From positions 3,520,104 through 3,584,103 of the forward strand of contig NZ_CP011503.1 of the NCBI RefSeq assembly GCF_001028665.1: a DNA stretch of 64,000 nt, in the 5' to 3' direction. Below, piece by piece: positions 1-64,000 of the stretch. Position 1 is the stretch's first letter, and the number at the start of each line of letters is the position of its first letter. The position numbers and the translations under genes were made by a program. This stretch comes from Burkholderia pyrrocinia. GTDB lineage: Bacteria > Pseudomonadota > Gammaproteobacteria > Burkholderiales > Burkholderiaceae. The notes under the pieces are model-generated. The model searched no databases, was not told where the DNA came from, and saw nothing but the letters and a program-made list of their open reading frames with translations.

Positions 1-1478
1 TTCGCGCTCACGAGCAGCCGGTAGAACACGAAGCCAAGCCCCGCGCCGATGAACCACGAGAAGTTCGCGACGCCCTGCCAGCCCGGCACCATCACGCAAA
101 CGACCGCGATCACCGCGGCCGGCAGCAGCGCGGCGAGCGCACGACGATTCACGCCGCCCGTGTACCAGTACGTGCCGCTCTCCGACATCGTGTACAGGTC
201 GTCGCGCACGAGCCGGCCGCGCTTGACGAGGTAGAAGTCGGCGATCAGCACGCCGTACAACGGGCCGATGAATGCACCGAGCACGTCGAGCGTGTAGTGG
301 ATCACGGCCGGGTTGTTGAACAGGTTCCACGGCGTGATGAAGATCGACGCGACGGCCGCGAGCATCCCGCCCGCGCGCCAGCTGATCAGCCGCGGCGCGA
401 CGTTCGAGAAGTCGAACGCAGGCGACACGAAGTTCGCGACGATGTTGATGCCGATCGTCGCGATCGTGAACGTCAGCGCGCCGAGGATCACCGCGGTCGG
501 ATGGTCGATGCGGCCGACCGTCTCGACCGGATCGGTGATGAGTTCGCCGAACACGGGCAAGGTCGCTGCCGTCGTGATCACCGTGACGAGCGAGAACGCG
601 AGGAAGTTGACGGGCAGCCCCCAGAAATTGCCGCGCTTCACGTCGCCGAACGAGCGGCAGTAGCGCGAGAAATCGCCGAAGTTCAGCATCGGCCCGGAGA
701 AGTACGACACGACCAGCGACACGGCCGTGATCATCACCGGGATCACTTCCGCGCCGTGATACTTGACGCCGCCGAGGTTGAGGCCGATGTTGCGCCAGCC
801 CGCGCGCCACACCATGTAGCCGGCGAGGATGAACATCACGACATAGACGGCCGGGCCCGCGAAGTCGATGAACTTCTTGATCGTCTCCATCCCGTTCCAG
901 AACACGAACGCCTGCAGCACCCACAGCAGCATGAACCCGGCCCAGCCGACCGCCGACAGCCCGAGGAAGCCGTAGCGGTGGACGTCCGCGTACGGCAGCC
1001 ATTGCGGGAAGAACTTCAGCACGACGATCACGAGCGCGCTCGACGCGAGATAGGTCTGGATGCCGTACCACGCGATCGCGATCAGCCCGCGGATCACGGC
1101 CGGCACGTTCGCGCCGAGCACGCCGAACGTCGCGCGGCACGCGACCGGATACGGTACGCCGATCTGCTGGCTCGGCCGCGCGATCAGGTTGCACAGCAGG
1201 TTCACGATGCCGATCCCGACGATCAGCGCGATCAGCACCTGCCAGCTCGTCAGCCCGAGCGCGAACAGGCTGCCCGCGAATACGTAGCCGCCGACGCTGT
1301 GCACGTCCGACATCCAGAATGCGAAGATGTTGTACGAGCCCCATGTCTGATTCTTCAGGGGTGCCAAATCTTCGTTATACAGACGTTCGCTGTAACCGCC
1401 CGGCAGCGTCGGGTCGCCGCCCTCGCCGCCTTCTTCCGCCGGATAGGCGCTGTCGTGCGCCACACTGAACTGAGCCAT
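1..1478 (-). CDS. NCS1-family nucleobase:cation symporter (allantoin/hydantoin type), 3' end outside window
   Basis: Predicted inner-membrane permease that imports a purine- or hydantoin-like nucleobase with a cation. Read from the ATG at 1478, the protein begins MAQFSVAHDS and stays open to the window edge (about 492 codons), so the C-terminus is missing. The stretch NQTWGSYNIFAFWMSDVHS near residue 40 is typical of NCS1 carriers, and about a dozen hydrophobic segments follow. GGAGAAG lies a few bases upstream of the ATG. The gene lies downstream of a GntR/FCD regulator in the same direction, suggesting substrate-responsive control. The substrate (allantoin, hydantoin, uracil or cytosine) cannot be read from the sequence. 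The family call is firm. Confidence 0.85.
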   Translation of the reverse strand, partial: MAQFSVAHDSAYPAEEGGEGGDPTLPGGYSERLYNEDLAPLKNQTWGSYNIFAFWMSDVHSVGGYVFAGSLFALGLTSWQVLIALIVGIGIVNLLCNLIARPSQQIGVPYPVACRATFGVLGANVPAVIRGLIAIAWYGIQTYLASSALVIVVLKFFPQWLPYADVHRYGFLGLSAVGWAGFMLLWVLQAFVFWNGMETIKKFIDFAGPAVYVVMFILAGYMVWRAGWRNIGLNLGGVKYHGAEVIPVMITAVSLVVSYFSGPMLNFGDFSRYCRSFGDVKRGNFWGLPVNFLAFSLVTVITTAATLPVFGELITDPVETVGRIDHPTAVILGALTFTIATIGINIVANFVSPAFDFSNVAPRLISWRAGGMLAAVASIFITPWNLFNNPAVIHYTLDVLGAFIGPLYGVLIADFYLVKRGRLVRDDLYTMSESGTYWYTGGVNRRALAALLPAAVIAVVCVMVPGWQGVANFSWFIGAGLGFVFYRLLVSA

Positions 1479-1627
1479 GACTTCTCCTTGACGCGGCCGG
1501 GTGGCCGCTCCACCGTCATCGATATCGCTCCGGATCGTCGCCCGGAGTCGGACCAGCGGCCCGCGGCGAACGCCGCAGGCCTGCATTGCTCTCGTTCTGT
1601 GGCGCGCGGCCGGGTTCGCGTCGCCGC

Positions 1628-2332
1628 TCAGGCGCCGCCGAACACTTCGCGCAAATCGACCTGCCCTTGCGCGGGCCGGTCCAGCATCTTCAGTTCGACA
1701 TGCTGCAGGTGGTGCGCCATCAGCGTCACCGCCCGCTTCGGATCGCCCGCCTCCAGCGCGGCGAGGATCTCGTCGTGGTCGTCACACGAACACGGGCTGC
1801 GGCCGTGTGATTCGTACAGCGCCGACATCAGCGTCGAGCGTGCGACGAGCCCTTCGAGGCACTCGCTGAGCGTCGCATTGCCCATCAGCGTGGCGAGCGC
1901 CGTATGGAATTCGCCCGACAGGCGGATCCATGCCGCGAAGTCGTGCCGCTCGAACGCCTTGCGTTCCTTGTCGATCAGCGCGGCGACGCCCTTCAGCCGC
2001 TTCGCGCCGGGCCCGGCCGCGAGCCGCTCGACCACGGCGAGCTCGATGATCCGGCGCATCTCGAACACCTCGTGCACGTCCTGCAGCGTCGGGCTCGCGA
2101 CGAACGCACCGCGGTTCGGTTCGAGTTCGACCAGCTTGTCGGTCGCGAGCTGCGCGAGCGCCTGGCGAATCGTCCCGCGCTTCACGCCGAACACGTCGCA
2201 GAGCTGCGCCTCCGTCAGCTTCGCGCCGGGCGCGAGCCGATGCTCGAGGATCGCCGTGCGGATCCGCTCGGCGATCGCTTCGGGACTGGCTGCACCGGAC
2301 GGGTGGGAATCGGCCTCGTTCATGATCTGCAT
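1628..2332 (-). CDS. GntR-family transcriptional regulator, FCD subfamily
   Basis: DNA-binding regulator of 234 residues. A winged helix (about residues 19-80, with the recognition helix around FGVKRGTIRQAL) is followed by an FCD ligand-binding helical domain (about 90-220) that in this family often binds a carboxylate with a metal through Asp/His residues. It sits 149 bases upstream of the NCS1 permease in the same direction and probably controls that gene and itself. Two copies of a FadR-type palindrome, TTGTNNACAA, lie 36 and 180 bases upstream of the start, as expected for autoregulation. The effector is unknown. Confidence 0.85.
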   Translation of the reverse strand: MQIMNEADSHPSGAASPEAIAERIRTAILEHRLAPGAKLTEAQLCDVFGVKRGTIRQALAQLATDKLVELEPNRGAFVASPTLQDVHEVFEMRRIIELAVVERLAAGPGAKRLKGVAALIDKERKAFERHDFAAWIRLSGEFHTALATLMGNATLSECLEGLVARSTLMSALYESHGRSPCSCDDHDEILAALEAGDPKRAVTLMAHHLQHVELKMLDRPAQGQVDLREVFGGA

Positions 2333-2367
2333 CGTGTGATGGTCCTCATCCTAGGATGGACATAAAG

Positions 2368-2379
2368 ATTGTCAACAAT
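2368..2379. promoter_or_regulatory. Putative GntR/FCD operator, copy 1
   Basis: ATTGTCAACAAT, containing TTGT-CA-ACAA, fits the TNGTNNACNA pattern known for FadR/FCD-type GntR operators. It lies 36 bases before the start codon of the GntR gene at 2332. The same core recurs at 2512-2521. Assignment to this regulator is inferred from proximity and family consensus. Confidence 0.5.
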
Positions 2380-2511
2380 TCTTTTCCGGAATTTCGCACA
2401 ATCGGCGTGCACGGGCGCGACCACAATCGGTGCAGGATGCGCGAAATCCATGCACACCAAGCCTATAAGCCATGACAGAGGCCGTCCTCGCCGTATACCC
2501 TTTCGGACATT

Positions 2512-2521
2512 TTGTTGACAA
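2512..2521. promoter_or_regulatory. Putative GntR/FCD operator, copy 2
   Basis: TTGTTGACAA is the reverse complement of the core of the copy at 2369-2378 and has the same TTGT-NN-ACAA symmetry. The centre-to-centre distance is about 143 bases, which would allow looping or separate control of a second promoter. Confidence 0.45.
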
Positions 2522-2594
2522 TACTGGTGCAAAACCCGGTGACGATTCTGTCGGTGCCCGCCGAAATTTTTGACCGTTAGTTGCACAATTACAT

Positions 2595-2621
2595 AAAGAA
2601 AAAGGCGGGAACCCCGCCTTT
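2595..2621 (-). terminator. Intrinsic terminator of ldcA
   Basis: Inverted repeat AAAGGCGGG / CCCGCCTTT (2601-2609 and 2613-2621) with a three-base loop. On the minus strand it is followed by a T-rich run and lies 18 bases after the ldcA stop codon. Confidence 0.8.
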
Positions 2622-2639
2622 CGATCAACCGTGTCAGCT

Positions 2640-3578
2640 TCAGCCGAGGTGCGGATAGTCCGACAGCGTAAGCCGGAAACCGTGCGCATTCGCGACCAGC
2701 TGCGCGTGCGCGCCGAACGGCAGCGTCAGCAGGTCGGGCACGTGGCCGAACTGCAGCCCCGTGACGACCGGAATGCCGACCACCTCGCGCACCTGGTCGA
2801 TCATCGCCTGCATGTCGTAGCCGTTGTCGTATTCGAACGGCCGCGCGCCGGTGAACTGTCCGAGCACGAGCGCCTGCTGGCGCGCGAGCAACCCCGACAG
2901 GTGCAGTTGATAGATCATCCGCTCGATCCGGAACGGCTGTTCGTTGACGTCCTCGATGAACAGGATGCCGCCCTCGATGTCGGGCATGAACGGCGTGCCG
3001 ATGAGCGACGTGAGGATCGCAAGGTTGCCGCCCCACAAGGTGCCCGTCACGTTCACGGTCTGCACCTGCGGCGCCTCGGCGATGATCGTCGTGCTCGACT
3101 GCGTCAGCGTCTGCCAGAAGTGCTGCATCGTGAAATCGCTCGGCGTTTCCGCGCCGAAATCGGCGGACAGCATCGGGCCGCCGAACGTCTTGATGCGCGC
3201 CTTCGCGTACAGCGCGAGCTGGATCGCCGTGAAGTCGCTGTGGCCGACGAGCGCAACCGGCTGGTCGCGCAGCCTGCGCTCGAGCCCGCGATAGTCGAGC
3301 CCGTGCAGGATCCGCGCGGCACCGTAGCCGCCGCGCACCGCAAGCGCGATGTCCGGCAGCGGCCGCTCGGGATCGGCGAGACGGTTCAGGTCGCCTGCCC
3401 GCTCGCCGTCGGTGCCGCCGAAACGCTGGAAGCGCCGCTGCGTCGCTTCGATGTTCTCGATGCGTTGCTGCGCGGTGCTGAGGCGTTCGAGCGCGCGATT
3501 GATCGCGTCGGGATCGTGCGGATAACCGGACGGCGCCAGCAGGCGAATGGTGTAGGACGCGGCGGGCTGAAAGGACAT
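2640..3578 (-). CDS. ldcA: Muramoyltetrapeptide (LD-) carboxypeptidase, peptidase family S66
   Basis: Cytoplasmic serine peptidase that removes the terminal D-Ala from murein tetrapeptides during peptidoglycan recycling. The 312 residues match the usual family size (about 300). The nucleophile motif VGHSD places Ser at 114; Glu209 in FIEDVNE and His279 in FGHVPD complete the Ser-Glu-His triad typical of S66. There is no signal peptide, consistent with a cytosolic enzyme. The gene stands alone, with its own terminator downstream and tadA upstream in the same direction across a 99-base gap. Function is well supported; the symbol follows the family. Confidence 0.9.
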   Translation of the reverse strand: MSFQPAASYTIRLLAPSGYPHDPDAINRALERLSTAQQRIENIEATQRRFQRFGGTDGERAGDLNRLADPERPLPDIALAVRGGYGAARILHGLDYRGLERRLRDQPVALVGHSDFTAIQLALYAKARIKTFGGPMLSADFGAETPSDFTMQHFWQTLTQSSTTIIAEAPQVQTVNVTGTLWGGNLAILTSLIGTPFMPDIEGGILFIEDVNEQPFRIERMIYQLHLSGLLARQQALVLGQFTGARPFEYDNGYDMQAMIDQVREVVGIPVVTGLQFGHVPDLLTLPFGAHAQLVANAHGFRLTLSDYPHLG

Positions 3579-3677
3579 GGCGAAAGGTGTCGGGTCGTCA
3601 AACCTGCTTAGAGGGTCCGAACCGTCTTCGGTTCAGGGAACCGTGCGCGCCCGGAGCGACAGGCACGGCCGGCGCGA

Positions 3678-4672
<995 letters not shown>

Positions 4673-4951
4673 CAGTCAATTGGAACAATGCGGCAGGCCG
4701 AATTCTAGCAGGGTGACGCGGGTATGACAGGCCCTTCGAATATATGCTCGATATTGTGTTTTTTAGGGGCCGAATCGCGGCGCATACGTGCCGATCGGCG
4801 CCACTTGCCGCTCTGCTGCGCCGCAGCAGGCGGAGCGCCTTCCGGACACCGGCAAATACAAGCGGTGTCGGGCCCTGTTTTTATCTGCGATGACACAGGA
4901 CGGGTGTCGCGAATCCGGTGAAACGGCAGGCGTCGATGTGCCGTTGCCGGA
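4673..4951. other. Gene-free spacer between DUF1992 and the MFS gene
   Basis: 279 bases with no convincing gene on either strand. It contains the promoter of the DUF1992-tadA unit (4702-4730) and an AT-rich patch around 4738-4765. No clear terminator for the MFS gene was seen. Confidence 0.5.
4702..4730 (-). promoter_or_regulatory. Sigma-70-like promoter of the DUF1992-tadA unit
   Basis: On the minus strand CTGTCA (-35), a 17-base spacer and TAGAAT (-10) are found. The -10 box ends 30 bases before the ATG at 4672. Four and five of six positions match the consensus. Confidence 0.5.
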
Positions 4952-6190
4952 TCACGCGGCTAACGTTTCCGGCCGCGCTTTCGCAAACGGGCGGAACATC
5001 ATCGCGATCAGAAACGCGCCGAGACCGATCGCGAACGAACCGATGTACAGCCGGCCGTAGCTGCCGAACGTATCGACGATCAGGCCGCCGGCAACCGGCC
5101 CCGCGGCCATCCCGAGGCTGCCGGCCATCGCGCAGCCGCCGATCACGGTGCCCATCATCCGCAGCGGGAAGTTCTCGCGCGCGAGCACCGAATACAGCGG
5201 CATCACGCCCGCATAGATGAAGCCGAACAGCGTCGCGACCGCGTAGAACCCGTCGAGCGTGCGCACGAAGTAGTAGCCGAGCGCGCCCAGCGCCTGCGCG
5301 AGCAGCCCGGCCACCAGCATCCGCTTCGCGCCGACGCGGTCGCCGAGGAGGCCGAACACGATCCGGCCGCCCATGCCCGCGAGCCCTTCGACGCTGTAGA
5401 TCGACACCGCGACGATCAGCGGGATCCCGCACGTCACCGCGTAGCTGACCGTATGGAAGATCGGGCCCGAGTGGGTCGCGCAGCAGAAGAAATTGGTCAG
5501 CACCAGCACCATGAACTGCGGCGAGCGCAGCGCGTCCGCGACCGACATCGCCGCGGGCGCGCCGGCAGGCTGAGGCGCCGCGTGCGCGCGGTCGAGCGCG
5601 GGCGCCCTGCGCACCAGCAGCGACACCGGGATCATCACGACGGCCGCCAGTGCGGCGACGAGCAGCATCGACGTGCGCCAGTCATGCGTCGATACGAGCC
5701 ACGCGGCCAGCGGCGACATCGTCATCGGCGCCATCCCCATGCCGGCCGACACGAGCGACACCGCCAGGCTGCGGTGCGTGTCGAACCAGCCCGTCACGCA
5801 CGCCATCATCGGCGCGAACACCGCGGCCGTCGCGCTGCCGACGGCAAGGCCGAAGGTCAGCTGGAACGCGAGCAGCGACGGCGCGCGGCTCGCCAGCGCG
5901 AGGCTCGCCGACAGCAGCACGGCGCCCGTCATGACGACCGCGCGCGCACCGATGCGGTCCGACAGGCTGCCCCACCCCATGCTCGCGAAGGCCATCGCGA
6001 TGAAGCCGAGCGTCATCGCGCCGGAAATGCCGGTCATCGACCAGCCCGTGTCGCGCGCAATCGCGCGCAGGAACACCGGCAGCGAAAACATCGCGCCGAT
6101 CGCGAGGCAGCCCATCAGGCCGCCCGCGGCGACGATCACCCAGCGGTATCGGGAATCCGGCATTTGGCGTCTCCTGTCTCGTTTCGGCAA
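4952..6190 (-). CDS. Major facilitator superfamily transporter
   Basis: Twelve-helix inner-membrane carrier, 412 residues from the first ATG, or 403 from MPDSRYRW at 6163, which is the likelier start because the first nine residues are only charged. The loop GSLSDRIGARAV between helices 2 and 3 is the MFS signature, and GLLGDRVGAKRM repeats it in the second half. It resembles the oxalate/formate-antiporter or monocarboxylate branch, but the substrate cannot be deduced. It diverges from the GntR/UTRA regulator at 6531, so it may be the transporter for the redox operon on the other side; this is inference from gene arrangement. Confidence 0.85.
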   Translation of the reverse strand: MPKRDRRRQMPDSRYRWVIVAAGGLMGCLAIGAMFSLPVFLRAIARDTGWSMTGISGAMTLGFIAMAFASMGWGSLSDRIGARAVVMTGAVLLSASLALASRAPSLLAFQLTFGLAVGSATAAVFAPMMACVTGWFDTHRSLAVSLVSAGMGMAPMTMSPLAAWLVSTHDWRTSMLLVAALAAVVMIPVSLLVRRAPALDRAHAAPQPAGAPAAMSVADALRSPQFMVLVLTNFFCCATHSGPIFHTVSYAVTCGIPLIVAVSIYSVEGLAGMGGRIVFGLLGDRVGAKRMLVAGLLAQALGALGYYFVRTLDGFYAVATLFGFIYAGVMPLYSVLARENFPLRMMGTVIGGCAMAGSLGMAAGPVAGGLIVDTFGSYGRLYIGSFAIGLGAFLIAMMFRPFAKARPETLAA

Positions 6191-6530
6191 TCCTCGGGAA
6201 CCGCGCTACTGCGGCGCCGCACGGCGGCCTGCCCGGCTGCCGCATCAACGCTGTCGCAAGCCTGGTCGACATGGATACGACGGGCGACGCATCGGGAAAT
6301 CGACATGCGCGCCGCACGCGCCGGCGAATTTTTTTGATTGTCGGCCAATCCGCGCGACTGGCAAGGAGCGGATCGTTCGAACACCGGACGCCGGACGCCG
6401 GATCGCCCGTTCTGCCCACTGCCTGCCTCCCCGCTTTTCCGGATTCGGAAAGTCGAAATCAGAAATGGTTGGTTTGGACACCCGATCGAGCCGGCTACAC
6501 TCGAACCATCTTGTCATAACAAGTTGACCG
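6191..6530. other. Divergent regulatory region, MFS gene / GntR-UTRA operon
   Basis: 340 bases without a gene separating two divergent transcription units. It holds the palindrome at 6510-6523 just before the GntR start and a weaker five-base inverted repeat GATTG/CAATC at 6336-6350 nearer the MFS gene. No clear promoter boxes could be assigned. Confidence 0.5.
6510..6523. promoter_or_regulatory. Putative operator of the GntR/UTRA regulator
   Basis: CTTGTCATAACAAG: arms CTTGT and ACAAG around four bases, ending seven bases before the ATG at 6531. Position and symmetry suggest autoregulation by the HutC-type GntR protein. Confidence 0.5.
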
Positions 6531-7301
6531 ATGACCCCACCCAACGTCGTGCCGCTGTCGGCGGCCCCGCTCTACGTGCAGATCAAGGACACGCTGCGCG
6601 TGCGCATCCTCGACGGCACTTATGCGCCGCACAGCCGGATGCCGTCCGAGCACGAACTCTGCGCGATGTTCGACGTCAGCCGCATCACGGTGCGCCAGGC
6701 GCTCGGCGACCTGCAGAAGGAAGGCCTGCTGTTCAAGCTGCACGGCAAGGGCACGTTCGTGTCGAAGCCGAAGGCGTTCCAGAACGTGACGTCGCTGCAG
6801 GGGTTCGCCGAGGCGATGTCGACGATGGGCTACGAGATCGTCAACCAGTTGCGCAGCTTTCGCACCGTGAAGGCCGACCGCCATCTCGCGACGAAGCTGA
6901 ACGTGCCGGAAGGCGCGCCGCTCGTCGAGATCCACCGCGTGCGGCTGCTGAACCGCGAGCCCGTGTCGCTCGAACAGACCTGGGTGCCCGAAGCGCTCGG
7001 CAAGCGCCTCGCGGGCGCCGATCTCGCGACCCGCGACATCTTCCTGATCCTCGAAAACGACTGCGGCATCCCGCTCGGTCATGCCGACGTGTCGATCGAC
7101 GCGATCCTCGCCGACGACGAGATCGTCGATGCGCTGCACGTCGAGGAAAGCAGCCCCGTGCTGCGTATCGAGCGCCTCACGCACGACGCGTCGGGCACGC
7201 CGATCGACTACGAATACCTCTACTTCCGCGGCGACGCCTTCCAGTACCGGTTGCGCATCGACCGGCAGAAGGCGCGCAAACCTGCAAGGAACTCGCGATG
7301 A
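6531..7301 (+). CDS. GntR-family transcriptional regulator, HutC/UTRA subfamily
   Basis: 256-residue regulator: an N-terminal winged helix (about 12-80; PSEHELCAMFDVSRITVRQAL contains the recognition helix, here quoted as FDVSRITVRQAL) and a UTRA ligand-binding domain (about 95-245). UTRA domains bind small effectors such as sugars, amino acids or carboxylates. It is first in a plus-strand operon and its TGA overlaps the ATG of the flavoprotein gene by four bases, so it is translated together with the enzyme it probably controls. A palindrome directly precedes its start. The effector is unknown. Confidence 0.88.
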   Translation: MTPPNVVPLSAAPLYVQIKDTLRVRILDGTYAPHSRMPSEHELCAMFDVSRITVRQALGDLQKEGLLFKLHGKGTFVSKPKAFQNVTSLQGFAEAMSTMGYEIVNQLRSFRTVKADRHLATKLNVPEGAPLVEIHRVRLLNREPVSLEQTWVPEALGKRLAGADLATRDIFLILENDCGIPLGHADVSIDAILADDEIVDALHVEESSPVLRIERLTHDASGTPIDYEYLYFRGDAFQYRLRIDRQKARKPARNSR

Positions 7302-9037
7302 ATACCCATGTGCACGAATACGACGTCGTCGTGGTCGGCGGCGGCACGGCCGGCCCGATGGCGGCGATCAAGGCGAAGGAACGCGACCCGTCCCTGCGCG
7401 TGCTGCTGCTCGAAAAAGCCCACGTGAAGCGCAGCGGCGCGATCTCGATGGGGATGGACGGGCTGAACAACGCGGTGATCCCCGGGCATGCGACGCCCGA
7501 GCAATACACGCGCGAGATCACGATCGCCAACGACGGCATCGTCGACCAGGAAGCCGTGCACGCGTATGCGACGCACAGCTTCGCGACGATCGAACAGCTC
7601 GACCGCTGGGGCGTGAAGTTCGAGAAGGACGGCACCGGCGACTACGCGGTGAAGAAGGTCCATCACATGGGCTCGTACGTGCTGCCGATGCCGGAAGGAC
7701 ACGACATCAAGAAAGTGCTGTACCGGCAACTGAAGCGCGCGCGCATCGCGATCACGAACCGGATCGTCGCGACGCGCGTGCTGACCGATGCGCACGGACG
7801 TGCGAGCGGCGTGCTCGGCTTCGACTGCCGCACCGCGGCGTTCCACGTGATCCGCGCGAAGGCCGTGATTCTCTGCTGCGGCGCCGCAGGCCGGCTCGGG
7901 CTGCCGGCGTCGGGCTACCTGATGGGCACGTACGAGAACCCGACCAACGCAGGCGACGGCTATGCGATGGCCTATCACGCCGGCGCCGCGCTTGCGAATC
8001 TCGAATGCTTCCAGATCAATCCGCTGATCAAGGACTACAACGGCCCCGCATGCGCGTACGTGACGGGCCCGCTCGGCGGCTTCACCGCGAACGGCAAGGG
8101 CGAGCGCTTCATCGAATGCGATTACTGGAGCGGCCAGATGATGTGGGAGTTCTACCAGGAACTGCAAAGCGGCAACGGCCCCGTGTTCCTGAAGCTCGAC
8201 CATCTCGCGGAAGAAACGATCCGGACCATCGAGCAGATCCTGCACACGAACGAGCGGCCGAGCCGCGGCCGTTTCCATGCGGGGCGCGGGACCGACTACC
8301 GACACCAGATGGTCGAGATGCACATCTCCGAGATCGGCTTCTGCAGCGGCCACAGCGCGTCGGGCGTGTACGTGAACGCCCGCGCGGAAACGACCGTGCA
8401 GGGACTCTACGCAGCCGGCGACATGGCGGCCGTCCCGCACAACTACATGCTCGGCGCGTTCACGTATGGCTGGTTCGCCGGACAGAACGCGGCCGACTAC
8501 GTGGCCGGCCGCGACCATGCACCGGTGGACGACGAACAGGTCGACGCCGAGCGCGCCCGCGTGCTCGCCCCGCTGTTTCGCGAGCGCGGCCTGGCGCCGG
8601 CGCAGGTCGAATACAAGCTGCGCCGCCTGGTGAACGACTACCTGCAACCGCCGAAGGTGACCCGCAAGATGGAAATCGGACTGCAACGTTTCGACGATAT
8701 TACGGAGGATATCGAAGAGATAAAGGCGAGCCATCCTCACGAACTGATGCGCGCGGCTGAAGTTCGAGCGATCCGCGACTGCGCCGAAATGGCCGCCCGC
8801 GCGTCGCTGTTTCGCACCGAGAGCCGCTGGGGGCTGTATCACCATCGCGTCGACTTTCCGCACCGCAACGACGCCGAATGGTTTTGTCACACCTGGCTGC
8901 GCAAGGATGCCGACGGCGCGATGCGCAGCGAGAAGCGGCCGGTCGAACCGTACATCGTGCCGCTTGCCGACGACGAACGCAGCGCCTACGCGCATCTGCG
9001 CATCCGCGAACCGGCCGCACTCTCGGCCGCCCTTTGA
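7298..9037 (+). CDS. FAD-dependent oxidoreductase, AprA / fumarate reductase flavoprotein-like
   Basis: 579-residue flavoprotein. VVVVGGGTAGPMAA near residue 11 is the FAD dinucleotide-binding motif; GLYAAGD near residue 370 is the second FAD contact. The C-terminal part with RWGLYHHRVDFP resembles the alpha subunit of adenylylsulfate reductase (AprA) more than succinate dehydrogenase. The next gene encodes a two-cluster ferredoxin, as in AprBA, so the pair probably forms an electron-transferring complex. No other sulfate-reduction genes are nearby, so true APS reductase activity is unlikely and the substrate is unknown. ATG overlaps the regulator's stop (ATGA). Confidence 0.85.
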   Translation: MNTHVHEYDVVVVGGGTAGPMAAIKAKERDPSLRVLLLEKAHVKRSGAISMGMDGLNNAVIPGHATPEQYTREITIANDGIVDQEAVHAYATHSFATIEQLDRWGVKFEKDGTGDYAVKKVHHMGSYVLPMPEGHDIKKVLYRQLKRARIAITNRIVATRVLTDAHGRASGVLGFDCRTAAFHVIRAKAVILCCGAAGRLGLPASGYLMGTYENPTNAGDGYAMAYHAGAALANLECFQINPLIKDYNGPACAYVTGPLGGFTANGKGERFIECDYWSGQMMWEFYQELQSGNGPVFLKLDHLAEETIRTIEQILHTNERPSRGRFHAGRGTDYRHQMVEMHISEIGFCSGHSASGVYVNARAETTVQGLYAAGDMAAVPHNYMLGAFTYGWFAGQNAADYVAGRDHAPVDDEQVDAERARVLAPLFRERGLAPAQVEYKLRRLVNDYLQPPKVTRKMEIGLQRFDDITEDIEEIKASHPHELMRAAEVRAIRDCAEMAARASLFRTESRWGLYHHRVDFPHRNDAEWFCHTWLRKDADGAMRSEKRPVEPYIVPLADDERSAYAHLRIREPAALSAAL

Positions 9038-9048
9038 GGAGCCTTACC

Positions 9049-9294
9049 GTGCCCCATACCCCGCACGACATCTTCCAGCGCAGCAGCGCGCCCGTCACGA
9101 TCGACGAGGCACTGTGCATCGCCGACAAGGGCTGCACCGTCTGCGTCGACGTGTGCCCGCTCGACCTGCTCGCGATCGACGTGACCAAGGGCAAGGCCTA
9201 CATGCAGTTCGACGAATGCTGGTACTGCATGCCGTGCGAACGCGATTGCCCGACCGGTGCGGTCAAGGTCGACATCCCTTACCTGCTGCGCTGA
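9049..9294 (+). CDS. 4Fe-4S dicluster ferredoxin, AprB-like
   Basis: 81-residue ferredoxin starting at GTG 9049, preceded by GAGGAGCC that overlaps the end of the flavoprotein gene. Eight Cys for two [4Fe-4S] clusters: 23, 29, 32, 36 (GCTVCVDVCP) and 57, 60, 63, 67 (CWYCMPCERDCP). The aromatic pair between the second set resembles AprB. It most likely carries electrons to or from the AprA-like subunit. It lacks the C-terminal tail that wraps AprA in sulfate reducers. The AprB-like resemblance is from motif layout, not from a search. Confidence 0.85.
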   Translation: MPHTPHDIFQRSSAPVTIDEALCIADKGCTVCVDVCPLDLLAIDVTKGKAYMQFDECWYCMPCERDCPTGAVKVDIPYLLR

Positions 9295-9452
9295 CCGGGC
9301 GCGCGGCCGATCTTCGTCGTGCCGCCCGCGCTGGCCGTGCATCGACGACGTGACGGCCGGTCGGCGCTCGCCAGGTTCGCGCCGCCATACCGCGCCGCCG
9401 ATGCACCGCGTTCCGTGAGCAGCCGCCCTTTCATCGAACCGACCTTTTGCCC

Positions 9453-10454
9453 ATGACCGCTTTCTCTTCCACCTCCTCGCTGCCCGGCACGCACGATCCG
9501 GATCTTGCCGCACTCGTCGCCCGCCTCGCTGCGCCCGATGCATCCGTGCGCCGTATTGCACTGCTCGAACTCGCCGATCTCGAGGAATCCGATCTCGTGC
9601 CCGCGTTCGTCGCGGCGCTGCGCGACGACCCGTCGGCCGACGTGCGCAGCGAGGCGGCCCGCGTCCTCGGCGAATGGGAACAGCCCGACGTCGTCGACGC
9701 GCTGTGCGGCGCGCTGCTCGACCCGGACGACGGCGTGCGCGCCACTGCCGCGCAGAGCCTGTCCGAACTGAAGGACGCGGCATCGGGTACCGTGCTGTGC
9801 AGCTGGGCCGACCGGCCCGAGCCGTTCGTGCGCAGTGCCGTGCTGCGCGGGCTGCGCGAGTTGCGCGTCCCCGATGCGTTCGCGCCTGCACTGCATGCAC
9901 TCGACGCCGACACCCCGGCCGTGCGCACCGAGGCGGCAGCCGTGCTCGGCTGGCTCAAGGATTCGCGCGCGCTGCCGCTACTCGCACGCATCGCAACGGC
10001 CGACGCCGATGCGGACGTGCGCCGTATTGCGGTCGGTGCGATCGGGTTCGCGACACCCGGCGACACGACCGTCGTCACCGCATTGCTCGTGGCACTGCGC
10101 GACGCAGCATGGCAGGTCCGCGAGGAAGCGGCCGCAACACTCGGCAAGCTGCGCGTTGCGGACGCGCGCGCACCGCTCGTTGCCGCGCTCGACGACGATT
10201 ACTGGCAAGTGCGCTTGCGTGCCGTGCGCGCGCTCGGGCAGCTGCGCGATGCTACCGCGGCGCAGGCCGTCGTCGCGCTGCTCTCGCATGCGATCAGCAA
10301 TCTGCGCAAGGAAGCCGCGCTTGCGCTCGGCGAATTGCGCGACCGCTCGACACTTCCCGCGCTGCACGACGCACTGGAGGATCGCGACCCCGAGGTGCGC
10401 AAGGCGGTGCGGATCGCGATCGGACAGATCGGGCTACTCGGGGAGAGGCAATGA
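9453..10454 (+). CDS. HEAT-repeat (PBS-lyase type) protein
   Basis: About 333 residues built almost wholly of 30-residue alpha-helical repeats of the form D..VR..A...LG.., for example VRSEAARVLGEW, VRTEAAAVLGWL, VREEAAATLGKL and VRKAVRIAIGQIG. This is the bilin-lyase/HEAT fold, a protein-binding scaffold with no catalytic residues of its own. I start at ATG 9453; a TTG at 9447 is in frame. It lies 158 bases after the ferredoxin and overlaps the DUF971 gene by ATGA. In this operon it could be an assembly factor or adaptor for the flavin/Fe-S enzyme; that is inference. Confidence 0.85.
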   Translation: MTAFSSTSSLPGTHDPDLAALVARLAAPDASVRRIALLELADLEESDLVPAFVAALRDDPSADVRSEAARVLGEWEQPDVVDALCGALLDPDDGVRATAAQSLSELKDAASGTVLCSWADRPEPFVRSAVLRGLRELRVPDAFAPALHALDADTPAVRTEAAAVLGWLKDSRALPLLARIATADADADVRRIAVGAIGFATPGDTTVVTALLVALRDAAWQVREEAAATLGKLRVADARAPLVAALDDDYWQVRLRAVRALGQLRDATAAQAVVALLSHAISNLRKEAALALGELRDRSTLPALHDALEDRDPEVRKAVRIAIGQIGLLGERQ

Positions 10455-10792
10455 CGCCGCCGACCGAGATCGCGCTCGATTACGCGGCCCGTGCATTGAC
10501 GCTGCGCTGGCCGGGCGGCGACATGCAGTGCATCGGTTACGCACGATTGCGCAGCGACTGCCCGTGTGCCGCATGCCGAAAGATCCGACTCGACGGACAC
10601 GTTGTCGACGCGATGCCGAACCTGACGCTGGACGGCTTGGAACCGGCCGGTTACGGCATCCGCCTGCTGTTCGGCGACGGTCATGCGCGCGGCATCTATC
10701 CGTGGCCGTATCTGATGGAACTCGGCAAGCGCGAGACGGATGCGGACATCGCGGCGCATTGCATCTGCACATCTGGTGATCTCGCAGGCTGA
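10451..10792 (+). CDS. DUF971 (gamma-butyrobetaine hydroxylase-like N-terminal domain) protein
   Basis: 113 residues matching the small DUF971 domain: DYAARALTLRWPGG at the start and GIYPWPYL near the end. Cys37, Cys39 and Cys42 (CPCAACR) and the late HCIC (Cys104, Cys106) are candidate metal ligands. DUF971 is found alone, fused to Mrp/ApbC Fe-S carriers, or at the N-terminus of gamma-butyrobetaine hydroxylase, where the Cys/His set binds zinc. The start ATG overlaps the HEAT gene stop (ATGA), so the two are translationally coupled. A role in cofactor assembly for the upstream oxidoreductase is plausible but not shown. Confidence 0.85.
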   Translation: MTPPTEIALDYAARALTLRWPGGDMQCIGYARLRSDCPCAACRKIRLDGHVVDAMPNLTLDGLEPAGYGIRLLFGDGHARGIYPWPYLMELGKRETDADIAAHCICTSGDLAG

Positions 10793-10861
10793 CCGTCGAC
10801 GGGCCACCGTTGCATCGGGCACACCGCACCTCGATGCGCGCCGCCGACGTGTGCCCGAGAA

Positions 10862-11167
10862 CGCCGCGATACCGCCGAAGAGACGACCGTCGACGTCGAA
10901 GCGCTGGACGCCTTTACCGCACTGGATGCCTTCGATTACGATGCCGACGGCGGCGTGCGCCAGCATTTCATCATGGTCGCGGTGCTGTGCAGACGGTTGC
11001 GCGGCACGCCCGCCGCCGGCGACGACGCGCTCGACGCGCGCTGGTTCGGCCTCGCCGAACTCGATCGCGACGACTTGCCGATGAGTGCGGGTGTCCGCGA
11101 CGTCGCGCGACGGGCGATCGAACGGGCCGCGGGCCTTGGCAATGCGCAGCGTCCATCAACTACTTGA
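10862..11167 (+). pseudogene. NUDIX hydrolase remnant, 5' truncated
   Basis: Frame-open segment whose translation contains RRDTAEETTVDVE, the second half of a NUDIX box (RExxEExGU, with RE changed to RR), then the usual LDAFDYDADGGVRQHFIMV and GDDALDARWFGLAEL, where families of this type have GDD/GEE-ARWF. The first half, including the Gx5E part of the box, is absent: only about 70 bases separate it from the DUF971 stop. The only start inside the frame is a GTG at 10955, after the catalytic motif. It is therefore judged a dead gene, probably once the last gene of the operon. Confidence 0.6.
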
Positions 11168-11264
11168 AACATCACCGTCGTTCCCGTGTCCGGTGCGGGC
11201 GGCCCGATCGGGGCCATGACGGTGTCGGCTACCCGCCGATCTCCGAACCACAACACGTCAAACC

Positions 11265-11729
11265 ATGATCAGAATTCGCAAGTCCACCGAGGCCGACGGC
11301 ACACGCGTGCTGGACATCTGGCGCGGCGCGGTCGATGCAACGCACCACTTCCTGAGCGACGACGACCGTCGCGCAATCGAAACCGAAGTCGTGGCGTTTC
11401 TGCCCGGCGCGCCGCTCGATCTCGCTGTCGATGATGACGACCGCGCGATCGGCTTCATGCTGCTCGACGGCAGTCACATGGAAGCGCTGTTCGTCGATCC
11501 CGCTCACCATGGCGCGGACGTCGGGCGGCTGCTTGTGGAAGAAGCGATCAGGCGCCATCCCGACCTGTCGACCGACGTCAACGAGCAGAACGAAGCGGCG
11601 GCGGGATTCTATGAACGGCTCGGATTCGAGCGTTGCGGGCGATCGGCGCTCGATGGACAAGGGCGGGCATATCCGTTGATTCACCTGCGCTATCGCGCGG
11701 CACGGCCGTTCTCACCGGAACGCGCGTAA
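11265..11729 (+). CDS. yjaB: GNAT-family N-acetyltransferase, YjaB-like
   Basis: 154 residues with the single GNAT fold. The N-terminal phrase ATHHFLSDDDR, then GFMLLDGSHMEALFVDP, the acetyl-CoA loop GADVGRLL (usually GxGxGxL-like) and NEQNEAAAGFYERLGFERCGRS, are close to Escherichia coli YjaB, which is about 147 residues. YjaB accepts acetyl-CoA; its acceptor is not established. The gene stands alone between the NUDIX remnant and a convergent TetR gene. Family call is firm, and the YjaB assignment is by remembered sequence similarity. Confidence 0.8.
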   Translation: MIRIRKSTEADGTRVLDIWRGAVDATHHFLSDDDRRAIETEVVAFLPGAPLDLAVDDDDRAIGFMLLDGSHMEALFVDPAHHGADVGRLLVEEAIRRHPDLSTDVNEQNEAAAGFYERLGFERCGRSALDGQGRAYPLIHLRYRAARPFSPERA

Positions 11730-11869
11730 CCTCGGCTCGAGCGATATCGGGCTGCCGTTCACGCCGCACGCATATCGACACTCGAACGCGGCCGGTTGAT
11801 GCCGAATCCGCTCAACGCACGCGGCACGCGTCACGCGCACCGACGAGCAGCCGCGTCGCGTGTGACGCG

Positions 11870-12424
11870 TCATGCGCGACGCATCGGCAGCACGCGTTCG
11901 GCGATCGCGAAGGCGCTTTGCATGAAACCGTTGAACCGGTCGGCATCGCGCCGCAGCCCGGCCTGTTGTCCGCCGATCAGGCACAAATGCACGGCCTGCC
12001 CGACGATCTCGGCCTCGCCCGACGTGCGCACCAGCCGGCGCGACGTGTCGATTGCAAACGCGAGCCGCGTCGCGTCGACGCGCTGCTGGAATTCCGCGAC
12101 CAGCGGATCGTGCAATGCCCATGCGCGAATCGCGATTTCACGCCCCGACCGTTTCTCGGCGGCAATGCGCAGATAGCGCGCCAACGTGTCGCCAGCACCG
12201 TGGCCGTCCGCCGCATACGTGAGCATGCGCGTCGTGTAGTCGTCCTCCCACGCGCTCAGCAACGTCCGGACGAAGTCTTCGCGATTGCGGAAGTGGTGAT
12301 AGAACGAACCGCGCGTCACGTTCAGCCGCCGCGCGAGATTCTCGGCCGAGATGCCCGCGTACCCTTCTCCATCGAGGGCATCGAAGCCCGCTGCAATCCA
12401 GTCGTTTCGCGTCAGTGTGCTCAT
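11870..12424 (-). CDS. TetR-family transcriptional regulator
   Basis: Repressor of about 184 residues with an N-terminal helix-turn-helix: ENLARRLNVTRGSFYHHFRN is typical of TetR/AcrR. I start at the third of three in-frame ATGs (12424); using the first (12436) would place the start codon inside a near-perfect palindrome that I take as its operator. It is divergent from a DJ-1/PfpI gene with under 100 bases between, so it most likely represses that gene and itself. The ligand is unknown. Confidence 0.85.
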   Translation of the reverse strand: MSTLTRNDWIAAGFDALDGEGYAGISAENLARRLNVTRGSFYHHFRNREDFVRTLLSAWEDDYTTRMLTYAADGHGAGDTLARYLRIAAEKRSGREIAIRAWALHDPLVAEFQQRVDATRLAFAIDTSRRLVRTSGEAEIVGQAVHLCLIGGQQAGLRRDADRFNGFMQSAFAIAERVLPMRRA

Positions 12425-12432
12425 CGTCATCG

Positions 12433-12451
12433 CCATACAGGCTGTGTATGG
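12433..12451. promoter_or_regulatory. Putative TetR operator between tetR and the DJ-1 gene
   Basis: Inverted repeat CCATACA, five bases, TGTATGG, in the divergent intergenic region. Length and symmetry suit a TetR dimer site controlling both genes. Confidence 0.5.
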
Positions 12452-12520
12452 TGCGGCATGGACAGATAGGCTGCGAACTCTATCACGGCCGCCGCCGCTT
12501 CCGGCAGCGTGCCACTACGC

Positions 12521-13186
12521 ATGGAGTCCGCCTTGAAAGACATCGCGCTCGTCGCATTCGACCGGTTCACCGACATCGACCTGTTCCTGATGTGGGACAT
12601 TCTCGGCCGCAACAACAGGGACTGGCGCGTCCGGATTCTGGGCGCGCAGTCGGCGCTGCATTCCGCACATGGCCTGGCCATCCCGACGCACGGCCCGCTC
12701 GCCGACGCCAGTCGCGCCGACGCGGTCCTGTTTTCGAGCGGCAAGGAAGGCGTACCGGCCGCGCTCGCCCATCCTGATTTCCTGCCATCGTTCGATCTCG
12801 ATCCCGAACGCCAGCTTGTCGGATCGATCTGCGCCGGCGCCTTCATTCTCGAACGGCTCGGGCTGCTGCCCCAGCGCCGCGCCACGACGCATCCCGAAGC
12901 GCGGAAGGGATTGCAGGCACTCGAGTTGCAAGTGATGGACCAGCCGCTGGTGTGCCACGGCAACGTCGCGACCGCGGGGGGATGCCTTGCGTCGCTCTAT
13001 CTGACGGGGTGGCTGGTGGAATCGCTGTTCGATGCGGACAAGCGGCGCGAGACGTTGCTGCCCGTGCTGCCTGCCGGGCAACGAGAGATTTACGACGATC
13101 TGATCGAGTTCAGCATCAGGCAGGCTGCGGGACAAACCACGGGCCCGATCCGGATGGTTGAAGGCGAAAACGGGCTGGCGGCGTGA
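12521..13186 (+). CDS. DJ-1/PfpI family protein (GATase1-like)
   Basis: 221 residues from ATG 12521 (a GTG at 12509 is in frame). The DJ-1/PfpI fold is shown by the nucleophile elbow GSICAGAFIL with Cys104, followed by RRATTHPEA and a GGCLASLYL segment. Unlike AraC-type relatives it has no helix-turn-helix domain after the GATase1-like part. Members include isonitrile hydratases, glyoxalases and chaperones; the substrate here is unclear. It is divergent from a TetR repressor, so it is probably inducible. Confidence 0.8.
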   Translation: MESALKDIALVAFDRFTDIDLFLMWDILGRNNRDWRVRILGAQSALHSAHGLAIPTHGPLADASRADAVLFSSGKEGVPAALAHPDFLPSFDLDPERQLVGSICAGAFILERLGLLPQRRATTHPEARKGLQALELQVMDQPLVCHGNVATAGGCLASLYLTGWLVESLFDADKRRETLLPVLPAGQREIYDDLIEFSIRQAAGQTTGPIRMVEGENGLAA

Positions 13187-13420
13187 CCCACGGATCGATG
13201 GGCTGCCGATAGTCGGCGACCAGCACCCTGTTGCATCGTCGTGCGTACTGCCGAGCCAACGGCGAATCGGAACAAATTCGCGGTCGATCCGGACCATCGA
13301 TCGGGTCGGCGTGTGCCGCACGGATGGTCGTTTCCCGGGCTGAACCAGCCTGTCGCGGGCCTGGAGATGCTAACCTCTCGGCCACTCTAACGACACCGCG
13401 TGAAGCAACAGGATTCGACC
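13187..13420. other. Spacer between the DJ-1 gene and the exonuclease gene
   Basis: 234 bases with no supported gene and no distinct repeat. A GTG at 13400 could extend the exonuclease by seven residues. Confidence 0.4.
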
Positions 13421-14038
13421 ATGCAAACCGTTGCGGTACTGGACTTCGAAACAACCGGACTTTCGCCGAACCTGGGCGACCGTGCGACCGAAATCGCCGT
13501 CATCCTCCTCCGCGACGGACAAGTCGTCGACCGCTTCCAGAGTCTGATGAATGCAGGCAGACGCATACCGTCGGATGTCGTCGCGCTGACCGGCATCACG
13601 AACGAGATGATCGCATCGGCTCCCCCGGCGTCGAAAGTCATGAAGGACGCCGCGGCGTTCGTCGGCAAGCACGCGGTCGTCGCCCACAATGCCGGCTTCG
13701 ACAAACGGTTCTGGCAGGCAGAACTCGGGCTTCTCGGCATGTCGGCCGAGCATGCCTTTGCCTGCACGATGCTCGTGGCACGACGCATTTACCCGGACGC
13801 GCTGAGTCATCGCCTGTCGAGCCTCGCAGACATGCTGCGGTTGCCGAAATCGGGACGTGCGCACCGGGCGATGGTCGATGCCGAGATGGCCAGCCATCTG
13901 TGGTGCCGGCTGCAGCAGGACATCGCGCGGACGTACGGACTGAATCGTATCGATCACGCGCTCATGACACGTGTGCAGGCCACGGCGAAGGCGAAAGTGC
14001 CGACGTACCTGCGTTCGCTCGTGGGCTCGCACGCGTGA
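13421..14038 (+). CDS. 3'-5' exonuclease, DEDDh (DnaQ/epsilon-like)
   Basis: 205-residue nuclease with all DEDDh residues: Asp8 and Glu10 in LDFETTG (Exo I), Asp94 in AHNAGFD (Exo II), His148 and Asp153 in HRAMVD (Exo III). It degrades DNA or RNA from the 3' end with two metal ions. It is shorter than DnaQ (about 240) and lacks the C-terminal polymerase-binding tail, so it is probably a stand-alone repair or RNA-processing exonuclease rather than the replicative proofreader. A terminator follows 43 bases after the stop. Confidence 0.88.
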   Translation: MQTVAVLDFETTGLSPNLGDRATEIAVILLRDGQVVDRFQSLMNAGRRIPSDVVALTGITNEMIASAPPASKVMKDAAAFVGKHAVVAHNAGFDKRFWQAELGLLGMSAEHAFACTMLVARRIYPDALSHRLSSLADMLRLPKSGRAHRAMVDAEMASHLWCRLQQDIARTYGLNRIDHALMTRVQATAKAKVPTYLRSLVGSHA

Positions 14039-14081
14039 GAATTCGAGGCGCGATGGCGCTGACTTGCGCAATCCGTTAACG

Positions 14082-14116
14082 AAAAGCGGCTTGGCAATCT
14101 GCCAGGCCGTTTTCTT
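14082..14116 (+). terminator. Probable intrinsic terminator after the exonuclease gene
   Basis: Imperfect inverted repeat AAAAGCGGCTTGGC (14082-14095) and GCCAGGCCGTTTT (14101-14113) with a five-base loop and a short T run at the end. Confidence 0.6.
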
Positions 14117-14220
14117 GTCGCAACAGTCTTCCGGTTGATTCCGAACACAAGGCAACGGCGGGACGGCCATTTTGCGGCCGCCCACGACGCTGGCCGACCG
14201 AGCGGCGACTTGTTTTCGTA

Positions 14221-14514
14221 CTATGCAAGACCGATAAGGAGCACTTTGAGCGTACCTCCGTGGCTGAGGTCTCCCAGATAGGCCACGACCTTCTGCTTCT
14301 GTCCAAGCGCTGTGAGCGCGTTTCCAATCTGGATCAGCAACGCCGTGTTCGAGGCATCCACTGCAAACGAATTCCCCCCCTCGTTATTGAGCATGAAAGG
14401 AAGGGTATCGTTCTTGTCCCAATAACCCAGCTGGATTGACTCAACCTCTACGCGCTTCAAACCGTCCGCCTGCTCCGCGAACTTCTGAAGTTCGCTGAAA
14501 TTTTCGTTCGACAT
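14221..14514 (-). CDS. Hypothetical protein, low GC
   Basis: 97 residues from the ATG at 14514, which has AGGAGA nine bases upstream; an earlier in-frame ATG at 14601 lacks such a site. I do not recognise the family. The protein begins MSNENFSELQKFAEQ, is mostly helical in appearance at the start, has a middle with GYWDKNDTLPFMLNNEGG and ends in hydrophobic LKVLLIGLA. Base composition is visibly lower in G+C than all neighbours (near half), pointing to recent acquisition. It lies between the exonuclease gene and guaA, in a region with other signs of transfer. It could be an effector-like or phage-derived orphan, but no function can be assigned. Confidence 0.55.
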   Translation of the reverse strand: MSNENFSELQKFAEQADGLKRVEVESIQLGYWDKNDTLPFMLNNEGGNSFAVDASNTALLIQIGNALTALGQKQKVVAYLGDLSHGGTLKVLLIGLA

Positions 14515-14984
14515 GTCAATTTCTCCTGCAGTGAGTTGAAAAAAGCCGAAAACCAGGGTCATATAGTCCGAATCTGGCTTGCGCGAGTCACGCATCGACA
14601 ACGTTCATCACCATCTCCGCGGTGGCTTGGGTCAGCCATCCGCGAAGAGCCCTGCCGGGACGAAATTAGGTTGAGCACGCAAAGCAATCAATTACACTCG
14701 ATTACAGTCGCGGCGAAATGGGGGGTAGCAGCACGTCGCTTACCGACTGCTCCATCAAGCGGTCTCGCTATGCACGCGGACGCTGTTTCAAACCCGCACC
14801 TTTTGCGCTGCAACTGATTGCCGGTACCGATTGGGTACGGCATGGTGCAGTCGATGAGCGGAGCGGAGCCGCTGGTTGAACGAGAGCGAAAATAAAGGCA
14901 TCCGCGACGCGTCATTGCACACGAATGTCCCCGGTGTGTTCCAGTCGGCGAAACACGAAATCCGCGCGACGCGCCAGTCGGGCC

Positions 14985-15017
14985 AAAAAACAAAAAAGCC
15001 CGCTGTGAAGCGGGCTT
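14985..15017 (-). terminator. Intrinsic terminator of guaA
   Basis: Stem AAGCCCGC (14996-15003) and GCGGGCTT (15010-15017), loop of six bases; on the minus strand it is followed by a T-rich tract. Confidence 0.85.
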
Positions 15018-15038
15018 AGATGTGTTCTGCTGCAAGGT

Positions 15039-15058
15039 CGTCCGGTACGTGCCGGACG
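15039..15058. repeat. Perfect inverted repeat between guaA stop and its terminator
   Basis: CGTCCGG, six bases, CCGGACG. It lies five bases after the guaA stop codon on the minus strand. It could form a first RNA hairpin or be a protein-binding site; its role is unknown. Confidence 0.4.
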
Positions 15059-15063
15059 TCCAA

Positions 15064-16683
<1,620 letters not shown>

Positions 16684-16710
16684 GGCTGCGGACGGGATGA
16701 AGAGAATAAG

Positions 16711-16733
16711 AAAAGCAGCGCATAGTGCGCTGC
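16711..16733 (-). terminator. Terminator or attenuator upstream of guaA
   Basis: Perfect eight-base stem GCAGCGCA / TGCGCTGC with a three-base loop (16715-16733); TTTT follows on the minus strand. It lies between the membrane protein gene and guaA. Confidence 0.65.
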
Positions 16734-16790
16734 GTCAATAGCATGGACAGCGGCGTCGGGCGGCAGGCGGCACGCGCGACGCATGGCCGG

Positions 16791-17390
16791 TCAATCCTGC
16801 ATCGGCGGGCGCTCGTCGAGTGCGACGCCGCCTGACGATTGGCTGGATGCGGGCGACGACGGCGCCGCGGGCGCCGCGGGACGGCTGGCGACCGGTTCGA
16901 CGCGCTGCGGTGCGGGCGACGACGCCGGCGCCATCGCCGGCTCGGCCGGACGCTGCGCCGGTGCGCGCGCCTCGAGCGCCTGCGCTTTCTCGCGCCGGCG
17001 CACGGCCGATGCGAGCCGCACGCCGCCGAGGCCGAGCACGATCAGCACGCCCCCGGCCACGACCGACAGCACCCTGCCGGCGGCCGCGAGCGCGGGACCG
17101 CTGCCGGTGCCGAGCGACCAGACGATCGTCAGCGCGCCGGTCAGCCAGTACACATGGCCGACCGACCGCGCGACGGGTGCCGTGAGATCGCCGTTGAACG
17201 CCGCATGAAACGCGAGCCACGCGAGCCCGAGCAACGCGATGCCGAACGCCTGGCCGAGCATCGCCGGCTGGACGTTCGCAAGCTGCAGCGCGTTGAACAG
17301 CGACTGCCAGGGCGTCAGCACGAACAGCACGCCGAACGCCAGCAGCAGCACGGCATCGATGATCAGCACGGCTCGCAGCAGCGGTTTCAT
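16791..17390 (-). CDS. Small integral membrane protein between guaB and guaA
   Basis: 199 residues, family not recognised. Four hydrophobic segments (about 7-27, 45-63, 78-96 and 105-126) are followed by a charged stretch RRREKAQALEARAPAQRPAEP and a Pro/Ala/Ser-rich tail that is probably disordered and cytosolic. It starts six bases after the guaB stop codon, so it is almost certainly translated from the guaB message. A link with purine synthesis is suggested only by position. Confidence 0.75.
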   Translation of the reverse strand: MKPLLRAVLIIDAVLLLAFGVLFVLTPWQSLFNALQLANVQPAMLGQAFGIALLGLAWLAFHAAFNGDLTAPVARSVGHVYWLTGALTIVWSLGTGSGPALAAAGRVLSVVAGGVLIVLGLGGVRLASAVRRREKAQALEARAPAQRPAEPAMAPASSPAPQRVEPVASRPAAPAAPSSPASSQSSGGVALDERPPMQD

Positions 17391-17396
17391 CGGCGA

Positions 17397-18857
17397 TCAG
17401 TCCACGTGGTAGTTCGGCGCTTCCTTCGTGATCTGCACGTCGTGCACGTGCGACTCGCGCATGCCCGCCGCAGTGATCTGGACGAATTCGGCCTTGTCGT
17501 GCAGCTCGTCGATCGACCGGCAGCCGCAGTAGCCCATGCTCGCGCGCACGCCGCCGACCAGCTGGAACAGGATCGCGTTGACCGAACCCTTGTACGCGAC
17601 ACGGCCTTCGATGCCTTCCGGCACGAGCTTGTCGATGTTCGCCGAGTTGTCCTGGAAGTAGCGGTCTGCCGCGCCGTCCTTCATCGCACCGACCGAACCC
17701 ATGCCGCGGTACGACTTGTACTGGCGGCCTTGATACAGGAACACGTCGCCCGGCGCCTCTTCGGTGCCCGCGAACATGCTGCCCATCATCACCGCGTTCG
17801 CGCCGGCCGCGAGGGCCTTCGACACGTCGCCCGAGAAGCGCACGCCGCCGTCGGCGATGCACGGCACGCCGGTGCCCTTCAGCGCTTCCGCGACGTTCGC
17901 GATCGCGCTGATCTGCGGCACGCCGACACCCGCGACGATCCGCGTCGTGCAGATCGAGCCGGGGCCGATACCGACCTTGACCGCGTCCGCGCCGTATTCG
18001 ACGAGCGCCTTCGCGGCGGCAGCCGTCGCGATATTGCCGCCGATCACTTCGACGTGCGGGAAGTTCTGCTTGACCCAGCGGACGCGCTCGAGCACGCCCT
18101 TGCTGTGACCGTGCGCGGTATCGACGACGATCACGTCGACGCCGGCCTGCACCAGCAGCTCGACGCGCTCTTCGTTGTCCGGACCGACGCCGACCGCCGC
18201 GCCTGCGCGCAGCTTGCCGTGTTCGTCCTTGCACGCGTCCGGGTGCTCGGTCTGCTTCGTGATGTCCTTGACGGTCATCAGGCCGCGCAGTTCGAATGCG
18301 TCGTTGACGACCAGCACGCGCTCGAGGCGGTGGCTGTGCATCAGCGCCTTCGCTTCGGCGAGCGGCGTGCCTTCCTTGACCGTGACGAGGCGCTCGCGCG
18401 GCGTCATGATCGACTTGACCGGCTCATCGAGGCGCGTTTCGAAACGCAGGTCGCGGTTCGTGACGATGCCGACGAGCTGCGGGCCTTCGACGACCGGGAA
18501 ACCCGAGATGCCATGCTGGCGCGACAGCGCGATCACGTCGCGCACCTTCATCTGCGGCGGCACTGTGATCGGATCGCGGACGACGCCCGACTCGAAACGC
18601 TTGACCTTCGCGACCTCGCGAGCCTGTTCGGCCGGCGTGAGGTTCTTGTGGACGATACCGACGCCACCCTGCTGCGCCATCGCGATCGCGAGACGACCTT
18701 CGGTGACCGTGTCCATGGCGGCGGACACGAGCGGCATGTTCAGGGAGATGTTGCGGGTCAGCTTGGTCTTGAGGCTGGTGTCGCGCGGGAGAACGTCGGA
18801 GAAGGCGGGTACGAGGAGCACGTCATCGAAAGTGAGTGCTTTTTGGATCAGACGCAT
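17397..18857 (-). CDS. guaB: Inosine-5'-monophosphate dehydrogenase
   Basis: Oxidises IMP to XMP with NAD+, the first committed step to GMP. 486 residues, usual length. The TIM barrel starts [14 protein letters not shown]; a pair of CBS domains is inserted at about residues 95-205; the catalytic Cys is in [11 protein letters not shown] near residue 304, and the flap GMGSVGAM follows. The next gene downstream begins six bases on and guaA follows. A TATAAT box ends 26 bases upstream of the start. Confidence 0.97.
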
Positions 18858-19147
18858 GGCAAATCCTATGGGCGCAAAAGCGAATTATACGCGAAGCGCT
18901 GCGAATTTTCACAACACGAACAACGGCTTAGCCGTTTTCATGCGGTCGGGGGCCGAATCGTTCGGATCGCCGTTCGGTTCGTTTTCGATCGCCTTTCGTT
19001 TCACCGCCGCATCGAGCCATTCGCGCAACGGGCTGCACCGCGGCAACTGCGCCTGTCGCGACGGGGCCACATGGCGGTGACGGCCGCGGCCGCCCGCGGC
19101 CCGGCAACACGCCGGATCGACCCGCAACGCCACTCGCCTCCCCGGTC
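18858..19147. other. Spacer with guaB promoter
   Basis: 290 bases with no supported gene. On the minus strand a perfect -10 box TATAAT lies at 18884-18889; the best -35 candidate is TTGTGA, 19 bases further upstream, a longer gap than usual. The remainder, near the end of the DUF2182 gene, shows nothing distinct. Confidence 0.55.
18884..18914 (-). promoter_or_regulatory. guaB promoter
   Basis: TATAAT at 18884-18889 (minus strand) with TTGTGA at 18909-18914 and a 19-base spacer; the predicted leader is only about 20 bases. Confidence 0.5.
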
Positions 19148-19948
19148 TTACACCAGCCCGGCCGCACGCGCGATCATCGCGATGCCGCCCCCGATCGCGA
19201 TGCCACCGACAAGCCGCGCAACACGCTCGCCGGCTGGCGCCAGGCGCTCGGCGGCGATCGCGACCGTCACGGCGGCCATCACACGCAGATCCATCATGCC
19301 GGCCGCCAGTGCGACCGCCATCAGGTTCCCGCAACAGGCGCCGCAACGCATCGCGGCTCGCACGCCGTGCCGCCATGCCGCGCCGGCATGCGCCCGCGAC
19401 GGGTGCGGGTCCGCGTGCCGGCAGCACGCCAGCCGGCGCGCCTTCCACGCCGAGAACTGCAACACGCCCACGCCTGACACGACTGCGCCGGCCGCGAACG
19501 GCATCGCACGGGCGAGCGCCGGCAGCCGGGCCGCAGCGGCCGTGAGCGCGCTGCCGAGCGGAAACGCAATCGCGCCGAGCGCCATCCATACCGCGAAATA
19601 ACCGGCGCCCGCGACGACGACCAGCCAGGTCGAGCGCGCCGCGGCGAGCGGGCCGACGCGCTGCCGGTATCGCCAGAGCGTCGGCGCCAGCACGGGCAGC
19701 ATCATCGTCACCGTCATCGCGCCCCACATGCCGGCGAATGCCCCGAACGCGCGGCCGGCGCCCCATCCGCATGGCTGCAGCCACGCCGACGAGAGCGTCC
19801 AGCCGCCTGGCATCGGTTCGCCGCCCATCGCGTCCATCGCCGCGCGCTGCGCCAGTGTCGCCATCGCGGCGGCGGCGAACACAGCGACGAGCGCCGCGCC
19901 GAATGCCCGCCGATCGCGGCCCTTATCGCCGCTTGCCGACCGTGTCAT
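19148..19948 (-). CDS. DUF2182 membrane protein
   Basis: 266 residues from the ATG at 19948, which has GGGAGGGAG just upstream; a GTG at 19978 abuts the stop of the preceding gene. Several membrane segments, including MWGAMTVTMMLPVLAP, the hallmark of the DUF2182 family of predicted metal-binding membrane proteins. MRCGACCGNLMA carries clustered Cys that could bind copper. Second gene of a pair with the DUF899 gene. The biochemical role is unknown. Confidence 0.8.
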   Translation of the reverse strand: MTRSASGDKGRDRRAFGAALVAVFAAAAMATLAQRAAMDAMGGEPMPGGWTLSSAWLQPCGWGAGRAFGAFAGMWGAMTVTMMLPVLAPTLWRYRQRVGPLAAARSTWLVVVAGAGYFAVWMALGAIAFPLGSALTAAAARLPALARAMPFAAGAVVSGVGVLQFSAWKARRLACCRHADPHPSRAHAGAAWRHGVRAAMRCGACCGNLMAVALAAGMMDLRVMAAVTVAIAAERLAPAGERVARLVGGIAIGGGIAMIARAAGLV

Positions 19949-19978
19949 CGCACGCTCCCTCCCGTCGCCGGCCCGCAC

Positions 19979-20743
19979 TCAACCGCGCGCGTACTCGTCG
20001 TGGCGGCGCCACCACGGGCCCGCCTCGTTGCGCCCGAGCGGTGCGCGATCGAGCCACTGGTACATCCCCCACAGCCCGTCGAGCCCGCGCGCATAGGTCG
20101 AATACGTGTGATAGACGGCGCCGTCCTCGCGCACGAACGCGCTCATCCCCGGCCGGTCGCGCGCATATGTCGCCGCGTCGGTGCCGCACGTCGCCGCGAA
20201 CTGCACAACGGGCGCCGGCGGCGGATCCATGTCCATCGCGTGGCCGGATCGCACGTAGTTGTATTCCACGTCGCCCGCTCGCTGCTGCGTTTCGGTGAAC
20301 GACACGTTGAAGTCGAAGTTGAAATCGCTGCCGACCGACGATGCCCACGGAAAGGTCCACGCCATCCGCTGCCGGTACGCGAGCAGCTTTGCAAGCGGCG
20401 CGCGCGACACGGCCGCGAGCGTCACGTCGTGGTTCGCCAAATGCACGGCAAAACCGTCGAAGCCGTCCGCGAGCGCCGAGCACGACGGGCAACCGGCCTT
20501 GTAGTCGGGGCCGAACATGAAGTGATAGACGAGCAGTTGCGAACGGCCGCGAAACAGGTCGTCGAGTGTCGCCTGCCCTTCTTCGGTGTCGAACCGGTAG
20601 GTCTTGTCGACGCGCACCCACGGCAGTGCCTGGCGCCGCCGCGCGAGTTCGTCGCTTTGCCGCGTCAGCGCCTTTTCTGCCTCGAGCAGCGCCCTGCGCT
20701 CGGCCAGCCATTCGTCGCGCGTTCCGGTGAGATGGGTCGTCAT
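19979..20743 (-). CDS. DUF899 thioredoxin-fold protein
   Basis: 254 residues from the ATG at 20743, preceded by a strong AAGGAGGAA. DUF899 belongs to the thioredoxin-like superfamily; AGCPSCSAL near residue 92 supplies a Cys pair like a peroxiredoxin or thioredoxin site, and WVRVDKTYRFDTEEG and the terminal GRNEAGPWWRRHDEY are family phrases. Function is unknown, often guessed to be redox. It is followed immediately by the DUF2182 gene and is divergent from a regulator at 20858, with about 115 bases between. Confidence 0.85.
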   Translation of the reverse strand: MTTHLTGTRDEWLAERRALLEAEKALTRQSDELARRRQALPWVRVDKTYRFDTEEGQATLDDLFRGRSQLLVYHFMFGPDYKAGCPSCSALADGFDGFAVHLANHDVTLAAVSRAPLAKLLAYRQRMAWTFPWASSVGSDFNFDFNVSFTETQQRAGDVEYNYVRSGHAMDMDPPPAPVVQFAATCGTDAATYARDRPGMSAFVREDGAVYHTYSTYARGLDGLWGMYQWLDRAPLGRNEAGPWWRRHDEYARG

Positions 20744-20857
20744 TGCGGGTTCCTCCTTCCGATGGGTATCCGGGCACGGCATACGGTGCCGTGTGCGTGG
20801 TGCTAGATTAGTGCTCGGCATCGGGCCGGAGGGAGTGACAAGTGTGTCGGGATTCGG

Positions 20858-22078
20858 ATGGATTCGCTGATTACCGCGGCCGCGCGCGCGCTCGCGGCCG
20901 GTGACGCGCTCGGCGCGCTGAACCGCGTCGCGCTGCGCGACGACGCGCCGGCGCTCGCGCTACGCGGGATCGCGATGGCGCAGCTCGGCGATTTCGAACG
21001 CGCGCGGGCACTCGTGCGCGGCGCCGCGCGCGCGTTCGGCACGAAGGAAGCCGTGGCGCGCGCACGCTGCGTCGTCGCGGAAGCGGAGATCGCGCTCGCG
21101 TCACGCGATCTCCGCTGGCCGACGCGCGCGCTCGATGCCGCGTGCGCGACACTCGACGCACACGGCGACCGCGCGAACGCCGCGCACGCGCGTTATCTCG
21201 GCGTGCGCCGGCTGCTGCTGATCGGTCACATCGACGATGCCGAACGGATGCTCGCGACTCTCGATCCCGCACCGCTGCCGGCCGCGTCGCGCGCCGCCCA
21301 TGAACTGATCGCGGCCGGCATCGCAATGCGCCGCATCCGCACGCACGCGGCTCGCGCTGCGCTCGACCGTGCACGCACAGCCGCCCGCGACGCCGGCATC
21401 GCCGCACTGACGGCCGAGGTCGACACCGCCGTGCGCGTGCTCGATGCGCCGGCCGCGCGACTCATTGCGCACGGCACGTCGCGGCTCGTACAGCTCGACG
21501 AAGTCGAGACGCTGTTCGCGTCGAATGCGCTCGTCGTCGATGCGTGCCGCCACACGGTGCGCGACGCGCGCACGACCGTGTCGCTCGCGCGCCGCCCCGT
21601 GCTGTTCGTGCTCGCCCGCGCACTCGGCGAGGCATGGCCGGCCGACGTATCGAGAAACGCGCTCGTGGCCGCCGCGTTCCGCGCGAAACATGCGGACGAA
21701 TCGCATCGCGCGCGCCTGCGCGTGGAGATCGGCCGGCTGCGCGCGGTGCTGCGACCGCTCGCGAACGTCACCGCAACGGCGCGCGGTTTCGCGCTCGAAC
21801 CGCTCGGCGTACGCGAGACCGTCGTCCTCGCGCGCCCGGTCGACGATCGCCACGCAGCCGTGCTCGCGCTCCTCGCCGACGGCGAGGCGTGGTCGAGCTC
21901 CGCGCTGGCGCTCGCGCTCGGCGCGAGCCAGCGCACCGTGCAGCGCGCGCTCGACGCACTCGCCGAAGCGGACAAGGTGCAGGCGCTCGGTCGCGGCCGC
22001 GCGCGGCGCTGGATGACGCCGCCGCTGCCCGGATTCGCGACGACCTTGTTACTCCCTGCTCCGCTGCCGGGAGATTAG
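20858..22078 (+). CDS. Regulator with helical N-terminus and two winged-helix DNA-binding domains
   Basis: 406 residues, not a family I can name. Residues 1-200 are Ala-rich helical pairs resembling degenerate TPR repeats. Around 240-310 the text RARLRVEIGRLRAVL followed by TATARGFAL resembles the winged helix of OmpR/SARP proteins (LRVHI.RLR.KL...T.RG.GY). Residues 330-385, with LALALGASQRTVQRALDALAE and RGRARRW, form a second winged helix. It diverges from the DUF899-DUF2182 pair and is followed two bases later by a beta-propeller gene, so it probably regulates both. Confidence 0.65.
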   Translation: MDSLITAAARALAAGDALGALNRVALRDDAPALALRGIAMAQLGDFERARALVRGAARAFGTKEAVARARCVVAEAEIALASRDLRWPTRALDAACATLDAHGDRANAAHARYLGVRRLLLIGHIDDAERMLATLDPAPLPAASRAAHELIAAGIAMRRIRTHAARAALDRARTAARDAGIAALTAEVDTAVRVLDAPAARLIAHGTSRLVQLDEVETLFASNALVVDACRHTVRDARTTVSLARRPVLFVLARALGEAWPADVSRNALVAAAFRAKHADESHRARLRVEIGRLRAVLRPLANVTATARGFALEPLGVRETVVLARPVDDRHAAVLALLADGEAWSSSALALALGASQRTVQRALDALAEADKVQALGRGRARRWMTPPLPGFATTLLLPAPLPGD

Positions 22079-22109
22079 GATGACCTCACCGAACGACGAG
22101 GTGACGAAC

Positions 22110-22796
22110 ATGAAACGCTCCCATGCAGAGATCATTCGCGAGTACGGCCCGTTTCCGGGCGTCGACGGCGTGCACGGCGTCACGTTCGACGGGCAGCACG
22201 TGTGGTACGCATCCGGCGACAAGCTGAATGCGCTCGATCCTGAGCGCGGCACGACCGTCCGCTCGCTCGACGTTGCCGCGCATGCGGGCACGGCGTTCGA
22301 CGGCCGCCACCTGTTCCAGATCGTCGAAGACCGCATCGAGAAGATCGATCCCGAATCGGGCCGCGTGCTCGCGACGATCCCCGCACCCGGCGGCGGCGCC
22401 GACTCGGGGCTCGCGTGGGCCGAAGGCACGCTGTGGGTCGGCCAGTACCGCGAACGCAAGATTCATCAGATCGATCCGGAATCGGGCGCCGTGCTGCGCA
22501 CGATCGAGTCGAACCGCTTCGTCACCGGCGTGACGTGGGTCGACGGCGAGCTGTGGCACGGCACCTGGGAAGCCGACCAGAGCGATCTGCGGCACATCGA
22601 TCCGCGTACGGGTCAGGTGCTCGAGCAGGTCGACATGCCGCCCGGCGTCGGCGTGTCGGGGCTCGAATCCGACGGCCACGACCGCTTCTACTGCGGCGGC
22701 GGCAACAGCGGCAAGCTGCGCGCCGTGCGGCGCCCGGCGCGAGTGCGGGCGTCGGGCGACGGCGCCGGTGCGACGCCCGATCCGGCCGACGGCTGA
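22110..22796 (+). CDS. Glutaminyl cyclotransferase-like beta-propeller protein
   Basis: 228 residues from ATG 22110, with GAGGTG seven bases before; an ATG at 22080 abuts the regulator's stop. Repeats of the form GLAWAEGTLWVGQY, IDPESGAVLRTIE, GVTWVDGELWHGTW are beta-propeller blades as in SMP-30/glutamine cyclotransferase-like proteins. There is no signal peptide and the C-terminal 25 residues are Ala/Arg-rich. Catalysis is not evident. Its place after the regulator suggests it belongs to the DUF899/DUF2182 module. Confidence 0.65.
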   Translation: MKRSHAEIIREYGPFPGVDGVHGVTFDGQHVWYASGDKLNALDPERGTTVRSLDVAAHAGTAFDGRHLFQIVEDRIEKIDPESGRVLATIPAPGGGADSGLAWAEGTLWVGQYRERKIHQIDPESGAVLRTIESNRFVTGVTWVDGELWHGTWEADQSDLRHIDPRTGQVLEQVDMPPGVGVSGLESDGHDRFYCGGGNSGKLRAVRRPARVRASGDGAGATPDPADG

Positions 22797-22979
22797 TTCG
22801 ACCGACCGCTGATCCGGAACATACTGCGGCCGCGAACGCTCCAGAATCAGGAACGGATCGCGGCCGCTCCGTCGCGCAGCACGTCGAAGCTCAACCATGC
22901 CGCGAGTGCAGGAATGAACAAGACGCCACCGAACCGGCGTCGCTAAGATGCGCGCTCGTTCATGTGCTCGGAGCAGTCG

Positions 22980-23963
22980 ATGCGGCGCGGTGTGGTCTAT
23001 GGTGTCCTGGCAGGTGCCCTGTGGGGCATGGTGTTTCTCGTTCCGCGGCTGCTGTCCGACTTCTCGCCGCTGCTGCTGAGCGCCGGCCGCTACGCGATGT
23101 ACGGCCTCGTGTCGCTCGCGGCCGCGCTGCCGGCCGCCCGCTCGCTGCTCGCGCGGCTGACCCGCGACGATCTCGTCGCGCTCGTGAAGCTCGCGGTCGT
23201 CGGCAACATCGCGTACTACATGCTGCTGACCGGCGCCGTGCACCTGATCGGCATCGCGCCCAGCTCGCTGATTGTCGGCGTGCTGCCCGTCACCGTCACG
23301 CTCGCGGGCCGCGGTGACCAAGGCGCCGCGCCGCTGCGGCGGCTTGCCGTCCCGCTCGCGCTGGTGATCGCCGGCATCGCCTGCATCAACGTCGACCTGT
23401 TCACGTCCGAGGCCGCGCACGCGACGACGCTCGGCCAGAAACTCGCGGGCATCGCCTGCGCGACCGGCGCGCTCGCGAGCTGGACCTGGTACGCGGTCGC
23501 GAACACGCGCTACCTGCAGCGGCATCATCATTTCGGCGGCAACGAATGGTCGGTGCTGTGGGGCGTCGTGACGGGGCTGATCGGCGGGCTCTGCTGGATC
23601 GCGATCCTCGCGCTGCCGGCCGGCACGGTGCAGGCGGCCGTCCCGGCGTCGCGCTGGCACCTGTTCTGGCTGCTGAACCTCGTGCTCGCGATCGGCGCGT
23701 CGTGGCTCGGCAACGGGCTGTGGAATGCCGCGTCGAAGCGGTTGCCACTCACGCTGTCGGGCCAGTTGATCGTGTTCGAAACCGTGTTCGCGATGCTTTA
23801 CGCGTTCGTCTACGACCAGCGGATGCCGCACGCCCTCGAGATCGCCGCGCTCGTGCTGCTGCTCGCAGGCGTGTACGGCTCCGTGCGACAGCACGGCGAC
23901 ACGCCCGCCGGCGGCGCTACGCCAGGCAGCGCGTCGGTCAATGCGAACGTCGCGGCCCACTGA
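22980..23963 (+). CDS. EamA/DMT-family transporter
   Basis: Ten-helix drug/metabolite exporter of 327 residues from the ATG at 22980 (GGAG seven bases before); an ATG at 22962 would add six residues. Two EamA halves: VYGVLAGALWGMVFLVPRLL at the start and WSVLWGVVTGLIGGLCW in the second half. The substrate is unknown. It stands alone, 183 bases after the propeller gene. Confidence 0.85.
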   Translation: MRRGVVYGVLAGALWGMVFLVPRLLSDFSPLLLSAGRYAMYGLVSLAAALPAARSLLARLTRDDLVALVKLAVVGNIAYYMLLTGAVHLIGIAPSSLIVGVLPVTVTLAGRGDQGAAPLRRLAVPLALVIAGIACINVDLFTSEAAHATTLGQKLAGIACATGALASWTWYAVANTRYLQRHHHFGGNEWSVLWGVVTGLIGGLCWIAILALPAGTVQAAVPASRWHLFWLLNLVLAIGASWLGNGLWNAASKRLPLTLSGQLIVFETVFAMLYAFVYDQRMPHALEIAALVLLLAGVYGSVRQHGDTPAGGATPGSASVNANVAAH

Positions 23964-24017
23964 GCGCCGCGGCGTTTGATCAGACGAATAGGGATGGTAG
24001 GAGCGGAACCGCGCGCG

Positions 24018-24341
24018 TCAGCGCGCGTCCTTGTGCATCCACTTGCGGCCCTCGATGGAGCCGGCGCGGCGGGACTTGTCGACGCGCCGCTGGCGCGCCA
24101 GCTTCGGATCGACGATCAGCGGGCGGTAGATCTCGACGCGGTCGTGGTCAGCGAGCGGCGCGTCGAGCGGCGCGAGTTTGCCATGCACGCCCGTCTTCGC
24201 TTGCGCAAGGTCGATCTCCGGGTGCAGCGCGAGCACGCCGCTCGCGTCGATCGCCGAGCGAACGGTCGCGCCTTCGGGCAGCGACACCGGAATCAGCGTC
24301 TGGCGGTCCGGCAGCGCATAACAGACTTCGATCGACAGCAT
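24018..24341 (-). CDS. RnfH-family ubiquitin-like protein
   Basis: 107 residues of the RnfH/YfjF family, a small beta-grasp fold: MLSIEVCYALPDRQTLIPVSLPEG, then GVLALHPEIDL, GVHGKLAPLDAPLADHDRVEIYRPL. In many proteobacteria it lies next to ratA and smpB, as here. The C-terminal basic tail RRVDKSRRAGSIEGRKW is typical of the family. A role with the Rnf complex was proposed from names only; no rnf genes are nearby. Confidence 0.88.
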   Translation of the reverse strand: MLSIEVCYALPDRQTLIPVSLPEGATVRSAIDASGVLALHPEIDLAQAKTGVHGKLAPLDAPLADHDRVEIYRPLIVDPKLARQRRVDKSRRAGSIEGRKWMHKDAR

Positions 24342-24345
24342 CGCG

Positions 24346-24783
24346 TCACCCCTTCCCGTAGCGCTGGTCCGCGCGCTTCACGAACGAATCGACGAACGTG
24401 TTCGCGATGTGGCTGAACACGGGCCCGATGATCTTCTCGAGCAGGATGCTCGAAAACTCGTAGTGCAGCGCGAATTCGATCTTGCACGCATCGGCGCGCA
24501 GCGCGGTGAAACGCCACGAGCCCGTGAACTTCTTGAACGGGCCGTCCGTGAACTCCATGTCGATCCGCGTCGGACGCTGCTGTGTGTTACGCGTCGCAAA
24601 ATGCTGCTTGATGCCCTTGAAGTTGATATCGATGCGCGCTTCCATCCCGCTGTCGTCCTGACGGCGAATCTCGACGCCGCCGCACCAGGGCAGGAAATTG
24701 GGGTAGTCGGCCACGTCGGTGACGAGGTCGAACATCTGTTCCGCCGAATGACGGATCAATACGGTTTTCTGGACATCTGCCAT
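24346..24783 (-). CDS. ratA: RatA-type START/polyketide cyclase-like protein
   Basis: 145 residues of the SRPBCC fold, beginning MADVQKTVLIRHSAEQMFDLVTDV and with DYPNFLPWCGG, the typical coenzyme-Q-binding/RatA entry. In E. coli RatA was described as a toxin that blocks 70S assembly, while eukaryotic relatives (Coq10) bind coenzyme Q, so either role is possible. Four bases separate it from the RnfH gene in the same direction, and it is divergent from smpB, a conserved arrangement. Confidence 0.85.
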   Translation of the reverse strand: MADVQKTVLIRHSAEQMFDLVTDVADYPNFLPWCGGVEIRRQDDSGMEARIDINFKGIKQHFATRNTQQRPTRIDMEFTDGPFKKFTGSWRFTALRADACKIEFALHYEFSSILLEKIIGPVFSHIANTFVDSFVKRADQRYGKG

Positions 24784-24881
24784 AAATCGCGCGGCATCGC
24801 TGAAGGTGGGAAAGCAAGCCGGGCGATTCTCGCCCCGCTTTGCTAAAATCGTGATTTTAAACGAGTTGGCCCAATCCTTTC

Positions 24882-25328
24882 ATGAGCATCATCGACAACA
24901 GGAAGGCGCACTTCGATTATCACATCGAGGAACGCTACGAGGCGGGGCTCGTGCTGGAGGGCTGGGAAGTCAAGGCGCTACGCGCCGGGCGTGGCCAGAT
25001 CAAGGAGGGCTACGTCGTGGTGAAGAACGCCGAGATCTTCCTGATCGGCACCCATATCAGCCCGCTGCCCGAAGCCTCGACGCACATCAATCCCGACCCG
25101 GTTCGCACGCGCAAGCTGCTGCTGCACCGTGAAGAAATCAAGAAACTGATCGGCAAGGTCGAGCAGCGCGGCTACACGCTCGTGCCGCTGAACTTCCACT
25201 ACAAGGGCGGCCGCGTGAAGTGCGACATTGCGCTCGCAAAGGGCAAGAAGCTGCACGACAAGCGCGAAACCGAGAAGAAGCGCGACTGGGAACGCGAGAA
25301 GGCACGCATCATGCGCGCCGGCACCTGA
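24882..25328 (+). CDS. smpB: SsrA-binding protein SmpB
   Basis: 148 residues, usual for SmpB, the tmRNA partner in rescue of stalled ribosomes. Conserved: [20 protein letters not shown] at the start, [19 protein letters not shown], then [17 protein letters not shown] and the basic tail [21 protein letters not shown] that enters the decoding centre. It is divergent from ratA with 98 bases between, where TAAAAT at 24844-24849 is a possible -10 box. A strong terminator follows. ssrA itself is not in the window. Confidence 0.96.
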
Positions 25329-25357
25329 CGCGCGCGACACGACACGCATCACAAACG

Positions 25358-25393
25358 ACACGGCCCGCTCGAAGCGGGCCGTGTTGCTTTTGG
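25358..25393 (+). terminator. Intrinsic terminator of smpB
   Basis: Twelve-base stem ACACGGCCCGCT / AGCGGGCCGTGT (25358-25369 and 25373-25384) with a three-base loop, then TGCTTTT. It may also serve the convergent stomatin gene. Confidence 0.85.
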
Positions 25394-25581
25394 CAATGTA
25401 GATCGCGCAGGCCGGTAGTCCGGACGCGGCCGGCGGCATTCGGCACGCAACGCCGTCTGTTTCGGCTGATGAGACGCGCCGGCGGCGCCGCACAGGCTTC
25501 GCCCGAACGGGCCTGGCTGCGCGACGATTCGCCGCATGCCAACCGCAAACGACGCCCGCCTGCGGATCGCGCCCGTCCGGC

Positions 25582-26517
25582 TCAGCCCTTCGCGCCCGCA
25601 GCGGGCGACGCGTTTTTGACGATCGACATCGCCGATGCGACCGCACTGCCGAGATCCGACAGGTTCGACGGCACGATCAGCGTGTTGCCCTGCTTCGCGA
25701 GATTCGAGAACGCGCCGACATACTGCTCGGCGACCTTCAGGTTCACCGCGTCCATCCCGCCCTGCGACTGGATCGCATTCGCGATCTTCTGGATCGCCTG
25801 CGCGTTCGCCTCGGCCACCGCCAGAATCGCGGCGGCCTGGCCTTGCGCCTGGTTGATCGCGGCCTGCCGCTCGCCTTCGGACTTCTGGATCGCCGCTTCG
25901 CGCGCACCCGACGCGAGGTTGATCTGTTCCTGCTTGCGGCCCTCGGATGCGGCGATCAGCGCGCGCTTCTCGCGCTCCGCGGTGATCTGCGCCTGCATCG
26001 CGTGCAGGATTTCCTTCGGCGGCGTCAGGTCCTTGATCTCGTAGCGCAGCACCTTCACACCCCAGTTCGCGGCTGCGTCGTCGAGCGCCGACACGATGCT
26101 GTGGTTGATGAAGTCGCGCTCCTCGAAGGTCTTGTCGAGCTCCAGCTTGCCGATCACCGAGCGCAGCATCGTCTGCGACAGCTGCGTGATCGCGAACACG
26201 AAGTTGCTCGACCCGTATGACGCCTTCATCGGGTCCATCACCTGGAAATACAGCACGCCATCGACCTGCAACTGCGTGTTGTCGCGCGTGATGCAGATCT
26301 GGCTCGGCACGTCGAGCGGGATTTCCTTCAGCACGTGCCGGTATGCGATGCGATCGACGAACGGCAGCACGATATTGAGACCGGGCGACAGCGTCGCGTG
26401 ATAGCGCCCGAAACGCTCCAGCACCCACGCATGTTGCTGCGGCACGATCTTCACCGTCTTCGACACGATCACGATCGCGATGACGAGCAGGACAACCCAG
26501 ATGATCAGCGAATCCAT
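25582..26517 (-). CDS. SPFH/stomatin-like (paraslipin) membrane protein
   Basis: 311 residues from ATG 26517, which has GGAGGG eight bases upstream. A single N-terminal membrane helix (LIIWVVLLVIAIVIVSKTV) is followed by the SPFH/band-7 domain (VPQQHAWVLERFGRYHATLSPG) and a coiled-coil with EREKRALIAASEGRKQEQIN, then the conserved YVGAFSNLAKQGNTLIVPSN. Such proteins form oligomeric membrane microdomains and bind FtsH-type proteases. Close relatives are the QmcA/paraslipin group. It is paired with the NfeD gene, 33 bases away, the standard partner of this class. Confidence 0.9.
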   Translation of the reverse strand: MDSLIIWVVLLVIAIVIVSKTVKIVPQQHAWVLERFGRYHATLSPGLNIVLPFVDRIAYRHVLKEIPLDVPSQICITRDNTQLQVDGVLYFQVMDPMKASYGSSNFVFAITQLSQTMLRSVIGKLELDKTFEERDFINHSIVSALDDAAANWGVKVLRYEIKDLTPPKEILHAMQAQITAEREKRALIAASEGRKQEQINLASGAREAAIQKSEGERQAAINQAQGQAAAILAVAEANAQAIQKIANAIQSQGGMDAVNLKVAEQYVGAFSNLAKQGNTLIVPSNLSDLGSAVASAMSIVKNASPAAGAKG

Positions 26518-26550
26518 GAAGCGTTCCCTCCTTGTTTTATCAGCGGACAA

Positions 26551-26985
26551 TCAGCCCGCGGGTTTCGCCACGACCACGAGACAGTTACCTCGCACGGCGC
26601 TCACCTGATACACGTGCGCGTCGTCGCGCTCGCCGTTCGCCAGCTCGACGTCCCAGTCGGCGCCGCGATACTGCACGCGCGCGCGGCCGTCACGCCACGC
26701 ATCGACCGTGACGGTCGAGCCGATATCGAGATTGACGTCGGGATTCGTCGACGTGTCGCGCTTCTGCTTGCGGCCGAGCCCCGAACGGCGCAGCACGATC
26801 ATCGAGATGATCGCGACCGCGGCCGCCGCGCCGAACTGCACGTGCGGCGCGAAACCGGCCAGCTGCAGCAACCCGCCCGCGAGAAAGCCGAGCGCGATCA
26901 TCAGCAGGTAGAACGTGCCCGTCAGCAGCTCGGCCACGACCAGCACGCCCACCGCGACCCACCAGAACAAATGCCCGGACATCAT
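26551..26985 (-). CDS. NfeD-family membrane protein
   Basis: 144 residues: two or three hydrophobic segments (about 4-22, 28-46 and 52-66), then a soluble OB-fold (GSTVTVDAWRDGRARVQYRGADWDVEL). This is the short NfeD1b-type partner of stomatin-like proteins and likely binds the SPFH protein in the membrane. Start at ATG 26985, with GGAGG five bases before. Confidence 0.88.
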   Translation of the reverse strand: MMSGHLFWWVAVGVLVVAELLTGTFYLLMIALGFLAGGLLQLAGFAPHVQFGAAAAVAIISMIVLRRSGLGRKQKRDTSTNPDVNLDIGSTVTVDAWRDGRARVQYRGADWDVELANGERDDAHVYQVSAVRGNCLVVVAKPAG

Positions 26986-27002
26986 TTTGGCCTCCAGAAA
27001 AC

Positions 27003-27074
27003 GCCCCCACGCTCACTGCGTTCGCTGCCCCCCCGAGGGGGCGGTCGGCACGCTTGGGGCGGCCCGGCGCGTCC
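27003..27074. repeat. Dispersed GC-rich intergenic repeat of Burkholderia type
   Basis: The segment CGCTCACTGCGTTCGCTGCC, an internal palindrome GCCCCCCCGAGGGGGC (27027-27042), and TTGGGGCGGCCCGGCG is a motif I recognise from many intergenic regions of Burkholderia, Ralstonia and relatives. It lies between the NfeD start and the ppsA terminator. Confidence 0.55.
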
Positions 27075-27085
27075 CGACAAACAAA

Positions 27086-27112
27086 AACACCCCGGTGCTT
27101 ACCGGGGTGTTT
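27086..27112 (-). terminator. Terminator of ppsA (bidirectional shape)
   Basis: Eleven-base stem AACACCCCGGT / ACCGGGGTGTT with loop GCTT (27086-27111). A T-rich run follows on the minus strand, downstream of ppsA. Confidence 0.85.
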
Positions 27113-27189
27113 ATAGCACGAACCTTGCATTTCGCCTTCAACGAAAGCGCGGCGGCGCCGCCCTTTCGCCGAAGGTGCGTTACCGACCG

Positions 27190-29589
27190 TTACTTCCGGT
27201 TGGCGAGCGCCTGCCACGTTTCGATGATCGTGTCCGGGTTCAGCGAGATCGACACGATGCCTTCATCGGTCAGCCACTGCGCGAAATCCGGGTGATCGGA
27301 CGGGCCCTGGCCGCAGATGCCGACGTACTTGCCCATCTTGCGGCAGGTATCGATCGCACGCTTCAGCAGGAACTTGACGGCCGGGTCGCGTTCGTCGAAG
27401 TCGACTGCCAGCAGTTCCATGCCCGAGTCGCGATCGAGGCCGAGCGTGAGCTGCGTGAGGTCGTTCGAGCCGATCGAGAAACCGTCGAAGTGCTGCAGGA
27501 ACTCTTCGGCGAGGATCGCGTTGGTCGGGACTTCGCACATCATCACGAGGCGCAAGCCGTTTTCGCCGCGCTTCAGGCCGAACTTCTCGAGCAGGCCGAC
27601 GACACGCTCCGCCTGCTTCACGGTACGCACGAACGGCACCATGATCTCGACGTTGGTCAGGCCCATCTCGTCGCGCACGCGCTTCAGTGCTCGGCACTCC
27701 ATCTCGAACGCCGGCGCGAAGTCTTCGGCGATGTAGCGCGATGCGCCGCGGAAACCCAGCATCGGGTTTTCCTCGTCCGGCTCGTAACGCGAACCGCCGA
27801 TCAGCTTCTTGTACTCGTTCGACTTGAAGTCGGACAGACGCACGATCACGGGCTTCGGATAGAACGCCGCGGCGATCGTCGCGACACCTTCCGTCAGCTT
27901 GTCGACGTAGAACTGACGCGGCGACGCGTGGCCGCGCGCAACGCTCTCGACGGCCTTCTTCAGGTCCTGGTCGATGTTCGGGTACTCGAGAATCGCCTTC
28001 GGGTGTACGCCGATGTTGTTGTTGATGATGAACTCGAGACGCGCGAGGCCCACGCCGGCGTTCGGCAGTTGCGAGAAGTCGAACGCGAGCTGCGGGTTGC
28101 CGACGTTCATCATGATCTTGACCGGGATTTCCGGCAGTTCGCCGCGCTGCACTTCCGTGACTTCCGTCTCGAGCAGGCCGTCGTAGATCTTGCCTTCGTC
28201 GCCTTCCGCGCACGACACGGTGACGAGCGCGCCGTCCTTCAGGATGTCGGTCGCGTCGCCGCAGCCGACCACCGCCGGCACGCCGAGCTCACGCGCGATG
28301 ATCGCCGCGTGGCAGGTCCGGCCGCCACGGTTCGTGACGATCGCAGCCGCGCGCTTCATCACCGGCTCCCAGTTCGGGTCGGTCATGTCGGCAACCAGCA
28401 CGTCGCCCGGCTGCACGCGTTCCATTTCCGACGGATCCTGGATCACGCGCACGGGGCCCGCGCCGATCTTCTGGCCGATCGCACGGCCCGTCGCGAGCAC
28501 CTGCGACTGGCCCTTCAGCTTGAAGCGCTGCTCGGCCTTGCCGGTCGCCTGGCTCTTCACCGTTTCCGGGCGTGCCTGCAGGATGAAGATCTTGCCGTCA
28601 CGGCCGTCCTTGCCCCACTCGATGTCCATCGGACGCTGGTAGTGCTTCTCGATGATGACCGCGTACTTCGCCAGCTCGATCACGTCCTCGTCGGTGATCG
28701 AGTAGCGGTTGCGCTGCTCGTGCGGCACGTCGACCGTCTTCACGCGGCCCGGCTCGCCCGGCTGCGTGAATTCCATCTTGATCAGCTTCGAGCCGATCGA
28801 GCGGCGGATGATCGGGTACTTGTCCTGTGCGAGCGTCGTCTTGAACACATAGAACTCGTCCGGGTTCACCGCGCCCTGCACGACGGTTTCGCCCAGGCCG
28901 TAGCTCGACGTGATGAACACGGCGTCCTTGAAGCCCGATTCGGTATCGATCGTGAACATCACGCCGGCGGCGCCGACGTCCGAGCGGACCATGCGCTGCA
29001 CGCCGGCCGACAGTGCGACCTCGGCGTGCGTGAAGCCCTTGTGCACGCGGTACGAGATCGCGCGGTCGTTATACAGCGACGCGAACACGTGCTTCATGCG
29101 GTCGAGCACGTCTTCGATGCCGACGACGTTCAGGTACGACTCCTGCTGGCCGGCGAACGATGCGTCGGGCAGGTCTTCCGCGGTCGCGGACGAGCGCACG
29201 GCAAACGACAGCTCGGCCGGCGAGCCGTTCTTCAGGACTTCGAACTGCGCGCGGATTTCCTGCTCGAGGCGCGCCTGCATCGGCGCGTCGACGATCCACT
29301 TGCGGATTTCGGCACCGGCTTCGGCGAGCGCCTTCACGTCGTCGATGTCGAGCGACTCGAGACGCTTGGCGATACGGTCGGTAAGGTCGTTGTGCGTGAG
29401 GAAATCGCGGAACGCGAGCGCGGTCGTGGCGAAACCGGTGGGCACGCGAACGCCTGCTTCGGAAAGCTGGCTGATCATCTCGCCGAGCGACGCATTCTTG
29501 CCGCCGACGATCTCCACATCGGTCATCCGCAACTGCTCGAACGGAATTACATACGCCTGGTCCTTTGCGACGTTTGCTGCGTTAGTCAT
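27190..29589 (-). CDS. ppsA: Phosphoenolpyruvate synthase
   Basis: Converts pyruvate, ATP and water to phosphoenolpyruvate, AMP and phosphate in gluconeogenesis. 799 residues from ATG 29589 (usual about 790); an in-frame ATG at 29628 adds 13 residues that do not belong to the family. N-terminal ATP-grasp part starts [11 protein letters not shown]; the phospho-carrier His is in [17 protein letters not shown] near residue 427; the C-terminal barrel has [16 protein letters not shown] and GICGQGPSD with the active Cys. It is divergent from ppsR, whose product phosphorylates and dephosphorylates this enzyme. Confidence 0.97.
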
Positions 29590-29966
29590 ACAAGCCCCTA
29601 AGTGTGAAAAAAATGCTCGATCGCGCAAGTGGGCTTGGACGCGGGCGCTTGCAAAAAGGCGCGGCGCGTCTTGCGCAACCTGTTAGATAAACAATCGCAG
29701 CGGCGGAAAATCTTCCGACCCGATTTGCAAAAATCCCGGCAGAAGGGCGATATTTGCAGACAAATCGCCAAACTTGCCGGGAATTTTGGAATCAAGCGGC
29801 CAAGCCACGGGCGCCGTTCGCGCCCTGCCCCCGCAATTGCTTATCCAACAGGTTGCCGCTATTCTACCGTGCCGGCTGCCGGATGTGGCGCGACCTTGTC
29901 ACTGCGCCTGGAGGCGAACCTCCAGCCGCCCCGCGCAACCGCCCTTCACGTTCGACGCCCAGATTC
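29590..29966. other. Divergent region ppsA / ppsR
   Basis: 377 bases without a gene. It should hold both promoters, but no strong -35/-10 pair stands out. An AT-rich patch lies at about 29680-29790. The frame of ppsR is open further upstream, but those codons do not look conserved. Confidence 0.5.
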
Positions 29967-30782
29967 ATGCTGCCAACCGTTTTCATCGTCTCCGACGGCA
30001 CCGGGATCACTGCCGAAACCTTCGCGCATTCGATCCTCTCCCAGTTCGACCAGAAATTCCGTCTCGTGCGCGTGCCGTTCGTCGACTCGCTCGACAAGGC
30101 CTATGCGACCGTCGAGAAGATCAACGAGGCCGCCGTGCACGACGGCCGCCGCGCGATCGTGTTCACGACGCTCGTCGACAGCGAGTCGAACGACATCGTC
30201 AAGCGCTCCAATGCGCTCGTGCTCGACATGTTCCAGCGCTTCGTCGAGCCGCTCGAGCAGGAGCTGGAGCTCAAGTCGAGCCACGCGATGGGCCGCGGCC
30301 ACCAGAACGCGGACACCGAGGAATACAAGACGCGGATCGAGGCGATCAACTTCTCGCTCGCGCACGACGACGGCCAGTCGAACCGCAACCTGTCGGAAGC
30401 CGACGTGATCCTCGTCGGCGTGTCGCGCAGCGGCAAGACGCCGACGAGCCTGTATCTCGCGATGCAATACGGCGTGAAAGCCGCGAACTATCCGCTGATT
30501 CCGGAAGACTTCGAACGCGGCAAGCTGCCGTCGGCGCTCTCCGCGCACCGTGAAAAGCTGTTCGGGCTGTCGATCGACCCGCAGCGCCTGTCGGAGATTC
30601 GCAACGAGCGGCGGCCGGGCAGCAAGTACGCGGCGCCCGAGAACTGCCGCTACGAGATCAACGAGGCCGAAGCGATGATGCGCCGCGAGGGGATCAAGTG
30701 GCTGTCGTCGACGCACAAGTCGATCGAGGAAATCGCGACGACGATCCTGCAGGAAATCCGCCTCGACCGGCAGTCGTACTGA
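29967..30782 (+). CDS. ppsR: Phosphoenolpyruvate synthase regulatory protein (kinase/phosphorylase, DUF299)
   Basis: 271 residues from the ATG at 29967, giving the family start MLPTVFIVSDGTGITAE. It is an ADP-dependent kinase and Pi-dependent phosphorylase that switches PpsA off and on by threonine phosphorylation. The P-loop-like GVSRSGKTPTS lies near residue 152 and RNERRPGSKYA further on. Divergent from ppsA, its substrate, as in many proteobacteria. A terminator follows. Confidence 0.95.
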   Translation: MLPTVFIVSDGTGITAETFAHSILSQFDQKFRLVRVPFVDSLDKAYATVEKINEAAVHDGRRAIVFTTLVDSESNDIVKRSNALVLDMFQRFVEPLEQELELKSSHAMGRGHQNADTEEYKTRIEAINFSLAHDDGQSNRNLSEADVILVGVSRSGKTPTSLYLAMQYGVKAANYPLIPEDFERGKLPSALSAHREKLFGLSIDPQRLSEIRNERRPGSKYAAPENCRYEINEAEAMMRREGIKWLSSTHKSIEEIATTILQEIRLDRQSY

Positions 30783-30822
30783 GCGCCTGTGCGCTTGCGG
30801 CCGTTGGGCCGCCGCCGAAAAC

Positions 30823-30852
30823 AAAAAGGCCGCGTCGAACGCGGCCTTTTTT
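30823..30852. terminator. Bidirectional terminator between ppsR and the TrmH-type methyltransferase gene
   Basis: AAAAAGGCCGCG / CGCGGCCTTTTT (30823-30834 and 30840-30851) with a five-base loop, A-rich and T-rich on the two sides. It serves both convergent genes. Confidence 0.85.
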
Positions 30853-30881
30853 CGTGGTGCGGGGAATGCCCGCATGCGGCA

Positions 30882-31664
30882 TCACGCAGGCCGCTGCTGT
30901 CTTACCTGCTCGAACAGGCACACCGCTGCTGCTGCGGCAACATTCAGCGACTCCATCCCGCCCGGCTGCGGAATCGTCACGCGATGCGTGGCCGCGTCGC
31001 GCCAGAACGCCGATACGCCGGCGCCCTCGTTGCCGAACACCCATGCGACGGGCCCCGACAGGTCGCAATCGTAGAGCGCCTGCGCGCCATGCGAATCGGT
31101 CAGCGCGACCGGCACGTCGAGGCGTTCGGCGAGCGCGACGGCGTCAACGTCCTCGTGGATCGACAGCAGGAAATGCGCGCCCATCCCCGAACGAAGCACC
31201 TTCGACGACCATGCGTAGGCCGTGCCCGGCGCACAGAACACATGCCGCACGCCAGCCGCGGCGGCGCTGCGCAGGATCGAGCCGACGTTGCCGGCGTCCT
31301 GCACGCCGTCGAGCACGACGGACGTGTGCGTCACGCGCTCAGGCAGCGGTTGCGCCGGCCGGTCGACGAGCAGCAGGAAACCGACGCCGTTGACGACATT
31401 CGACAACTGCCCGAACAGCGCGTCCGGCAGCGTCACGACACGCTGCGCGTCGATGCGCGCGACGATCGCCTGCGCCTCTGCGTGGCCGAGCGCGCCTTCG
31501 GTCGCCACGCACAGCTCGGGCGTCGCGCCCGTGTCGAGGTACGCGCTCGCGAGATGGAATCCTTCGAGCAGTGCCTGGCCGCTACGGCGCTGATGGGGCG
31601 TCGAACCCGCGAGCGCCTTCAGGCGCTTGTACAGCGGGTTGTCGCGGGAAGTGATGCTTTTCAT
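30882..31664 (-). CDS. TrmH/SpoU-family RNA 2'-O-methyltransferase
   Basis: 260 residues from ATG 31664, which overlaps the rnhB stop as ATGA. The SPOUT signatures are present: [23 protein letters not shown] and [18 protein letters not shown], which form the knotted SAM site. The N-terminal [17 protein letters not shown] is the RNA-binding substrate domain. The target (23S rRNA or tRNA) is not certain. Last gene of the long lipid A/translation series. Confidence 0.92.
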
Positions 31665-32305
31665 CGAATCAGATCGAGTGCCGCGCGCACAGGCGCGAAC
31701 GAGCGCCGGTGCGCTTCGCACGGGCCGTGCTCGCGCAGCGCGGCGAGGTGTTTCGCGGTGCCGTAGCCCGCGTGCACGTTGAAACCGTACACCGGGAAAC
31801 GTTCGTGCAGGTCGACGAGCATGCGGTCGCGCGTGACCTTCGCGAGGATCGACGCGGCCGAGATGCTCGGCACCAGCGCATCGCCGCTGACGATCGCCTC
31901 GGCACGCACCGTCAGCGTCGGGCAGCGGTTGCCGTCGATCTGCGCGAGCGTCGGCAGGACCGACAGGCCCTCGACGGCCCGCTTCATCGCGAGCATCGTC
32001 GCGTGCAGGATATTCAGCGTATCGATTTCGTCGACGCTTGCCGACGCGACGCAATACGCGCGCGAACGCGCGACGATCAGGTCGTACAGCGCGTCGCGCT
32101 TCTTCGCGGACAGCGCCTTCGAATCGTCGAGCCCGTCGATCGGCTGCGCCGGATCGAGGATCACCGCGGCGGCCACCACCGGCCCCGCGAGCGGGCCGCG
32201 GCCGGCTTCGTCGACGCCGCAGACGATCTCGTCGGGCCGGCTGAAGTCGAAGCCGCCCTGCACGTCGCTCGACGCGCGGCGGCGTGGTACACGTGCTGCC
32301 GTCAT
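31661..32305 (-). CDS. rnhB: Ribonuclease HII
   Basis: 214 residues; cleaves RNA in RNA/DNA hybrids and at single ribonucleotides. The DEDD metal ligands begin with [18 protein letters not shown], and later [14 protein letters not shown] and [11 protein letters not shown] are typical. It overlaps lpxB upstream and the methyltransferase downstream by four bases each, so the three genes are translationally coupled. A 25-residue basic N-terminal extension precedes the conserved core. Confidence 0.96.
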
Positions 32306-33471
32306 GCGCGCCCCTTGCGTTGCTCGAGCACGCGCACGACCGCTTCGGCCGCCTTCGCGGCCGTGTTCTGCCGCAGCGAAAGATGCATTTCGGTAAACAC
32401 TTCGGTCAGCGTGCGGCGGTTCGCGTCGTCGCGCAACTGCGTGAGCGTCGCATCGGCGAGCGCCTCGGGCGTCGCGAAATGCTGCAGCAGCTCGGGCACG
32501 ACGAAGCGCCCCGCCAGGATGTTCGGCAAGCCGACATACGGCAGGTAGCCCTGCCGGCGCATGATCTGCCCGGTCAGCCAGGGCACCTTGTACGAGATCA
32601 CCATCGGCTTCTTCAGCAGCGCAGCTTCCAGCGTGACGGTGCCGCTCTTCACGAGGATTGCGTCAGCGGCCGTCATCGCGACTTGCGAGCGGCCGTCGGT
32701 GATCGTCAGCGCAAGTTGCGGATGCGCGTCGACGAGCGGCTGCAGCAGCTCGCGCAACGCGGGCGTCGCCGCCGGCATCACGAACCGCACGCCGGGCTCG
32801 CGTTGCTGCATCAGCGCCATCGCCGCGAAGAAGGTCGGGCCGATCAGCGCGATCTCCGAGCGCCGGCTGCCCGGCAGCACCGCGATCACGGGGCCGTCTG
32901 CGGGCAGGCCCAGCGCGATGCGCGCGCCGTGCGTGTCGGGCTCGAGCGGGATCTCGTCGGCCAGTGGATGGCCGACGTAGGTCGATGCGACGCCTGCCTT
33001 GTCGAGAATCGCCGGCTCGAACGGGAACAGGCACAGCATGTGATCGACGGACTTGGCGATCTTCTTGATCCGGCCGCCGCGCCATGCCCAGATCGACGGG
33101 CACACGAAGTGGATCGACGGGATGCCTGCGTCGCGCGCGGCCTGTTCGACGTTGAAGTTGAAATCCGGCGCGTCGATGCCGATGAACGCGTCCGGCCGCT
33201 CCGCGAGCAGCTGGCGTTTCAGCTCGCCGCGAATCCGCAGGATCTCGGGAATCTGGCCCAGCGCCTCGACATAACCGCGCACGGTCAGCTTGTCCATCTG
33301 CCAGTGCGAGTCGAAGCCCTGCGCGATCATGCGCGGCCCGCCGATCCCGTAATACTGGGCCGATTCGGGCAGCCGCTCGCGCAGCCCGCCGAGCAGCGAC
33401 GCCGCGAGCAGGTCGCCCGACGGCTCGCCGGCCACCATCGCGAGCCGGAGCTGATTGGTCGGAAGCGGCAT
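32302..33471 (-). CDS. lpxB: Lipid-A-disaccharide synthase
   Basis: 389 residues; joins UDP-2,3-diacylglucosamine and lipid X to the lipid A disaccharide at the inner membrane. Typical phrases are [16 protein letters not shown] at the N-terminus, [27 protein letters not shown] and [10 protein letters not shown]. Its start lies three bases after the lpxA stop codon. Part of lpxD-fabZ-lpxA-lpxB. Confidence 0.97.
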
Positions 33472-33474
33472 CGC

Positions 33475-34263
33475 TTAGCGGATGATGCCGCGCTGGGACG
33501 CGTTGACGAACTCGACGAGCGCCTTCACCGGCGCATCGCCGTCGCCGCCCGCCTCCGCCAGCTCGCGCAGCTGCACCTTCGCCTCTTCGAGCGACAGGCC
33601 GTTCTTGTACAGCAGGCGGTACGCGCTGCGCAGCGCCGAGATCGCATCGGCCGAGAAGCCGCGCCGACGCAGCCCTTCGACGTTGATCCCGTGCGGCTCG
33701 GCCTTGTTGCCTGCCGCGATCACGAACGGCGGAATGTCCTGCACGAGCGCCGACGCGCCGCCCAGCATCGAGTGCGCGCCGATGCGCACGAACTGGTGGA
33801 CGCCCGACATCCCGCCGACGATCGCCCAGTCGCCGATCTCGACGTGGCCGGCCATCTGCGCGTTGCTCGACATGATGACGTTGCTGCCGACCTTGCAGTC
33901 ATGGCCGATGTGCACGTAGGCCATGATCCAGTTGTCGTCGCCGAGCGTCGTCACGCCGACGTCCTGCACGGTGCCCGTGTGGATCGTCGTGAATTCGCGG
34001 ATCGTGTTGCGGTTGCCGATCACGAGCTTCGTCGGCTCGTCCTTGTACTTCATGTCCTGTGGACGGCCACCGACCGATGCGTAATGGCCGATGCGGTTGT
34101 CCTCGCCGATCGTCGTGTGGCCTTCGATCACGCTGTGCGAGCCGATCGTCGTGCGCGCGCCGATCGTGACGTTCGGGCCGACGATCGCATACGGGCCGAT
34201 CTCGACCGATTCGTCGATCTGCGCGCCCGGTTCGACAATCGCGGTGGGATGAATCCTGGTCAT
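33475..34263 (-). CDS. lpxA: UDP-N-acetylglucosamine O-acyltransferase
   Basis: 262 residues, first enzyme of lipid A synthesis: transfers R-3-hydroxyacyl from ACP to the 3-OH of UDP-GlcNAc. Left-handed beta helix of hexapeptide repeats ([20 protein letters not shown]). The catalytic His is in [13 protein letters not shown] and the C-terminus is helical. Followed directly by lpxB. Confidence 0.97.
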
Positions 34264-34321
34264 GCGCCGTTGCCTCTCGATGTGATGTGTCGCGTTGCGT
34301 TGCCGATGCGTGCCGCGTCGC

Positions 34322-34789
34322 TCAGGGCGCCGCGTCGGCCGTCTTGACCGTGCACATCAGTTCGGCTTCCGCCGCCACCTTGCCGTCCACTTCCGCCACC
34401 GCCTTGAACTTCCAGATGCCGCGGATGTAGCGTTCGAACGTCACGTTCAGAATCAGTTGGTCGCCCGGCTCGACCACGCGCTTGAAGCGCGCGCCGTCGA
34501 TCCCGACGAAGTAGTACAGCGTGTTCTCCGGATCCTTCGGCTGCTCTTCCGCGAAGGTCAGCAGCGCCGCGGCCTGCGCGAGCGCCTCGAGGATCAGCAC
34601 GCCCGGCATCACCGGCCGCTTCGGGAAATGCCCCTGGAAGAACGGCTCGTTGATCGACACGTTCTTCAGCGCTTTGATCCCTTTGTGCGGCTCGAGTTCG
34701 AGCACGCGATCGACGAGCAGAATCGGGTAGCGATGCGGCAGCAGCGTGAGGATCTTGTGGATGTCGAGATTGATTTTTTCAGTGCTCAT
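34322..34789 (-). CDS. fabZ: 3-hydroxyacyl-[acyl-carrier-protein] dehydratase FabZ
   Basis: 155 residues from ATG 34789; the frame runs on to 34867 but those residues are not conserved. Hot-dog fold; His54 and Glu68 in [14 protein letters not shown] and ILEALAQAA are the catalytic pair. Works in fatty acid elongation and competes with LpxA for hydroxyacyl-ACP, hence its place between lpxD and lpxA. Confidence 0.97.
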
Positions 34790-34918
34790 GATGGTTCGTC
34801 TCACGCAGAGGCTGCGCGGTGGTGATGCAAAGGCTGAAGCGGGCCGCCCCGCGGCCCAGTCTGGCAAACCGGGCCGGTTGCGCTGGCCGTGCCCGGTTGG
34901 TGGTCTCGCATGGCGCGC

Positions 34919-35998
34919 TCAGGCGTCCGTGCCGCCCTGGGCGGCGAGCGCGGCTTCGAGCGCCTTGATGCGGTCGCGCAGCTTGTCGAGGTTGCGCACG
35001 AGCGCGGCGCTCTTGTTCCATTCGCCGTGGTCGACGGCCGGGAACGCGCTGGTATAGATGCCTGCCTTCGGCAGCGACTTCGACACGCCCGAATTCGCGG
35101 TGATGATGACATAGTCGCCGAGCGTCACGTGGCCGGCGATCCCGGCCGCGCCGCCGATCATGCAGTGGCGGCCGATCGTCGTGCTGCCCGCAATGCCTGC
35201 CTTGCCGGCGATCACCGTGTAGGCACCGATCCGGCAGTTATGGGCGATTTGCACCTGGTTGTCGATCTTCACGCATTCCTCGATGACGGTATCCGCCATC
35301 GCGCCACGATCGATCGTCGTGTTCGCGCCGATCTCGACGTCCGGGCCGATCGATACGCCGCCGACCTGCGGGATCTTGACCCAGCTACCGGTGCGTGCGT
35401 CGCCGTCGCCGACGAAATCCGGCGCGAAGCCGAAGCCGTCGGAGCCGATCACCGCGCCCGAATGGATGATCGCGCGCGGGCCGACCTTGCAGCCGTGGTA
35501 CACCGATGCGTTCGGATAAACGTGCGAGCCCGCGCCGATCGTCGTGCCGCGGCCAACGAATACGTTCGCGTCGAGCTGCACGCCGTCCTCGATCACCGCG
35601 CCGGCCTCGACCGTCACGTGCGGGCCGATCACCGCGCTCGCGGCGACCTTCGCGGCCGGATCGATCGTCGCGCTCGGATGCACGCCGGCGGCGCGCGGCG
35701 GCGCGGCCAGGTCGATGAACATCTGCGCGACGCGCGCGAAGTACGCGTACGGATTCGGCGTCACAATGAAATTGCGGCCGTTAGCGGCCGCGCCCAGCTT
35801 TTCGAGGTCCTTCGGTGCGATCAGCACCGCGCCTGCACGGGTCGACTCGACCTGCGACAGGTACTTCGGATTCGCGAGGAACGCGAGTTGCTGAGCGCCG
35901 GCCTGGTCGAGCGGTGCGAGCCCGCCCACCTTGCACTGTGCGTCGCCGACGATCTCGCCGCCGAACCGCTTTACGAGTTCCTCAAGCGTCAATGCCAT
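34919..35998 (-). CDS. lpxD: UDP-3-O-(3-hydroxyacyl)glucosamine N-acyltransferase
   Basis: 359 residues; third step of lipid A synthesis. N-terminal uridine-binding domain ([17 protein letters not shown]), hexapeptide-repeat beta helix with the catalytic His in [12 protein letters not shown], and a C-terminal helix ([15 protein letters not shown]). The start ATG is 16 bases after the skp stop codon. Confidence 0.97.
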
Positions 35999-36014
35999 TC
36001 GTCGTCTGCTCCGT

Positions 36015-36542
36015 TCAGTTCGTCGAGCCGGACGCGAGCGCCTTGAGCACCTTGTCGGTGATGTCGATGCGCGGGCTGACGTACACGGCTTCCTGCACGA
36101 TCAGGTCGTAATTCTGCTGCTCGGCGATCTGCTTGATGACCTTGTTCGCCCGCTCCAGCACGGCCGCCAGCTCCTCGTTGCGACGCTGGTTCAGGTCCTC
36201 GCGGAACTCGCGCTGCTTGCGCTGGAAATCGGTATCGAGCTGGGCGAGATCGCGCTGCTTCTGCGCGCGATCGGCCGCCGACAGCGACGTGCCGCTCTTG
36301 TCGAGCGAATCGGACATCGACTTCAGACGCGCCGCCAGATCCTGCAGATCCTTGTCGCGCTTCGCGAACTCGGCTTCGAGCTTCGTCTGCGCCGCCTTCG
36401 CGGGCGCCGACTCGCGCAGGATCCGATCCGAATTGACCGCCGCGATGCGGGCGACGTCCTGTGCGTGAACCGTCGCCGCGCCCAGGGCCAGCGCAACGGT
36501 CAGCGCGCACATCACTCGTTTCGAAAACTTACCGGTTAGCAA
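36015..36542 (-). CDS. skp: OmpH/Skp-family periplasmic chaperone
   Basis: 175 residues with a TTG start at 36542 (AGAGGG about eight bases upstream); the next in-frame ATG would cut into the signal peptide. Signal sequence [18 protein letters not shown] with cleavage before QDVARI. The mature part is a long charged helical hairpin ([21 protein letters not shown]), the tentacles of Skp, which holds unfolded outer-membrane proteins after the Sec channel. It is encoded between bamA and lpxD, the conserved position. Confidence 0.92.
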
Positions 36543-36576
36543 AATTACCCTCTCGTTGCTGTTGTCATGCGTTCGG

Positions 36577-38886
36577 TCAGAACGCCGTCCCGATCTGGAA
36601 CTGGAATTTCTGGTACTGGTCGCCTTCGTGCTTCTGCAGCGGGAAGCCGAGGCTCAGCTTCAGCGGGCCGATCGGCGAGATCCACGCGAGACCCACACCG
36701 TAGCCGTAACGCAGGCCGTTGGCGCCCGTACTCGTGCCGCCCGGCGCGTTGCCCCACACGTTACCGCCGTCGAGGAACGTGAACACGCGCAGCGTGCGGT
36801 CGTAGCCGGTGCCCGGCAGCGGGAACGTCAGCTCGATGTTGCCGACCAGCATCTTCGAACCGCCGATCGGGTCGTTCGTCTTGGTGTCGCGCGGGCCCAG
36901 CGAGCTCGGCTCGTAGCCACGCACGGAGCCGATACCGCCCGCGTAGTAGTTCTTGAAGATCGGGTACGGGTTGCCGATACCGTTACCGTAGCCGCCCTGC
37001 AGGTTCATGCCGAGGATGAAGCCGCGCGAGAACGAATAGTAATACTGCGCCTGCAGGTCGGCCTTGTAGTACTGGATCTTGCCGACCGGCACGCCGTATT
37101 CGACGTTCGCCTGCGTGAAGTAGCCGCGGCTCGGGATCAGCGCGCTGTCGCGTGCGTCGCGCGACCATGCGACGGTCAGCGGCACCGTGTTCGACACGCG
37201 GCCGAACTCGTTCACGTAATCCTGGTAGCTCTGCGGCGTGTTCGAATCGACGTCGAGGCGGTTCTGCTCGAAGCCCGCGCCGAAGTAGACGGTATCGACT
37301 TCCGAGAACGGGATGCCGAACTTCAGGTTGCCGCCGGCGCTGATGATCCGGAAGCTCGAGCTCGTCGAATAGTAGAGCGGCTGGTACGTGCGGTAGAAGA
37401 CGTCCGTGATCCGCTTGATGCCGTCGACCGTGAAGTACGGGTCGACCTGCGTGACGGTCAGCGTACGGTAGCTCTTCGCGGTGTTGACGTTCACCGACAG
37501 ACTGGTGCCCGAGCCGAACACGTTGTCCTGCGACACGCCGGCCGACAGCACGACCTTGTCCGTCGACGAGAAGCCGGCGCCCAGCGTGATCGCGCCGGTC
37601 GGCTTTTCGTCGACCTTCACGTTCACGTCGACCTGGTCGTTCGTGCCTTCGACCGGCACCGTCGTCACGTCGACGTTGGTGAAGTAGCCGAGACGGTTCA
37701 CGCGGTCCTTCGACAGCGCGAGACGGTTCGAATCGAACCACGAGCTTTCGAGCTGGCGCATTTCGCGGCGCACCACTTCGTCGCGCGTACGCGTGTTGCC
37801 GACGACGTTGATGCGGCGCACGTACACGCGGCGGCTCGGATCGACGACGAGGTTCAGGTTCACCTTGTGGTTCGCCTGGTCGATGTCCGGCTGCGCATTG
37901 ACGGCCGCGAATGCATAACCGTATTCACCGAGCTTGTCGACGATCGACTTGGTGGTCTGCTGCAGCTTTTCGGCCGAGAAGCGGTCGCCCGGCTTGATCT
38001 TGATCAGCTTGTTGAGTTCGGCCTCGCGATCGAGCAGGTTGCCCGACAGCTTGATGCCCGACACCGTGTACGGCTCGCCTTCGTGCAGCGTGACCGTCAG
38101 GTACATGTCCTTCTTGTCGGGCGAGATCGATACCTGGGTCGACTCGATGTTGAACTCGAGGTAACCGCGGTTCAGGTAGTACGAGCGCACGGCCTCGAGG
38201 TCGCCCGTCAGCTTTTCCTTCGAGTACAGGTCGTTCTTCGTGTACCACGAGAACCAGTTCGGCGTCGACAGCTGCATCTCGTCGCGCAGCGTGCTGGTGC
38301 TGAACGCCTTGTTGCCGATGAAGTTGATCTGGCGGATCTTCGCACTCGGGCCTTCGGCCACCGCGAACAGGATCGACACGCGGTTCGCGTCGACCGGCGT
38401 GACCGTCGTCTTGACTTCGGCCGCGTAGAAGCCGCGCGTCAGGTACTGGCGCTTGAGCTCCTGCTCCGCCTTGTCGACGAGCGCCTTGTCGTAGTAGCGG
38501 CCGTCGGCGAGACCGACGGCGCGCAGCGCCTTCGTCAGGTTGTCCTTGTCGAATTCCTTCGTGCCGGTGAAGTCGATCGACGCGATGGCCGGACGCTCCT
38601 GCACCTGCACGATCACGACGTTGCCCTGCGTGGCGATGCGCACGTCGTTGAAAAAGCCCGTCGCGTACAACGCGCGGATTGCTTCGGATGCCTTGTCGTC
38701 CGTGAAGGTATCGCCCTGCTTGATCGGCAGGTAGGCGAACACCGAACCCGCTTCGACGCGCTGCAGCCCCTCGATCTTGATGTCTTGCACCACGAACGGT
38801 GCCGCTGCATGCGCCGCGAGGCCGTGAGCGGCGAGCGCGGCCGCTGCAACTGTCTTAGGTACAAAGCGATGAGGTTTGAACAACAT
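36577..38886 (-). CDS. bamA: Outer membrane protein assembly factor BamA
   Basis: 769 residues. Signal peptide ending AHAAA near residue 28, then five POTRA domains (about 30-350) that begin FVVQDIKIEGLQRVEAG, and a C-terminal 16-stranded barrel ending KFQFQIGTAF with the terminal Phe. Motif SVRGYEPSSLGPRD (VRGF/Y type) lies in the conserved loop L6 of the barrel. It inserts beta-barrel proteins into the outer membrane. Follows rseP in the same direction, 61 bases on. Confidence 0.97.
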   Translation of the reverse strand: MLFKPHRFVPKTVAAAALAAHGLAAHAAAPFVVQDIKIEGLQRVEAGSVFAYLPIKQGDTFTDDKASEAIRALYATGFFNDVRIATQGNVVIVQVQERPAIASIDFTGTKEFDKDNLTKALRAVGLADGRYYDKALVDKAEQELKRQYLTRGFYAAEVKTTVTPVDANRVSILFAVAEGPSAKIRQINFIGNKAFSTSTLRDEMQLSTPNWFSWYTKNDLYSKEKLTGDLEAVRSYYLNRGYLEFNIESTQVSISPDKKDMYLTVTLHEGEPYTVSGIKLSGNLLDREAELNKLIKIKPGDRFSAEKLQQTTKSIVDKLGEYGYAFAAVNAQPDIDQANHKVNLNLVVDPSRRVYVRRINVVGNTRTRDEVVRREMRQLESSWFDSNRLALSKDRVNRLGYFTNVDVTTVPVEGTNDQVDVNVKVDEKPTGAITLGAGFSSTDKVVLSAGVSQDNVFGSGTSLSVNVNTAKSYRTLTVTQVDPYFTVDGIKRITDVFYRTYQPLYYSTSSSFRIISAGGNLKFGIPFSEVDTVYFGAGFEQNRLDVDSNTPQSYQDYVNEFGRVSNTVPLTVAWSRDARDSALIPSRGYFTQANVEYGVPVGKIQYYKADLQAQYYYSFSRGFILGMNLQGGYGNGIGNPYPIFKNYYAGGIGSVRGYEPSSLGPRDTKTNDPIGGSKMLVGNIELTFPLPGTGYDRTLRVFTFLDGGNVWGNAPGGTSTGANGLRYGYGVGLAWISPIGPLKLSLGFPLQKHEGDQYQKFQFQIGTAF

Positions 38887-38947
38887 GCATCCCCAATATT
38901 TAGCTGCATCAAATCGGGCGGCTGCCCAGCGGCGGCCGCCTGACGCT

Positions 38948-40333
38948 TCAGAAATGGATTAACCGAGCCAGATCGTTGAACAGCGCGATCGCCGACAACG
39001 CGACGATGCAGATCAACCCGGCTCTTTGCAGAATCAGTTGCCAGCGCTCCGAGACGGCTTTCCCGGTCGCGGCTTCAACCGCATAATATAACAGATGCCC
39101 CCCGTCCAAAACGGGAATCGGCAACAAGTTCAGGACGCCAAGGCTAATGCTGACAAGGGCGAGGAACGACAGGAACGCCGACGGACCGAGCCGCGCGCTC
39201 TTGCCCGCGTAGTCGGCGATCGTCACGGGGCCGGACAGGTTCTTCAGCGACGCGTTGCCGGTGATCATGCGCCCGAACATCCGCAGCGAATACACGGAGA
39301 TGTCCCACGTGCGGTGCACGCCGAGCCGCAGGCTCTCGATCGGCCCGTAGCGCACGTCGACGGACGGCGCGTGCATCGACAGCGCCGCGCCGATGCGGCC
39401 GACCTGCTGACCCGATTCGTCGTCGCGCTGCATCTGCGGCACGATCGATACCGTCTGCGCGGCGCCGTTGCGCTCGATCCGCAGGTCGAGCGCCTTGCCC
39501 GCATGGTGCTTGACGAAATCGATGAAGCGCGACGCGCCGCCGATCGGCTTGCCGTCGAGCGCCACGAGTTTGTCGCCGGCCTTCAGGCCCGCCTGCTCCG
39601 CCGCGCTGCCGGGCTGCACCGACGCGACCGACAACGTGCCGTCGCCGGCCTCGAAGCCCAGGTGCGCCATGAAATCGTCGTCGAGCTGACTTTCGGGAAC
39701 ACTGCGAAGGTCGACGCGGAAATCGAACGTCGTGCTGCCGTCGCGCGCGCCGAGCACGATCTCGCGATGATCGAACGCGGCCGCCAGCAGCTTCCAGCGC
39801 AGGTCCGACCACGATCGCACCGGCTCCGACTCGCCGCCTTGCGCGTCGCCTATGCGCACGTCACGGATCGACACGATCGTCTCGCCGCCGTCGAAGCCCG
39901 CGCGGGCCGCCACCGTGCCGACGGCCGGCGGCGCGACGATCGCGGCCAGCTCGGTCACGCCCGTGGCAAATACGGCGGAAAACAGCACGATTGCCAACAG
40001 GAAGTTCGCAATCGGCCCGGCCGCGACGATCGCGATGCGCTTGTAGACCGACTGCCGGTTGAACGCCTGGCCGAGTTCCTCCGGCTTGACGCCGGGGCCC
40101 GGATCGCGCTCGTCGAGCATCTTCACATAACCGCCGAGCGGCAGCGCGGACAACGTCCACTCGGTGCCCGTCTTGCGGCTGACCCAGCGCGCAACGGGCT
40201 GGCCGAAGCCGATGGAGAAACGCAGCACCTTCACGCCGCACCAGCGCGCGACACGATAATGTCCGTACTCATGCACGACGACCAGCACCCCGATCGCCAC
40301 CGCAAACGCGATCAGTTCGACCAGCACGTTCAT
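38948..40333 (-). CDS. rseP: Site-2 protease RseP
   Basis: 461-residue intramembrane zinc metalloprotease that cuts RseA to release sigma E and clears signal-peptide remnants. HEYGHYR gives His21, Glu22 and His25 of the HExxH motif, and LPIPVLDGGHLL near the C-terminus supplies the third ligand Asp. Two PDZ-like regions lie between (the second at AEQAGLKAGDKLVALDG). Four membrane helices. It lies 11 bases after dxr. Confidence 0.96.
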   Translation of the reverse strand: MNVLVELIAFAVAIGVLVVVHEYGHYRVARWCGVKVLRFSIGFGQPVARWVSRKTGTEWTLSALPLGGYVKMLDERDPGPGVKPEELGQAFNRQSVYKRIAIVAAGPIANFLLAIVLFSAVFATGVTELAAIVAPPAVGTVAARAGFDGGETIVSIRDVRIGDAQGGESEPVRSWSDLRWKLLAAAFDHREIVLGARDGSTTFDFRVDLRSVPESQLDDDFMAHLGFEAGDGTLSVASVQPGSAAEQAGLKAGDKLVALDGKPIGGASRFIDFVKHHAGKALDLRIERNGAAQTVSIVPQMQRDDESGQQVGRIGAALSMHAPSVDVRYGPIESLRLGVHRTWDISVYSLRMFGRMITGNASLKNLSGPVTIADYAGKSARLGPSAFLSFLALVSISLGVLNLLPIPVLDGGHLLYYAVEAATGKAVSERWQLILQRAGLICIVALSAIALFNDLARLIHF

Positions 40334-40344
40334 GAGAACTCCAT

Positions 40345-41541
40345 TCAGACAGCGCGCTCCACGCGTGGCGCAGGCGCTTTCGCAATAATCGCGGCGGCGA
40401 GGCGGCGAGCCTCGGCATCCGCCGCCAGGACATCGTCGAGCCCGTCGGGCGCACGGTTCGGCAGCGCGTTGAGCACTGCGTCGACCGTCGCCGCGATCGC
40501 CATGAAGCCGATCCGGCGCTCGAGAAACGCTTCGACCGCGACTTCGTTCGCCGCGTTCAATGCGGCGCTCGCGATGCCGCCTTCCTCAAGCGCCTTCAGC
40601 GCAAGCGCGAGGCACGGGAAGCGCGCGTAATCGGGCTTCTCGAACGACAACTGCGCGATCTGCGCGAGGTCGAGCTGGTCGACACCCGCATCGACGCGAT
40701 CGGGGAACGCAAGCGCGTGCGCGATCGGCGTGCGCATGTCGGGGTTGCCGAGCTGCGCGAGCACCGAGCCGTCGCGGTACGACACGAGCGAGTGGATCAC
40801 GCTTTGCGGATGGATCAGCACGTCGATCCGGTCGCCCGGCAGCCCGAAGATCCAGTGCGCCTCGATCACCTCGAGACCCTTGTTCATCATCGTCGCGGAA
40901 TCGACCGAGATCTTGCGGCCCATCACCCAGTTCGGGTGCTTGCACGCCTCGTCCGGCGTCACGTCGACGAGCGTGGCCGGCTCGCGCGTACGGAACGGGC
41001 CGCCCGATGCGGTCAGGATGATCTTCGAGATCCCGCCATGCTCGGCCGCGTCGCGCGGCATGCACTGGAAAATCGCGTTGTGCTCGCTGTCGACCGGCAG
41101 CAGGATCGCGCCATGGTCGCGCACGGCGTCCATGAAGATCGCGCCCGACATCACGAGCGCTTCCTTGTTCGCAAGCAGGATCCGCTTGCCGGCACGCGCG
41201 GCCGCGAGGCTCGGCGCCAGGCCGGCCGCGCCGACGATCGCCGCGACCACCGTGTCGCAGCCGTCGCTCTTCGACACGTCGACGAGCGCCTGCGGCCCGT
41301 GCAGCGCGGTCGTCTTGCTGCCCGCCGCGCGCAGTTTCGCGTCGACGTGCGCGGCTGTCGCGGCATCGCCGACCACCGCCACTTCAGGCGCGAAGCGCAG
41401 ACACTGCTCGACGAGCTTGTCGCCGTTGCGGTGCGCGGTCAGCGCGTAGACCGAGAATCGTTCGGGGTGGCGCGCGACCACGTCGAGCGTGCTGTCTCCG
41501 ATCGAGCCCGTGGAACCGAGCAATGTCAGACGTTTTTGCAT
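40345..41541 (-). CDS. dxr: 1-deoxy-D-xylulose 5-phosphate reductoisomerase
   Basis: 398 residues, second step of the MEP isoprenoid pathway: DXP to MEP with NADPH. N-terminal NADPH site [13 protein letters not shown]; the catalytic region has KEALVMSG and [12 protein letters not shown]; later [12 protein letters not shown] and [12 protein letters not shown]. Between cdsA and rseP. The product pathway feeds undecaprenyl phosphate through uppS of the same cluster. Confidence 0.97.
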
Positions 41542-41556
41542 AACAGGAATAGTGGT

Positions 41557-42378
41557 TTAACCAAGCAGCAGCATCGCGAGCGGCAGCACCGGCAGCAGCG
41601 CGTCGACACGGTCGAGCACGCCGCCATGGCCGGGCAGCAGTCCGCTCGAATCCTTCACACCGGCCTGCCGCTTCAGCAGCGACTCGAACAGGTCGCCGAT
41701 CACGCTGTACGCGACCAGCAGCGTCAGCGCGGCCCACGCACCGGGCATTCCGTAGTGCACGGCGAATGCGGAAAACAGGGTCGGCTCGAACACATGCGCG
41801 GCCATCGCGACACCGGCGACGACCATCACCGCAAGCCAGCCGCCGATCGCGCCTTCCCAGCTCTTGCCGGGACTGATCGTAATGGCCAGTTTACGCTTTC
41901 CGAAGGCCTTGCCCGCGAAGTATGCACCGATATCGGCCAGCCAGACGACCAGTAGCAGCGACAGCACGAACGGCACGCCCTGCGCGCGCGCCGCGACGAG
42001 CGCATGCCAGCAGGCCGCGAACACGATCAGCCCGGCCGCCAGCAGGAACGGCCGCCAGACCCCGCCCGAGAGTTCGGGCTTGCGCCGCAGTGCGAACGGG
42101 CCGACCAGCAGCCAGAACACGCCGGCCGCCATGAAAAGGGGACGGGATGCAGCCGCATCGATGCCGAGCGGCATGGTGGCCGCCAGCGCGAGCGCCGCGA
42201 CGACCGCATAGACGACCGCGCCGGCGCCACCGAGCTTCAGCAGGCGCGCCCACTCCCACGCGGCAAACACGAGCACGACGCCGATCAGCGCGCCGAACGC
42301 GGCGAGCGGCGCGAACAGCGTCACCGGCAGCAGCACTGCCAGCATCACGAGCGCCGTGATCACACGGGTCTTCAGCAT
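41557..42378 (-). CDS. cdsA: Phosphatidate cytidylyltransferase
   Basis: 273 residues; makes CDP-diacylglycerol from CTP and phosphatidate in the inner membrane. Seven to eight membrane segments, and the signature [13 protein letters not shown] in the second half with [29 protein letters not shown], the conserved CDS motif. Its ATG lies seven bases inside the end of uppS. Confidence 0.95.
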
Positions 42379-43154
42379 GAAAGGGAGTCGGCGTTCTGCG
42401 ATTGCGGCTCGAGCTGCGCGCTCGTGCGCCCGAAACGGCGCTCACGCTCGGTATACGACGCCATCGCGTCGGCCAGCGCCGCGCCGTCGAAATCCGGCCA
42501 GTATTTGTCGGTGAAATAGAATTCGGCGTACGCGAGCTGCCACAGCAGGAAGTTGCTGACGCGCTGCTCGCCGCCTGTACGGATGAAGAGATCGGGCTCC
42601 GGCGCATAGGCCATCGCCAGGTGCGGCGCGAATGCGTCCTCGGTCACTTCGACCTCGCGACCCTCGCGCACGGCCTGCTCGACGAGCTTCTTCGTCGCCT
42701 GCAGGATGTCCCACCGGCCGCCGTAGTTGGCAGCGATGGTGAGCGTAAGACGGGTGTTGCGCGCCGTCTTGGTTTCGGCGCGGCGAATCAGTTCGCGGAT
42801 GCGCGGCTCGAAGCGATCGAGATCGCCGACGACACGCAGGCGGATCCCGTTCGCATGCAGCTTGCCCACCTCGCGCTCGAGCGCGGTGATGAAGAGCCGC
42901 ATCAGGAACGACACTTCGTCGTTCGGCCGGCGCCAGTTTTCCGAACTGAACGCGAACAGCGTCAGGTATTCGACGCCGGCGCGCGCACAGCCTTCGACCA
43001 CCGCCCGCACGGCATCGACGCCGCGGGTATGCCCCGCGACGCGCGGCAAGCGGCGTTCGGTGGCCCAACGGCCGTTGCCGTCCATGATGATCGCGATGTG
43101 ACGCGGCACGACGCCGACGTCAGGCACGCGAACGGTAGAGCTGGTATAGGTCAT
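42372..43154 (-). CDS. uppS: Undecaprenyl diphosphate synthase
   Basis: 260 residues from ATG 43154; the frame is open further upstream into frr but without similarity. Cis-prenyltransferase adding isopentenyl units to farnesyl diphosphate to make the C55 lipid carrier. [10 protein letters not shown] carries the catalytic Asp near residue 25; ENWRRP and the late [18 protein letters not shown] are conserved. Overlaps cdsA by seven bases. Confidence 0.96.
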
Positions 43155-43201
43155 GGCCGTTGAGACAGTTGCGGGAAGAAGGCGGCGCGCGAGGACGGTC
43201 G

Positions 43202-43762
43202 TCAGACCGTCATGATCTCGGCTTCCTTGGTCTGCACGAGCTTGTCGATTTCGGCGACGTGCTTGTCGGTCAGCTTCTGCACGTCGTCGCTCGCACGGCG
43301 CTCGTCGTCTTCCGAGATTTCCTTGTCCTTCACGAGCTTCTTGAGCGCTTCGTTCGCGTCGCGGCGCAGGTTGCGGATCGCGACCTTGGCCGTTTCGCCT
43401 TCGCTCTTGACGACCTTGGTCAGTTCGCGGCGGCGCTCTTCCGTCAGTGCGGGCATCGGCACGCGGATCAGGTCGCCGGACGTTGCCGGGTTCAGGCCGA
43501 GATCGGCTTCGCGAATGGCCTTCTCGACCTTCGCGACCATCGGCTTTTCCCACGGCTGCACACCGATCGTGCGTGCGTCGACGAGCGTCATGTTGGCAAC
43601 CTGCGAGATCGGCACCATCGACCCGTAATAGTCGACCTGCACGTGATCGAGCATGCCGGTGTGCGCACGGCCCGTACGGATCTTCGCCAGATCGCTCTTG
43701 AATGCATCGATCGAGCGCTGCATCTTCTGCTCGACGCCCTTCTTGGTATCAGCGACACTCAT
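43202..43762 (-). CDS. frr: Ribosome recycling factor
   Basis: 186 residues, exactly the common length. Splits post-termination ribosomes with EF-G. Conserved: [36 protein letters not shown], and [15 protein letters not shown] (here [16 protein letters not shown]). Between pyrH and uppS in the canonical order. Confidence 0.97.
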
Positions 43763-43853
43763 TTCAACCTCCGAACCTTCAAACCTTCAAAAAACGCGGG
43801 CGCTGCCCGGCGCGACACGCACACCTGGGCCGACGACCCGCATCCGCGGGAGT

Positions 43854-44723
<870 letters not shown>

Positions 44724-45605
44724 TTACTGCTGCTTTGCTGCTGCGACTTGCGCGGCCACTTCGGCGGCGAAGTCGTCCTGGCGCTTCTCGATGCCTTCGC
44801 CGACGACGAACAGTGCGAACTTTTGCACTGCGGAATCCGCTGCCTTCAGCATCTGCTCGATCGTCTGCTTGTCGTTCTTCACGAACGTCTGGTTCAGCAG
44901 CGACACTTCCTTCAGGTACTTCTGGACGCTGCCGTCGACCATCTTCGCGACGATCTCGGCCGGCTTGCCCGATTCCGCAGCCTTCTGCTCGGCCACGCGG
45001 CGTTCCGTCTCGATCAGCTCGGCCGGCACGCCGGCCGACGACAGCGCGACCGGCTTCATTGCCGCGATGTGCATCGCGACGTCCTTGCCGACCTGCTCTT
45101 CCGCACCCGTGTACTCGACGATCACGCCGATACGCGCGCCGTGCAGGTACGTTGCGATCTTGTTCGCGGTTTCGAAGCGGACGAAACGGCGGATCGACAC
45201 GTTCTCGCCGATCTTGCCGATCAGCTCCAGACGCACTGCGTCGACCGTCTTGCCGTCGAGCGGCAGCGCCGACAGCGCGGCCACGTCGGCCGGGTTCTGC
45301 GTCGCGACGAGTTCGGCGACCGTCTTCGAGAATGCGAGGAAGTCGTCGTTCTTCGCGACGAAGTCGGTTTCGCAGTTCAGTTCGACCAGCGCGCCTGCGT
45401 TGCCGCCGACGAACGATGCGACGACGCCTTCGGCCGTCACGCGCGATGCCGCCTTGCTCGCCTTGTTGCCGAGCTTGACGCGCAGCAGCTCTTCAGCCTT
45501 GGCCAGATCGCCGTCGGCTTCCGTCAGCGCCTTCTTGCACTCCATCATCGGTGCGTCGGTCTTTGCGCGCAGTTCTGCCACCATGCTTGCGGTAATTGCC
45601 GCCAT
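44724..45605 (-). CDS. tsf: Elongation factor Ts
   Basis: 293 residues from the second of two adjacent ATGs (45605), which has AAGGAG six bases upstream. Nucleotide exchange factor for EF-Tu. Conserved: [29 protein letters not shown] shortened here to [16 protein letters not shown] motif, [14 protein letters not shown] and [14 protein letters not shown]. Downstream of rpsB in the standard order. Confidence 0.97.
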
Positions 45606-45716
45606 CATTCGCTCCTTGAGTCTGTATTCACAACGCCGCCCGCTTGGACGCGAACGGCCGAGATTCGTTTCCGGACCCGCGCCGATTCGGCGCGATCAGG
45701 TCCGGCGCACAAGCTT

Positions 45717-45748
45717 AAAAAAAGGGGGCCTGTTGAGAGCCCCCTTTT
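45717..45748 (-). terminator. Terminator or attenuator between rpsB and tsf
   Basis: Stem AAAGGGGGC (45721-45729) and GCCCCCTTT (45739-45747), extended by A and T runs on both sides, nine-base loop. It lies 19 bases after the rpsB stop and would let only part of the transcripts continue into tsf. Confidence 0.7.
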
Positions 45749-45767
45749 TGCGCCGGCTCGGGGCCAG

Positions 45768-46508
45768 TTACGCGTTTTCCTCGACGTACTCGTCGTCGCC
45801 GCGCGCTGCCTGGACCACTTCGTTGACCGCGTTCGCACGGCCTTCCAGGATCGCGTCCGCCACGCCTTCCGCGTACAGCGCGACTGCCTTGCTCGAGTCG
45901 TCGTTACCCGGGATCACGTAGTCCACACCTTCCGGCGAGTGGTTCGTGTCGACCACGGCGATGACCGGCACGCCCAGCTTGTTCGCTTCCGTGACGGCAA
46001 TCTTGTGGTAGCCGACGTCGACGACGAAGATCGCGTCCGGAATGCCGCCCATGTCCTTCACGCCGCCGATCGACTTCTGCAGCTTGGCGATTTCACGTTC
46101 GAACAGCAGCGCTTCCTTCTTGCTCATCTTCTCGGTTTCGCCCGATTCGACGGCCGCTTCCATGTCCTTCAGGCGCTTGATCGACACCTTCAGCGTCTTG
46201 AAGTTGGTCATCATGCCGCCGAGCCAGCGTGCATTGACGTACGGCATGCCTGCGCGCTGCGCTTCCTGGGCGATCGTGTCGCGCGACTGGCGCTTCGTGC
46301 CGACGAACAGGATCGTGCCGCGGTTCGCTGCCAGCTGGCGCACGTACTTCTGTGCGTCCGTGAACATCGGCAGCGTCTTTTCGAGGTTGATGATGTGAAT
46401 CTTGTTGCGGTGACCGAAAATGAACGGTGCCATCTTCGGGTTCCAGAAGCGCGTCTGGTGACCGAAGTGGACACCCGCTTCCAGCATTTGGCGCATCGTA
46501 ACTGCCAT
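45768..46508 (-). CDS. rpsB: 30S ribosomal protein S2
   Basis: 246 residues starting [20 protein letters not shown]. Family phrases are [40 protein letters not shown] and [20 protein letters not shown]. First gene of the long minus-strand series that continues to the TrmH-type gene. A consensus promoter lies about 210 bases upstream, leaving a long leader, in keeping with S2 autoregulation known in other bacteria. Confidence 0.98.
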
Positions 46509-46717
46509 GTGAATTCTCCACGAGGGTTGGGTCTTAAGCCGGCTGCCGTACCGCCGCGCGAACCTGCCCCGAAAGGAACCTGATTCCACGCGATCGGCAC
46601 CCTGGTTGCGCCGGCTTGCGATTCGGCACGTGCAAAACGCCCGTGCCGTAAGCCTTTCACCGCGATGCCGCCCCAAGACGGGGCAAACTCGGCATTTGGA
46701 TGTCGACTTAGCCAAAG
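46509..46717 (-). promoter_or_regulatory. rpsB leader with two hairpins
   Basis: About 200 transcribed bases precede the rpsB ATG. One stem pairs ATGCC with GGCAT and, inside it, GCCCC with GGGGC (46665-46695). A second pairs CGGCACG (46624-46630) with CGTGCCG (46642-46648). Long structured leaders of rpsB bind S2 for feedback control in some bacteria; that role here is inferred. Confidence 0.45.
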
Positions 46718-46747
46718 AGTATAGCACGCCGACTTGTCGACTCTCAA
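46718..46747 (-). promoter_or_regulatory. Sigma-70 promoter of rpsB
   Basis: Minus strand TTGAGA (46742-46747), 18-base spacer, TATACT (46718-46723). Ten of twelve positions match the consensus, among the best promoters in the window. Confidence 0.75.
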
Positions 46748-46887
46748 GTCGCGCACCACTTTCGCCAGCCGTGCGGCAGTCGGCCGGACAATCGGCGAAA
46801 ACCCGCATCCGCGCGGCCGGCAGGGGCTGCGAGGCCCGCCATAAGGTGCGATAATCCATCAATTCACCGCATTCCAGGCATACCTCG

Positions 46888-47703
46888 ATGGCTATTACGC
46901 TCAAAAACGAACACGACATCGCCGAGATGCGCGTCGCCTGCCGTCTCGCGAGCGAAGTGCTCGACTTCATCACGCCGCACGTCGTCGCGGGCATCACGAC
47001 CGCCGAACTCGATCGCCTCTGCCACGAGTTCATGCTCAACGAACAGGGCACGATCCCCGCGCCGCTGAACTACCAGCCGCCCGGCTATCCGCCGTACCCG
47101 AAGGCCACCTGCATTTCGGTCAACGACGTGATCTGCCACGGCATTCCCGGCGAGAAGGTGATCAAGAACGGCGACGCGCTGAACATCGACGTCACCGTGA
47201 TCAAGAACGGCTACTTCGGCGACACGAGCCGGATGTTCATCGTCGGCGAGGGCTCGATCCTCGCGAGGCGCCTCGTGCAGACCACCTACGAGTGCATGTG
47301 GCTCGGCATCGACCAGGTCAAGCCCGGCGCGCACCTCGGCGACATCGGCTACGCGATCCAGAAGCATGCGGAAGCGCAGGGCTACAGCGTCGTGCGCGAA
47401 TACTGCGGCCACGGCATCGGCACGGTGTTCCACGAGGATCCGCAGGTCGTCCACTACGGCCGTCCGGGCACGGGCATCGAACTGAAGCCCGGGATGATCT
47501 TCACGATCGAGCCGATGATCAACGCCGGCAAGCGCGACATCCGCACGATGCCCGACCAGTGGACGGTCAAGACGCGCGACCGCAGCCTGTCCGCGCAGTG
47601 GGAGCATACGGTGCTCGTCACCGAAACCGGCTACGACGTGCTGACCGTGTCGGCCGGCACGCCGGCGCGCCCCGTGTTCGCGCAACCGGCCGCCGCAGTC
47701 TGA
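46888..47703 (+). CDS. map: Methionine aminopeptidase, type I
   Basis: 271 residues; removes the initiator Met. Metal ligands are seen in NIDVTVI, GDTSRMF, GHGIG, FTIEPMI and WEHTVLVT. The C-terminus has a short Pro/Ala extension. It is divergent from rpsB; GATAAT at 46850-46855 is a likely -10 box. glnD follows 45 bases later. Confidence 0.97.
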
Positions 47704-47748
47704 GCGCCGTCGCGCCAGCCCGCCCCGCCCCCACCTGAACGGCCGCCC

Positions 47749-50325
47749 ATGAGCGCTCACGCCGCCCCCTCGCCCGAAACGCTGTCGCGGCGCGCCGAAT
47801 TCAAGGCCGCCAAAGCCGACATGCTCGAGCGCTTTCGCCGCGCGACGAACGTCGCGTCGCTGATGCACGCGCAGTCGAAACTCACCGACGACGCACTGAA
47901 GCGCGTGTGGGACGATTGCGGGCTGCCGGCGACGCTCGCGCTCGTCGCCGTCGGCGGCTACGGGCGCGGCGAGCTCGCCCCCTATTCCGACGTCGACATC
48001 CTCGTGCTGCTGCCCGATGCGCACGACCCGGCGCTCGATCCGCGCATCGAACGCTTCATCGGGATGGCGTGGGATCTCGGCCTCGAGATCGGCAGCAGCG
48101 TGCGCACGGTCGCGCAGTGCATCGAGGAGGCGTCGCAGGACGTCACGGTGCAAACCTCGCTGCTGGAAGCGCGCCGCATCGTCGGCAGCACCGCGCTGTT
48201 CGAGCGCTTCACGGTGCGCTACCACGAGGCGCTCGACGCCCGCGCGTTCTTCACCGCGAAGGTGCTCGAGATGCGCCAGCGCCACGCGAAGTTCCAGGAC
48301 ACGCCGTACAGCCTCGAACCGAACGTGAAGGAAAGCCCCGGCGGGCTGCGCGACCTGCAGACGATCCTGTGGATCGCGCGTGCGGCAGGCTTCGGCAGCA
48401 GCTGGCGCGAGCTCGACACGCGCGGCCTCATCACCGATCGCGAAGCGCGCGAGCTGCGCCGCAACGAAGGCTTCCTGAAGACGCTGCGCGCGCGGCTGCA
48501 CGTGATCGCCGGCCGCCGCCAGGACATGCTCGTCTTCGACCTGCAGACGCAGGCCGCCGAGAGCTTCGGCTACCAGCCGACGCAGGCCAAGCGCGCGAGC
48601 GAGCAGCTGATGCGCCGCTATTACTGGGCCGCGAAAGCCGTCACGCAGCTCGCGACGATCCTGATCCAGAACATCGAGGCACAGCTCTTCCCCGCGACGA
48701 GCGGCATCACGCGCGTGCTGTCGCCCAATCGCTTCGTCGAGAAGCAGGGGATGCTCGAGATCGTCGACGACGGCGTGTTCGAACGCCATCCCGATGCGAT
48801 CCTCGAAGCGTTCTTGCTGTACGAAACGACCCGCGGCGTGAAGGGCCTGTCCGCACGCACGCTGCGCGCGCTGTACAACTCGCGCGAAATCATGAACAAC
48901 GCGTGGCGCCGCGATCCGCAGAACCGCGACACGTTCATGCGGATCCTGCAGCAGCCCGAAGGAATCACGCACGCGTTCCGGCTGATGAACCAGACGAGCG
49001 TGCTCGGCCGCTACCTGCTGAACTTCCGCCGCATCGTCGGCCAGATGCAGCACGACCTGTACCACGTGTACACGGTCGACCAGCACATCCTGATGGTGTT
49101 GCGCAACATCCGCCGCTTCGCGGTCGCCGAGCATGCGCACGAATACCCGTTCTGCAGCCAGTTGATCGGCAACTTCGAGCGCCCGTGGGTGCTGTATGTC
49201 GCGGCGCTGTTCCACGACATCGCGAAGGGCCGCGGCGGCGACCACTCGACGCTCGGGATGGCCGACGCGCGACGCTTCTGCCGCGAACACGGAATCGCCG
49301 GCGACGACGCGGCGCTGATCGTGTGGCTCGTCCAGCATCACCTGACGATGAGCCAGGTCGCGCAGAAGCAGGACACGAGCGACCCCGAAGTCATCAAGCG
49401 CTTCGCCGAACTCGTCGGCAACGAACGGCGCCTCACCGCGCTCTACCTTCTGACCGTCGCCGATATCCGCGGCACGAGCCCGAAGGTGTGGAACACGTGG
49501 AAGGGCAAGCTGCTCGAGGATCTGTACCGCATCACGCTCGCGGTGCTCGGCGGCGCGAACCCCGATGCACACTCCGAGTTGAAGTCGCGGCAGGAACAGG
49601 CGCTCGCGCTGCTGCGCCTCGAGACCGTGCCCGACGACGCGCACCGCGCGCTGTGGGATCAACTCGACGTCGGCTTCTTCCTGCGTCACGATGCGGCCGA
49701 CATCGCATGGCAGACACGTGTGCTGTACCGGCACGTGAACGCCGAAACCGCGATCGTCCGCGCGCGGCCGTCGCCGATCGGCGACGCGCTGCAGGTGCTC
49801 GTGTACGTGAAGGATCGCCCCGACCTGTTCGCGGGCATCTGCGCGTATTTCGACCGCAACGGGCTGTCGGTGCTCGACGCGCGCGTCAGCACGACGCGGC
49901 ACGGTTATGCGCTCGACAACTTCATCGTCACGCAGACCGAACGCGACGTGCGGTACCGCGACATCGCGAATCTCGTCGAACAGCAGCTCGCGACGCGGCT
50001 CGCCGAAACCGCACCGCTGCCGGAGCCGTCCAAGGGCCGCCTGTCGAGGCTGTCGCGGACGTTTCCGATCACGCCGCGCGTCGACCTGCGGGCCGACGAG
50101 CGCGGCCAGTACTACATCCTGTCCGTGTCCGCCAACGACCGGCCGGGCCTTCTCTATTCGATCGCGCGCGTACTCGCCGAGCATCGGATCGGCGTCCATG
50201 CGGCGCGGATCAATACGCTCGGCGAACGCGTCGAGGACATCTTCCTGCTCGCGGGCGCCGGCTTGTCCGACAACCGCCTGCAGATCCAGCTCGAAACCGA
50301 ATTGCTGCGCGCGATCGCAGTCTGA
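47749..50325 (+). CDS. glnD: Bifunctional uridylyltransferase/uridylyl-removing enzyme GlnD
   Basis: 858 residues; senses glutamine and uridylylates or de-uridylylates PII proteins. Domains in order: nucleotidyltransferase with [17 protein letters not shown] near residues 66-82, GlnE-like helical region, HD domain with [13 protein letters not shown] near 486-500 for uridylyl removal, and two ACT domains from about 682 and 787 ([17 protein letters not shown] and [14 protein letters not shown]). All catalytic motifs look intact. Follows map. Confidence 0.97.
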
Positions 50326-50341
50326 ATGAATCCCAGCGTTT

Positions 50342-52312
50342 ATGCGCACCAAATTGACCGTCAAGAATCCGCGGCCGGCGTCGCCGACCCGCGCACCCGT
50401 CCGCTCCGGCAGCCACGTTGCCCGCAAGGCGGTGCGCCCCGCTGCGCCGCCCGCGGGAGACAAGCCGGCCCGCCCGAAGAAGGCGTCCCCGGCTGCCGGC
50501 GGCGAACGCACGTTCAAGCCGCGCGGCGCCGCGGGCGCCGAGCGCCCGGGCGCGGATCGCGCAACGGCCAAGCGCGCGCCACGTGACGGCGGTGCCGAAC
50601 GCGGCTATCGCGGCGCTGACGGCAAGCCCGACTCGCGCCCGCCCCGTCGCAGCGACGCCGATGCGCGGCCGCGCCGCGCGGGTGCCGAAGGCGGCGCGCG
50701 TGCGCCCTATCGCGACAAGACCGCCGGCGAAGGCGCGAAGCGCAGCTTCGGCGACCGCCGTCCGTCGTCCGACCGCCCGCCCCGTCGCAGCGATGACGAC
50801 GCACGGCCCCGTCGTGCAGGTGCCGAAGGCGGCACGCGCGCGCCTTATCGCGACAACGCAACGGGCGAAGGGGCGAAACGCAGCTTCGGCGATCGCCGCA
50901 CGTCGTCCGACCGCCCGCCCCGTCGCAGCGATGACGACGCACGGCCGCGCCGCGCAGGTGCCGAAGGCGGCGCACGCGCACCCTATCGCGACAAGGCAGC
51001 CGGCGAAGGGGCGAAACGCAGCTTCGATGACCGCCGTCCGTCGTCCGACCGCCCGGCCCGTCGCAGCGACGACGATGCACGTCCGCGCCGCGCAGGCGCT
51101 GACGACGTCAAGCGCACGCCCTATCGCGACAAGGCTGCAAGCGAAGGCGCGAAGCGCAGCTTCGGCGACCGCCGTCCGCCGTCCGACCGCCCGGCCCGCC
51201 GCAGCGACGACGATGCACGTCCGCGCCGCGCAGGCGCTGACGACGGCAAGCGCGCACCCTATCGCGACAAAGCCGCCGGCGAAGGCGCGAAGCGCAGCTT
51301 CGGCGACCGCCGTCCGTCGTCCGATCGCCCGGCCCGCCGCAACGACGACGATGCACGTCCGCGCCGCGCAGGCGCTGACGACGTCAAGCGCACGCCCTAT
51401 CGCGACAAGGCTGCAAGCGAAGGCGCGAAGCGCAGCTTCGGCGACCGCCCGGCTCGCCCCGCACGCGACGGCGAACGCCGCTCGCCCGGCGCGGGCCTGA
51501 AGACCGCGCAACCCGTCAAGCGCCAGGCTGCGGACACCGATTACGGTGACGAAACGGGCCTGATGCGCCTGTCGAAGCGGATGTCCGAGCTCGGCATGTG
51601 CTCGCGCCGCGAAGCCGACGAATGGATCGAAAAGGGCTGGGTGCTCGTCGACGGCGAACGCATCGACACGCTCGGCACCAAGGTGCGCGCCGACCAGAAG
51701 ATCGAGATCGACGAGCGAGCGAGCGCCGCGCAGGCCGCGCAGGTGACGATCCTGCTGCACAAGCCGGTCGGCTATGTGTCGGGTCAGGCGGAAGACGGCT
51801 ACGAGCCCGCTGCCGTGCTGATCACGCGCGGGAACCACTGGAGCGGCGACCATTCGCCGCTGCGCTTCTCGCCGCAGCACCTGCACGCGCTCGCGCCGGC
51901 CGGCCGGCTCGACATCGATTCGACCGGCCTGCTCGTGCTGACGCAGAACGGCGTGATCGCGAAGCAGTTGATCGGCGAGCAATCGGACATCGACAAGGAG
52001 TACCTGGTGCGCGTGCGCTTCGGCGAACGGCTCCTCGACATCGACCAGCACTTCCCCGCGGAATCGCTCGCTAAGCTGCGCCACGGCCTCGAACTCGACG
52101 GCGTCGCGCTGAAGCCCGCGATGGTGAGCTGGCAGAACGGCGAGCAACTGCGCTTCGTGCTGCGCGAAGGCAAGAAGCGCCAGATCCGCCGCATGTGCGA
52201 ACTGGTCGGTCTCGACGTGATCGGCCTCAAGCGCGTGCGGATGGGCCGCGTGATGCTCGGCGCGCTGCCGCAGGGGCAATGGCGCTACCTGTCGGCCGAC
52301 GAGACGTTCTGA
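50342..52312 (+). CDS. rRNA pseudouridine synthase (RsuA/RluB/E/F family) with long repetitive N-terminus
   Basis: 656 residues. The C-terminal third is a normal enzyme: S4 RNA-binding domain (LSKRMSELGMCSRREADEWI, from about residue 405), then the synthase domain with the catalytic Asp in GRLDIDSTGLL near 523 and REGKKRQIRRMCELVG. The first 400 residues are basic and low in complexity, with six tandem 46-residue repeats at about 101-375 rich in RPRRAG, YRDK, AKRSFGDRR and SDRP. Such Arg-rich tails probably bind RNA. Terminator follows. The exact uridine target is not known. Confidence 0.88.
   Translation: MRTKLTVKNPRPASPTRAPVRSGSHVARKAVRPAAPPAGDKPARPKKASPAAGGERTFKPRGAAGAERPGADRATAKRAPRDGGAERGYRGADGKPDSRPPRRSDADARPRRAGAEGGARAPYRDKTAGEGAKRSFGDRRPSSDRPPRRSDDDARPRRAGAEGGTRAPYRDNATGEGAKRSFGDRRTSSDRPPRRSDDDARPRRAGAEGGARAPYRDKAAGEGAKRSFDDRRPSSDRPARRSDDDARPRRAGADDVKRTPYRDKAASEGAKRSFGDRRPPSDRPARRSDDDARPRRAGADDGKRAPYRDKAAGEGAKRSFGDRRPSSDRPARRNDDDARPRRAGADDVKRTPYRDKAASEGAKRSFGDRPARPARDGERRSPGAGLKTAQPVKRQAADTDYGDETGLMRLSKRMSELGMCSRREADEWIEKGWVLVDGERIDTLGTKVRADQKIEIDERASAAQAAQVTILLHKPVGYVSGQAEDGYEPAAVLITRGNHWSGDHSPLRFSPQHLHALAPAGRLDIDSTGLLVLTQNGVIAKQLIGEQSDIDKEYLVRVRFGERLLDIDQHFPAESLAKLRHGLELDGVALKPAMVSWQNGEQLRFVLREGKKRQIRRMCELVGLDVIGLKRVRMGRVMLGALPQGQWRYLSADETF
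50645..51452 (+). repeat. Six tandem 138-base repeats inside the pseudouridine synthase gene
   Basis: Units begin at about 50645, 50783, 50921, 51059, 51197 and 51335, each starting with a near copy of CGTCGCAGCGACGACGATGC and staying in frame (46 codons). The last unit is shorter. Neighbouring units differ at few positions; units four to six are the most alike, suggesting recent duplication. Confidence 0.85.
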
Positions 52313-52344
52313 CCGCGGGCACGCCCTATGTGCCCCGCAATGAA

Positions 52345-52370
52345 AAAGCCCGCGCAAGCGGGCTTTTTTG
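52345..52370 (+). terminator. Terminator of the pseudouridine synthase gene
   Basis: Nine-base stem AAAGCCCGC / GCGGGCTTT with loop GCAA (52345-52366) and a T run; the A run on the other side makes it usable by convergent def as well. Confidence 0.85.
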
Positions 52371-52418
52371 TTTCCGGCGGGCGGCGCGAAACCGGACGCC
52401 TGCCGCCCCGCGTGCCGG

Positions 52419-55063
<2,645 letters not shown>

Positions 55064-55190
55064 TTATCTCAGTTTGACGCCGCGGCGGGGCGTGCAATGC
55101 ACGCCGGATGACCGTGCTGCAGCGCACACGAAAAGGCGTGCGCGGCAGCGGCGAACGACGGTGCCCAGGCCCGCCGTCCACGCCATCGCG

Positions 55191-56456
55191 TTACTGGCTG
55201 AAGAGGCGGCGCGTGACCGGCGAACCAGCCGGAATGCCGGCTTCCTCGAGCTTCGCGTACAGCTTCATCAACTGCTGCTCGATCGCGAGCAGCGTCGACT
55301 CCGGCAGCGGCCGGCGCGAATCGTCGACGACCCGTGCACCGATCCGCTCGGACAGCGACTTCGCGTAGTCGCACATCAGCCGGAACGGCAGGATGTCCTC
55401 TTCGGCGACCGGCACGTCGAGCACCAGCGTGATCATGTTGCCGCCCTTGTACGTGAGGTCGTCGCGCAGGAAATTCGTGTCGCCGAACTGCAGCATGAAC
55501 ACGGGGTTCTGCTTCGCGTCGAGCTTCACGAAACGCGTGCCGTCGCGCGACAGCAGCAGCCCGTCCTGCGACGCGACAGCCTGAATGTAGTTCGCCGACC
55601 ACGGCGCGCCGTCCGACATCACGTTGATCGACAGCTGCGCATCGCACTGCGCGGCAAAGGCATCGAGTTCGCGCGCCATCGCCACCGTCTCCATCATGTC
55701 CGGGAATTCCGGCGCGCCGTCGATCGTGTCGGCGAACTGCTGGACGCCCGTCACGAATTCGGAGAATTCGAGCTCGTTCAGCGCGCCGCTGCGGTTCGCG
55801 AGCTGCGCGGCCGCGCGCAGTTCTTCGTAGCGCACGCCGTTCTGCAGCAGTTCCCACTGGCCGCCTTCCGGCTTGCCTTCGATGTGCACGGGCTTGCTGC
55901 CCGCGCGGCGCAGCCGCTGCGCGGCCGGCAGGATCTTGTCGCCCGGCAGCGGCCCAGCGAGGCGGATCGGCACGATGCAGTCGATCCGGCGATCGACGAT
56001 CGCGGGCGGCGCCGACGAGATCGTCGTCGCGGCCGGCAGCACGGGCTCGGCAGGTTCGGCGGCCGCTTCGTGCACGACGGCAGGCACTGCTTCTTCACCG
56101 GCGGCCGGTTCGGTCGATTCGGACGACAGGTCGACGCCGGTCGCCTCGGCCTGCAGATCGGCCGGCATGTCCGCAGGCGCGGCCCCGCCGAACGTCGGCT
56201 CGACGCGCGCGGCCTCGGCCGGCGCGGCGGACGCCGCGACCGGTGCCGCGGGCTCGCGGCGCACCGGCTGACGCACCGGTTCGATGAACGGCAACTCTTC
56301 GTCGCGCTCGGGGCGGCTCATCGCCTCGGCCGCTTCTTCCGGCATCGGCCGCGGCATCCTGCGCCGCACCTTCGCGCCCTGCCATGCGTTGTAGACCACG
56401 ACGCCGCCCACCACGACGGCGCCCGCGCCGATCAAACCGAGTGTCAACTCGTCCAT
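55191..56456 (-). CDS. zipA: Cell division protein ZipA
   Basis: 421 residues. N-terminal membrane anchor (LTLGLIGAGAVVVGGVVVYNAW), a long Pro/Ala/Glu-rich linker to about residue 180, and a C-terminal FtsZ-binding domain (about 245-400) with RDGTRFVKLDAKQNPVFMLQ and NMITLVLDVPVAEED. Bundles and tethers FtsZ at the septum. Longer than E. coli ZipA (about 330), mainly by the linker. Lies between smc and ligA, an arrangement common in beta- and gammaproteobacteria. Confidence 0.92.
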   Translation of the reverse strand: MDELTLGLIGAGAVVVGGVVVYNAWQGAKVRRRMPRPMPEEAAEAMSRPERDEELPFIEPVRQPVRREPAAPVAASAAPAEAARVEPTFGGAAPADMPADLQAEATGVDLSSESTEPAAGEEAVPAVVHEAAAEPAEPVLPAATTISSAPPAIVDRRIDCIVPIRLAGPLPGDKILPAAQRLRRAGSKPVHIEGKPEGGQWELLQNGVRYEELRAAAQLANRSGALNELEFSEFVTGVQQFADTIDGAPEFPDMMETVAMARELDAFAAQCDAQLSINVMSDGAPWSANYIQAVASQDGLLLSRDGTRFVKLDAKQNPVFMLQFGDTNFLRDDLTYKGGNMITLVLDVPVAEEDILPFRLMCDYAKSLSERIGARVVDDSRRPLPESTLLAIEQQLMKLYAKLEEAGIPAGSPVTRRLFSQ

Positions 56457-56541
56457 GCACGCTCCATCAGCAATTCTTTTTCATCGGAACCGCGAACGGG
56501 CGCCCATGCGCCGCGCGAACGCGGTCCGGTTTCGTCAAACA

Positions 56542-59500
56542 TCAATTCTGGGCAAAACCCGCTGCGGTTTCCATGTCCACCGCAACGATCCGCGACACGC
56601 CCTGCTCCTGCATCGTCACGCCGATCAGCTGCTGCGCCATCTCCATCGCGATCTTGTTGTGCGAGATGAACAGGAACTGCGTCTTGTCGGACATCGCGCG
56701 CACGAGATTCGCGAAACGTTCGGTGTTCGCGTCGTCGAGCGGCGCGTCGACCTCGTCGAGCAGACAGAACGGCGCCGGGTTCAACTGGAACATCGCGAAC
56801 ACCAGCGCGGTCGCGGTCAGCGCCTTCTCGCCGCCGGACAGCAGGTGAATCGTCGCGTTCTTCTTGCCGGGCGGCTGCGCCATCACCTGCACGCCGGCAT
56901 CGAGGATCTCGTCGCCCGTCATGATCAGCTTCGCCTGGCCGCCGCCGAACAGGCGCGGGAACAGGTCGCTGAAGTGGCGGTTGACCTCGTCGAAGGTACC
57001 CTGCAGCAGCGTGCGGGTTTCCTGGTCGATCTTGTGGATCGCGTCCTCGAGCGTCGTGATCGCATCGATCAGGTCGGCCGACTGCGCGTCGAGGAACACC
57101 TTGCGCTCGCTCGCGGCCTTCAGCTCGTCGAGCGCGGCCATGTTCACCGGGCCGAGCGCGTTGATCGCGTTGTTGAGCCGCGTGACCTCGCCCTGCAGGT
57201 ACGACGGTTTCAGATCCGGCGTCAGCTTCTCGCTCAGCGCGGCCTCGTCGACCTCGGCCGTCGCGAGCTGCTCGGCGAACTGCTCGACGGCCAGGCGCGC
57301 AGCCTGCTCTTTCAGCTGCAGTTCGGTGATGCGGTCGCGCAGCGGCTGCAGCGAACGCTCAGCGACGAGACGCTGCTCGTCCGACGCGCGCAGCTTCGCG
57401 GTCAGGTCGTCGAGCTCGATCCGCGCGGCCTGCAGCGCCTCTTCCTTCACCGCGCGAATCTCGAGCGCGTCCTGCAGGCCCGTGTGCGCGGTCTGTTCGT
57501 TGATCGTCTCGAGCTCGGCACGCGCGTCTTCCAGCGATGCGGCGACGCGCTCGCTCTGCTCGTGCGCGACCTGGATGCTGCGCTTGAGCTCGTCGATCCG
57601 GGTCACCGCGTTGCGTGCGGCGAAGCGCGCGTCGTTCGCGCCGCGCTCCAGGTCACGTGCCTCCTGACGCGCCTGCGTCAGCGATTCGTCGAGCGATTCG
57701 AACGCGAGCTGGTTGTCTTCGAAGCGCGCCTGCAGCTCCGCGAGTTCGCCGTCGAAGCGCTCGAAATTCGCTTCCGACTCGGCACGCAGCGCGCGCTGTT
57801 CTTCGATCTGCGCGCCGATTTCCTCGAGTTCCTCGCGGATCTGCGTGCTGCGCTGCGTATAACGCTCGTGTGCCTGCGCAAGCTTCAGCACATCCATCTG
57901 CAGCGCGTGCACACGCTGCGTCGCACGCTCGGCCTGCGCGCGCACGTCGCCGAGCGCCTGCGTGGCCTGCGTGTGCGCGGCTTCCGCGCGTACCGCGGCC
58001 GTGCGCGCCTCGTCGGCGAGCAGCGCCTGCGCACGCACCTGGCGCGTCAGGTTTTCGATTTCCTGCTGGCGGGCCAGCATCCCGGACTGCTCCGAATCCG
58101 CCGCGTACAACTGCACGCCGACGCGCGTAACGATATGGCCGGCCTTGACGACGAACGCACCGCCTGCCGGCAGTTGCGTGCGGGTCGCAAGCGCCTGCGC
58201 GACGTCGTCGGCGACATACACGTTGCCGAGCCAGTCGTTCAGCACCGCGCGAATGCCCGCGTCGTCGATGCGCACGAGCGACAGCACCGGACGCAGCCCG
58301 GCCACCGCCGCAGGCGGTTCGCCGGCCGCGGGCGGCGCGTAGAACGCGAGCTTCGCGGGCGGTGCATCGGTCGCAAACGCCTTCACCCAGTCGAGATTCG
58401 ACACTTCGAGCGCAGCGAGGCGCTCGCGCAGCACGGCTTCGAGCGCCGCTTCCCAGCCCGCCTCGACGTGCAGCTTCTTCCACAGGCGCGGCAGCGCGCC
58501 GAGCTCGTGCTTGTCGAGCCAGGGCTGCACCTTGCCCTCGGTCTGCACGTTTTCCTGAAGCTGCTTCAGTGCGGCGAGGCGCGCCTCGAGCTGGTGAATC
58601 TGCGCGCCTTCGGCCTGCACGCGCTCCTGCGCGGCACGGCGTTCGCCGTCGAGGCGCGGCACCGTTTCCTGCGCGTCGGCGAGACGCGCCTGCGCTTCGG
58701 CGAGGATTTCTTCCTGCTCGGCAAGCTGCATGCGCAACTCCTCGAGCTGCGCCTCGTCCGGTGCGTCGAGCCCGCCCGCTTCGCTCTTCAGGCGCTCATG
58801 GCGCTGCTGAAGCTGCTGGAGCTGCTGGTCGGCGTTGCGCTGGTGCGCGGCTTCGAGCTTCAGCGACTGTTCGGTCTGCGCGATCCGCGCGCGCTCGTCG
58901 TTGAGCTGCGCCTGCGCGTCGCGCCACTTCGCCTCGAGCGCCGGCAGCGCGTCGTGCTTCGCGGCTGCGTTGTCCTCGGCGAGCGCGGCCTTCTCGTCGG
59001 CCATCGCGCGTGCCTCTTCGGCTTCCTCGAGCTCGTCCTGCGACTTCTCGGCCTGCGCGCGCCATTGCTCGCGCTGCGCGTTCAGCGCGGCGATCTGCGC
59101 CTGCACGCGATTGCGCGATTCGACGATGAACTTGATCTCGGCTTCGAGGCGGCTCACCTCGGCATTCGCCTCGTAAAGCGAACCCTGCGCGCCCTGCATC
59201 GCGTCGCTCGCGGCGTAATGCGCGACGCGCAGCGTCTCGAGCTGCGACTCGACCTCGCGCAGCTTCGCCGTCTGCGCCTCGAGGTCGATCTGCGCCTGCT
59301 CGATCGCGCGCTGCTGCTTCTGCTGCTCGCCGGCGGCCTCGTTCTTGCGCAGCAGCCACAACAGGCGCTGCTTCTCCTCGCCGTCGGCGACGAGTTCCTT
59401 GTACTTGTTCGCGACGACGGCCTGCGCCTCGAGCTTCTCGAGGTTCGCGCCGAGTTCGCGGACGATGTCCTCGACGCGCGTCAGGTTCTCGCGCGTGTCG

Positions 59501-60054
59501 TGCAGGCGGTTCTCGGTTTCGCGGCGGCGTTCCTTGTACTTCGACACGCCCGCGGCTTCCTCGAGGAACACGCGCAGCTCTTCCGGCTTCGCCTCGATGA
59601 TCCGCGCGATCATGCCCTGCCCGATGATCGCGTACGCACGCGGCCCGAGGCCGGTGCCGAGGAAGATGTCCTGGATGTCGCGGCGGCGTGCCGGCAGGTT
59701 GTTGATGTAGTAGCTCGACGTGCCGTCGCGCGTCAGCACGCGCTTCACGGCGATTTCGCCGTACTGGCCCCACTGCCCGGCCGCGCGGCCGTCGGAGTTG
59801 TCGAAGATCAGCTCGACGCTTGCCCGGCTGCCGGGCTTGCGTGCGGTCGAGCCGTTGAAGATCACGTCCTGCATCGATTCGCCGCGCAGCTCGGAGGCGC
59901 GCGACTCGCCGAGCACCCAGCGCACGGCGTCGATGATGTTGGACTTGCCGCACCCGTTCGGGCCCACCACGCCGACAAGCTGGCCCGGAACCTGGAAATG
60001 CGTGGGATCGACGAAGGATTTGAAGCCAGCGAGTTTGATCGAGCTCAGACGCAC
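56542..60054 (-). CDS. smc: Chromosome segregation protein SMC
   Basis: 1170 residues from the GTG at 60054, which gives the family start RLSSIKLAGFKSFVDPTHF; the frame is open to 60255 but unrelated. Walker A GPNGCGKS at 31-38, long coiled coils, a hinge near 520-650 (KVQPWLDKHELGALPR onward), ABC signature LSGGEKALTA near 1070 and Walker B with CLLDEVDAPLDD. Condensin-like ATPase for chromosome compaction. Followed by zipA. Confidence 0.97.
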   Translation of the reverse strand: MRLSSIKLAGFKSFVDPTHFQVPGQLVGVVGPNGCGKSNIIDAVRWVLGESRASELRGESMQDVIFNGSTARKPGSRASVELIFDNSDGRAAGQWGQYGEIAVKRVLTRDGTSSYYINNLPARRRDIQDIFLGTGLGPRAYAIIGQGMIARIIEAKPEELRVFLEEAAGVSKYKERRRETENRLHDTRENLTRVEDIVRELGANLEKLEAQAVVANKYKELVADGEEKQRLLWLLRKNEAAGEQQKQQRAIEQAQIDLEAQTAKLREVESQLETLRVAHYAASDAMQGAQGSLYEANAEVSRLEAEIKFIVESRNRVQAQIAALNAQREQWRAQAEKSQDELEEAEEARAMADEKAALAEDNAAAKHDALPALEAKWRDAQAQLNDERARIAQTEQSLKLEAAHQRNADQQLQQLQQRHERLKSEAGGLDAPDEAQLEELRMQLAEQEEILAEAQARLADAQETVPRLDGERRAAQERVQAEGAQIHQLEARLAALKQLQENVQTEGKVQPWLDKHELGALPRLWKKLHVEAGWEAALEAVLRERLAALEVSNLDWVKAFATDAPPAKLAFYAPPAAGEPPAAVAGLRPVLSLVRIDDAGIRAVLNDWLGNVYVADDVAQALATRTQLPAGGAFVVKAGHIVTRVGVQLYAADSEQSGMLARQQEIENLTRQVRAQALLADEARTAAVRAEAAHTQATQALGDVRAQAERATQRVHALQMDVLKLAQAHERYTQRSTQIREELEEIGAQIEEQRALRAESEANFERFDGELAELQARFEDNQLAFESLDESLTQARQEARDLERGANDARFAARNAVTRIDELKRSIQVAHEQSERVAASLEDARAELETINEQTAHTGLQDALEIRAVKEEALQAARIELDDLTAKLRASDEQRLVAERSLQPLRDRITELQLKEQAARLAVEQFAEQLATAEVDEAALSEKLTPDLKPSYLQGEVTRLNNAINALGPVNMAALDELKAASERKVFLDAQSADLIDAITTLEDAIHKIDQETRTLLQGTFDEVNRHFSDLFPRLFGGGQAKLIMTGDEILDAGVQVMAQPPGKKNATIHLLSGGEKALTATALVFAMFQLNPAPFCLLDEVDAPLDDANTERFANLVRAMSDKTQFLFISHNKIAMEMAQQLIGVTMQEQGVSRIVAVDMETAAGFAQN

Positions 60055-60193
60055 GGCGGTATCGGATGTGAAGAAGGTGTGAAACGGACGGGGCCGCGCT
60101 GCGCGGGGCCGGACGACCCATGCGCGCGACGCGCCCCGGAATTCAAAAGCGGGGCCGCGCGCATACAGCGTTGGGCCCCGCAAACGGCTTCCA

Positions 60194-61135
60194 TCATACC
60201 ATCGCGCGTGCGCCGTCCCGACCGTCGCCGGGTTTGCCCGGTGCCGGTGCGGCACGATGGACCCGGCTGGACAGCAGCGTCGCCAGCACGATGCACACGC
60301 CGCCCGCCCACTCGCGCGCGGTCGGCAGCTCGCTCGCGAACACCCACGCCGACAGCGCGGTGATCACGATCTCGAACAGCATGATGATCGACGCGCGGTT
60401 CGCGGGCACGCGCGCAAGACCGTATTGCACGAGCAGGTTGTTGGCCGCCATCGTCACGCCGATCGCGGCGATGATCAACGCGGCGACGCCGAGCTGGCCG
60501 CCCGCCGGCGCGGCCGGCAGCCCTTCGAACAGCGACGCGATCGCGCCGAACACCGCCGCGCCGCCGAACAGCGTCGCGGTGCGCATCTCCGCGCGCATCC
60601 CGGGCAGCTCGCGGCTCGCCTTGATCACGAGCACGTTGCTCATCGCGAAGCTCAGCCCGGCCGCGAGGCCGGCCCATTCGGCCGGGTTGGCCGGCAGCGG
60701 CAAGCCGAGCTTCGGCGACCACAGCATCAGCATCGCGCCGCCGATCGACAGCGCCGCCAGCCCCGCGCCGGCCCAGGTCAGCCGTTCGCGCAGCAGGAAG
60801 TGCGCGTAGATCGCGGTCCATGCAGGGGTCAGGTAGAACAGCAGCATCACGCGCAGCACCTCGCCGTGGATCGTGCCCCATACGAAACCGAGGTTCGTCA
60901 CGCCGGCCGTGACCGCGATGCCCGGCAGCACCCAGTGCCAGCGCAGCGTCGCGATCGTGCGGTGCCGCGTGACGATCACGAACAGGAACGCGACGACGCT
61001 CGTCAGCGCGCTCGCCAGCGTGCCCGTCACGCCGAGCGACGCGAGGATCCGCAGCGGATACCAGATCAGGCCCCATACCGATGCGCCGATCAGGATGGCC
61101 AGCGTCGGCAGGCTGCCGCGTACCGCGTTATTCAT
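60194..61135 (-). CDS. EamA/DMT-family transporter
   Basis: 313 residues with ten membrane segments in two EamA halves; LLFYLTPAWTAIYAHFLLRERLTW is the typical fourth segment and later FEIVITALSAWVFASELPTAREW. Metabolite or drug exporter of unknown substrate. It is upstream of smc in the same direction, 139 bases away, and divergent from dapC. Confidence 0.85.
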   Translation of the reverse strand: MNNAVRGSLPTLAILIGASVWGLIWYPLRILASLGVTGTLASALTSVVAFLFVIVTRHRTIATLRWHWVLPGIAVTAGVTNLGFVWGTIHGEVLRVMLLFYLTPAWTAIYAHFLLRERLTWAGAGLAALSIGGAMLMLWSPKLGLPLPANPAEWAGLAAGLSFAMSNVLVIKASRELPGMRAEMRTATLFGGAAVFGAIASLFEGLPAAPAGGQLGVAALIIAAIGVTMAANNLLVQYGLARVPANRASIIMLFEIVITALSAWVFASELPTAREWAGGVCIVLATLLSSRVHRAAPAPGKPGDGRDGARAMV

Positions 61136-61205
61136 TTGGTTCGATACCCTTTATTCCACCGGCCCGGCCGCCGTTCCGGCGGGCCGTGACCGCATTCCGT
61201 CACGC

Positions 61206-61211
61206 TATAAT
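61206..61211 (+). promoter_or_regulatory. Possible -10 box of the dap genes
   Basis: Perfect TATAAT 83 bases before the dapC ATG in the divergent spacer; no clear -35 is seen at the right distance. Confidence 0.4.
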
Positions 61212-61294
61212 CATTCGTTGCGACCCGCGCGCCGTCGGCGCCCGTTCGCAGCCGCGCGGCACGTCCGCCGCTTCTTTCGCTCCAACCGGCCGCG

Positions 61295-62530
61295 ATGGCC
61301 GCTTCGCCCGTGAACCCTCGACTCGACTCGCTCCAGCCCTATCCCTTCGAAAAGCTGCGCGCCCTGTTCAAGGACGTGACGCCCTCCGGCGACCTCAAAC
61401 CGATCAGCTTCGGCATCGGCGAGCCCAAGCATCCGACCCCGGCGCTGATCCGCGACGCCGTGGTGGCCGCACTCGACGGCCTCGCGTCGTACCCGGCCAC
61501 CGCCGGCTCGGACGCGCTGCGCACGTCGATCGCGCACTGGCTCGAGCGCCGCTACGGGCTGCCGGCCGATCGATCCGGCCACGCAGGTGCTGCCCGTGTC
61601 GGGGTCGCGCGAGGCGCTGTTCTCGCTCGCGCAAACCGTCATCGACGCGCACCCGTCCGGGCACGGCGAGAAGGCGATCGTACTCTGTCCGAATCCCTTC
61701 TATCAAATTTACGAAGGCGCGGCGCTGCTGGCCGGTGCCGAACCCTATTTCGCGAACAGCGACCCGGCCCGCAATTTCGCGTGCGACTACGCAGCCGTGC
61801 CCGACGACGTCTGGGCGCGTACGCAACTGCTGTACGTGTGCTCGCCGGGCAACCCGACGGGCGCCGTACTGACGCTCGACGACTGGCGCGAGCTGTTCGC
61901 GCTGTCCGACCGCCACGGTTTCGTGATCGCGTCCGACGAGTGCTATTCGGAGATCTATTTCGACGAAGCGGCGCCGCCGCTCGGCGGCCTCGAGGCCGCG
62001 CACCGCCTCGGCCGCGGCTTCGAGCGCCTCGTGATGCTGTCGAGCCTGTCGAAGCGCTCGAACGTGCCAGGCATGCCGCTCGGGCTTCGTCGCCGGCGAC
62101 GCGGCGCTGCTGAAGAAATTCCTGCTGTACCGCACGTACCATGGCGCCGCGCTGTCGCCGGTCTGGCAGCACGCGAGCATCGCCGCGTGGAACGACGAGG
62201 CGCACGTGCGCGAGAACCGCGCGCTGTACCTGCAGAAGTTCAATACGGTCACGCCGATGCTCGCCGACGTGATCGACGTGAAGCTGCCCGACGCCGCGTT
62301 CTACCTGTGGGCCAACGTGTCCGCGTACCGGGCTGTCGGACACCGAGTTCGCCCGCCGCCTGTACGCCGACTATAATGTGACGGTTCTGCCCGGCTCGTA
62401 CCTGGCGCGCGATGCGCACGGTACCAACCCGGGCCGCGATTTCATCCGGATCGCGCTCGTCGCGGGCACCCCCGAATGCGTCGAGGGCGCGCAACGCATC
62501 GTCGATTTCTGCCGTTCTCTCGCGCGGTAA
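61295..62530 (+). CDS. dapC: Succinyldiaminopimelate transaminase, frame broken three times
   Basis: Aminotransferase of the lysine/meso-diaminopimelate pathway. The translation moves through three frames: residues from [20 protein letters not shown] to ERRYGLPA, then [18 protein letters not shown] to KRSNVPGM, then [13 protein letters not shown] to LWANVS, then [21 protein letters not shown] to the TAA. Each break is explained by one extra base (near 61566, 62076 and 62324); removing them gives one 410-residue protein of normal length. The PLP lysine lies in SSLSKRSN. Real coding gene; the breaks are judged sequence errors. Confidence 0.85.
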
Positions 62531-62574
62531 TCGTCCATCCCGATCAATTCCATCCATCTCCTGCGAAAACGAAC

Positions 62575-63403
<829 letters not shown>

Positions 63404-63404
<1 letters not shown>

Positions 63405-63770
63405 TGGCAAAGCCGCACACCGTGGTCGTCTACGGCATTCCGAACTGCGACACCGTGAAGAAGGCCCGCGTGTGGCTCGACGATCACGGCGTCGAATTCG
63501 AGTTCCACGATTTCAAGAAGCTCGGCGTCAGCGCGCCGCTGCTTGAAAACTGGCTGAAGGACGTGTCGCTCGACGCGCTCGTGAACAAGCGCGGCACCAC
63601 GTGCGCGGCCTGGACGACGCGATGAAGGCGGCCGCCGAAACGAAGACCGGTGCGGTCGCGCTGATGATCCACAAGCCGTCGGTCATCAAGCGCCCGTGCT
63701 CGTCGTCAACGGCCGCGTGAAATCGCTCGGCTTCGCATCCGATCAATACGCGGCGCGGTTTGCCGCATAG
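63404..63770 (+). CDS. ArsC/Spx-family reductase (YffB-like), frame broken twice
   Basis: Small thioredoxin-fold protein starting MAKPHTVVVYGIPNCDTVKKARVWLDDHG, with a single Cys in the active-site loop as in YffB. One base seems missing after 63603 (the frame should run RGTTWRGLDDAMKAA) and another near 63694 (KRPVLVVNGRVKSLGF). Restored, it has 122 residues. Between dapD and dapE, its usual position in Burkholderia. Function in the pathway is unknown. Confidence 0.8.
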
Positions 63771-63845
63771 GGCTGCCCGCGCTGCGCCTCGTCTTGTCGC
63801 TGCCGGCCACCGTGCCGGCATTTTTTATCGAAAGTGGTCCGAACC

Positions 63846-64000
63846 ATGTCCGCCACCCTAGCCCTTACCGAACAGTTGATCGCCCGCGCGTCCGTGACGC
63901 CCGACGACCAGCATTGCCAGCAGATCATGACCGGGCGCCTCACCGCGCTCGGCTTCGAATGCGAGACCATCGCGTCGCACGGCGTGACCAACCTGTGGGC
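63846..64000 (+). CDS. dapE: Succinyl-diaminopimelate desuccinylase, 5' part only
   Basis: First 51 codons, cut by the window end: [21 protein letters not shown], then [19 protein letters not shown] and SHGVTNLW, the start of the DapE M20 peptidase family. It removes succinate in the lysine pathway. No frame break in the visible part. Confidence 0.85.

Follow-up and report, generated by a model that had tools for sequence, protein, structure and literature searches.

An AprBA-like flavoprotein-ferredoxin module in Burkholderia pyrrocinia with a probable role in sulfur scavenging

Gene content and recurrence of the locus

The locus lies in a 64,000-nucleotide stretch of the Burkholderia pyrrocinia genome (contig NZ_CP011503.1), here called the window, and comprises five genes (Table 1). 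All five open reading frames were present where the earlier note had placed them, as were the ATGA overlaps at 7298 (GntR/flavoprotein) and 10451 (HEAT/DUF971) and the GTG start of the ferredoxin gene, 11 bases after the flavoprotein stop at 9035-9037. The tight packing attributed to the five genes agrees with the overlaps and the GTG start, but not with the HEAT gene, which begins 158 bp downstream of the ferredoxin gene.

Table 1. Features of the locus, in positions of the window
Feature	Position	Strand	Remark
Palindrome CTTGTCATAACAAG	6510-6523	no strand	Candidate GntR operator, upstream of GntR
GntR/UTRA gene (HutC-type)	6531-7301	+	Local regulator
AprA-like FAD flavoprotein gene (NF006131/PRK08275)	7298-9037	+	Candidate catalytic subunit
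AprB-like 2x[4Fe-4S] ferredoxin gene	9049-9294	+	81 aa, GTG start
Ferredoxin/HEAT spacer	9295-9452	no strand	Site of ABC importer (SBP, permease, ATPase) in relatives
HEAT-repeat protein gene	9453-10454	+	Corresponds, as a separate protein, to the HEAT half of the fused PRK13800
DUF971/GBBH-like_N protein gene	10451-10792	+	Has CPCAAC motif

The neighbours of the flavoprotein gene were compared in 80 Burkholderiaceae loci, where ferredoxin occurred in 80, GntR in 79, HEAT in 79 (the remaining one ends at a contig end) and DUF971 in 76. Beyond these, homologues of the flavoprotein, ferredoxin and HEAT protein were found together in 33 of 33 loci. The clustering is not due to chance, since the partners recur in both sets, and the co-occurrence elsewhere that the earlier note had left to be checked extends across phyla. 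The gene set was found in proteobacteria, cyanobacteria and actinobacteria, with many copies located on plasmids. Comparison of the loci shows that three proteins form the core of the module, namely the AprA-like flavoprotein together with its two-cluster ferredoxin and the HEAT protein; many versions add a predicted SsuA/TauA-type ABC importer, plus DUF971 or an Mrp-type Fe-S carrier. The five window genes are one version of this conserved module.

The GntR/UTRA protein matched the Pfam domains UTRA and GntR with 134.8 and 73.9 bits, respectively. Of the 90 loci having GntR, 72 carried the motif CTTGTNATNACAAG in the 300 bp preceding this gene, and the palindrome upstream of the window GntR is a single site in the 7.96-Mb genome. 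It is a probable autoregulatory operator, and by binding this lone site the regulator would probably control only this operon.

Subunits of the predicted enzyme

The flavoprotein combines the Pfam domains FAD_binding_2 and Succ_DH_flav_C and is a member of NCBIfam NF006131 (PRK08275; 1146.5 bits, cut-off 587). This family is without a known substrate, and the protein thus lies outside the characterised families with an established substrate. Databases still call the family fumarate reductase/succinate dehydrogenase. Identity ranges from 59 to 65% from Burkholderia to actinobacteria and cyanobacteria. The flavoprotein stayed under the cut-offs of the NCBIfam aprA model (176.6 bits, cut-off 641.75), the SdhA/FrdA model TIGR01812 (167 bits, 567.3) and the NadB model TIGR00551 (113.2 bits, 452.75). 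PAPS reductase and APS reductase were its nearest solved relatives in the PDB search, with the PAPS reductase of Methanothermococcus thermolithotrophicus (MtPAPSR, 8a8o) as the best match (E 3.6e-57; by profile 6.3e-81). In the tree, the 29 rows of the family formed one clade and the 12 of AprA another (each 100/100), and MtPAPSR grouped with AprA, apart from the window family. The tree suggested in the earlier note therefore places the flavoprotein next to AprA/PAPS reductase, as a clade of its own.

The active-site Arg and Trp of APS reductase (A. fulgidus R265 and W234), shared by PAPS reductase, are replaced by Leu243 and Tyr212, both invariant in 29/29 rows. N57 and H352 are kept as equivalents of AprA N74 and H398. 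Compared with E. coli SdhA and the genome's own NadB, the flavoprotein has Asn241 at the position of the FHPT His, and the alignment to the own NadB gave no counterpart of the Arg in the GANRLASNS stretch. The catalytic His/Arg set of SdhA/FrdA/NadB is incomplete in the flavoprotein, with the other His retained as H352.

The ferredoxin carries a 4Fe-4S dicluster domain (Pfam) with eight cysteines that are invariant in 20/20 aligned rows, and its top NCBIfam match was aprB with 38.1 bits, under the cut-off of 135.65. The proposed resemblance of the FAD protein and the two-cluster ferredoxin to an AprBA-type pair was borne out.

The HEAT protein (HEAT_2, 202 bits, Pfam) aligns to positions 601-894 of NF010374 and scores under the whole-protein cut-off because it matches one part of the model. 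In actinobacteria, flavoprotein and HEAT are fused in one chain of 893 aa (NF010374/PRK13800). The DUF971 protein is a member of PF06155 (GBBH-like_N; 59.1 bits, gathering score 22.8) and resembles PDB 3luu and 2l6p. CxCxxC was retained in 15 of 20 aligned DUF971 rows and missing in 5, so the CPCAAC motif emphasized in the earlier note is not required. Six of seven named alphaproteobacterial plasmid loci carry DUF971 upstream of the flavoprotein, and the seventh is without it. In all four cyanobacterial loci the next listed gene after HEAT encodes an Mrp/NBP35 Fe-S carrier, overlapping HEAT in three and lying 246 bp beyond it in Nostoc. A DUF971 homologue was found neither in these four loci nor in the two actinobacterial loci. 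The idea of HEAT and DUF971 as a dedicated cofactor-assembly or adaptor pair survives in part. Fe-S cofactor assembly is plausible for DUF971, since the cyanobacterial loci carry the Mrp/NBP35 carrier in its stead, but HEAT pairs with the flavoprotein and not specifically with DUF971, as the natural fusion and the displaced DUF971 genes of the alphaproteobacterial plasmids indicate.

Transporters and neighbouring genes

An SsuA/TauA-type ABC importer occupies the ferredoxin-HEAT gap in 31 of the 80 Burkholderiaceae loci, and a homologue of its binding protein (SBP) was found in 29 of the 33 loci outside them. Ten of 17 loci from Burkholderia and most of the 80 loci are without the importer, which counts against a strict import-enzyme pair. 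The window DNA aligns to both importer flanks in five loci (L032, L036, L038, L043 and L047). No recognisable importer remnant was found in the window spacer (best E of the importer proteins 0.17), and no importer orthologue was found elsewhere in the window genome, where the best-scoring match of the SBP is 29% identical and other SsuA-type proteins gave 13 matches at E 1e-10. The importer of the window locus has most likely been deleted.

The SBPs of the three relatives tested had the SsuA and taurine families as top matches, with 112.4, 133.6 and 116.7 bits against SsuA_fam (TIGR01728), below the cut-off of 163.5; at an E threshold of 0.001, none of the three matched a family of nitrate or bicarbonate binding proteins. 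The nearest PDB chains of the importer binding protein were SsuA (2x26) and TauA (6ssy). A divergent MFS gene, previously suggested as substrate supplier, occurred in 16 of the 80 loci, every one of them Burkholderia, and is therefore no part of the module as conserved, whose conserved transporter is the ABC importer.

Genes for ferredoxin-NADP reductase (FNR), FdxA and YeiH-type proteins occurred in 8, 7 and 6 of the 33 loci outside the 80-locus scan and in 0/14 control windows each, as raw counts from small samples of loci related to one another. Their support comes from these other relatives, since homologues were found near the module in 0/80 Burkholderiaceae loci. In Methylobacterium radiotolerans, FdxA and FNR genes follow immediately after the importer. 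TauE/SafE and YeiH-type exporter genes adjoin three of four cyanobacterial modules, a TauE/SafE gene adjoins the module in Aquabacterium, and the Nostoc module neighbours sulfonate binding proteins and metX/metY. TauD was not clearly enriched (4/102 flanking proteins vs 2/102 controls), and a second SsuBC-type transporter pair occurred near modules (13/113) at about the same frequency as in controls (1/14).

Proposed function and comparison with known systems

Because it adjoins a sulfonate-type importer in relatives, the module probably helps bacteria scavenge sulfur. We see an about even chance that it is a sulfur-scavenging AprBA-like reductase that would use NADPH-derived electrons to convert a sulfonate-type anion to sulfite, where we infer both substrate and direction from sequence and gene context. 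The importer would take up a sulfonate-type sulfur compound, which the FAD subunit would attack or reduce with electrons passing from NADPH through FNR, FdxA and the module ferredoxin to FAD. Sulfite would be freed for assimilation, and in some hosts TauE/SafE or YeiH exporters would serve as an overflow. The HEAT protein may dock to the FAD subunit or stabilise it, and Fe-S cluster loading may be assisted by DUF971 (or Mrp). With its importer missing, the window Burkholderia would feed the enzyme by another transporter or from within the cell. For MtPAPSR, a mechanism has been proposed in which FAD-N5 attacks the sulfur (PMC10322725). Two points count against the proposal: given Leu243 and Tyr212 in place of Arg and Trp, activation of the sulfur group would have to differ from that in APS/PAPS reductases, and reductive cleavage of a C-S bond is harder than that of the activated bond in APS. 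No published measurement of the module's reaction, expression or phenotype was found.

A narrower reading, tentative and on balance doubtful, is a widespread, oxygen-independent reductive desulfonase in hosts that are mostly aerobes, besides cyanobacteria. It would cleave the S-C (or S-N, S-S) bond of an imported sulfo-compound via a flavin-sulfite adduct, HEAT serving as the docking subunit and DUF971 or Mrp as a dedicated factor for Fe-S loading. SsuD, TauD and relatives, which perform assimilatory desulfonation, require oxygen. If true, a ferredoxin-fed flavoenzyme for desulfonation would be a second chemistry in soil and aquatic sulfur cycling, and the role would explain a family still carrying its fumarate reductase/succinate dehydrogenase label.

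A fumarate-reductase-like enzyme, performing C-C or C-N redox on the carbon skeleton of an imported sulfonate or carboxylate with the sulfur untouched, would fit the shared superfamily and the catalytic His retained as H352, but is unlikely given scores far under the SdhA/FrdA and NadB cut-offs, Asn241 at the FHPT His and the lost NadB Arg. Similarly improbable is a non-sulfur substrate, such as an organic acid or a small oxoanion (nitrate, bicarbonate, cyanate). In its favour, the permease of L021 is similar both to NtrB (149 bits) and to SsuC (136 bits), its ATPase is equally like TauB, SaoA and NtrCD, and the SBPs, at about 470-490 aa, are unlike ordinary SsuA, with a weak NosL-like C-terminal domain in L021 and L134, the two scanned with Pfam. 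The family matches of the three SBPs tested and the sulfur-related neighbour genes in several phyla argue against such a substrate. Quite improbable is a role in sulfite handling, in which the flavin would bind sulfite released by sulfonate mono- and dioxygenases and oxidise or trap it, shielding the cell. Sulfite/sulfate-exporter genes lie near the module in some hosts, and a FAD-sulfite intermediate has been proposed for the AprA-type MtPAPSR (PMC10322725), but the replaced Arg and Trp make AMP-dependent oxidation unlikely, the neighbouring FNR and FdxA genes point to an input of electrons, and the importer of many versions points to a substrate from outside the cell. Very improbable is a genuine APS or PAPS reductase, although these enzymes are the nearest solved relatives, with both subunits under the aprA and aprB cut-offs, a separate clade and the conserved Arg and Trp lost.

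The preferred reading, a sulfur-scavenging reductase, is supported by two independent designations, a database entry that names the flavoprotein-HEAT fusion 'Putative reductase (alkanesulfonate metabolism)' and a prior report. In a 2025 paper on 'Fervidacidithiobacillus caldus' plasmids, a figure legend gives a ferredoxin/APS reductase/GntR module with a NirT/TauT sulfonate transporter, carried by pAca1.1, pTcM1, pTC-F14 and a metagenome contig, and organosulfonate assimilation is predicted for two operons of pAca1.1-family plasmids (PMC12375680). The flavoproteins of pTcM1 and of the window share 69% identity, and the Acidithiobacillus plasmid sulfonate cargo apparently comprises the same genes as the window module, a matching made in this analysis. 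As presented in the excerpted text of that paper, the cargo is known from annotation alone, without mechanism or family-wide analysis. The earlier note's 'undescribed redox pathway' fits a flavoprotein family lacking a known substrate, but 'undescribed' is too strong in view of this paper and the 'alkanesulfonate metabolism' entry.

The actinobacterial NF010374/PRK13800 fusion joins the same flavoprotein (59% identity in Tsukamurella) and HEAT in one chain, with GntR, ferredoxin and ABC importer alongside as in the module; it differs in being fused and in the two loci yielding no DUF971 homologue. Dissimilatory APS reductase AprBA has the same two-subunit architecture, with N57/H352 matching N74/H398, whereas the window beta subunit is shorter (81 aa vs 132 model positions), the pair scores under the aprA/aprB cut-offs, and Arg and Trp are lost. 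MtPAPSR likewise combines a FAD alpha subunit with a small ferredoxin-like beta subunit holding two 4Fe-4S clusters (PMC10322725), and shares the Asn and His at the flavin with the window flavoprotein. It keeps Arg and Trp, whereas the window family has Leu243 and Tyr212 and forms a separate clade; unlike MtPAPSR, this family is accompanied by HEAT and DUF971, and many relatives have a sulfonate-type importer as well.

Composition and distribution of the module

The window covers 3520104-3584103 of contig 1 of its genome. The five open reading frames were found as the earlier note had described them. ATGA overlaps lie at 7298 and 10451, and the ferredoxin gene starts with GTG, 11 bases beyond the flavoprotein stop. 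The 158 bp between the ferredoxin and HEAT genes are the sole loose joint of the module.

Coordinates of features in the window and in loci L021 and L134 of relatives
Feature	Locus	Position	Strand	Family or match
FCD-type GntR regulator	window	1628-2332	-	
Divergent MFS	window	4952-6163	-	
Palindrome CTTGTNATNACAAG	window	6510-6523		
GntR regulator	window	6531-7301	+	GntR+UTRA
Flavoprotein	window	7298-9037	+	FAD_binding_2+Succ_DH_flav_C
Ferredoxin	window	9049-9294	+	4Fe-4S dicluster
HEAT protein	window	9453-10454	+	HEAT_2
DUF971 protein	window	10451-10792	+	GBBH-like_N/DUF971
NUDIX-domain ORF remnant	window	10865-11161	+	C-terminal part
Substrate-binding protein (SBP)	L021	10049-11476		SsuA-type + weak NosL-like (PF05573)
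Substrate-binding protein (SBP)	L134	2990-4456		SsuA-type + weak NosL-like (PF05573)
LysR-family regulator	L134	7676-9676		C-terminal half SsuA-type

The closest relatives of the flavoprotein were Burkholderia proteins with identities of up to 97%. The expected co-occurrence of the genes was borne out in 80 Burkholderiaceae loci, where the flavoprotein was accompanied by the ferredoxin in 80, by GntR and HEAT in 79 each, and by DUF971 in 76; in the 73 loci whose downstream sequence spans 7 kb or more, HEAT and DUF971 occurred in 73 and 72, respectively. Among 33 further loci outside this set, homologues of flavoprotein, ferredoxin, and HEAT were present in all, DUF971 in 23, and an SBP homologue in 29, counted at an identity of at least 30%, by which locus L136 (25%) was scored as lacking it. 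Scores above the cut-off of the flavoprotein family NF006131 were obtained in 15 of the 299 Pseudomonadota genomes sampled and in 45 of 65 Burkholderia genomes, with the genome of the window included in both. By tblastn (E at most 1e-60), the flavoprotein matched 53 of 72,556 plasmid records, 48 of them at a coverage of at least 80%, and these matches include cyanobacteria and actinobacteria at 59-65% identity. The window protein alone had no match in viral contigs, and the Rfam scan of the window at gathering scores gave no match. The module is real and conserved, and it is so far uncharacterised.

The divergent MFS gene had been proposed to supply the substrate. This proposal did not hold, as the window-type MFS occurred in 16 of the 80 loci, all from Burkholderia, and the conserved transporter partner was an ABC importer instead. 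The MFS adjoining the Paraburkholderia sprentiae module shares only 24% identity over 96 aa with that of the window, whose nearest family was the L-lactate MFS family SfMCT at 160.3 bits, below the cut-off of 320. Downstream of the module, the remnant is 75% identical over 100 aa to locus L033; in Burkholderia relatives, the NUDIX-domain ORF lies between DUF971 and a GNAT gene. Because the window is about 1.1 kb shorter here than L033, this gene appears truncated.

Importer, regulators, and partner proteins

Three ABC importer genes separate ferredoxin from HEAT on annotated plasmids from Paraburkholderia sprentiae, Cupriavidus pinatubonensis, Aquabacterium olei, and Acinetobacter baumannii. 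In the Burkholderiaceae set, the importer (SBP and ATPase) was present in only 31 of 80 loci. Among 17 Burkholderia loci (L032-L048), five carried it and ten did not, while L039 held a 64-residue SBP remnant in its place and the contig of L041 ended too soon for scoring. Both importer flanks of the five importer-keeping loci align with window DNA; in the spacer between ferredoxin and HEAT of the window, no importer remnant was detectable. The best-scoring match to the importer SBP elsewhere in the genome was only 29% identical. From its presence in relatives, the alignment of both flanks, and this low match, the importer probably belonged to the module from early on and was deleted in the window lineage, and such losses apparently occurred more than once among relatives. 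The nearest families of the module SBPs were SsuA and TauA. In two SBPs scanned with Pfam (L021 and L134), the SsuA-type domain is fused to a weakly matching NosL-like C-terminal domain, in which no Cys or Met was common to all 17 aligned rows. A second sulfonate ABC transporter as module neighbour showed no clear enrichment (13 of 113 loci vs 1 of 14 controls), and in two of these 13, L138 and L139, the transporter is the divergent importer that belongs to the module itself.

Of 90 loci with a GntR sharing 40% or more identity with that of the window, 72 have the palindrome CTTGTNATNACAAG in the 300 bp preceding the GntR gene. It was missing from 12 of 21 individually listed loci, namely all seven with a GntR identity of 45-63% and five with 65-73%. 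Since the palindrome precedes GntR in relatives and occurs only once in the genome of the window, GntR is probably a dedicated, autoregulated local regulator. Cyanobacterial modules include a regulator of the LysR family, roughly 665-680 aa long (L134; annotated alike in L135 and L137). As its C-terminal half in L134 matches SsuA-type binding proteins, this regulator may be a direct sensor of the imported sulfur compound.

HEAT and DUF971 had been regarded as a dedicated pair. The two genes are indeed coupled in the window, but the partner of HEAT is most likely the flavoprotein, as indicated by a natural fusion (NF010374/PRK13800) to which flavoprotein and HEAT protein match in separate parts. 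FAD and HEAT domains were present in all 120 matches listed, of 6929 proteins matching the fusion, and a Tsukamurella plasmid encodes a fusion of 893 aa, scoring 1568 bits, with genes for GntR, ferredoxin, and importer next to it. Because of this fusion, HEAT most likely acts on the flavoprotein. DUF971 lies upstream of the flavoprotein in six of seven named alphaproteobacterial plasmid loci, and its CxCxxC motif was missing from 5 of 20 aligned members. Ten of the 33 further loci lack DUF971, four of them cyanobacterial; in these four, the gene listed next behind HEAT encodes an Mrp/NBP35 Fe-S carrier, with an overlap in three loci and a distance of 246 bp in Nostoc. The three cyanobacterial Mrp proteins scanned had the domains FeS_assembly_P and ParA but lacked DUF971. 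Since the plant Fe-S factor HCF101 joins Mrp and DUF971 in one chain, a role of DUF971 in Fe-S loading is plausible.

Sulfur-related neighbours and earlier descriptions

Neighbours of the module, as raw counts from relatives, some of them closely related; the 14 control windows were drawn solely from the same 14 genomes as loci L112-L125
Neighbour	Genome loci	Plasmid loci	Further plasmid loci	Burkholderiaceae	Controls
Ferredoxin-NADP reductase (FNR)	6/14	2/8	0/11	0/80	0/14
FdxA	4/14	2/8	1/11	0/80	0/14
YeiH-type exporter	3/14	3/8	0/11	0/80	0/14

FNR and FdxA near modules, which in Methylobacterium radiotolerans directly follow the importer, point to electrons flowing into the module enzyme, a direction that we infer. 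Exporters of the TauE/SafE and YeiH types adjoin three of the four cyanobacterial modules; the Aquabacterium module has TauE/SafE next to it. These exporters point to sulfite as a putative product. YeiH, for which the annotation gives just a putative sulfate exporter, may have a role with sulfite. TauD was found among 4 of 102 flanking proteins vs 2 of 102 control proteins and was not taken as support; the scans covered every one of the 102 ORFs predicted in the flanks of 14 loci and 102 of 170 predicted control ORFs, with codon usage as the basis of ORF prediction. Sulfur monooxygenase neighbours (DmoA-like 9/80 and SfnB-like 4/80, each 0/14 in controls; LLM2 10/80 vs 1/14) belong to loci of Paraburkholderia, Caballeronia, and Burkholderia sp. 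and were not treated as proof. On a Nostoc edaphicum plasmid (L136), HAD hydrolase, methyltransferase, GNAT, and VOC genes separate flavoprotein from ferredoxin, and an amidase gene, metX, and a gene of the O-acetylhomoserine sulfhydrylase type lie close by; this arrangement may represent an extended organosulfur pathway.

In PMC12375680 (2025), 'ferredoxin/APS reductase/GntR' and a sulfonate transporter are listed among 'F. caldus' plasmid cargo, and organosulfonate assimilation is predicted for two operons of pAca1.1-family plasmids. Judged by sequence matching, these operons are apparently the present module; the pTcM1 flavoprotein is 69% identical to that of the window. The core intuition of the earlier note was sound, but the partners combine differently (HEAT most likely with the flavoprotein, and the ABC importer in place of the MFS), and a sulfonate link had already been predicted. 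On Acidithiobacillus caldus SM-1 plasmid pLAtc3 (L142), only about 148 flavoprotein residues match after GntR and are followed by an ISL3-type transposase, apparently an insertion-disrupted copy. A Rhodococcus wratislaviensis fusion, among the matches listed, is named 'Putative reductase (alkanesulfonate metabolism)'. The PP_0204-PP_0210 region of Pseudomonas putida KT2440 is presumably orthologous to the module, and the P. putida ferredoxin PP_0206 to the module ferredoxin. A 7.5-8.5-fold increase of PP_0206 under zinc is given in PMC6066579. The passages considered of PMC8557817, PMC10708946, and PMC3511301 contained nothing on the module, and those of PMC3826726 were not relevant. Among the papers listed by literature searches, with supplements and most subscription journals outside their coverage, there was none characterising the module enzyme.

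Affiliation of the flavoprotein

The flavoprotein scored 1146.5 bits against NF006131 (cut-off 587) and far under the aprA, SdhA/FrdA, and NadB cut-offs. Its closest solved structures were the PAPS reductase 8a8o (MtPAPSR) and APS reductases. Predicted structures were too poor for fold comparison, with a mean pLDDT of 51.8 for the flavoprotein and 58.7 for the natural fusion with HEAT, of which the HEAT half alone was well predicted. In the proposed tree comparison, 44 rows with corrected frames (29 family members, 12 AprA, MtPAPSR, and SdhA and NadB of the same genome) yielded a single family clade (100/100) separate from AprA and MtPAPSR; the rows of SdhA, NadB, and MtPAPSR are long, and the tree was rooted only for drawing. 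From scores, residues, and tree, the reading as a true APS/PAPS reductase was rejected, and likewise the fumarate reductase/SDH of the database name.

Residues were compared without two AprA rows (L159, L160) and the SdhA row of the same genome, which were misframed. A. fulgidus AprA N74 corresponds to the invariant N57 of the family and the AprA histidine, presumably numbered H398, to the invariant H352, while R265 is replaced by the invariant Leu243 and W234 by the invariant Tyr212; the roles of these four AprA residues are assumed here. The boldest reading is that the reaction may be a flavin-based reductive desulfonation, and its main difficulty is the lost Arg. MtPAPSR keeps both Arg and Trp, whereas the flavoprotein family keeps neither. 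The flavoprotein has Asn241 in place of the FHPT histidine of SdhA and NadB and lacks a counterpart of the Arg in the NadB GANRLASNS stretch. With N57 and H352 kept, Arg and Trp replaced, and the SdhA/NadB residues missing, the flavin surroundings in the family still seem AprA-like, combined with a substrate site of another kind, and this arrangement is conserved across three phyla.
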